In this document: in pieces, positions 1 through 32,148 of the stretch
Layout: each line of letters opens with the position of its first letter
How positions within the stretch are numbered: the first letter of the stretch is position 1
DNA from: an uncultured Elusimicrobia bacterium
Lineage (GTDB): Bacteria; Elusimicrobiota; Elusimicrobia; Elusimicrobiales; UBA9959
DNA: 32,148 nt
Direction of reading: 5' to 3'
Assembly (NCBI GenBank): GCA_903879915.1
Contig: CAIRNJ010000007.1
Location: forward strand, 1-32,148
The notes under the pieces: generated by a model
Told to the model about the DNA's origin: nothing
Database searches by the model: none
The model's input: only the letters and a program-made list of their open reading frames with translations
Translations under genes and position numbers: made by a program

Positions 1-52
1 CTACCAGCACGCTATTGTTTGCATGCAGGTCAATTGCCGCGTATAATTTCAT
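1..52 (-). CDS. IS110-family transposase, N-terminal fragment (cut by window edge)
   Basis: Reading leftwards from an ATG at 52, the frame gives MKLYAAIDLHANNSVLV and runs off the window. The opening K-x-Y-x-x-I-D-L-H-x-x-N-(S/N)-x-V is the characteristic start of IS110-family DEDD transposases, in which the Asp of IDLH is the first catalytic acidic residue. A strong Shine-Dalgarno, GGAGGGG, lies about 7 nt upstream (positions 59-65). Only about 17 residues are visible, so the IS110 versus IS1111 subgroup and the intactness of the gene cannot be judged. The element lies downstream of rlmN, in the same orientation. Confidence 0.72.
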   Translation of the reverse strand, partial: MKLYAAIDLHANNSVLV

Positions 53-71
53 ATAAGTCCCCTCCTTAGCT

Positions 72-109
72 GTTTGCAACTGCTTCTTAGACAAAGCAAT
101 GTTACAAAC
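72..109 (-). other. Imperfect hairpin upstream of the IS110 transposase
   Basis: On the minus strand GTTTGTAAC-AT-TGCTT is followed by an 8-nt loop and then AAGCA-GTTGCAAAC. This gives a roughly 14-bp stem with one G-U pair and a 2-nt bulge, ending just before the transposase ribosome binding site. IS110-group elements encode a structured bridge RNA in the non-coding end next to the transposase. This hairpin could belong to such an RNA or simply be a regulatory leader. Only about 106 bases separate the transposase from rlmN, which is short for a complete IS110-group left end. Confidence 0.4.
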
Positions 110-158
110 TGCGGGAGGGGACCCTCTATATGATTATCGGGTTGTAAACCCCGTTTTT

Positions 159-1205
159 TTACAGCGCGGGGCCGCTGCCGCCCTGCGCCGCTGCCGCCAG
201 TTGGCCGCAGGCGGCGCTGATGTCGGTGCCTTTTTCCCGGCGCAGATGGGCCCGCAGCCCGCCCGCCATTATCAGCTTCTGGAATTCCTTGGCCTTCTCA
301 ACGCGGCCCGGCGGCAGGGCGGTTCCCCCCGGCAGCGGGTTGTACAGGATCAGGTTCAGCTTGCAGGGCACGCCCTTTATCAGCTCCAGCAGTTTGGCTG
401 CGTCCTGCGCGCCGTCGTTAACCCCGTCGAAAAGGATGTATTCGAAGAACACCGCTTTGCCGGTCTTAGTGCAGTAATACCGGGCGGCTTCGATCACGTC
501 CTTCAACGGATATTTTTTGTCCATCGGCGCCAGCTCGGCGCGCTTTTCTCCGGCTGTTATCAGGGAGATAGCGAGCTTGATCTCAAGATGGGATCCGGCC
601 AGCTCGCGGATCACCGGCACCACGCCCACCGTGGAGACGGTTATTTTCGTCTGCGGGAAATTGCAGCCTTTGTTGTCGGAAAGTATCAGGATGCTTTTTT
701 TTACGTTCGCCCAGTTCAGGAAGGGCTCGCCCATGCCCATGAACACCACGCTGTCGAGCTTGCCGGCGGCGCGGCGGCAGGCCGCCAGCTGCGCCACTAT
801 CTCGGAGGGCTTCAGGTCGCGCCGGAACCCCAGCGCCCCGGTGGCGCAGAAAGTGCAGCCGCAGGCGCAGCCCGACTGCGACGAGATGCAGGCCGAGACC
901 GTTTTTTTATTGAACAGCACCACGCTCTCGGCCGGCGCCCCGTCCGGGAACCGGAACAGCAGCTTGATGGTGCCGTCTGTTTTCGAGATCAGCTTCTCCG
1001 CGGCGGGCAGCGGCCTCAGCGAATACCTGGCCGCCAGCTTCTCAGACAGCTCGCGCGGTATGCCGTCCAGCGCGGCGAAGTCCGCGGCGCCTTTCCTGTA
1101 CAGGCAGGTATAGAGCCGGTCGGCCCGGGTGCCTTTTTCTCCGAGGGCTATCAGCGCCCCCGCCAGTTCCTGCCTTGTGAGGTCTCTTATATCCGGGTTC
1201 GTCAT
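159..1205 (-). CDS. rlmN: Dual-specificity 23S rRNA A2503 / tRNA A37 C2-methyltransferase RlmN
   Basis: A radical SAM enzyme that methylates C2 of A2503 in 23S rRNA and of A37 in some tRNAs, aiding fidelity. The 348-residue length is normal for the family. The [4Fe-4S] motif C113-x3-C117-x2-C120 (CACGCTFC) is intact. Both mechanistic cysteines are present: C106 in ACISSQ and C333 in the C-terminal DISAACGQL. The GEP-type SAM motif appears as VFMGMGEP. Start ATG at 1205 has AGGGA about 8 nt upstream. A TAAAAT hexamer at 1251-1246 is a possible -10. The DISAACGQL ending, not the Cfr version, supports RlmN. The gene faces away from the receiver at 1307 and its 3' end adjoins the IS110 fragment. 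Confidence 0.95.
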   Translation of the reverse strand: MTNPDIRDLTRQELAGALIALGEKGTRADRLYTCLYRKGAADFAALDGIPRELSEKLAARYSLRPLPAAEKLISKTDGTIKLLFRFPDGAPAESVVLFNKKTVSACISSQSGCACGCTFCATGALGFRRDLKPSEIVAQLAACRRAAGKLDSVVFMGMGEPFLNWANVKKSILILSDNKGCNFPQTKITVSTVGVVPVIRELAGSHLEIKLAISLITAGEKRAELAPMDKKYPLKDVIEAARYYCTKTGKAVFFEYILFDGVNDGAQDAAKLLELIKGVPCKLNLILYNPLPGGTALPPGRVEKAKEFQKLIMAGGLRAHLRREKGTDISAACGQLAAAAQGGSGPAL

Positions 1206-1290
1206 TTGTTGTCCCTGGCCCGCCTGGTTGTCTGGCCGCGCCTTAATTTTACAATACTTCCCGCCGGGGGCGCCGGATCGCGCCGGGAAG

Positions 1291-1299
1291 TGATATAAT
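1291..1299 (+). promoter_or_regulatory. Extended -10 promoter, leaderless, for the receiver gene
   Basis: TGATATAAT is a perfect extended -10 (TGn plus TATAAT). It ends 7 nt before the ATG at 1307, so transcription would begin at or next to the A of the start codon. No convincing -35 is seen at the right distance, as is common for extended -10 promoters. Confidence 0.65.
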
Positions 1300-1306
1300 C
1301 TGGCTT

Positions 1307-1675
1307 ATGGCGGACAGGCAAAAAGTAATTGTGCTCGAGGACGACGCGATATTCGGCAACCTGCTGGCCGAGATGCTGGGCGACTACTACGACGTCGAGA
1401 CCGGCTCCAACGGCCTGCAGGGCATAGCCATGTGCCTCGAGGGCGGCGTGGCCGCCGTGGTCACCGATATCGTCATGCCGGATCTCGACGGCATGCAGAT
1501 GCTGCTCGAGTTCAGGAAAAATCCGCTGCTGGTCTCCATCCCCGTTTTTATAGTGTCCACCACCGACTTCAGCGCGGAGGCGCGGATGTTCCCGCAGGTG
1601 CGCGGCACTTTTCTTAAGAACGAGAACGCCGGGGTCATAGTGGACGCGGTGCGCAAAACGCTGCAGGGCGGCTAG
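1307..1675 (+). CDS. Stand-alone CheY-like response regulator receiver
   Basis: A 122-residue single receiver domain without an output domain. Key residues are present: acidic pair D12-D13 (VLEDD), phosphoacceptor D54 in TDIVMPDLDG, the Ser/Thr switch in FIVST, and the conserved Lys in TFLKNE. It probably passes phosphate or acts by protein contact with a partner not encoded nearby. It has its own extended -10 promoter that predicts a leaderless mRNA, and a strong hairpin terminator follows at 1701. The partner kinase cannot be inferred from the neighbours, rlmN and a DsbA-like gene. Confidence 0.9.
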   Translation: MADRQKVIVLEDDAIFGNLLAEMLGDYYDVETGSNGLQGIAMCLEGGVAAVVTDIVMPDLDGMQMLLEFRKNPLLVSIPVFIVSTTDFSAEARMFPQVRGTFLKNENAGVIVDAVRKTLQGG

Positions 1676-1700
1676 TACTTAGCCGCCCCGCGGAGCATCC

Positions 1701-1724
1701 AGGCCGGCGAACGCCGGCCTTTTC
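1701..1724 (+). terminator. Rho-independent terminator after the receiver gene
   Basis: AGGCCGGCG-AA-CGCCGGCCT forms a perfect 9-bp GC stem with a 2-nt spacer, followed by TTT on the + strand. It sits between two convergent genes (ends at 1675 and 1727), so it may stop transcripts from both sides, although only the + strand has the T run. Confidence 0.75.
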
Positions 1725-1726
1725 AT

Positions 1727-2515
1727 TTAATTGGCTTTAGGCGCGTCGAGCTTCTGGATGATGTCCGTGAAGTATTCCAGCGGGTAAGCGCCTTTCACGG
1801 GGATGCCGTTTATCAGGAAGCCGGGTGTGCCGGTGAAGCCGTATTTCTCGGCTTCGGCCATGTCGGCGGCTATCTTGTCCTTCACGCCCTGGCTGGCGGC
1901 GTCGGCTTCGCACTTCGTCACGTCCAGGCCCAGGCCGGCTGCCGTGGCCTTGAAGAAGTCCACTCCCAGCTTGTCCTGGTTGGTGAAGAGGGTGTCGTGG
2001 AACTGCCAGGACTTCTCCGGCGACTGCATGGCCACGGCTTCCAGCCACTGGGCGGCGGGCATGGCATTGGGATGGAAAGACAGGGGCTGGTGTTTGTAGA
2101 TGAAGCGCAGGTCCTTGCCGTATTTCTTGCGCAGCTCTTCCACTATCTGGTAGCCGCGGCTGCAGTAGGGGCACTGGAAATCGGAATATTCCACCAGCGT
2201 GTATTTGGCGTTCGCCTCGCCGCGTATGCGGGTCTTGTCGTCTATGGCGGGCTTGAGCGGGTTCTTGAAAGCTTCCTCCAGGGCTTTCCTGTCGGCTTCC
2301 TCGGCTTCCCTCCGCACGCGGGCCTGCTCTTCCATGGCGGCCTGGCTCATGATGGAGAAGATGGCCGCTTTATTGGCCTTGATGGCCTCGAGCAGCACGT
2401 CGGGGTTCTTTTCCAGCGCCTGCTTCAGTTCGGGGCCGGTTATTTCCTTGGCCTGCGCGGCGGCGCAGGCGGTAAGCGCTATGGCCATGGCTATCAGTGC
2501 GTGTGAAATTTTCAT
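1727..2515 (-). CDS. DsbA-like thiol:disulfide oxidoreductase, exported
   Basis: 262 residues with an N-terminal export signal, a helical charged region (about 25-95) and a DsbA-type thioredoxin domain (about 98-260). The active site is C115-P-Y-C118 in FQCPYCSRG, and the cis-proline loop reads TGTPGFLING. It likely oxidises or isomerises disulfides in exported proteins. The signal contains LTAC (C17), a possible lipobox, but AQA|KE also allows signal peptidase I cleavage, so lipid anchoring is uncertain. The start ATG at 2515 has AGGAG 5 nt upstream. It is separately transcribed from the upstream rib operon. The architecture resembles Com1/DSBA-like 'thioredoxin_4' proteins with an N-terminal helical extension; no DsbB partner is seen. 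Confidence 0.88.
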   Translation of the reverse strand: MKISHALIAMAIALTACAAAQAKEITGPELKQALEKNPDVLLEAIKANKAAIFSIMSQAAMEEQARVRREAEEADRKALEEAFKNPLKPAIDDKTRIRGEANAKYTLVEYSDFQCPYCSRGYQIVEELRKKYGKDLRFIYKHQPLSFHPNAMPAAQWLEAVAMQSPEKSWQFHDTLFTNQDKLGVDFFKATAAGLGLDVTKCEADAASQGVKDKIAADMAEAEKYGFTGTPGFLINGIPVKGAYPLEYFTDIIQKLDAPKAN

Positions 2516-2548
2516 AGTCTCTCCTAAGTGTTTTCTTGCTGCCCCATT

Positions 2549-2557
2549 ATTTTATCA
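2549..2557 (-). promoter_or_regulatory. Extended -10 promoter for the dsbA-like gene
   Basis: On the minus strand TGATAAAAT fits an extended -10. It gives a leader of roughly 25 nt that contains the AGGAG Shine-Dalgarno. It lies just beyond the T-run ending the rib operon, so the gene probably has its own promoter. Confidence 0.45.
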
Positions 2558-2559
2558 TT

Positions 2560-2587
2560 AAAAAAACGCCGGTTGGAAAGCGGGCGG
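2560..2587 (-). terminator. Likely terminator of the riboflavin operon
   Basis: Immediately after the ribE stop, a short GC stem (CGCC paired with GGCG across about 12 nt) is followed by seven T on the minus strand (complement of A2560-2566). The stem is modest, but the U-tract and position support termination of ribBA-ribH-ribD-ribE. Confidence 0.45.
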
Positions 2588-2588
2588 G

Positions 2589-3191
2589 TCAGAGGAACCC
2601 GTTTTCCGCCAGGAAGGCCCGCGTGATCCCGGCCGGGCGGGCGGCGGCGTACTTGCCCAGTATGTCGTATTCTACGTTGAGCAGGGCGCCGGGTTTTACG
2701 TTCTTCAGCGCCGTGTTCTCCCAGGTGTGGGGGATCACCGCGGCCTTAAAGGAGGCTGAAGAAATATCATAGACGGTAAGGCTTATGCCGTCCAGCGCCA
2801 CGGAGCCTTTCTCAACAAGCAGGGCGCCTTCCGTTCTTTCTACCTCCAGCACCCGGCTGTTGCCGTCGTTCTTCACGGAGAGCAGCCGCGCCGCGCCGTC
2901 TATGTGCCCGGTCACGAAATGCCCCCCCACCCGCGCGCCCACGGCCAGGGCCCGCTCCAGGTTCACCGGCGCGCCGGGCAACAACCGCCGCAGCGTGGTC
3001 CTTCTGAGCGTCTCCGGGCTTACGGCGAAAACCGCCAGGCCCGGCTTCGAGGCCGTAACGGTAAGGCAGGCGCCGTTGACGGCCACGCTTTCTCCGGCGG
3101 CCAGCGTCCAGCCGGCGGGCACGGCCGCCTCCAGCTTCCCGGAGGAAACGGCTTTAATTTTACCGACGGCTTCTATGATACCGGTGAACAT
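2589..3191 (-). CDS. ribE: Riboflavin synthase alpha chain
   Basis: Catalyses dismutation of two 6,7-dimethyl-8-ribityllumazine molecules to riboflavin, the last step of the pathway. The 200-residue protein starts with the signature MFTGIIE and contains two tandem lumazine-binding repeats, with matching motifs GACLTV in the first and GISLTV in the second, plus GHFVTGHIDG. The ATG at 3191 overlaps the ribD stop as TGATG, indicating translational coupling. It is the last gene of the FMN-riboswitch operon. An in-frame ATG upstream (3296) lies inside ribD and is not used because the family begins at MFTG. Called ribE in the E. coli-type naming (ribC in some schemes). Confidence 0.95.
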   Translation of the reverse strand: MFTGIIEAVGKIKAVSSGKLEAAVPAGWTLAAGESVAVNGACLTVTASKPGLAVFAVSPETLRRTTLRRLLPGAPVNLERALAVGARVGGHFVTGHIDGAARLLSVKNDGNSRVLEVERTEGALLVEKGSVALDGISLTVYDISSASFKAAVIPHTWENTALKNVKPGALLNVEYDILGKYAAARPAGITRAFLAENGFL

Positions 3192-4288
3192 CAGAATTTC
3201 AGCTCCAGCCGCAGGTCGGCCCCGGCCCGGCCTATGGAAGTTATGCGCGCTTTCAGGCCCAGCTCCTTGCGCGCCGCGTTCAGCGCGTCGGGCCACACCA
3301 TGGAATTCCTGGACGCCGTTCCGCCTATTATCAGCGGCGCCACGAAACAGACGAACCGGTCGGCCAGGCCCTGGCTGATGAAGGAGCCGACCACGCTGCC
3401 TCCCCCCTCCACCAGTATACTGCTGATGCCGAGCCCTCCCAGCGCCTTGAGCAGCGCCGGCAGGGAAACCCGGCCCTGGTCCGACGGTAAAACTAATACC
3501 TTTACGTTCTTCGGGAGCTTCTTCAAAACTGTTACGGAGGCCCGCCGGGTAGTGGCCACCAGCACCCGTTCGCTGCGGAATATTTTGGCCCGGGGCGGTA
3601 CGCGCAGCGAAGAGTCAAGCGCTATCACCCACGGCTGGCGGTTTACTTTAACGCCGCGCACGTTGAGCCTCGGATCGTCGGCCAGCACGGTGCCTATGCC
3701 CGCCAGCACGGCGTCGGCCTCTGCCCTGAGCTTATGGCCCTCCAGCCGTGCCTCCGGCCCGGAGATCCAGCGCGAGCGGCCCCCGGCGTCGGCTATCTTC
3801 CCGTCGAGGCTTTGCGCGATCTTTAAGGTTACGTAAGGCAGGCCGGTGCGCATGAACTTATTGAAAGCCGGGTTCAGCGCAACGCAATCCTTTTTCAGCA
3901 GGCCGGTCCTCACCTTCAGCCCGGCGCGCCGCAGCAGGGCGGCGGCCTTCCCGCCGTTGGCGGGGCTGGGGTCGGGCGCGCCTATGAACACCGAGGTTAG
4001 GCCGGCCTTCACGATGGCCCCCGTGCACGGCGGGGTTTTGCCGTACGTCGAGCAGGGCTCCAGGGTCACGTACAGCGCGGCCCCGCGCGCGCGGCCGCCG
4101 CAGGCCCTGAGCGCGTTCACCTCGGCGTGCGGCCCGCCGCAGCGCAGGTGGGCGCCCTCGCCGATCACGCGGCCGTTCTTAACTATGACGGCTCCCACCA
4201 TGGGGTTCGGGTGCGCGCCGTAGCGGCCTTTGTGCGCCAGTTCTACGGCGCGGGCCATGAACGCTTGGTGCCGGTTCTTGTGTTCCAT
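3191..4288 (-). CDS. ribD: Bifunctional diaminohydroxyphosphoribosylaminopyrimidine deaminase / 5-amino-6-(5-phosphoribosylamino)uracil reductase
   Basis: Carries out the second and third steps of the GTP branch of riboflavin synthesis. The N-terminal cytidine-deaminase-fold domain (about 1-145) has zinc ligands H54 and catalytic E56 in PHAEVNAL and C79/C88 in PCSTYGKTPPC. The C-terminal NADPH reductase domain (about 148-365) shows GIGTVLADDPRLNVRG and the VEGGG loop. At 365 residues it is the usual bifunctional length. It starts 13 nt after the ribH stop and overlaps ribE by one base at TGATG, so it sits within a tightly coupled operon. Confidence 0.95.
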   Translation of the reverse strand: MEHKNRHQAFMARAVELAHKGRYGAHPNPMVGAVIVKNGRVIGEGAHLRCGGPHAEVNALRACGGRARGAALYVTLEPCSTYGKTPPCTGAIVKAGLTSVFIGAPDPSPANGGKAAALLRRAGLKVRTGLLKKDCVALNPAFNKFMRTGLPYVTLKIAQSLDGKIADAGGRSRWISGPEARLEGHKLRAEADAVLAGIGTVLADDPRLNVRGVKVNRQPWVIALDSSLRVPPRAKIFRSERVLVATTRRASVTVLKKLPKNVKVLVLPSDQGRVSLPALLKALGGLGISSILVEGGGSVVGSFISQGLADRFVCFVAPLIIGGTASRNSMVWPDALNAARKELGLKARITSIGRAGADLRLELKF

Positions 4289-4301
4289 TAAAGCGCCGGC
4301 G

Positions 4302-4760
4302 CTACAGGTTCTTGAACAGGTTCGCCATTTCTATGGCCGAGGTGGCGGCTTCGGCGCCTTTGTTGCCGTGCTTCACGCCGGCGCGCTCGATAGCCTGCTC
4401 CAGGGTGTCGGCCGTTATCACGCCGAAGGCCACCGGCACTTTATGCTTCATGGAGACCATGGCTATGCCTTTGGCCGTCTCCTGCGCCACGAAGTCGAAA
4501 TGCGGGGTGTCGCCTTTTATCACGGCGCCCAGGCAGATGAGGGCGTGGTAGCCGCCGGGGGCCAGCTTTTCGCAGACCACGGGGATCTCGTAGGCGCCCG
4601 GGGTTTTCACCACGGTAATGTCCTTGTCCGCCGCGCCGTGCCGCTTCAGCGCGTCCACCGCGCCTTCCAGCAGCCGCCCGGTTATGAAGTCGTTGAACCG
4701 CGACACTACTATCGCGAACTTAAGTTTCTCGGCGTTAAAGCCGCCTTCTATGGTTTTCAT
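4302..4760 (-). CDS. ribH: 6,7-dimethyl-8-ribityllumazine synthase
   Basis: Condenses 5-amino-6-ribitylaminouracil with 3,4-dihydroxy-2-butanone 4-phosphate; family members assemble as pentamers or 60-mer capsids. The 152-residue protein begins MKTIEGGF and has family landmarks: [13 protein letters not shown] near the N-terminus, the substrate-binding GAYEIP, the phosphate/proton-transfer region [16 protein letters not shown], and PVAFGVIT. It lies 16 nt downstream of ribBA and 13 nt upstream of ribD. AGGAGACCGAC precedes the ATG at 4760. Confidence 0.95.
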
Positions 4761-4776
4761 GTCGGTCTCCTGTTGG

Positions 4777-6009
4777 TTATTGTATATTCCCCGCCGGCCG
4801 CCCGGCGGCCGCGAAGATATGGCCCATCTTGTCTTTTTTCGTCTTCAGGTAGCGGGCGTTGTGGCGGTTAGGGGTTATTACCAGCGGCACCCTTTCCTTT
4901 ATCTCCAGCCCGTAGCCGCGCAGGCCCACCACTTTGCGCGGGTTATTGGTTATCAGCCGCAGCCGGCGCAGGCCCAGGTCGCAGAGTATCTGCGCCCCTA
5001 TGCCGTAATCGCGCAGGTCGGCGGCGAAGCCCAGCGCCTCGTTGGCGGTTACCGTGTCGTAGCCTTTGTCCTGCAGGCTGTAGGCTTTGATCTTATTGGC
5101 CAGGCCTATGCCGCGGCCTTCCTGGCGCATATAAAGTATGGCGCCCGAACCTTCCCGCGCTATCAGCTTCATCGCCCCCCGCAGCTGCGGGCCGCAGTCG
5201 CAGCGGCAGGAACCGAACACGTCGCCGGTGAGGCATTCGGAATGCACCCGCACCAGCGCGGGGTCGGTAAGCGCGCCGAACACCAGCGCCACGTGCTCCA
5301 GCCCGGTCAGGCGCTCCCTGTAGACGGTGATGGCGAAAGTGCCGAATTCCGTGGGCAGCGTGGAGACGGCCGCTTTCTCCACCAGGCTTTCGTTGCGCCG
5401 GCGGTAGGCTATCAGGTCGGCTATGGTGCCCAGCTTAAGGCCGTGGCGCGCCGCGAAGCGCGCGAGCGCGGGCAGGCGGGCCATGGTGCCGTCGGGGTTC
5501 ATTATTTCGCAGATCACCCCGGCGCCGGAGAGCCCGGCCAGCCGCACCAGGTCGGTGCAGGCCTCGGTATGCCCGGCCCGGGCCAGCACGCCGCCGGGGC
5601 GCGCCTTCAGCGGGAAAATATGCCCCGGGCGCGTGAGGTCGGAGGGCAGCGCGGCCGGATCGGCCAGCACTTTCACCGCGCGGGCCCTGTCGGCCGCCGA
5701 GATCCCGGTGCTTACGCCTTTCGCAGCGTCCACGGAAATAAGCCAGTTGGTCTTGTAGGGGTCGGTGCTGTCCCGCTCCATCTGGAACAGGTTGAGCGCC
5801 CGCGCCCGCTCCTCCTCCAGCGGGGCGCAGATAAGCCCGCGGCCGTATTTCGCCATGAAGTTTATCCTGGCCGGCGTGGCGAATTTCCCCGCCATCACCA
5901 GGTCGCCCTCGTTCTCGCGGGCCTCGTCGTCGGTGAGCACCACCAGGCGGCCGCGCCTGATGTCGCCGATTATTTCTTCAACAGGTGAGAAGATGTTTTT
6001 TTTAGCCAT
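4777..6009 (-). CDS. ribBA: Bifunctional 3,4-dihydroxy-2-butanone-4-phosphate synthase / GTP cyclohydrolase II
   Basis: Opens both branches of riboflavin synthesis. N-terminal RibB domain (about 1-200) has the acidic active-site loop [15 protein letters not shown] and the RPGHIFPL region. C-terminal GTP cyclohydrolase II (about 205-400) has the zinc motif [17 protein letters not shown] and the RQEGRGIGL loop. The ATG at 6009 (MAKKNIF) is chosen because it follows directly on the riboswitch terminator's U-run and matches the family start; an in-frame ATG at 6123 would lie inside the regulatory RNA. 410 residues is standard. The only purine-rich stretch before the ATG is the GGGG of the terminator stem, so folding of that hairpin would also mask a weak ribosome site. 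Confidence 0.95.
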
Positions 6010-6043
6010 AAAAAAGCCCCGAAGAGACTTGGTCTTCAGGGCG
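6010..6043 (-). terminator. Riboswitch-controlled terminator abutting the ribBA start codon
   Basis: On the minus strand CCCTGAAGA pairs with TCTTCGGGG (9 bp, one G-U) around a 7-nt loop, followed by CTTTTTT and then the ATG of ribBA. The 5' arm and the two bases before it (minus 6043-6033) are perfectly complementary over 11 nt to minus 6245-6235, the 5' edge of the FMN aptamer. This gives a clear antiterminator: free aptamer strand sequesters the terminator arm, while FMN-bound aptamer releases it. Confidence 0.85.
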
Positions 6044-6114
6044 TAGTATGGTGCGCGGGGCGTGCCGCGGGCGGTTATAAAGCCGCGCTCTGCCGGTAGG
6101 CCGCCGCCGAGTTC

Positions 6115-6245
6115 TTCTTTCATCCGGACTGTACCGTCGGCCCCGGAATTTAACCGGGTCTGCCTTTGCCGGCCTGCGCCGCCTCAGGCTTGCGGGCTCC
6201 CCTTTCGGGTTACCGCCGGTGGGGAATCGCGCCCCGCCCTGAAGA
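6115..6245 (-). promoter_or_regulatory. FMN riboswitch (RFN element)
   Basis: The minus strand carries the conserved RFN core in order: CTTCAGGGCGGGG, GATTCCCCACCGGCGGTAA, AGCCCGCAAGCC, then GACCCGGTTAAATTCCGG, GGCCGACGGTACAGTCCGGA, and TGAAAGAAGA closing P1. It binds FMN and represses the downstream riboflavin operon by transcription attenuation through the terminator at 6010-6043. About 70 nt, including several GC-rich segments, separate the aptamer from the terminator. Confidence 0.95.
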
Positions 6246-6256
6246 ACTGCGAAACT

Positions 6257-6262
6257 ATTATA
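6257..6262 (-). promoter_or_regulatory. -10 box of the riboflavin operon promoter
   Basis: A perfect TATAAT on the minus strand lies 12 nt upstream of the first aptamer base, placing the transcript start just before P1. No good -35 is visible at 17 nt. The promoter is squeezed between the stop of the AI-2E-type gene (6285) and the riboswitch. Confidence 0.55.
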
Positions 6263-6284
6263 CAAATTCGCGGGCAGGCGGCGG

Positions 6285-7274
6285 TTAGGCGGCCTGCTGG
6301 GCCTGCGGCTGCACCCAGGGAATGCACTGCAGCTCGGTCTTGATGTAATGCAGTATGGCGGGCGAAAGCATGATGCCCGGTATGCCCATTATCGTATTGC
6401 CGATAAGTATGGCTATCAGCGTCTGCCACATGGGCAGGTTCACGCTCGATCCCATGATCTTGCTGTTCAGGAAATACTCCAGCTTATGGATGAAGATCAG
6501 GAAGCCCAGCGCCAGCAGCGCCTGGTTGAGCGAAACGCCCAGCGCGGTTATGGTTATTACCGTGTTGGTGATGATGTTGCCGATGATGGGCATGATGCCG
6601 ATGATGAACGTCATGGTGGTGAGGAAGGCGAAATGGGGCATGGCCGTGAGGTAAAGGAACAGCGCGGTCAGCACGGTGTTCGTTGACGAGATCAGGATCT
6701 GCGCGCCGAAAACTTTTTCGAAGCTGTACACGAACCGGCGTATGCGCAGGTTGGTCTCCTTGCGCACCGCGTCGAAAAGGTTGGCTTCGTACTTCGGCGT
6801 TTTCCCCGCCACGAAGTAAAGCACGGCCGCCACTATGCCGATCACCATGTGGAAAACTTCCTGCGTCAGCAGCGTGCTGGCCTTGGTGATGCTCAGCGCG
6901 TTGACCAGGATCTTGTTGTTGGCGAACTCGCGCAGGTCCTGGAAATTGGCGAACGGCAGCTCCAGCCCGTAGTTCTGCGCGAGCGCCATCACCTTGGGCA
7001 GCGCCACCTCCACGATGTCGGGCAGCGTGAGCAGCGTTTGTTTTATGAAGCGCAGGAAAATGTAAGTTACTACGCCCGCCGTGATGATGAAGCCTACGGC
7101 GGCCAGCCACCGCGCCGCGGTGCACGGTACGCGCGTTCTGGCCGCCCTGAAAAAGAACTCCATGAACATGAAGGAGAACAGGGCCGCCAGCACCACGTGC
7201 CCCATGTGGAACACTATGACCGCCAGCAGTATCAGCGTCATCAGGGCGTAGGAGATCTTTTCGGCGGTGGTCAT
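6285..7274 (-). CDS. AI-2E-type (PerM/YdiK-like) integral membrane protein
   Basis: 329 residues with about seven to eight hydrophobic segments: two near 10-45, one near 57-80, one near 145-165, then a cluster from 205 to 315. The C-terminal IGNTIMGIPGIMLSPAIL matches the AI-2E transporter family (PF01594) signature around G-N/G-x-x-x-G-x-x-G. Family members have been linked to autoinducer-2 export or Na+/H+ antiport, so the substrate here is unknown. The gene is divergent from rtcB, with a short promoter region between them. Start ATG at 7274 follows a TGnTATTCT box by 6 nt, predicting a leaderless message. Confidence 0.8.
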   Translation of the reverse strand: MTTAEKISYALMTLILLAVIVFHMGHVVLAALFSFMFMEFFFRAARTRVPCTAARWLAAVGFIITAGVVTYIFLRFIKQTLLTLPDIVEVALPKVMALAQNYGLELPFANFQDLREFANNKILVNALSITKASTLLTQEVFHMVIGIVAAVLYFVAGKTPKYEANLFDAVRKETNLRIRRFVYSFEKVFGAQILISSTNTVLTALFLYLTAMPHFAFLTTMTFIIGIMPIIGNIITNTVITITALGVSLNQALLALGFLIFIHKLEYFLNSKIMGSSVNLPMWQTLIAILIGNTIMGIPGIMLSPAILHYIKTELQCIPWVQPQAQQAA

Positions 7275-7280
7275 GTGGAA

Positions 7281-7309
7281 AGAATAGCATTTTGTCTTTA
7301 GAAGTTGAA
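7281..7309 (-). promoter_or_regulatory. Leaderless promoter of the AI-2E-type gene
   Basis: On the minus strand, TTCAAC, 17 nt spacer, TATTCT (preceded by TGC, an extended -10), then 6 nt to the ATG at 7274. A transcript would start at or adjacent to the start codon; no Shine-Dalgarno is present. Confidence 0.45.
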
Positions 7310-7322
7310 CAGCCCCGCGGGC

Positions 7323-7351
7323 TTGCGCGGCCCGGCCGCCGGCGCTATAAT
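7323..7351 (+). promoter_or_regulatory. Leaderless promoter of rtcB
   Basis: TTGCGC (-35, 7323-7328), 17-nt spacer, TATAAT (-10, 7346-7351), then exactly 7 nt to the ATG at 7359. This places the transcription start on or next to the start codon and rules out the in-frame ATG at 7305, which lies upstream of the promoter. Confidence 0.7.
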
Positions 7352-7358
7352 AGCCTTA

Positions 7359-8804
7359 ATGAACCACCCGGAGATAAAACGGCTGGACGCCTACCGGCTG
7401 GAGGTGCGGGCCGGCTACAAGTGCGGCATGCGCGCGTCCGCCATAATTTACGCCGACGAGGGGCTGGAGCGGTTCATCGAGCCCGCCGCCGTGGAGCAGG
7501 CCGCCAATACGGCCACCCTGCCCGGCCTGGCCGGCAGCGCGCTGGCCATGCCCGACATCCACACCGGCTACGGCTTCCCCATAGGCGGCGTGGCGGCTTT
7601 CAGCGCCGACGGCGGCGTTATTTCCCCCGGCGGCGTGGGCTACGACATCAACTGCGGTGTGCGCCTGCTGGCCACTTCACTGGAAATAGCGGCGCTACGG
7701 CCCAGGCTGGAAAGCCTGGCGGCCGCGCTGTACTCCCGCGTGCCGGCGGGGCTGGGCGTGGGCGGCGGCCTGCGCTTAGAGAAGCGGGAGCAGGAAGTGC
7801 CGCTGATAAAAGGCGCGGCCTGGGCCGTCGGGCGCGGGCTGGGCCGCCCCGAGGACCTGCTGTACTCGGAGTCGGGCGGCGCCATGCCCGGGGCCGATCC
7901 ACACGCCGTGGGGCATCATGCCCTGGAGCGGGGGCGCTCGCAGCTGGGCACGCTGGGGTCGGGCAACCATTTCCTGGAGATACAGGAGGTCACGGACCTT
8001 TACGACGAGGACGCGGCCCGCGTGTTCGGCCTGTTCAAAGGGCAGGTAACGCTGATGCTGCATACCGGCTCGCGCGGCCTGGGGCACCAGGTGTGCGGCG
8101 ACTATATTGAAGTCATGCGCGCTGCGGCGCAGCGCTACGGCATAAAGCTTGTCGATCCGCAGCTCGCGGCCGCGCCTTTCTCCAGCGCAGAGGGGCAGCG
8201 CTATTTCGGGGCCATGCAGGCCGCGGCCAATTACGCCTGGGCGAACAGGCAGGCGCTCACGGGGCTGGCGCGCGAAACCTTCTGCGCGGCCCTGGGCCTG
8301 GGCGAGGAGGCGCTGGCCATGCGCCTGGTCTACGACGTGGCGCACAATATCGCCAAGCTGGAGGAGCACACGGTGGACGGCAGGAAAATGAAGGTCGTAG
8401 TGCACCGCAAGGGCGCCACGCGCGCTTTCGGCCCGGGCCACCCCGAACTTCCCCCAGCCTACGCGCGCACGGGCCAGCCCGTTATCATCCCCGGGGATAT
8501 GGGCCGCTGTTCTTACCTGCTGGCCGGCACGCAAAAGGCCATGCGCGAAACTTTCGGCTCGGCCTGCCACGGCGCCGGGCGGCTGATGTCCCGGCACGAG
8601 GCGCAGCGCCGCGCCCGCGGGCGGGATATAACCGAAGAGCTTGCGGCCAAAGGCGTTTGGGTGCGCTCGGCCGGCCGCGCCACGCTGGGCGAGGAAATGC
8701 CCGAGGCCTATAAGGACGTGGACGCGGTGGTGGGCGTGGTGGCCGGGGCGGGCATCGCCCGCAAAGTGGCCAGGTTCCGGCCGCTGTGCGTGATAAAGGG
8801 CTGA
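7359..8804 (+). CDS. rtcB: RNA-splicing ligase RtcB (3'-phosphate/5'-OH RNA ligase)
   Basis: GTP- and Mn2+-dependent ligase joining RNA 3'-phosphate or cyclic phosphate ends to 5'-OH ends, used in RNA repair or tRNA splicing. 481 residues from the ATG at 7359. Metal and active-site motifs are intact: MPDIHTGYGFPIGGVAAF, SPGGVGYDINCGVR with C99, GSGNHFLEIQ, LHTGSRGLGHQ, and GSACHGAGR with the guanylylated histidine H404. A promoter with TATAAT 7 nt before the ATG fixes the start. No archease gene is adjacent. It converges with the receiver gene at 8838. Confidence 0.95.
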   Translation: MNHPEIKRLDAYRLEVRAGYKCGMRASAIIYADEGLERFIEPAAVEQAANTATLPGLAGSALAMPDIHTGYGFPIGGVAAFSADGGVISPGGVGYDINCGVRLLATSLEIAALRPRLESLAAALYSRVPAGLGVGGGLRLEKREQEVPLIKGAAWAVGRGLGRPEDLLYSESGGAMPGADPHAVGHHALERGRSQLGTLGSGNHFLEIQEVTDLYDEDAARVFGLFKGQVTLMLHTGSRGLGHQVCGDYIEVMRAAAQRYGIKLVDPQLAAAPFSSAEGQRYFGAMQAAANYAWANRQALTGLARETFCAALGLGEEALAMRLVYDVAHNIAKLEEHTVDGRKMKVVVHRKGATRAFGPGHPELPPAYARTGQPVIIPGDMGRCSYLLAGTQKAMRETFGSACHGAGRLMSRHEAQRRARGRDITEELAAKGVWVRSAGRATLGEEMPEAYKDVDAVVGVVAGAGIARKVARFRPLCVIKG

Positions 8805-8837
8805 CTTATGAAGGTTTTTCCGCCGGGACTGCCCGCC

Positions 8838-10127
8838 TCAGGCGGCCGGCGTCAGAACAAGGCTTTCCCCGTAATCGTTGGGTTCGGCCGAAAGCGACAG
8901 CTTGATGTTCTCCGAAGGGCTGAGGACGCTGAAAGCCCCTGTCTGCCGCTTGTTCCTTTCCAGTATATCCAGGCCGCCGAGCGCTTTTAGCCGCGCCACT
9001 ACCAGGTTGCCGGTCATCCTGTTGAACCGGGTAAATTCCTTCAGGTCGCTGCCCGCGCCCGTCCGGACCAGGTAGCCGTCCACTCCCGCCTCCAGGCGGG
9101 CGGCGGCCGTTCTTTCTTCGGCCAGGAACTGCAGCAGTTTGCCCGTAAGATACTTCACGTGCGGCTCGTTGATCTCGTTCTTGACGCTTTTAGCCGCCGC
9201 CTTGAGCCGGTTCAGCGCGGTTCCCTCTATGACCATCCCGCCGGTTCCGGGTATCCTCTGCGGTTCCAGGTCGCGCTCCTCAGTCATCTTGTAAAGAACT
9301 GAAATATTCGAGGGTTCGGTTATGCCGAATTCGAAGTCGGAGCCCAGGATATTGCGTATCATCTCGTGCAGCTCGAAATTAAAAGGATGGCTTATGGCCA
9401 GGAGCGTCCGGTTTCCCGGCGTCTCCACGGCGGCTATGTTGTTCTGCATCGCGAATTTTACGGGCAGCACTCCCAGCTTTATGTCGTCCGGGTTTATTAC
9501 CGGCAGGTACGGAAGCTTCGCGAAGCCGGCCAGGAGGCGGGCCACGCGGGCTGGGGTGGTCTCCAGTATGCCGGTCAGTTTATAGATATCCGCGGGCAGC
9601 AGCGCGGTAACGCCAGCCGCCGCGGCGCCGGCCAGCTTAAAGTTGCTTATTACGTTCGTTTTGAAGTCGGCGAACCTGTAAGTCCCGCCCGCCCCGGCGG
9701 CTGGAAGGCTGTTCGCCGCCTGCGGCGGTACGGGGGCGCTCCAGACGGCTTTTTTCTCCGCGTAGCGCTTCGCGGTCTCCAGCAGCGTCGCTTTGTCGAA
9801 AGGCTTTATAAGGTAATCCATCCCGCCCGCCGCCAGGGCGCTTACTTTGTTCTGCGGCTGGGTCAGGGTGGACATGAACACTATCGGGATCTTTGCGGTC
9901 TGCGCATCCTCCTGAAGCGCCCTGGCCGCTTCGTAGCCGCTCATCCCCGGCATCATGATGTCCATGAGTATAAGGTCGGGGTCCAGTTCTTTCGCCTGGG
10001 CGATGCCTGTTCTGGGGTCCGAGGCGGAATGAACCAGAAAGCCCGCTTTGGTCAGCAGGGCGGTAAGGATCTGCGTTATCTCCACGGTGTCATCTATGCA
10101 GAGGATCTTCAGTTGGCTGGTGGTCAT
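8838..10127 (-). CDS. Response regulator fused to type II secretion/PilB N-terminal-like domains (no ATPase)
   Basis: 429 residues. The receiver (1-125) has D12-D13, phosphoacceptor D56 in LILMDIMMPG, S86 and K108 (LIKPF). After a proline/alanine linker, residues 195-282 resemble the GspE/MshE N-terminal domain (LPYLPVINPDDIK, then LLAISHPFNFELHEMI). Residues about 320-405 resemble the second N-terminal domain of PilB/GspE, with VDGYLVR and VARLKALGGLDILERNKRQTG, equivalent to the ...RiK...LDIaErR.PQdG region. The chain ends before any Walker A, so there is no motor domain. It may regulate pilus or secretion ATPases by mimicry or bind c-di-GMP; both are inference. It ends convergent to rtcB. 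Confidence 0.7.
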   Translation of the reverse strand: MTTSQLKILCIDDTVEITQILTALLTKAGFLVHSASDPRTGIAQAKELDPDLILMDIMMPGMSGYEAARALQEDAQTAKIPIVFMSTLTQPQNKVSALAAGGMDYLIKPFDKATLLETAKRYAEKKAVWSAPVPPQAANSLPAAGAGGTYRFADFKTNVISNFKLAGAAAAGVTALLPADIYKLTGILETTPARVARLLAGFAKLPYLPVINPDDIKLGVLPVKFAMQNNIAAVETPGNRTLLAISHPFNFELHEMIRNILGSDFEFGITEPSNISVLYKMTEERDLEPQRIPGTGGMVIEGTALNRLKAAAKSVKNEINEPHVKYLTGKLLQFLAEERTAAARLEAGVDGYLVRTGAGSDLKEFTRFNRMTGNLVVARLKALGGLDILERNKRQTGAFSVLSPSENIKLSLSAEPNDYGESLVLTPAA

Positions 10128-10188
10128 TTTTTTCCCGGGATCCTTTATCCCCCATCATGAATGAGCGCTTAAGACGTGATTTTACGTA

Positions 10189-10194
10189 ATTATA
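10189..10194 (-). promoter_or_regulatory. Candidate -10 for the receiver-PilB-like gene
   Basis: A perfect TATAAT on the minus strand, preceded by an AT-rich stretch, would give a leader of about 55 nt to the ATG at 10127. AAAGGA lies about 15 nt before the ATG and GGGAAAAAA directly abuts it. Confidence 0.4.
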
Positions 10195-10223
10195 CAAAAA
10201 GAAAATACGAACGCCGAAAGTAT

Positions 10224-10739
10224 TTACTCTATTACTTTCAGCGCCATGCGGTGCAGGTCCTCGTTGGCCAGGGCCTGCGCTTTTTTCCTTATTACGCGGG
10301 AGAAATACTCTTTTTCGGTCTTGGTCATGGCTTCGCGGCGCAGTTTTTTCAGGAAAAGCTGCTTCTGCTTGGGCGGGAAAATGCGGGTCAGGGCGTATTC
10401 AAGGCCAAGCTGTTCCCGGGCCTCGGCGGCCGTTTTCAGGTTTTCGGCGCTTTTTTTATAACTGGCCAGGAAACAAAGGCTGACGTTACCCGCCAGCAGC
10501 TGTTCGGCGCCTATCCTTATAATACCGTTCTCCTTATACTTAACCAGGCAATCGTTCAGGGCGCCCCGGGCGAAACCGGCTACGGCCTTTTGCGCCCAGT
10601 CGAAACGCAGGCGCAGGTGCCGGTAAAGGGCGGCCGACATCAGCAGCAGGGCCTTGAAATTGTCCTTTTCGTGGGCCTGCAGGTGGGCCATTACGACTTC
10701 GGTGTTAAGGTCGCCGGTTTCGGCGGCATTGGCCAGCAT
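10224..10739 (-). CDS. Hypothetical protein, helical; true start probably upstream of the first ATG
   Basis: 171 residues from the first ATG. I do not recognise a named family. The C-terminal part (FPPKQKQLFLKKLRREAMTKTEKEYFSRVIRKK) is strongly basic and helical, recalling C-terminal regions of DNA-associated hypothetical proteins. The frame remains open upstream to 10898 and keeps this genome's codon bias; the extra residues (NIKHDDLLKQAGELG..., then RDARFWEAFPA) look like genuine N-terminal protein. No ATG, GTG or TTG exists in that extension. Candidates are ATA at 10880 (IKHDDLLKQ) or CTG at 10844 with GCAGG just before it. TATAAT lies at 10886-10881 and tandem palindromes at 10908-10947. 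It is transcribed towards the receiver gene. Confidence 0.6.
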   Translation of the reverse strand: MLANAAETGDLNTEVVMAHLQAHEKDNFKALLLMSAALYRHLRLRFDWAQKAVAGFARGALNDCLVKYKENGIIRIGAEQLLAGNVSLCFLASYKKSAENLKTAAEAREQLGLEYALTRIFPPKQKQLFLKKLRREAMTKTEKEYFSRVIRKKAQALANEDLHRMALKVIE

Positions 10740-10907
10740 TGCCGGAAAAGCCTCCCAGAAACGGGCGTCGCGGCTTATTACCAGCTCGGCCAGTGTTCTG
10801 TTGGCGTCCGCGGTATGTTTTGCGCCCGGAAGCTGGAAGCCCAGTTCGCCTGCTTGTTTTAAAAGGTCGTCGTGTTTTATATTATATAAAAGCGCTTTTT
10901 AACTTTA

Positions 10908-10947
10908 TTGTATTAAAAGATTCAATATATTGTATTAAATCATACAA
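10908..10947. promoter_or_regulatory. Tandem operator-like palindromes
   Basis: Two 18-bp sites, TTGTATTAAAAGATTCAA (10908-10925, one arm imperfect) and TTGTATTAAATCATACAA (10930-10947, perfect TTGTAT/ATACAA arms), share an identical 11-bp left part and repeat with a 22-bp period, about two helical turns. A further perfect palindrome CATATT-TG-AATATG follows at 10948-10961. The AT-rich block stands out in a GC-rich region and lies just upstream of the gene at 10224, consistent with a dimeric repressor or activator binding cooperatively. Confidence 0.55.
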
Positions 10948-11045
10948 CATATTTGAATATGATTGGAAGTAAAAATGCGGGGTCCCTGGCGTGGAACTTT
11001 AGTTCTATACCGGTACGGCGGGTAAAGTTGGGTGATCTTAGCTGG

Positions 11046-11474
11046 TCAGATGCCGCTGCCGCGGTTAAGGCCGCCGGCATCGCAGTCGGCCTGCTCTTGC
11101 GCGGCCAGTCGTCTTAAATGGGCTTTGGTCTTGGCCACAAGCAGGGGCAGTTCCGTGGCGTTGGACATGGCGTCGTCAGCCCCGGCCGAAAGTATCTCTA
11201 CTATTACCCTGTCCGTGGTTCTGCCCGCTTCGAACATGGCTATTACGGACAGGCCGCGCGCTATGGCCAGGAAAGCCTTCAATTCGGCCAGCTTGTCCGG
11301 CCCCAGGGCGGCCAGGTCCAGCAGTACCAGCAGGAAGTCCTGCCCGGGCCGCGCGCTGAAGTGCCGGCAGGCCGGGAGTGCCGTTGCCTGCACGCGGGCC
11401 GCGGCAAAAGCGCCCGCCGCGGCGGCCGACAGGGCGGCATTGCTCGTAATGATAAGTATCTTCAGGTCCTGCAT
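11046..11474 (-). CDS. Degenerate receiver (pseudo-receiver) protein
   Basis: 142 residues with the alternating beta-alpha pattern of a CheY-like domain: KILIITSN at the first strand, LLVLLDLAAL with D53 at the phosphoacceptor position, SVIAMFEAG and a final segment GADDAMSN...LLVAKTKAHLRRL resembling alpha5. The acidic pair that binds Mg2+ is replaced by T10-S11-N12, and the switch Thr and conserved Lys are not evident. Phosphorylation is therefore unlikely to be normal, and the domain may signal constitutively or by protein contact. It is single-domain, with a short Ala-rich insertion at 13-26. It faces away from the operon starting at 11691. Confidence 0.6.
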   Translation of the reverse strand: MQDLKILIITSNAALSAAAAGAFAAARVQATALPACRHFSARPGQDFLLVLLDLAALGPDKLAELKAFLAIARGLSVIAMFEAGRTTDRVIVEILSAGADDAMSNATELPLLVAKTKAHLRRLAAQEQADCDAGGLNRGSGI

Positions 11475-11690
11475 TGTTTTTACGTTTTCGGTGAAACGCT
11501 GAGCCTGACCGGCGCTGCAAGTAATGCTTTCTATTCTACAATATGCGCCCCGGTTTAACTACTGCCCTGTAGGCTCGTCCGCTGTTCCCCCCGCCGGCGG
11601 CGGGCGCGCGGCGGCCTTTACCCGGCGTTGGCTTTATTGGTATCCTTGAAAAGGGGAATGGAAGGGGATGGCGGTATAACAGGGAAAATA

Positions 11691-12500
11691 GTGCCAGAAC
11701 ACTGCCGGAGCAAATACACGCTTTCCGCCGCGCTGCCGGGTTGCGGGCTTATCGCCTGCCTTTTTTTTGCCGCCTGCGGCCCGCGCTACGACGACGCCGC
11801 CGAGCTGGAGCGCCAGGGCCGGGCGCTGGCGGCGGCCGCCGAGTACGGCCGTTTCGCGCTTAAGGAACCGGCCGACCCGCGCGCCCCGGAGGCGCTGCTT
11901 AAGGCCGGGCGGCTGTACGCGGAGAAGCTTTGCCTGTGCGCGCAGTCCCGTCCGCTGCTCGAGCGCCTGGTCCGGAATTATCCGGAGTTCAAGGTGCCTG
12001 AGGCGGATTTCCGGCTTATCTTCGTCTGCCCTGACTATTTCCCCTCCGGCGCCGGCCGCAGCTGGGTCTACGGCGACTCCCAGACCCTCGGCCGGAACGC
12101 CCGGCGGGAACTTTTGGTGACCGGCGCGGCCCTTTACGCCGGGGAAAAACTGGTGAGCCGCCGGCCGCTAGGCTACTATTTCTCCGGGCGCGCCTTTTAC
12201 GAGAGACAGGGCGGTTTTGATACAATTATCCTCAGCTATCCGCTGGAGAAAGGCAAGACCTGGACCTCGCGGGGGCCGGAAGGCCCGCTGGAATTCAGCG
12301 TGGAAGAGACCGGGCTCAGGGTGAAGGTGAAGGCCGGGGAATTCGCGGACTGCGTTAAAGTGCGCCGCCGCGTGCCGGGCAGGCCTTCGTGGATACTGGA
12401 CTATTACGCCCCCTGGACCGGCAAGGTGGCTACCGCTGCGGCCGGGGACGGCTACGAGCACCGGGTGATGGAGCTCCTGACCTATGACGAAAAAAAATAA
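11691..12500 (+). CDS. Lipoprotein with TPR-like N-terminal region
   Basis: 269 residues from a GTG at 11691, chosen because AGGG lies 6 nt upstream and a proper lipoprotein signal then follows: short polar start, hydrophobic run GLIACLFFAAC, with Cys as the likely lipidated residue (FAAC lipobox). Residues about 37-105 contain charged, Ala-rich helical repeats (DDAAELERQGRALAAAAEYG, APEALLKAGRLYAEKL) like BamD/TPR-type repeats. The C-terminal half is beta-rich and ends with VKAGEFADCVKVRR and LDYYAPWTGKVAT, a pattern common in uncharacterised periplasmic proteins. It overlaps the nuclease gene by 17 bp. Function is unknown; an in-frame TTG at 11628 is an alternative start. Confidence 0.65.
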   Translation: MPEHCRSKYTLSAALPGCGLIACLFFAACGPRYDDAAELERQGRALAAAAEYGRFALKEPADPRAPEALLKAGRLYAEKLCLCAQSRPLLERLVRNYPEFKVPEADFRLIFVCPDYFPSGAGRSWVYGDSQTLGRNARRELLVTGAALYAGEKLVSRRPLGYYFSGRAFYERQGGFDTIILSYPLEKGKTWTSRGPEGPLEFSVEETGLRVKVKAGEFADCVKVRRRVPGRPSWILDYYAPWTGKVATAAAGDGYEHRVMELLTYDEKK

Positions 12501-13710
12501 CCTGCCGCCCCCCGCCGGAAAAAGCGGCCTGCTGTCGTTCTCCTATTCGAAGATGTCCATGTACGAGGAGTGCCCGCTCAAGTACAAGTTCAAATACATA
12601 GACAAGCTCAAAGAGGAGCCGAAGTTCTATTTCGCGTTCGGCAACAGCGTGCACGCGGCGCTGGAATTCCTGTACTCGGTGAAAGCGCCGCCCTTCCCCT
12701 CGCTGGCCGAGGTGCTGGAGGAGTTCCGGCGCGACTGGGGGCTGAAATCCTGGGCCGAGAAAGGCTACAAGGTGCCGTCCCGCGCCGACGCGGACATGCT
12801 CAAGGGCCTGGAGATGCTCAAGGCCTATTACAACCACAACCGGGAAAAATTCAAGCCGCCCTTCCTGGTGGAGTACTCCACCGACGTGGAAGTGGACGGC
12901 CTGCTGGTGCGCATCATAGCCGACCGCATAGAGTACGTCGGGGACGGCCGCATCGAGATCATAGATTACAAGACGGGCAAGGACGTTAAGCGCTCCCCCT
13001 CCCAGCTGTATATGTACCAGAAGATCAGCGAGATCGACCCGCGCCTGAAGGAAAAGATCGCCGAGACCTACGGCGCCCGCGTGAGCTCGGTGAAGATCGA
13101 CCGCCTGCTGTATTACCACGTGCCCACTTTGAAAGAATACCCGTTCGAGCGCGCGGACGACCGCGAGATCGGCGGCTTCTGGGAGCGCGTGCTGGGCGTG
13201 GCCGAGAACATCCGCGGCCTTAAGTTCGACCCCACGCCGGGCGAGCAGCAATGCAACTGGTGCGACTATAAGAAGTTCTGTCCCATCCAGAGCGGCGTGC
13301 CGCAGGTGTGCCAGCCCGAGCTGCTGGGCACGCCCGACCCCGTGGAGGCGCTGGTGGACCGCTACGGGCGCCTTAAGGAGAAGATGGACCAGCTCAACGC
13401 GCAGCTCTCCGAGGTGGCGGCGCAGCTGGGCAGCGCGGCCGAGGCTCGCGGCACGCAGGACCTTGCCGGCGGGGAGTTCCGCGTGAAAGTAAAAAAAAGA
13501 ACGGGTTTCAGCTTCAGGGACCGGGAGGCGGTGAAAGGCGTGCTGGAGCGGTTCGAGCTTTACCAGAAGGCGCTTACGCTGACGCATACCGGCATAGCCG
13601 GGCTGCTCAAAGAGGATTCCGACATCCCGGTGGCGGCCCGCCGCGAGCTGCTGGCGCAGGCCGTCGAGAAGACCGATCTCGAGATAGAGACCTTTCCCAA
13701 GGACCGATGA
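12484..13710 (+). CDS. PD-(D/E)XK nuclease with Fe-S cluster, Cas4/AddB C-terminal-like
   Basis: 408 residues. The RecB-family nuclease core shows SFSYSKMSMYEECPLKYKF at the N-terminus, FGNSVHAALE (H57), ADRIE (D147), EIIDYKTGK (D161, K163) and QLYMYQ. Four cysteines suit the Fe-S cluster of Cas4/AddB-type nucleases: C30, then C257-x2-C260-x5-C266. It likely cleaves or processes single-stranded DNA ends. After residue 275 there is a coiled-coil segment (VDRYGRLKEKMDQLNAQLSEVA) and a charged tail not typical of Cas4. No cas genes or CRISPR array occur in the window, so a repair role is more likely. It overlaps the upstream lipoprotein by 17 bp and the downstream kinase by ATGA. Confidence 0.82.
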   Translation: MTKKNNLPPPAGKSGLLSFSYSKMSMYEECPLKYKFKYIDKLKEEPKFYFAFGNSVHAALEFLYSVKAPPFPSLAEVLEEFRRDWGLKSWAEKGYKVPSRADADMLKGLEMLKAYYNHNREKFKPPFLVEYSTDVEVDGLLVRIIADRIEYVGDGRIEIIDYKTGKDVKRSPSQLYMYQKISEIDPRLKEKIAETYGARVSSVKIDRLLYYHVPTLKEYPFERADDREIGGFWERVLGVAENIRGLKFDPTPGEQQCNWCDYKKFCPIQSGVPQVCQPELLGTPDPVEALVDRYGRLKEKMDQLNAQLSEVAAQLGSAAEARGTQDLAGGEFRVKVKKRTGFSFRDREAVKGVLERFELYQKALTLTHTGIAGLLKEDSDIPVAARRELLAQAVEKTDLEIETFPKDR

Positions 13711-15206
13711 CGGCAGAGAAATTCATAATAGTGCTGGACCAGGGCAGCTCGAGCTCCCGGGCGCTGGCTTTCGACCTCGGCGGGAATATCCGCTTCAAGG
13801 CGCAGCGCAGGCTGGAGGCGTCCTATCCGGCCCCGGGCCGCGCGGAGTACGACGCGGAAAAGCTTTTCTCCGCCCAGGCCGACAGCCTCTCCGACGTGCT
13901 GGCCCGGCTCCCGGAGGGCGCCGAGGCCGCCGCGCTGGCCATAGCGGCCCAGCGCTCCACCGTGGCGCTGTGGGACAAGAACACCGGCGCGGCGCTGTGC
14001 CCGGTGCTGAGCTGGCAGGACGGCCGCGCGCTGGAGCTGCTGGGCAAAATACCGCTTTCCAACACCCGGATACACGATCTCACCGGCCTTTACAAGACGC
14101 CGTATTACAGCGCTTCCAAGATAGCCTGGGCGCTGGAAAATTATCCCGAAGTGAAAGCCGCAGCCGCTGAGAAACGCCTGCTGGCGGCCCCGGTGGCCTC
14201 CTACATCATCTGGCGCCTGTCCGGCGGCAAGACCTTCGTCATCGACCCCTCGCAGGCGCAGCGCACGCTGCTGTTCAACCTGCGGCGGCTGAAGTGGGAG
14301 CCGGGGCTGCTGGCGGCTTTCGGCGTAAGCGCCGCCTGCCTGCCCGAAGTCCGGCCCAGCATGGGCCGCCTGGGTTCCGTGGAGGCGGCCGGGCGTAAAA
14401 TACCGGTCACGGCCATGCTGGGCGACCAGCAGGCGGCCATGCTCGGCCTGGGCCTGGAGGCGGCCGGCTCCGGCGCGCTCAACTACGGCACCGGGGCTTT
14501 CCTGCTGGTGAATACCGGCAGCGCGCCGGTAAAGATACGCGGCCTGCTCAACTCCTTCGGCTGGCAGGCCGGCCCGTCGAAAAAAGAAAGCTGCTACTTT
14601 ACCGAAAGCACTGTGAATTCCGCCGGCACCGCGCTGGAATGGCTCAGGGTCAAGTTCGGCCTGTTCGCGGACATCGGCGAGGTGGACGCCATGTGCCGCG
14701 CCTCGAAGAACCGCGTTTTCTGCCTGCCCGCCATCGGCGGCCTGGGCGCGCCTTACTGGGATTTCTCGGCGTTCACCACGTTCACCGGCTTCTCCCCCCA
14801 TACCGACAGGCACGACGTGGTGCGCGGCGTTACGGAGGGCATAGCCTACATGGTGGCCGACGCCTTCGACCTGGTGAAGAAGAAAGGCTTTAAGATAGAG
14901 GACCTGAAGGTTTCAGGCGGGCTTTCGAAGATAGACTGGCTGCTGCAGTTCCAGGCCGACATCACCGGCGCGCGCATAACCGCGCTGGCGGAGACCGAGG
15001 CCACGGCCATGGGCGCGGGCCTGGCCGCCGCGCGCGGGCTGGGCCTGGCGCCCGCCTGGAAGGCCGCGGTCTCCGGCCGGGTATTCACGCCGGGCATAGG
15101 CGAAGAGGAGCGGCAGAACCTGCTGCGCGGCTGGAGGCTGTTCGTGAAAAACACGCGCCGCGCCAGCCGCGATCTGCGCCGGCTGAACATCCTTCCCCAC
15201 AATTGA
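13707..15206 (+). CDS. FGGY-family carbohydrate kinase, glycerol-kinase-like
   Basis: ATP-dependent sugar or polyol kinase of 499 residues, normal for the family. FGGY_N (about 1-250) has the phosphate-binding LDQGSSSSRA and FGGY_C (about 255-470) has the GlpK-like NYGTGAFLLVNTG and VSGGLSKIDWLLQFQADI. GDQQAA carries the conserved catalytic Asp, and PYYSASKIAW matches the Tyr-containing substrate loop of GlpK. The position of E84 in E. coli GlpK (QRET) is Ser here (AAQRST), while the neighbouring Arg and the WQD Trp are kept, so glycerol may not be the substrate. The ATG overlaps the nuclease stop as ATGA, implying translational coupling. Xylulokinase-type activity is the main alternative. 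Confidence 0.8.
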   Translation: MTAEKFIIVLDQGSSSSRALAFDLGGNIRFKAQRRLEASYPAPGRAEYDAEKLFSAQADSLSDVLARLPEGAEAAALAIAAQRSTVALWDKNTGAALCPVLSWQDGRALELLGKIPLSNTRIHDLTGLYKTPYYSASKIAWALENYPEVKAAAAEKRLLAAPVASYIIWRLSGGKTFVIDPSQAQRTLLFNLRRLKWEPGLLAAFGVSAACLPEVRPSMGRLGSVEAAGRKIPVTAMLGDQQAAMLGLGLEAAGSGALNYGTGAFLLVNTGSAPVKIRGLLNSFGWQAGPSKKESCYFTESTVNSAGTALEWLRVKFGLFADIGEVDAMCRASKNRVFCLPAIGGLGAPYWDFSAFTTFTGFSPHTDRHDVVRGVTEGIAYMVADAFDLVKKKGFKIEDLKVSGGLSKIDWLLQFQADITGARITALAETEATAMGAGLAAARGLGLAPAWKAAVSGRVFTPGIGEEERQNLLRGWRLFVKNTRRASRDLRRLNILPHN

Positions 15207-15208
15207 AC

Positions 15209-15259
15209 GGGGTCAGGTCTTGCATTTCAACAAAATGTTGAAATGCAAGACCTGACCCC
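15209..15259. repeat. Long perfect palindrome (REP/MITE-like), 24-bp arms
   Basis: Arms at 15209-15232 and 15236-15259 are perfect inverted repeats around an AAA loop, starting GGGGTCAGGTCTTGC and ending GCAAGACCTGACCCC. It fills the gap between the convergent kinase and trxB genes. Palindromes with this type of GGTCAGGTCTTGCATTT core recur in unrelated environmental genomes and are often associated with Y1 (RAYT-type) transposases; that link is from memory. It could also act as a transcription barrier for both genes. Confidence 0.75.
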
Positions 15260-15272
15260 ATTTACCGATCCT

Positions 15273-16232
15273 TTACTTTTTGTCTTTTATTTCTTCCAGG
15301 TAGCGGCCGGCTTCCATGGAGGCGCGGCAGCCCGCGCCGGCGGCTATTATAGCCTGCTTGTAATGGCGGTCCATCACGTCCCCGGCGGCGAAGACGCCCC
15401 GCACCGAGGTCTCGCCGCGGCAGTCGGTGACAAGGTAGCCTTCCTCGTCCAGCTTAAGGCTGCCTTTGAACAGCGCCGTGGCCGGGTCGTGGCCGATGGC
15501 TATGAAAACCCCGCACAGGGGCAGTTCAGTGACCGCGCCGGTCCTGACGTTCTTAAGCCTGACGCCGGTAACCTTGGCCCCGCCCAGCACTTCTTCCAGC
15601 ACGGTATCGTAAATTATCGCTATCTTGGGATTGGCTTTGAGCTTTTCCTGCATGCGGAAACTGGCGCGCAGGGCGTCGCGGCGGTGGATCAGCCACACTT
15701 TTACGGCGAACTTGGTAAGGAACAGCGCGTCCTCGGCGGCGGTGTCCCCCCCGCCTATCACGCACAGCTCCTTGCCGCGGAAGAAGAAACCGTCGCAGGT
15801 GGCGCAGCCCGAGACGCCCTTGCCCATATATTTCCCTTCCGAAGGCAGGCCCAGCCAGCGCGCCCGCGCGCCGGTGGCCACTATCACGGAGTCGGCCGTA
15901 ACTGTTCTGCCGTCGGAAACTTTCAGGGAGAAGGGCCTGACGGCGAGGTCGGCCGCGATTATCTCGTCGGTGAACATGGCCGCGCCCAGGCGCACGGCCT
16001 GCTTCATCATGGCCTGCATCAGGTCGGCCCCCGCCACGGGCTCCGGGAAGCCGGGAAAATTCTCTATCTCCAGCGTGGCCAGCAGCTGGCCGCCGGGGAC
16101 CGTGCCGCCGAACAGGGCGGTTTTCAGCCCGCCCCGGGCGCCGTAGATGGCGGCGGTAAAGCCCGCCGGGCCGGCGCCTATTACGGCCAGGCCGTAGTGC
16201 GCGGCGGTCTGCGTGTCGTTCTTGTCGGCCAT
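15273..16232 (-). CDS. trxB: Thioredoxin reductase
   Basis: NADPH- and FAD-dependent reductase of thioredoxin in the cytoplasm, 319 residues as expected. FAD-binding GAGPAGFTAAIYGAR (about 19-33) is followed by the redox-active C143-A-T-C146 in SGCATCDGFFF, the NADPH-binding GGGDTAAEDA with HRRD, and the C-terminal FAD motif GVFAAGDVMD. It is the last gene of cutA-DUF4321-maf-trxB, 38 nt after maf. GAGGAAAAT precedes the ATG at 16232. The 24-bp-arm palindrome lies just past its stop. Confidence 0.95.
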   Translation of the reverse strand: MADKNDTQTAAHYGLAVIGAGPAGFTAAIYGARGGLKTALFGGTVPGGQLLATLEIENFPGFPEPVAGADLMQAMMKQAVRLGAAMFTDEIIAADLAVRPFSLKVSDGRTVTADSVIVATGARARWLGLPSEGKYMGKGVSGCATCDGFFFRGKELCVIGGGDTAAEDALFLTKFAVKVWLIHRRDALRASFRMQEKLKANPKIAIIYDTVLEEVLGGAKVTGVRLKNVRTGAVTELPLCGVFIAIGHDPATALFKGSLKLDEEGYLVTDCRGETSVRGVFAAGDVMDRHYKQAIIAAGAGCRASMEAGRYLEEIKDKK

Positions 16233-16270
16233 GTTATTTTCCTCGCTGCCGCAGGCTGGTGTTCAAGGGC

Positions 16271-16858
16271 TCAGGCTTTTACCCCGGCCTTCTTTAAAAA
16301 TTTTCGTACCAGGTTCATGGACAGGCCGACCACCGTGTCGAAGCGGCCTTCTATCTTTTCCACGAACTCGTCGTCCTTGTCCTGCACGGCGTAGGCGCCG
16401 GCCTTGTCGTGGTGCTTGGTGCAGAGGTTCTTAAGCTCGGCTTCGCTCAGGCGCCGGGCCTTGCAGCGGGAGACTTCCGCGCCGGCCAGGAAGAGGCCTT
16501 TCTCCAGCCAGATCAGCGCTACGCCGGTGTGCACGGCCTGCCAGGAGCCGTTCTGCAGGCGCAGCAGGCGCAGGGCGTCCTTCGCGTGCGCGGGCTTGCC
16601 CAGTATCTCGCCCTTGCAGTAGACCAGCGTGTCGGAGCCCAGCACGGGGGCGCCGGGATATTTCAGCGCCACGCTCAGCGCTTTTTTATAGGCCAGCTCC
16701 CGCACTATCAGGGCGGGGCGCCGGTAGGAGGAAATTTCTTTTATGCGGCTGGGGATCACCCGGTGCCGTATGCCGGCCTGCGTGAGCAGTTCTACGCGCC
16801 TGGGGGAGCGCGAGGCGAGGATGAGCTCAGGCTTCGACCGCGCGGTCCGGGCGGTCAT
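16271..16858 (-). CDS. maf: Maf family nucleotide pyrophosphatase
   Basis: Hydrolyses non-canonical or canonical nucleoside triphosphates (dTTP/UTP or m7GTP depending on subtype), 195 residues. Family motifs are ILASRSPRR at the N-terminus, GSDTLV with the catalytic Asp, KP in ILGKPAHAKDA, DKAGAYAVQDKD and the terminal VVGLSMNLV (usually VGLP). The subtype is not assigned. The start overlaps the DUF4321 stop by 4 bp. Confidence 0.9.
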   Translation of the reverse strand: MTARTARSKPELILASRSPRRVELLTQAGIRHRVIPSRIKEISSYRRPALIVRELAYKKALSVALKYPGAPVLGSDTLVYCKGEILGKPAHAKDALRLLRLQNGSWQAVHTGVALIWLEKGLFLAGAEVSRCKARRLSEAELKNLCTKHHDKAGAYAVQDKDDEFVEKIEGRFDTVVGLSMNLVRKFLKKAGVKA

Positions 16859-17115
16859 TTGACCAGCTGCTTGTAGACCACCGCGGCCAGGAAGATGCCG
16901 ATGATGCTGGAGATGTTGAACTTAAAGACCAGCCCGCCGGTAAGTTCCACTAGGTTCAGGTCCACGGTGGTGGGCTTAAGGCCGGTGTTTATGGCGGTGC
17001 TCAGCAGCGAGTTTATCTGGCCCTCGGGGAACCAGATGTTGAAAAGTTTGCCGATAAAGATCCCGAGCAGGGAACCTATGGCTACCACCACTACCACGTG
17101 CAGCGCGTTTTTCAT
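16855..17115 (-). CDS. DUF4321-type small membrane protein
   Basis: 86 residues with two predicted membrane helices (about 5-26 and 66-84) enclosing an extracytoplasmic loop. The pattern GSLLGIFIGKL, then VDLNLVELTGGLVFKFNISSIIGIFLAAVVY fits the DUF4321 family (PF14209), found mostly next to maf and cell-shape genes in several phyla. Function is unknown. ATGA overlaps exist at both ends (with cutA upstream and maf downstream), so translation is coupled. Confidence 0.8.
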   Translation of the reverse strand: MKNALHVVVVVAIGSLLGIFIGKLFNIWFPEGQINSLLSTAINTGLKPTTVDLNLVELTGGLVFKFNISSIIGIFLAAVVYKQLVK

Positions 17116-17483
17116 AGAAGCTTCTTGCCCTCGGGGAGTTTATCCAGCGAAATGTTGGTCGTAAAAAGAGTATTGGCCCCAAGCCAGTCCTGGTAGTCCT
17201 TGGAGGCGGCGTCGATCTGCGTGAAAATGGTCTCCGGCACGGCGTAGGGGTGATGCCGCTTTACGAACTGTATGATGTCCTCGCGCAGCGCCCGGCGGGT
17301 CTTTATTATCAGCAGGATCTCGGCGGATTTCTCTATGCTGTCCTTCCACCAGTAGGAGGATTCCACCCCGGGGACGGCCGACACGCAGGCGGCCAGGCGC
17401 TCCTTGAGCAGCCCTTCCGTTATCACGTCGGCGGTCTTTTTATCCCCGACGGTGACGAAACATATGTCGTAGTCTGTGGTCAT
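17112..17483 (-). CDS. cutA: CutA1-type divalent-cation tolerance protein
   Basis: Small trimeric signalling-type protein linked to copper tolerance, with unclear biochemical role. 123 residues from the ATG at 17483 (MTTDYDICFVTV). Family motifs: LLKERLAACVS, VESSYWWKDSIEKSAEILLIIKTRR and the hallmark HPYAVPETI. The start at 17483 is preferred over an in-frame ATG at 17519, because a TATAAT box lies between the two, 9 nt from 17483. It heads the cutA-DUF4321-maf-trxB operon. Confidence 0.92.
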   Translation of the reverse strand: MTTDYDICFVTVGDKKTADVITEGLLKERLAACVSAVPGVESSYWWKDSIEKSAEILLIIKTRRALREDIIQFVKRHHPYAVPETIFTQIDAASKDYQDWLGANTLFTTNISLDKLPEGKKLL

Positions 17484-17492
17484 AATATAGAT

Positions 17493-17519
17493 ATTATAAT
17501 AGCCTGTCCCGGAAGTCAA
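17493..17519 (-). promoter_or_regulatory. Promoter of the cutA operon, near-leaderless
   Basis: On the minus strand TTGACT (17519-17514), 15-nt spacer, TATAAT (17498-17493), then 9 nt to the cutA ATG. The expected leader is only 2-3 nt and no Shine-Dalgarno fits. The spacer is short but both hexamers are strong. Confidence 0.55.
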
Positions 17520-17532
17520 CTTCGCCGCGGCG

Positions 17533-18417
17533 TCAGGGCAGATTGCAGTCGGAAAAATCCGCGCGGGCGACGTTGAGCAGGTCCTGGTTGGCCTGGCGCC
17601 AGGCCGCGTCCTCGTCTATTTCCCGCTTGTAGTTCTTTTCGAAGTTAGTGAAGATGGCGCTCTGGTCCTCGTAAAAAGTGCGCTGGTAGCGGTAGGATTC
17701 GTAGGACGGCATGGCCCGCACCCTGGCGTCGTTCTTCATGGCCTCGTTCATCGTTAGCATGCCCCTGCGCACGCGCTGGAGGTCGCGCTCGTAAAGCAGC
17801 CGGGGAAAACTGTCCTCGTTTATGGCCCTGCGCATCCTTTCCAGCCAGTCGCGCTGGCCGGCCAGCGTGTCCAGCGGGCGCTGGCAGTCGGGGTCCAGGG
17901 ACAGCGCTTCCTTGCGGGCCTGGGCCATGGCGTAGGCCGACTGGTCCATGATATAGGTGCAGAAATCCCTTTTCAGCGGGGCCGCGTTGTCGCGCTTGTC
18001 GAAATCGGAGTTGGCCAGGCCGAGCTCCAGCCCCAGACGCGCCTGGAAAAGGGCGGACAGCTCTTCCTCCTCCGAAATCACCTCCTCCAGGCCGGTCAGC
18101 ATGTAAAGGCGGTAGATATAGGCCGCGCGGGCCAGCGTCAGCGCCAGCACCCGGTCCGTGACCTTCATTTCCACGGGCAGGAAGACCATGCCTTTTTTTA
18201 TGGCGAACTTGTGGCAGAGGCCGGCGGTGTTGGAGTACTCGAAAAGCACGGGGTTCTTATAGATGAACTGCACGAGGGGCCTGCCCAGCTGCGTGCCGTT
18301 GATGATGTCGAAAGCGCGCTCGATGGAGGGCTCGCTGGTAAGGCGGATGTCCCGGCGGCTGCCGGCGCAGGCCGTCAGCAGACTAAGGGAAAAAAACAGC
18401 AGCGCGTTCTTTTTCAT
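17533..18417 (-). CDS. Hypothetical lipoprotein
   Basis: 294 residues with a textbook lipoprotein signal: MKKNALLFFSLSLLTAC, lipobox LTAC with lipidated C17. The mature part is mostly helical and rich in Arg, Glu and Tyr, with four cysteines (LCHKF, DFCTY, PDCQR, SDCNL) that could form disulfides. There is a central acidic stretch (SEEEEL). I do not recognise a family. It ends just before the cutA promoter, so the two are probably separate units. The ATG is preceded by CGGA and by a TATAAT at 10 nt, so the leader is very short. It diverges from the PfkB kinase. Confidence 0.7.
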   Translation of the reverse strand: MKKNALLFFSLSLLTACAGSRRDIRLTSEPSIERAFDIINGTQLGRPLVQFIYKNPVLFEYSNTAGLCHKFAIKKGMVFLPVEMKVTDRVLALTLARAAYIYRLYMLTGLEEVISEEEELSALFQARLGLELGLANSDFDKRDNAAPLKRDFCTYIMDQSAYAMAQARKEALSLDPDCQRPLDTLAGQRDWLERMRRAINEDSFPRLLYERDLQRVRRGMLTMNEAMKNDARVRAMPSYESYRYQRTFYEDQSAIFTNFEKNYKREIDEDAAWRQANQDLLNVARADFSDCNLP

Positions 18418-18427
18418 TCCGTTATAT

Positions 18428-18433
18428 ATTATA
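18428..18433 (-). promoter_or_regulatory. -10 box of the hypothetical lipoprotein gene
   Basis: TATAAT on the minus strand in an AT-rich stretch ends 10 nt before the ATG at 18417, giving a predicted leader of only about 3-4 nt. Confidence 0.45.
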
Positions 18434-18503
18434 TAAACTTAGGCTTCATCACTTCCCGCCAAAAATGCTAAATTTATTTTAAGTACACGGTTCCGGAGCC
18501 TCT

Positions 18504-19502
18504 ATGAGCATACCGCGCCCAGGCGCTAAAAAACCCTCGTCTCCCGCGGCCGCCTCGCCGGGCGTGCTGGTGCTGAACCTGAATTTCTCGGTGGACAAGA
18601 CCGTGCTCATTCCCGCCTTCGAAAAGAACAGCGTTTACCGGCTGGCGCGGACCATCAGCCTGCCCGGCGGCAAAGGCGTGAACGTGGCTCGGGCGCTGCT
18701 GGAGCTGGGCCTGCCCGCCCCGCTGGCCGGCTTTGCCGGCGGCTGCAACGGGCACTGGATAGAGCAGGCGCTGAAAAAGAACGGGTTCAGGGCCTTCCTT
18801 GAAAAGCACGGCGCAGGGGAATCCCGGATGTGCCTTACCGTGGTGGACGAACACGGCTGCCACATGGATTTCAACGAGGAAGGCCCCCCCGTGCCGCGGG
18901 CCGCGCAGCGGCGCTTCCTGCGCGCGTTCGGCCGCCGCCTGCTGGCCGGGGTCAGGGCGGTCGCCATCTGCGGGCGCACGCCGGCCGGCCTTGAAAAAGG
19001 TTTTTACTCCGGCCTGGTGCGCGCCGCCGCCGCCCGCGGCTGCTTCGTAATGGTGGACGCCAGCGGCCCGGCGCTGGCCGAGGCGCTCGACGCCGGAGCG
19101 GGCGGCATAAAAATAAACCGCGCTGAGTTCGCGGAGCTTTCCGGCCGGCGCTTTTCCCCCGCCGGGTTCTATTCCTTTTTCCGTGGCCGCGTGCAGCGCG
19201 GGCTGCATACGCTGATAGTGACGGGCGGGCCCGAGCCCGCGTACGCCGCCACCCCCGCCGGCCTGTGGCGCATAACCCCGCCGCGTCTGCCGCGGCTGCA
19301 GAGCCCCGTGGGCGCGGGCGACTCCTTCATGGCGGGGCTCGTGTTCGGTTTCGTCAACGGCTACGATTTCGAGCGCACGCTCGGCCTGGCCGGGGGCGCG
19401 GCGGCTTCGGACTGCCTTACGCTGGGCGCCGGGTCCATAGGCCGCGCGCAAGCGCTGGCTTTCGCGCGCAAGGTAGTGGTTACGAAGCTAAAGTCTCTCT
19501 GA
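18504..19502 (+). CDS. PfkB-family kinase, 1-phosphofructokinase/tagatose-6-phosphate kinase-like
   Basis: Ribokinase-fold sugar-phosphate kinase, 332 residues. The GGKGVNVARALLELG segment is the FruK/LacC-type substrate-binding signature; the VGAGDSFMAGLVFG motif carries the catalytic base D273 and anion hole; IKINRAEF corresponds to the KPN.xE motif, with I-N in place of P-N. A 20-residue Pro/Ala/Ser-rich N-terminal extension precedes the conserved start. CGGAG lies 5-6 nt before the ATG. It is followed after 11 nt by an ADP-forming acyl-CoA synthetase, suggesting a fermentative carbon operon. FruK, LacC and PfkB-type 6-phosphofructokinase cannot be told apart from sequence alone. Confidence 0.85.
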   Translation: MSIPRPGAKKPSSPAAASPGVLVLNLNFSVDKTVLIPAFEKNSVYRLARTISLPGGKGVNVARALLELGLPAPLAGFAGGCNGHWIEQALKKNGFRAFLEKHGAGESRMCLTVVDEHGCHMDFNEEGPPVPRAAQRRFLRAFGRRLLAGVRAVAICGRTPAGLEKGFYSGLVRAAAARGCFVMVDASGPALAEALDAGAGGIKINRAEFAELSGRRFSPAGFYSFFRGRVQRGLHTLIVTGGPEPAYAATPAGLWRITPPRLPRLQSPVGAGDSFMAGLVFGFVNGYDFERTLGLAGGAAASDCLTLGAGSIGRAQALAFARKVVVTKLKSL

Positions 19503-19513
19503 AAGGACCCTTT

Positions 19514-21787
19514 ATGAAAAATTTCAGCGCTGCGGAAAACATACTGGACAGGGCCGGCGCGGAAAAGCGCAGCAGCCTCAGCGAGCCGGAGGTCTATGAA
19601 TTCCTGGCGCTGGCCGGGCTGGAGACGCCCTGCTACGCGCTGTACCCCGCCGCCGCGCTGGCCCCCGCCGCCGCCGCGCAGGACGCCTGCGCCCGCCTGC
19701 CGGGCGAAAAACTGGTGCTCAAGCTGGTCTCCTCGCGCACGCTGCACAAGACCGAAGCCGGCGGCGTGAAGGTGCTGGCGAAGACCGTGCCCGCGGTGCA
19801 GGAGGCGCTGGAGAGCATGGCCGTCAAATTCCCCGACGCGGAAGCTTTCATGGCGGTGGAATTCCTGCAGCATTCGCCGTTCGCGCTGGGCGAGGAACTG
19901 CTGCTGGGCGCGCGCTCGGACGACGCCTTCGGCCCGGTGCTGACGCTGGGCCCCGGCGGCACCCACGCCGAGGCGCTCACCCGCGCGCTGCGGCCCGGGC
20001 TGTCCCCCTCCGTGATACCGGTGGAGCTGGCCGCCGGCAGGGAAGAATGGGCCGGGTTCCTTAAAAGCAGCTGGGTGTGGCGCTATTGCGCCGGAGAAGT
20101 GCGCGGCGCGCACCGCCTGGCCGAGGACGTGAAGATCTATAAATGGCTGGAGGGCTTCGCCCAGATAATGCGGCATTTCCGCGACGGCGGCCCGTCGCAC
20201 TGGGCCATAGAGGAGTTCGAGGTGAACCCGCTGGCCGTGGCCAAAGGCCGGCTGACCGCGCTGGACGGCGTGCTGCGCTTCAGACCGGCGCGCAGCGGCG
20301 GTCCGCGCCGCCGGCCCTCGCATAAAGGCGTGGACAGCCTGCTGCATACGCGCAGCGCCGCCGTGGTGGGCGTGAGCGAGAAAAAGATGAACATGGCCCG
20401 CATCATACTCAAGAACATGCTCAAGGCCGGCTTCCCCAAGGAGCGGACCTATATCATTAAGGAAGGCGCGGCCGAGATAGACGGCGTCAGGTGCTTCGCC
20501 TCCCCCGCGGAGCTGCCAGAGAAAGTGGACATGTACGTGGTGGCCGTGCCCTCGCGGGAGGTGCCGCACGTGCTGGCCGCGGCCGGGGAGTCCGGGAAAG
20601 TCAACGGCGTGGTGCTCATTTCCGGCGGCATGGGCGAGAAAGCCGGCTCCGAGGATATGGGCAGGAACGTGGTGCACACGCTGCTGCGCGGCCGGGAGAA
20701 GAACCCGGATTTCGCGCTGTCGGGCGGCAATTCCATGGGCATCGTGCTCAACGACGTGAAGCTCAACACTTTCTTCATCCCGGAATACAAGCTGGAGCAC
20801 CCGCTGGGCGTGAACCCCTATAACGCGCGCACGGCTTTCGTCAGCCAGAGCGGCGCTTTCGTGATCTCCGCCATCAGCAAGATGCCCTGGCTCAAGCCCG
20901 CTTACTGCATAACCGTGGGCAACCAGCAGGACGTTACCGTGCCCGACTACGTGGAGCGCCTGGCCGACGAGGACGGCCTGAAGGTGATACTGGTGTACAT
21001 GGAGGGCTTCAAGCCCGGCGACGGCCTGGCGCTGGCCCGCGTGATAGCCAGGGCGCGCGCGAAAGGCAAGCAGGTCATCCTGTACAAGGCCGGCCGCACC
21101 GCCGTGGGGCAGAAGGCGGTGATGGGGCATACGGCGTCCATCGCCGGCGACTACCTGGTGACGCGCCTTATCATGGAGCACGCCGGCGCGCTGGTGGCCG
21201 AGACCTTCGACGATTTCAACGACCTGGCCGCCCTGGCCTGCTCCTTCGCGGATTTCGAGATAAAGCACGGGAACACGTTCTTCATCTCCAACGCCGGCTT
21301 CGAAGCCGCCGGCATGGCCGACGGCGTGACCGCCCGCCTGACGGCCCACATGGGCGAGGGCGTGGCCGCGAAGATGCACACGACGCTCAGGGAGTTCAGC
21401 CTGGATTCGCTGGTGGACGCGAAGAACCCGCTGGACATCACCCCGATGGCCCCCGACGCCGCGATCGGCGGCGTGGTCAGGACGGCCCTCGCCTCGGACG
21501 AATTTTCCGGCGCGCTGGTGTCGATGATACCGCTGACGGTGATGATGAACACGCTGCCCAAGGGCGGGGACTGGCCGGACGATCTCGAGAAGTCTTTCCT
21601 GAAGGACGCCGAGGCGGCCGCCAGGGCCGCGCGCAAACCGCTTATTTTCTGCGTGGCCTGCGGTTCCAGGTTCGAGCCCTACTGCGCCTACGCGCAGGCG
21701 CTGGGCCTGCCCGTCTTCCGCTCGGCGGACAGGGCGGCGAAGATGTACGGCGTCTATCTGGATTACGTGCTGGGCAAGGCGGCCTGA
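19514..21787 (+). CDS. ADP-forming acyl-CoA synthetase (acetate-CoA ligase type), ATP-grasp domain first
   Basis: Converts acyl-CoA, ADP and Pi to acid, CoA and ATP, a substrate-level phosphorylation route used in fermentation. 757 residues from the ATG at 19514, with AAAGGA 6 nt upstream. The ATP-grasp_5 domain is at the N-terminus (about 1-255: LVLKLVSSRTLHKTEAGGV, FGPVLTLGPGG, EEFEVNPLAV). It is followed by the CoA-binding domain (about 270-400: AAVVGVSEKKMNMARIIL) and ligase-type domains with SQSGAF and the phospho-histidine H539 in GHTASIAGD. The usual fused order is CoA-binding first and ATP-grasp last, so this is the permuted form. It is probably co-transcribed with the PfkB kinase. 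Confidence 0.87.
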   Translation: MKNFSAAENILDRAGAEKRSSLSEPEVYEFLALAGLETPCYALYPAAALAPAAAAQDACARLPGEKLVLKLVSSRTLHKTEAGGVKVLAKTVPAVQEALESMAVKFPDAEAFMAVEFLQHSPFALGEELLLGARSDDAFGPVLTLGPGGTHAEALTRALRPGLSPSVIPVELAAGREEWAGFLKSSWVWRYCAGEVRGAHRLAEDVKIYKWLEGFAQIMRHFRDGGPSHWAIEEFEVNPLAVAKGRLTALDGVLRFRPARSGGPRRRPSHKGVDSLLHTRSAAVVGVSEKKMNMARIILKNMLKAGFPKERTYIIKEGAAEIDGVRCFASPAELPEKVDMYVVAVPSREVPHVLAAAGESGKVNGVVLISGGMGEKAGSEDMGRNVVHTLLRGREKNPDFALSGGNSMGIVLNDVKLNTFFIPEYKLEHPLGVNPYNARTAFVSQSGAFVISAISKMPWLKPAYCITVGNQQDVTVPDYVERLADEDGLKVILVYMEGFKPGDGLALARVIARARAKGKQVILYKAGRTAVGQKAVMGHTASIAGDYLVTRLIMEHAGALVAETFDDFNDLAALACSFADFEIKHGNTFFISNAGFEAAGMADGVTARLTAHMGEGVAAKMHTTLREFSLDSLVDAKNPLDITPMAPDAAIGGVVRTALASDEFSGALVSMIPLTVMMNTLPKGGDWPDDLEKSFLKDAEAAARAARKPLIFCVACGSRFEPYCAYAQALGLPVFRSADRAAKMYGVYLDYVLGKAA

Positions 21788-21793
21788 GCGGCC

Positions 21794-23392
21794 TCAGCGC
21801 GCCCCGGCGTCCACGAAGCATCCGCGCGGCGCATCCGTGCCGAAGCTTTTCTCCGGCGCGTTCTTCAGGCAGCCGCTTATGAAGGCGCGCGCCAGCGTAA
21901 GGTTGTCCGGGAAGCCCAGCGAAACCGGCACGTTCTTCCCCTTCCTGAAGTCCACGTGGTCCCGCTTAATCAGGTTCTGTGAATTAAGTTTCCCGGAATA
22001 ATCGTTGTACATTATCTCTACGTGGCAGTCCAGGTAATCGCGCGTCAGGCTCTTAAGCCACATGCGCGACTCGTCCAGGCGGGCTTCGAAATCCCTGCTC
22101 TCGACGAACTCCAGCCTGTCGCGGAAATCCTCGTTAAGGTTAAGGTAGACGTTCGGGTCGCAGTAGTTGCGGTCCGGCGTGAAAGCCGCGTATTCCTTTT
22201 TTTTCAGCGCCCCGGCTATCTTCGCCCCCACCTTGCCGCCGGTGGAGTTCACGTAATCCTCCTGCTGCTCGTCCTGGCCGTGCGAGAGCACGTGCGAGCC
22301 GGCGCTCTCTATGTTGCCTACCAGCCAGGCGCGCAGGCCGCCCTGCACGTAGCCGTAAAGCATGATGCCCTGGAAGTGGTACCAGGCGCCGTACTTGTCG
22401 CCTTTGCCCTGGTAGAAGTTGGAGATCGCGGCGAGCTTGCGGGTGACGGCGAGCTCGTCGCGCTGCGGGTGGCGCCAGTAATCCGAAAGGATGTTGAGAT
22501 TCGTGAGTATGGTGAGGTAGAACTCGCCGCCGTTCAGGCGGTAGCTGGCGCGGAACATTTCGTCCATCGTCACGCTGCCGTCGGGGCGGGACAATACGTA
22601 CCCGATAAGCGCCTCTTCCTGCCCGGTCCTGAAATGGCGGGAGGTCACGCCCGAGGCCAGCGCCACCAGGAGCTTGGAGAAGGTCAGCGGGATCACTTCC
22701 CCCTTCTCGCGGCAGTAAGCGGTGAATTCCGGGCTCCAGGTATGCGGCGTGCCGAGCTTCGGGGTTATGCCGCCGGCGGCTTCCTCTTTCATTATCTGCA
22801 GCAGCATCTTCACCATCTCGTTCACTTTGAAAGGGTTCACGCGGCCGTCCATCGTCAGCTTCGAATTGCGCAGCTGCACCAGCATGCGCTCTTTTTCGTC
22901 CTGCGGGATGTCCTGCGCCAGGATCTCGGCCTCGGTGGGCATATGGGGCTGCAGCGCGGGGTCTTCTGGCACCACCGGGTTGAGGCCGCCGTAGGTGCCC
23001 CCGCCGGTGTCCCCGCCGTCGTGGATGGCGCCTATTATGATGTTCAGCAGCGTCCTGGCTATGCCTTTGGTATAAACGGTCAGCGCCACGTCGCTCTGCA
23101 GATCGTTCACGCTGTAGGCGGACTGGCGGTATTTGCGCGCGAACTCCAGGGTGCCGTCCATGCCGGGGATCTCTATGCTGCCGCCGATGAGGTTCAGCTT
23201 GTTCTGCCCGCTGCGGCTCAGCAGCGGATCGTAGGACTCGGGGGCCAGGTAATAATTCCCGTGGCCGGCGGCCGGGACCTCGATGCTGCGGGCTTCGGCG
23301 CTGATGGTTTTCAGGCTGAGAGCCTCAAAACGCGCCGCGGCGGCTGACTGAACGGTAAGGCAGGCTGTAAGTATAAAAATGGTGATCTTCAT
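21794..23392 (-). CDS. Secreted hypothetical protein
   Basis: 532 residues with a signal peptide (MKITIFILTACLTVQSAAAA, likely cleaved before RFEAL). The signal contains LTAC but hydrophobicity continues past it, so a lipoprotein is less likely. The mature protein has a Gly-rich loop (DGGDTGGGTYGG), a long helical middle region, and a C-terminal part with CDPNVYLNLNEDF, DYLDCHVEIMYND and CLKNAPEKSFGTDAPRGCF, where paired cysteines could form disulfides. I do not recognise a family. It is convergent with the acyl-CoA synthetase with only 6 nt between stops, and shares a divergent promoter region with the GT4 gene. Confidence 0.65.
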   Translation of the reverse strand: MKITIFILTACLTVQSAAAARFEALSLKTISAEARSIEVPAAGHGNYYLAPESYDPLLSRSGQNKLNLIGGSIEIPGMDGTLEFARKYRQSAYSVNDLQSDVALTVYTKGIARTLLNIIIGAIHDGGDTGGGTYGGLNPVVPEDPALQPHMPTEAEILAQDIPQDEKERMLVQLRNSKLTMDGRVNPFKVNEMVKMLLQIMKEEAAGGITPKLGTPHTWSPEFTAYCREKGEVIPLTFSKLLVALASGVTSRHFRTGQEEALIGYVLSRPDGSVTMDEMFRASYRLNGGEFYLTILTNLNILSDYWRHPQRDELAVTRKLAAISNFYQGKGDKYGAWYHFQGIMLYGYVQGGLRAWLVGNIESAGSHVLSHGQDEQQEDYVNSTGGKVGAKIAGALKKKEYAAFTPDRNYCDPNVYLNLNEDFRDRLEFVESRDFEARLDESRMWLKSLTRDYLDCHVEIMYNDYSGKLNSQNLIKRDHVDFRKGKNVPVSLGFPDNLTLARAFISGCLKNAPEKSFGTDAPRGCFVDAGAR

Positions 23393-23420
23393 CCGCTTTT
23401 TCTCCGTGCTGCGCCTATTT

Positions 23421-23428
23421 ACTATAAT
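23421..23428. promoter_or_regulatory. Overlapping divergent -10 boxes
   Basis: ACTATAAT contains TATAAT on the + strand (23423-23428, towards the GT4 gene) and TATAGT on the minus strand (23426-23421, towards the secreted protein). The boxes overlap by 4 bp, so the two polymerases would compete. The GT4 leader would be about 80 nt. Confidence 0.4.
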
Positions 23429-23461
23429 CTACCAGACGCGCGCGCGTTCGTAAGGTGCATT

Positions 23462-23504
23462 AGGGCCTAGCCGCGCGGGCTATTTAGGCCCAGGCCGCGT
23501 AGGC
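23462..23504 (+). repeat. Inverted repeat in the GT4 leader
   Basis: AGGGCCTA (starting at 23462) and TAGGCCCT (near 23500) are perfect inverted arms enclosing GC-rich sequence with further CCGCG/CGCGG pairing. The structure would sit in the 5' leader about 10 nt before the GT4 start, which has no Shine-Dalgarno. Confidence 0.4.
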
Positions 23505-23513
23505 CCTGTAATT

Positions 23514-24635
23514 ATGGCTGACAAATTAACTGTGCTGCATGTGACGGAAAGTTTCGGCTGGTCGGGCGGCGCCGCCCAGGCCCTGCTGCTGGCGCGCGAG
23601 CTGCGCGCCGCCGGCTGCCTGAACCTGTTCGCCTGCCCGGCGGACGGCGACCTGGGCACGGAGGCCGCGGCGGCCGGGTTCGAGGTGCTGCATTTCAGGC
23701 CGCGGCGCGACTATGACCTGAAAACGGCGTTCGCGCTGGCCCGGCTGCTCGACGAGCGCAAACCGGACGTGATGCAGGCCCATCACCCTAAGGCGCACGC
23801 CATGGCGCTGATGGCCAAATTACTGGCGAAACACAAGCCGGTCTTCCTGTTCACGCGCCGCGTCTCGCACCCCATCGTCAAAGGTTTCTTCCCGAAGCTT
23901 AAATACACCAGCCGCCTGATAGACGGCGTTATCGCCGTGGCGGAGTCGGTGCGCAGGCAGCTCATAGCCTACGGCCTGGCGCCCGAGCGCGTGCGCACCA
24001 TCTACTCCGGCACCGACACCGCCCGGTTCTTCCCCCGGCCCGCCGATGCCGGCATTGTCAAAGAGCTGGGGATAACGCCCGGCCAGCCGGTGGTGATGCT
24101 GGTGGGCAATTTTAGCGCGCATAAAGGCCAGCACGTGCTGCTGGACGCCGTCGGCCTGCTTTACGCGCGCGGGCTGGATTTCCTGCTGGTGTTCGCCGGG
24201 CGCGGCACCGACGGCGCCGGGCTCAGGGCCCTTTATTCCGCCCGCAAGCTCCCGCCCGGCCGGGCGCGCTTCCTCGGCCTGCGCAGCGACGTGGACCTGC
24301 TGCTCAGCGCGGCCTCGGTGAGCGTGAACGCCGCCGTGAAAGGCGAGGCCCTGAGCGGCAGCATACGGGAATCCCTGGCCATGGGCGTGCCCGCGGTGGC
24401 CAGCAATATCTCCGGCAATTCGGAAATAGTGAAGGACGGCGTGACCGGCCTGCTCTTCCCGCGCGGCGACGCCGCCGCGCTGGCCGCCCGGCTGGAAACG
24501 GTGCTGCGCGACCCCGGCCTGCGCGAAAAATTCTCGCGCAATTCCGTCGACACCGTCCGCGCCGGCTTCACCGCCGCCATAATGGGCGCGCGCACGCTGG
24601 AATATTACCGCGAGCTGCTGGCGAAAAAAGCCTGA
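23514..24635 (+). CDS. GT4-family glycosyltransferase
   Basis: 373 residues, GT-B fold. N-terminal acceptor domain starts LTVLHVTESFGWSGGAAQALLLARELRAAG with the glycine-rich loop; the linker-to-donor transition is VRTIYSGTDTARFFP; the C-terminal donor domain has VMLVGNFSAHKGQHVLLDAV, FLGLRSDVDLLLSAA and the retaining GT4 motif EALSGSIRESLAMGVPAVASN followed by NSEIVKDGVTGLLFP. It probably transfers a nucleotide-activated sugar to a surface lipid or polysaccharide; the substrate is not deducible. No other glycan genes are adjacent. No Shine-Dalgarno precedes the ATG at 23514. Confidence 0.87.
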   Translation: MADKLTVLHVTESFGWSGGAAQALLLARELRAAGCLNLFACPADGDLGTEAAAAGFEVLHFRPRRDYDLKTAFALARLLDERKPDVMQAHHPKAHAMALMAKLLAKHKPVFLFTRRVSHPIVKGFFPKLKYTSRLIDGVIAVAESVRRQLIAYGLAPERVRTIYSGTDTARFFPRPADAGIVKELGITPGQPVVMLVGNFSAHKGQHVLLDAVGLLYARGLDFLLVFAGRGTDGAGLRALYSARKLPPGRARFLGLRSDVDLLLSAASVSVNAAVKGEALSGSIRESLAMGVPAVASNISGNSEIVKDGVTGLLFPRGDAAALAARLETVLRDPGLREKFSRNSVDTVRAGFTAAIMGARTLEYYRELLAKKA

Positions 24636-24652
24636 TCTCCGGCGCTTTAAGC

Positions 24653-24666
24653 CTTGACGCGTCAAG
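24653..24666. repeat. 14-bp palindrome upstream of the radical SAM promoter
   Basis: CTTGACGCGTCAAG is a perfect 14-bp palindrome lying 5 bp upstream of the -35 at 24672. This is an activator-like position, although it could be part of the GT4 gene's 3' region instead. Confidence 0.45.
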
Positions 24667-24671
24667 CCCCA

Positions 24672-24700
24672 TTGTGGGCCCTTTCCGGACTTGATATAAT
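24672..24700 (+). promoter_or_regulatory. Promoter of the B12-radical SAM gene
   Basis: TTGTGG (24672-24677), 17-nt spacer, then TATAAT (24695-24700) with an upstream TGn extension. The expected leader is about 27 nt and contains CGGAG before the GTG start at 24734. Confidence 0.7.
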
Positions 24701-24733
24701 ACAGTATCCCGCCGTTCGGATACCGGAGACCTT

Positions 24734-26701
24734 GTGACCAACATCCCCCAGCCTAAACTTCTTCTTACCAGCATCATGCGCCCCATCGGCCCCGCCTACG
24801 GCGACGCCGAAAGCGTGGGCTACGAGCTGCTGCACGCGCAGGTCACCCGGGCGCAGGGCATGTTCAGCCCGCGCGCCGTGCACCGCCAGTTCTCGCTGGA
24901 CTACATCGCGGAGAACCTCGAGAACCCCACCGTGGTGCTGCATTACCCCTCCCGGCGGGAGCTGATCCGCGAGCTGAAGAAAGGCTACGATTTCGTGGGC
25001 GTCTCCTTCATAATGGTGACCTATCACCGCATGAAGGAGCTTTCCCGGCTGGTCCGGAAATATTCCCCGGCCTCGAAAATAATACTGGGCGGCTACGGCA
25101 CGGTGCTGCCCGACGAAGCTTTAACGCCGTTCGGCGACCATATCTGCCGCGGCGAGGGCGTCACCTTCATGCGCGAACTGTTCGGCCAGCCGCCGCTGGC
25201 CCGGCACAAGCACCCGTTCATCGAAAGCCATATGCAGATCTTCTCCAAGACCACGTCCTACACCGGCATGATCTTCGCAGGCCTCGGCTGCCCCAACGGC
25301 TGCGACTTCTGTTCCACCTCCCATTTTTTCAAGCGCCAGCACCTGCGCCTGCTCCGGACCGGGGCGGACATCTACGACGTGGTGGCGCGCCACGTGAAAG
25401 TGAACCCCGACGCGCAGTTCACCATTCTCGACGAGGAATTTCTGCTGGACCGCCCGCGCGCGCTGGAGTTCCGCGACCTCGTAAAGGCCGGCGGCCGGCC
25501 GCTGTCCATCTTCGTTTTCGCCAGCATCAAGGCCCTCAGCCTGTACACGCCCGAAGAGCTGTTGGAGATGGGCGTGGACGGCGTCTGGATAGGCTACGAG
25601 GGCGAGCGCTCGGGCTACGACAAGCGCGCCGGGAAGACGGCGGAGGAGATCTTCAAAGGGCTCAAGGACAACGGCATCATGATCCTGGCGTCGATGATAG
25701 TGGGCTTCGACTACCAGACCCCGGAGATAATACGGGCGGAGCATGAAAAGCTGATGGCGATGAAGCCCGACCTGTGCCAGTTCATGATCTATAACCCGAA
25801 CCCCGGTACCCCGCTTTACGACAAGGTGAAAGCCGGCGGGCTGCTGCGGCAGGAATATGTTACCAACCCAGCCCGCTACTGGAAATGGGCCAGCGGCTTC
25901 AAATCCCTGCTGGAGCACCCGCGCATGACGGCGGCTGAAATAGAGCGGGCGCAGCAGCAGTGTTTCACTACCGATTTCCGGGAGCTGGGCCCGTCCATTT
26001 ACCGCGTGGCCGAGACCATGCTTACCGGCTACCTTAAGCACAAGGATTCCCCCAACTCTTTCCTGCGCCTGAAGGCGCAGCGCTACGCCTGTGAGCTGCG
26101 CAAAGGCTACCCGGTCTTCCTGGCCGGCGAGCTGTTCGCCCCCACGCTGCATACCCGCGCCCTGGTGTTCCGCCTGAAGAACAGGGTTCACGCCGCTCTC
26201 GGCCGGCCTTCCATCGCGGACGGCCTGCTGGCCTGGGGCGCTGTGGCCGCCGCGCTGTGGACTTCCTTCAAACTGCGCTTCAACCTGTTCCAGAACCCCG
26301 GGCTTACGCGCGCCGCCTGGCGCCTGCCGCCGGCCAAGTTCAGCCGCGACTGGCTGGCCGGGCGCATCGCCGCCTACAACGTGCCTCAGAAGCTGTCGGT
26401 GCTGGTGGAGGAATACGACGGGCGGAAATACCAGCTGCGGGTGCGCCTGGAGGGCGCGCTGGACCGCTGCCAGGGCGAGAAGCTGGCCGAGGAGCTGCGC
26501 GCCTACCTCAAGGAGACCAAAGGCAAGCTGGTGCTGGATTTCGAGAAGCTGAAGGCCATGGAAAAAGGCGCGGCCGCCGCGCTCAGCCAGCGCCTCGACG
26601 AGTACCACTCGCGCGTGAAGATAGCCCTGCCCAGGCACGCCACCGCGCACGCCGCGCAGTTCCTGTTCGTGGCAGAAATGTTCAAGCACTACAAGTGCTG
26701 A
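24734..26701 (+). CDS. B12-binding-domain radical SAM protein with C-terminal STAS-like domain
   Basis: 655 residues from a GTG at 24734, GGAG 5 nt upstream. Residues about 60-150 form a cobalamin-binding-type Rossmann domain (VGVSFIMVTYHRM, KIILGGYGTVLPDEA, CRGEG). The radical SAM core (about 170-400) has C186-x3-C190-x2-C193 in GCPNGCDFCSTSHFF and the GVDGVWIGYEG and ILASMIVGFDYQTPE segments. A linker with a hydrophobic stretch (LAWGAVAAALWTSFKLRF) follows. Residues about 560-655 look like a STAS domain: LRVRLEGALD, KGKLVLDFEKLKAMEKGAAAALSQRL, SRVKIALP. It may methylate or rearrange a lipid or sugar, with the STAS part regulating it; both are inference. The substrate is unknown. Confidence 0.8.
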   Translation: MTNIPQPKLLLTSIMRPIGPAYGDAESVGYELLHAQVTRAQGMFSPRAVHRQFSLDYIAENLENPTVVLHYPSRRELIRELKKGYDFVGVSFIMVTYHRMKELSRLVRKYSPASKIILGGYGTVLPDEALTPFGDHICRGEGVTFMRELFGQPPLARHKHPFIESHMQIFSKTTSYTGMIFAGLGCPNGCDFCSTSHFFKRQHLRLLRTGADIYDVVARHVKVNPDAQFTILDEEFLLDRPRALEFRDLVKAGGRPLSIFVFASIKALSLYTPEELLEMGVDGVWIGYEGERSGYDKRAGKTAEEIFKGLKDNGIMILASMIVGFDYQTPEIIRAEHEKLMAMKPDLCQFMIYNPNPGTPLYDKVKAGGLLRQEYVTNPARYWKWASGFKSLLEHPRMTAAEIERAQQQCFTTDFRELGPSIYRVAETMLTGYLKHKDSPNSFLRLKAQRYACELRKGYPVFLAGELFAPTLHTRALVFRLKNRVHAALGRPSIADGLLAWGAVAAALWTSFKLRFNLFQNPGLTRAAWRLPPAKFSRDWLAGRIAAYNVPQKLSVLVEEYDGRKYQLRVRLEGALDRCQGEKLAEELRAYLKETKGKLVLDFEKLKAMEKGAAAALSQRLDEYHSRVKIALPRHATAHAAQFLFVAEMFKHYKC

Positions 26702-26704
26702 GAC

Positions 26705-27805
26705 TTATGGTTTAGGGACCGGGCGGGCGGCGGGGCCCGGCGCAGCGTCTTTCTCGCCGTAATCCGCGCATCTTTGCTGTTCCGGGGTCCCGGGCTTCGC
26801 CGCGCAGCAGTCGGCGTAAGCCCCGTCGGCCCCGGCCTTGAAGTCCGCCGGCCAGTTCGCGGCCCTGAGCCGCGCCAGCTCCTTCAGGTTCACTACATGG
26901 TAATGCTCTTTCGCGCCCTCTTTGGCGTTATACACGCCGAAGCCGAGGCCGCACATTAATTTTATCAGGGCGGCCCTTTCGCCGCCGCTGAAATTCCTTT
27001 TGCCGACGTCGGCCGCTATCCCGAAAGCGTGGTTGAGGTCCTGGGCCTTCCAAGCGTTATCCGCGTCGATGGCGCCGCCCCACGGCAGGCTGATATTGCC
27101 GTATTCCGGCGCCTGCGCGCCGGGCGAGCTCTTCTTCCACTCCGCGGCCAGGTCTTTCAGGGCTGCCAAGGTGGTAGTGGTGCCGTAATGGTTGTACGGA
27201 TGAGCGGCGCTCCCCCCCGCCGGCCGGTAAAGCGCGTCGTTGCCGGGCAGCGGCTCGAGGCCCCGGGTCCTTATCTCCACGTCGTTGGCGATGGTCGGAT
27301 GGAAGGTCACGCCGGCATCTATGGTGGTGTAGTAGCCGTAGGCCGTGATCTGCTGGGCATAGCTGGCCGTGGTTAAATACAGGGTGAACGTCTGGTCCTG
27401 GTCCAGCACCGGGGAATGCACGGTCACGTTCCTGAGGCTGGCGACCTTCGTTCTGTCCGGCCAGTCCGGGTAATAGAACAGTTCCGGCGGGGAATCGCCG
27501 TGCCTGTGCCCGGCTTCCTGCGGCACTTTGTTGGCGACATGCACGTCTATCCTCCAGTTGAACTTGTTGGGCGGGTCCGTGAGGAAAAAATCGAAATGCC
27601 AGAGGGCCCCGGGCCTGGAGGAACTATGAACGCTAACCTCCGGGCCGGCCTTTCCCTCGGTCCGGGGGGCCGCGACGGGGTTGAGCGTATTCGCCGCGTC
27701 GAGGTCCATTATGCCGGCCGCCGCCGCGCGGGGCGGCAGACCCAGCGCGGCGGCCGCCAGCAGCAGCGCCGGGAGATATTTGAGGTTCCTGTCGTATGTC
27801 GGCAT
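26705..27805 (-). CDS. Secreted protein with M15-like (D-Ala-D-Ala carboxypeptidase-type) metallopeptidase domain
   Basis: 366 residues with a signal peptide (cleavage near AAAA|GIMD at about 30). Residues about 55-190 form a beta-rich domain with HRHGDSPPE. The C-terminal part (about 240-320) has DLNHAFGIAADVGKRNF, a GFGVYN strand and EHYHVV. This reproduces the zinc layout of M15/VanY peptidases (H-x6-D ... E-x-x-H). It may trim peptidoglycan peptides. The tail after 320 has four cysteines and a Pro/Ala-rich end. It starts 7 nt after the alkD stop, so it is probably co-transcribed with alkD and the Sua5 gene. Its stop lies 3 nt from the convergent radical SAM gene's stop. Confidence 0.6.
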   Translation of the reverse strand: MPTYDRNLKYLPALLLAAAALGLPPRAAAAGIMDLDAANTLNPVAAPRTEGKAGPEVSVHSSSRPGALWHFDFFLTDPPNKFNWRIDVHVANKVPQEAGHRHGDSPPELFYYPDWPDRTKVASLRNVTVHSPVLDQDQTFTLYLTTASYAQQITAYGYYTTIDAGVTFHPTIANDVEIRTRGLEPLPGNDALYRPAGGSAAHPYNHYGTTTTLAALKDLAAEWKKSSPGAQAPEYGNISLPWGGAIDADNAWKAQDLNHAFGIAADVGKRNFSGGERAALIKLMCGLGFGVYNAKEGAKEHYHVVNLKELARLRAANWPADFKAGADGAYADCCAAKPGTPEQQRCADYGEKDAAPGPAARPVPKP

Positions 27806-27812
27806 GCAGTTC

Positions 27813-28517
27813 TTAAAATTTGCCCGCCAGCAGGGCTTTTCTTTTTTTCAGCGGGAAACGCTCTATGGCGTAGCGCAGCGCGGTGCGCGGCAGGCGCGCG
27901 TAATTCGCGCGCAGGAAAGCCAGCAGCACCTTTTGGGAGCAGCGTTTGCCGGTCTCGCGCAGCATCCAGCCCACGGCCTTGTGCATCAGGTCATGCTCGT
28001 CGGCCAGCAGCGCGCCGGCTATCTCCAGCGCGGTGGCGCTTTCCCCGTTCACGATAAAGTTCAGGCAGGCCAGCATGGCTATCCGGCGTTCCCACAGCAA
28101 TTCGGATTTCGCCAGCCTGAAAAGCGGCCGCCTGCTTTTATCTGCCAGCCAGCCGCCCACTATCCGCGGTGCGCTCATGTCTACGAGGTCCCAGTTGTTG
28201 ATATAGCGCGTATTGGCCAGGTACAGCCGGTAGATCCCCTTTTTTTCTTTTTCACCGCCCCGGCGGAAATTTTCCGCGAGCAGCACCAGCGCGCAGACCC
28301 GTTCCTCGTGCCAGGGCGAATGCAGCAGGGTGACCGCAGCGGTCAGCGGCAGGGCCTGATATTTCTTCGCCAGCAGGCGGGTTTGCGGCACGGTAAGGCC
28401 GAGGAACCTGTCCCCCTCGGCGTACTCGCCCTTCCCGGTCTTGAAAAAACGCGCCAGCAGGGCGGCCTTGGCGGGATCGGCGGCTTTTTTAAAATCGGCT
28501 CTCAGCGCGGTCAGCAT
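27813..28517 (-). CDS. alkD: DNA alkylation repair protein (AlkD-like HEAT-repeat glycosylase)
   Basis: DNA glycosylase-type protein removing bulky or positively charged alkylated bases such as 3-methyladenine and 7-methylguanine, 234 residues. Family features: GKGEYAEGDRFLGLTVPQ near the N-terminus, the HEAT segments with SPWHEERVCALVLL, the NNWDLVDMSAPRIVG motif carrying the catalytic Asp/Trp region, WERRIAMLA, and DLMHKAVGWMLRETGK. GGAGGAAAT immediately precedes the ATG at 28517. It sits 15 nt after the Sua5-type gene. Confidence 0.92.
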   Translation of the reverse strand: MLTALRADFKKAADPAKAALLARFFKTGKGEYAEGDRFLGLTVPQTRLLAKKYQALPLTAAVTLLHSPWHEERVCALVLLAENFRRGGEKEKKGIYRLYLANTRYINNWDLVDMSAPRIVGGWLADKSRRPLFRLAKSELLWERRIAMLACLNFIVNGESATALEIAGALLADEHDLMHKAVGWMLRETGKRCSQKVLLAFLRANYARLPRTALRYAIERFPLKKRKALLAGKF

Positions 28518-28532
28518 ATTTCCTCCCGGCGT

Positions 28533-29489
28533 TCAGGCCGCCGCGCGCTTCAGGCGGTCCATTATAGCCCGGCCCAGGCCGTGCGGCGGCACTTTCTCGG
28601 CGTAGATGGTACGCGCGCCCGAGCTTTCCAGCTTGTGCAGGGCGCTGAAAAGAGCGGCCGCCGCCTCGCGCAGGTCCCCGCCGGCGGAAAGCACCTGCAC
28701 CGCCCGGAATTTGCCGGCGGGCCTCTTAGAGAACGCCAGGTAGGCCGCGGCGCCGCCTGGCCTTACTCGCTGGCCGGGCGCGATAATTCTTAGTTTTGCC
28801 GCGGGGGCGTAATGTTTCTTAAGGCAGCCCGGGGCCGCGGGCGACCGCCGGCCGGCGCCGGGCGCGCGCGCGGCCGTTCCGGCTATCTTCTCTATCTCTT
28901 CCAGCGGCAGGCCTCCCGGGCGCAGCAGCACGGGGCGGCCTTTTATGAAAGTGATGATGGTGGATTCCACCCCTATGCGGGTTTTCCCCCCGTCCAGGAT
29001 CAGGTCCGGGCCGGACCCCAGCTGTTTCTTTACGTGCGCCGCCGTGGTGGGGCTGAGGCGGCCGAAGCTGTTGGCGCTGGGCGCGGCTATGGGGCGGCCA
29101 GCGGCCTTTACCAGGGCTCTCGCCGCCGGGTTCGCCGGTACGCGCACGGCCACGGTGGCCAGTCCGGCGGTTACTATGTCGGGCACAGCGGCGCTTTTGG
29201 GCAGTACCAGCGTGAGCGGCCCGGGCCAGAACCTTTTCATCAGGCGCAGCGCCGGCGCCGGCACGCGCTTAAAAAGGGTTGCCGCCTGCTTGATGGAAGC
29301 CGCGTGCAGTATCAGCGGGTCGAAGCGCGGGCGGCGCTTGATCTCGAAGATGCGCGCGCAGGCCGCGGGGTTGAAGCCGTCGGCGCCCAGGCCGTAAACG
29401 GTTTCCGTGGGGAAAGCCACTACCCCGCCGGCCTTTATCAGGGCGGCGGCCAGCTTGATGTTCCGTGGCGTGGTTTTAAGGAGCTTCAT
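28533..29489 (-). CDS. L-threonylcarbamoyladenylate synthase, Sua5-type
   Basis: Makes threonylcarbamoyl-AMP from Thr, bicarbonate and ATP, the first step of tRNA t6A37 formation. 318 residues: YrdC domain (about 8-190; GGVVAFPTETVYGLGAD, KRRPRFDPLILH, RFWPGPLTLVL, PIAAPSANSFGRLSPT, GVESTIITF, LLRPG) followed by the SUA5 domain (about 225-315; CLKKHYAPAAKL). It is the long Sua5 form and not the single-domain TsaC. The ATG at 29489 is directly preceded by a 44-nt perfect hairpin whose 3' arm contains the AGGG ribosome binding site. The t6A partner genes tsaB, tsaD and tsaE are not in this window. Confidence 0.92.
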   Translation of the reverse strand: MKLLKTTPRNIKLAAALIKAGGVVAFPTETVYGLGADGFNPAACARIFEIKRRPRFDPLILHAASIKQAATLFKRVPAPALRLMKRFWPGPLTLVLPKSAAVPDIVTAGLATVAVRVPANPAARALVKAAGRPIAAPSANSFGRLSPTTAAHVKKQLGSGPDLILDGGKTRIGVESTIITFIKGRPVLLRPGGLPLEEIEKIAGTAARAPGAGRRSPAAPGCLKKHYAPAAKLRIIAPGQRVRPGGAAAYLAFSKRPAGKFRAVQVLSAGGDLREAAAALFSALHKLESSGARTIYAEKVPPHGLGRAIMDRLKRAAA

Positions 29490-29533
29490 AAAATTACCCT
29501 GCCCGCCAGGTACGCGGCGGGCAGGGTAATTTT
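29490..29533 (-). promoter_or_regulatory. Perfect hairpin occupying the whole Sua5 leader
   Basis: Inverted arms of 18 bp (29490-29507 and 29516-29533) flank an 8-nt loop. On the minus strand the 3' arm reads GGCGGGCAGGGTAATTTT and is followed immediately by ATG, so the AGGG Shine-Dalgarno is base-paired. A TATAAT at 29543-29538 starts transcription within the first bases of the 5' arm. It could be an RNA-stability, translation-repressing or terminator element. Confidence 0.7.
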
Positions 29534-29537
29534 AGCA

Positions 29538-29543
29538 ATTATA
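29538..29543 (-). promoter_or_regulatory. -10 box of the Sua5-alkD-M15 unit
   Basis: TATAAT on the minus strand, with a weak CTGACC -35 candidate (29564-29559, 15-nt spacer) overlapping the stop of the upstream gene. It predicts a transcript starting near 29531. Confidence 0.5.
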
Positions 29544-29561
29544 GGGCCCGCGCCGGCGGGG

Positions 29562-31649
29562 TCAGCGCGGCTTCGCGCCGCCGGGCTGTTTTTTTCCGGG
29601 GACAGGCCGGAAGATAACAAGGCCGCAGCGCTCGCCGCCGAACACGATGGGCGCGCCCGAGATCTCTATCTCCACGGTCTTCCCGTCGGCGCGGTTAAGC
29701 AGCGCGGCTACCGGCGGCGTGGTTATTTCCTTCATGTCTATTTCCTTAAGGCTTTTTATGAAGTCTTCGCGCAGCTGCGAAGGCAGCAGGTCGGGCGCCG
29801 CCCGGCCCAGCAGGTCCTCGCTTTTCTTCACCCCGGTCAGGCTCAGCGCGCCTTTGTTCGCGAATATTATCTCGTACCCGCGCCGCACTATAAGGCCGTC
29901 GGGCAGGGCGTTGAGCAGCGCCTGCAGGCGGCTTTCGCTCTCCTTGAGCAGGGTGATATCCGTCCAGGAGCCGCTTATGTCCCCGCCGTTCTTCGGAACG
30001 CTCATCTGCGCCTTGACCCAGATATAGGAGCCGTCCTTTTTTTTGAAGCGGTAGTCGGCTTCGGAGCAGCCGGTGCGTATCATTTCCTCGCGGGCCGCGG
30101 TCACCAGGGCCTGGTCCTGCGGGTGCAGATTGGCCTTGAACCAGCCCTTGGTCAGTATCTCGCCGGTATCGTAGCCCAGTATTCTCCGCGCGCTGCCGCT
30201 TATCCAGACGCACGGAAATGTTTTTCCGTCGTTCTTCAGGGTATAGAGCATTACGGGGTTGGCGTCCATTATGCGCGCCAGGTATGCGGAGGTCTGCTCA
30301 AGGGCCGCCTGTGCCCGGGAACGCTTCTCTTCCGTTTCTATGTTTTCCAGCGCCAGGGAGGTGTCGTTCTGTATCTCCTTGAGCAGGTCCAGTTCCTGCT
30401 TGATGAAGGAACCGGGAGCGCCGGAGTAAAAATTCAGGACGAACGCCACCTTTCTGCCGCTCCGCAGCGGGATGCTGGTCACCGACCTGTAGCCGCGCTC
30501 CAGGGCCTTTTCGCGCCAGGGCGCCATTCTCGGGTCGGTGCCGATATCGTCTACGCGTGTTATCTTGCCGGTGCGGGCCGCTGTTCCGCCCGGGCCCTGC
30601 CCGGCGGTCCCGTCGCCCACAGACACCTGTATGCCGTCCAGGTAATGGTGTACCGCGCCGGCGGAGCAGAGCGGCCTTATGGCTTCGGTATCCCGGTCCA
30701 GTGTGCCGGCCCAGGCCATGCGGAAGCCGCCCGCCGCTACTACCGCGTTGCAGATCTCCTGCAGCAGGCTTTTAACCGTCTTTTCCTGCACCGCCACCTG
30801 GTTCACGCGCGCCAGCAGGTTATACATGCGGGTTATGGTCTTGAGCTCCAGCTCGGCGTCAGCCCGTTCGGTTATGTCCGTGAACGCGCATTGCGCGCGC
30901 TCGAAATTATTATTGGCGTCCTTGACTACGCGCCCGCTCAGGACAGTTTTCCGTATTTGCCCGGCCTTGGTAAGAACGCTCAGTTCCAGCCCTTCCAGGC
31001 TGCCTTTTTTAACGAAGGCGGCAAAATTCCTTTTGAATTCGGTCCTGTACTCTTCCGTCAGGAAATCCCCCGCCCAGCGGCCCTCGATGTCCCCGGCGGA
31101 GTAGCCGAAGGTCTTGAACCAGGCCAGGTTGCCTTCGAACACGTGGCCCTCGGCGTCCAGCGCGAGATAGGGCACGGGGGCGAAAGTAAAAAGCTCCTCG
31201 TATTTCTGCCTTTCCGCTTCCGCGGAGCGCTTGGAAAGCTGCAGCTCCTTCACTATTTCCGCTTTTTCCAGGGCTTTGGAGGTGGCGGGCAGCAGGTTCT
31301 TAAGGAAATAGGAGTCCTTGATAACGTAATCCTGGGCGCCGGCTTTCATGGTCTCCACGGCCACGCCTTCGTCGCCGCGGCCCGTCACGATAAGGAACGG
31401 CGGCAGGGTTATGCCTTTCTTGCGTATCATCTCCAGCAGCTCTATGGCGTTGGTGCCGGGCAGGGAGTAATCCAGCAGCATCAGCTCGGGCAGGGAGCGC
31501 TGCAGCGCCGCCAGCGTTTCCTCCACCGTGTAGGCTCGCCGTATTTCCTTGCCGAGCGGCTCAAGGCTCTGGGCTTCGAGTTCGCTGGTGCCGCGGTCGT
31601 CTTCGACGATAAGGATATAGCTGTCGTTCTTTACTGTTTTAACCGGCAT
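29562..31649 (-). CDS. REC-PAS-GAF-PAS-PAS sensor protein without kinase or output domain
   Basis: 695 residues from the ATG at 31649, chosen for GGAGGTGG 5 nt upstream. Receiver (about 8-125): E16-D17-D18, phosphoacceptor D60 (LMLLDYSLPG), IVTG and YVIKD. A coiled-coil linker follows (to about 155). PAS 1 (about 158-275, ending FTDITERADAELE); GAF (about 280-435, TVKSLLQEICNAVVAAGGFRMAW); PAS 2 (about 450-570, RFKKKDGSYIWV and WTDITLL); PAS 3 (about 572-690, ALLNALPDGLIV). The protein stops after PAS 3: there is no HisKA, HATPase, GGDEF or EAL. It may be a cofactor-sensing scaffold or a gene that has lost its kinase. Ends 28 nt before the Sua5 hairpin. Confidence 0.85.
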   Translation of the reverse strand: MPVKTVKNDSYILIVEDDRGTSELEAQSLEPLGKEIRRAYTVEETLAALQRSLPELMLLDYSLPGTNAIELLEMIRKKGITLPPFLIVTGRGDEGVAVETMKAGAQDYVIKDSYFLKNLLPATSKALEKAEIVKELQLSKRSAEAERQKYEELFTFAPVPYLALDAEGHVFEGNLAWFKTFGYSAGDIEGRWAGDFLTEEYRTEFKRNFAAFVKKGSLEGLELSVLTKAGQIRKTVLSGRVVKDANNNFERAQCAFTDITERADAELELKTITRMYNLLARVNQVAVQEKTVKSLLQEICNAVVAAGGFRMAWAGTLDRDTEAIRPLCSAGAVHHYLDGIQVSVGDGTAGQGPGGTAARTGKITRVDDIGTDPRMAPWREKALERGYRSVTSIPLRSGRKVAFVLNFYSGAPGSFIKQELDLLKEIQNDTSLALENIETEEKRSRAQAALEQTSAYLARIMDANPVMLYTLKNDGKTFPCVWISGSARRILGYDTGEILTKGWFKANLHPQDQALVTAAREEMIRTGCSEADYRFKKKDGSYIWVKAQMSVPKNGGDISGSWTDITLLKESESRLQALLNALPDGLIVRRGYEIIFANKGALSLTGVKKSEDLLGRAAPDLLPSQLREDFIKSLKEIDMKEITTPPVAALLNRADGKTVEIEISGAPIVFGGERCGLVIFRPVPGKKQPGGAKPR

Positions 31650-31972
31650 AAATTCCACCTCCGCGACAGGCCGGCGGCTGCTGCCGGCCCTGCGCGCTCC
31701 CTCGTGGCCAGGATCAAGAATCTTGTTGCGGACATCGCCAGAAGACCCGGCCCCCAGGCCGCTTCTTTTTCCTGCTCGTTCCGGGCATCGGGCCCCGGAA
31801 TTAATAGTTTTTCCCTGCAATTATCTTACTAATTGTCGCGGAGGTTTTCCACTCTATTTTAATGGGGAATAATACGGAGGCGGGACACGGTTGTTCTAAC
31901 AAGATTTTGCGTTTTTTTGTATACTCTCTGTATAGCGAGTATTTGCCGCGCGCCCCGCCCGGGGCGTTCCAT
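31650..31972. other. Intergenic region upstream of the PAS gene and tRNA-Ser
   Basis: This 323-base stretch separates the divergent PAS gene and tRNA. It has the PAS gene's Shine-Dalgarno (31657-31664), a possible minus-strand GATAAT -10 at 31825-31820, a small TTGTT-CT-AACAA palindrome near 31891, and the tRNA promoter. A minus-strand frame continues from the PAS gene to an ATG at 31820, but its Arg/Gly-rich sequence does not look like protein. I see no other gene. Confidence 0.4.
31907..31936 (+). promoter_or_regulatory. Promoter of tRNA-Ser
   Basis: TTGCGT (31907-31912), 18-nt spacer, TATAGC (31931-31936), about 36 nt upstream of the mature tRNA 5' end. TATACT at 31920-31925 is an alternative -10. 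Confidence 0.45.
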
Positions 31973-32062
31973 GGAGAGGTGGCCGAGTGGTTGAAGGCAC
32001 CGGTTTGCTAAACCGGCATACGCGGTAAACCCTTATCAAGGGTTCGACTCCCTTCCTCTCCG
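31973..32062 (+). tRNA. tRNA-Ser(GCT), decoding AGC/AGU
   Basis: A 90-nt class II tRNA. Acceptor stem GGAGAGG pairs with CCTCTCC, discriminator G at 32062. The D-arm has GCCGAGTGG and the anticodon stem CCGGT/ACCGG encloses TTGCTAA with anticodon GCT at 32007-32009. There is a long variable arm, and the T-arm is AAGGG-TTCGACT-CCCTT. The 3' CCA is not encoded. A long variable arm with anticodon GCT identifies serine. Confidence 0.97.
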
Positions 32063-32148
32063 AACTTGTTCACTTTTAAGAACGCAGGTGTCCCCCGGAT
32101 TCTGCGAAAAAATTTTCTTTCCAGTCCGGGAGATCAGAACGCATTCAA
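32063..32148. other. Trailing non-coding sequence
   Basis: 86 bases after the tRNA to the window edge. There is an A/T-rich stretch (AAAAAATTTTC) but no stem with a T-run that would make a convincing terminator, and no start of a gene that I can support. Confidence 0.3.

Follow-up and report, generated by a model that had tools for sequence, protein, structure and literature searches.

The window (the whole stretch of 32,148 nucleotides analysed here, from an uncultured Elusimicrobia bacterium) carries a gene for a 429-residue response regulator whose receiver is joined to the N1 (MshEN) and N2 domains of pilus and secretion ATPases, and which ends before the ATPase domain. On sequence comparison, this short form is derived from a family of receiver-fused pilus ATPases (the long form). 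Rather than a motor, it is probably a regulator that can be switched and that acts on pilus machinery.

Domain architecture and the end of the chain

The gene occupies 8838..10127 on the minus strand (a strand that the initial annotation did not give), with the ATG at 10127 and the stop at 8838-8840, and its translation of 429 aa has orthologues of similar length in five other species. Residues 8-118 (9774..10106, minus) form the receiver (Pfam Response_reg, E = 1.6e-26). The acidic pair (D12, D13), the phospho-acceptor D56, S86 at the Ser/Thr position and K108 are all present, in agreement with the intact receiver first read from the letters, and these active-site columns are invariant across the short forms. 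Elsewhere in the window, a 142-aa ORF (11046-11474, minus) looks by eye like a degenerate receiver without the acidic pair; it has no Pfam match.

The receiver is followed by a helical N1-like segment, the equivalent of ND0/MshEN_N (residues 150-205; 9513..9680, minus), with helices in the models and a negative scan for the c-di-GMP motif. The MshEN_C/ND1 alpha-beta subdomain (residues 210-278; 9294..9500, minus) scores 28.6 bits against a Pfam cut-off of 23.1 and lies in the region of the short form with the highest identity. As a whole, the N1/MshEN region is degenerate. The PilB/GspE N2 domain (residues 322-426; 8850..9164, minus), with its catalytic-interface residues lost, contains RLKALGGLDILER (residues 379-391 of the 429-aa protein). 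Residues 360-425 match positions 44-109 of the 370 in the T2SSE profile, at 15.6 bits, below the cut-off in the window copy; the same N-terminal match is above the cut-off in four other short forms (63.8 bits in G326, 32.5 in G023, 30.0 in G154 and 26.3 in G021).

The non-receiver halves, from short and long forms together, were made into a profile and compared with the PDB. This profile matches PilB (6olj, 5tsg; E = 9e-25) and GspE (E = 9e-20), with alignments that reach the end of N2. Matches to the PDB "Response regulator" entries 7pvk/7pv7 (E = 0.008; 7pvk is cited in a paper on the T9SS regulator PorX) are isolated and weak and were treated as chance. AlphaFold models were made from shallow trimmed alignments and are of modest confidence, with a mean pLDDT of 55 for the whole chain, 68 for the non-receiver half and about 72-87 for the N2 part. 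With Foldseek, the N2 part falls on PilB at 1.6-1.8 Å over about 105 columns. The N-domains of MshE, XpsE and PilB come lower in the Foldseek list, and the MshEN superposition is poor (>10 Å over the aligned length). The assignment of an MshEN/GspE_N-like domain and of a second N-terminal domain, both as in T2SSE ATPases, is upheld by Pfam, the PDB profile and the fold search taken together.

The chain ends at the N2/ATPase hinge, before any ATPase domain. Walker A and Walker B, the ASP and HIS boxes, the catalytic glutamate and the four-Cys motif are all absent from the 429-aa protein, as had been noted for the Walker motifs. Such an end is what a truncated pseudogene or an assembly error of a full ATPase, peculiar to this genome, would give. 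However, a complete convergent rtcB (7305..8804, plus; Pfam RtcB, full length, E = 1.6e-166) lies directly downstream, which rules out a Walker-containing remainder of the gene, no frame of the window matches the ATPase domain of the long form, and the identical end point recurs in the five other species. The probability of such an artefact is practically nil. A frameshift with a lost ATPase remainder, named in the initial annotation as an outcome that would overturn it, is rejected on the same two grounds, the adjoining rtcB and a window free of ATPase matches.

A parent family of receiver-fused pilus ATPases

The long family has the order REC-MshEN-N2-ATPase-REC over about 860 aa and occurs in two phyla, with one member in the window's own genome. 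That member, an open frame of 967 aa (about 875 aa from its ATG), is 33% identical to the short form over residues 7-425 and has Walker A, a complete T2SSE ATPase (E = 1.1e-105) and two receivers. A reading of this frame as a hybrid kinase was wrong; it is an ATPase with two receivers. At least 14 of the examined Elusimicrobiota genomes have a long form, as do about 3% of the 345 genomes sampled from the G352 phylum (Desulfobacterota or a near relative), mostly at 36-41% identity. Among 345 sampled genomes of the G352/G341 phylum no short form was found, and full-length matches had long frames (the two genome samples are near-identical). A search for relatives with the whole protein returned mostly receiver-only proteins. 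In L176 and L177 the Walker A pattern was missed; read by eye, they have AAPTGSGKTT and look active.

The long forms (L117, L118 and L120-L122 in Elusimicrobiota; L215-L222 in Desulfobacterota) share with the short form the order receiver, MshEN, N2. The nearest ones are about 30-36% identical across the whole short form, and the c-di-GMP motif is absent there too where tested. Unlike the short form, they have an intact T2SSE ATPase (Walker A, arginine fingers, four-Cys), usually a second receiver and often an adjacent pilin-like gene. At six of nine Desulfobacterota loci (L215-L219, L222) and at two Elusimicrobiota loci (L118, L120), a pilin-like gene is no more than about 700 bp from the long form; none other was seen in the scanned long-form loci, save a second one beside the first in L216. 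The type IV pilin-like N-terminus was found by a regular expression, the results of which are suggestive and not exhaustive. This neighbourhood suggests that the parent family is pilus-linked.

A tree was computed for the MshEN-N2 part, with four ordinary PilB as the root. In it, six short forms make a clade (100/100) with a stem of 0.95 changes per column, inside the receiver-ATPase family, itself split from ordinary PilB at 100/100. The placement of this clade as sister to the local long forms is weak (83/65). A distant short form with REC-MshEN-N2 (G326, L173:6447-7814) occurs in another part of the phylum; it keeps ASDIRIEP, with H replaced by R, and a hybrid histidine kinase gene lies two genes away. 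Its grouping with a long form (90/84) suggests that the short form arose a second time; a single origin is not rejected (p-AU 0.129).

G343 and G352, genomes of a Caldithrix and a deltaproteobacterium, each have a single-domain receiver gene with a PilB-type ATPase gene behind it in the same frame, after a TAG (L201, about 1468-2700; L202, about 698-1957). In G068, a long-form gene (L179:8115-10802) is broken by an in-frame TAA within N2, and a second, unbroken copy is present in the genome. The broken copy is possibly an early step toward the short form, or an assembly error.

Conservation and residues lost

Intact short forms with a shared end point are present in six species of two genera. 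Identities to the window copy are 67% (G021), 67% (G154), 64% (G155), 60% (G016) and 55% (G023). The distribution is patchy, with 4 of the 32 species of the genus having the gene, and in G003 there is an internally deleted remnant with the short-form C-terminus still in place. The window, G016 and G021 have a common gene neighbourhood (window 11628-16858, including an FGGY kinase), and this conserved synteny in three species indicates vertical keeping. Pairwise mean dN is 0.22-0.43 vs. a dS of 0.85-1.24 across the domains (rough estimates, since dS is near or above 1), and every domain of the short form is under purifying selection.

Could the short form be what remains of a receiver-fused ATPase in decay, largely or wholly without function? 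The long tree stem, the presence in so few species of the genus, the G003 remnant and the in-frame stop inside N2 of the G068 long copy would all fit. Against this, the gene is intact in six species of two genera, dN stays well under dS in each domain, the receiver active site is invariant, and the C-terminal end and the synteny are conserved; we regard decay as quite unlikely.

The distribution of identity between regions differs in the two forms. In the short form, MshEN is at 68%, REC at 66% and N2 at 62%; in the long form, N2 is at 76%, the ATPase at 75% and MshEN at 57%. MshEN is thus the most conserved region in the short form and the least in the long one: constraint has shifted onto MshEN and away from the catalytic half.

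In PilB of G. metallireducens, R271 and R286 of N2 touch the ASP-box glutamate and the nucleotide phosphates in the neighbouring unit (PMC5424180). In the window protein, the place of the first arginine finger (R271) is taken by Ser411 (8895..8897, minus), where 27 of 27 long-form and PilB rows have R and all seven short rows have lost it, and, from the sequences, the place of the second (R286) is taken by Thr426 (8850..8852, minus), three residues before the C-terminal Ala429. We infer these two equivalences from position and from the 15-residue spacing. No short form has Arg at 411 or 426, and, with the arginine fingers lost, the remaining N2 could hardly serve catalysis. Residues S341, D342, H344, R357, D359 and R411 do not vary in the 27 long-form and PilB rows, and most or all seven short forms have a change there (H344 is Arg in every one); the SDIH and DG motifs are lost in the short form. 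Residues E346, R379, K381, Q395, G397, G420 and E421 are retained in 7/7 short forms. These kept residues are of the fold type, and N2 looks folded.

The N-terminal region had also been associated with c-di-GMP. The motif RLGxx..G....L...L..Q (24 residues, in the relaxed form, PMC5013675), scanned as a regular expression, occurs in no short or long member scanned, whereas two of the four ordinary PilB of the window's genome (L126, L128) have one each. The MshEN domain of a c-di-GMP receptor is therefore present without its two motifs, and binding of the nucleotide by this family is not supported. A c-di-GMP-responsive regulator like Bd2402 of Bdellovibrio, with MshEN as the nucleotide sensor, could call on the MshEN match above the Pfam cut-off and on the binding that is possible even with imperfect motifs (PMC5013675). 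With neither motif present in any member, even relaxed, and a match in two of the four ordinary PilB of the same genome, such a sensor is very unlikely.

Genomic context and proposed role

The gene of the window lies outside any pil operon, as do the short-form genes of most genomes, and no T2SSF/PilC genes lie near the intact copies. A T2SSE-type ATPase is found within about 10 kb of three of the seven copies or remnants (counted after seeing the data): in G023 a long form about 3 kb off, in G154 a T2SSE ATPase at about 4.4 kb, and pilB at about 9 kb from the G003 remnant. For the other copies, no such ATPase occurs within 10 kb on the same contig. The linkage of homologues to pil genes, suggested earlier as a check, is therefore weak; the opposite statement, that there is no pilus linkage at all, is rejected in view of the three cases. 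The G003 remnant itself (L125:5603-5857) is situated between ComEC-like and glnS-like genes (named by eye), and the gene 9 kb away is the main pilB.

In every genome examined T2SSF, T2SSE and PilZ genes are present, so possible targets exist. Of the six genomes that have an intact short form, three also have the long form, and in the other three no long form was detected; the long form is thus a possible partner, neither obligate nor the only one. Among the ORFs scanned, no kinase was recognised directly beside the short-form gene. Upstream of the long paralogue in G000 there is a PAS-HK-REC-REC gene, and a homologous ORF is found at the same place in G002.

With modest confidence, we favour for the short form the role of a phospho-controlled adaptor or decoy, made from a catalytically dead, shortened paralogue of the receiver-ATPases and acting at a machine of the type IV pilus type. 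A histidine kinase would phosphorylate Asp56 and thereby alter the docking of the MshEN/N2 half on that machine. Docking could occur through the ND1 surface, or with N2 placed on the ATPase domain of a motor subunit. Both contacts have precedents: ND0/ND1 of PilB binds the regulator PilZ, in a PilB without the c-di-GMP motif (PMC8389850), and in the PilB ring each N2 is packed against the ATPase domain of the adjoining chain (PMC5424180). The short form would then compete with the real motor or cap it, as a phospho-switched part and not an engine. The idea of the initial annotation, that ATPase regions were reused as the output of a phosphorylation switch, gains from the parental REC-MshEN-N2-ATPase-REC family and loses its c-di-GMP component; control of the pilus machine by competition for partners is plausible.

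A narrower version, which we hold to be improbable, sees the protein as a dead subunit under phospho-control, whose N2 (and N1) would enter the ring of the receiver-fused motor and block it, the motor gene having been cut at the N2/ATPase hinge, possibly twice in Elusimicrobiota (in the six-species clade and in G326).

Motor ancestry may also be uninformative on the present partner. The protein would then be a response regulator whose MshEN half binds a target outside pili and secretion. Most copies of the gene stand alone, with no pil genes beside them, N2 identity is lower in the short form (62% vs. 76%), and MshEN domains occur in many non-pilus proteins (PMC5013675). But N2 retains its fold-type residues and is still under purifying selection, the nearest relatives are receiver-fused ATPases that are often pilin-linked, and T2SSF and T2SSE genes accompany the short form in all genomes examined; we consider such a target somewhat unlikely.

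The route from two-component signalling to pilus motors is largely unknown, and, according to a review, no interaction of the response regulators PilG/PilH with PilB has been reported (PMC11656802). In the family described above, motor and receiver are parts of one protein, and one branch has dropped the engine but retained the receiver and the docking half. The adaptor or decoy role would link phosphorylation to motor control directly and in a way open to test, with a regulator made from the machine that it probably regulates. The receiver-fused ATPases occur more widely than the short form, and a separate study of them may be worthwhile. What is new here is the origin of the short form within that family, REC-MshEN regulators as such being known. 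For a receiver-MshEN-N2 protein that descends from receiver-fused pilus ATPases, no prior description was found, which is weak evidence, as the subscription literature was mostly outside the search.

Among known systems, CpiA and the phage-encoded inhibitors of PilB (PMC11656802) are similar in their possible role, as protein inhibitors of a pilus extension motor; they are peptides or small proteins and, according to that review, neither motor-derived nor phospho-switched. Bd2402 of Bdellovibrio bacteriovorus and other REC-MshEN proteins are likewise two-component response regulators with MshEN, and fusions of MshEN with a receiver were thus already known (PMC5013675). Bd2402, compared here on REC and MshEN only, binds c-di-GMP tightly, whereas the window protein lacks the motif. 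With the ATPases PilB, GspE and MshE (PDB 6olj, 5tsg, 4pht, 5htl) the window protein has N1 (MshEN) and N2 in common (profile E down to 9e-25); it differs from them in having neither the ATPase domain nor the arginine fingers, and in the added receiver.
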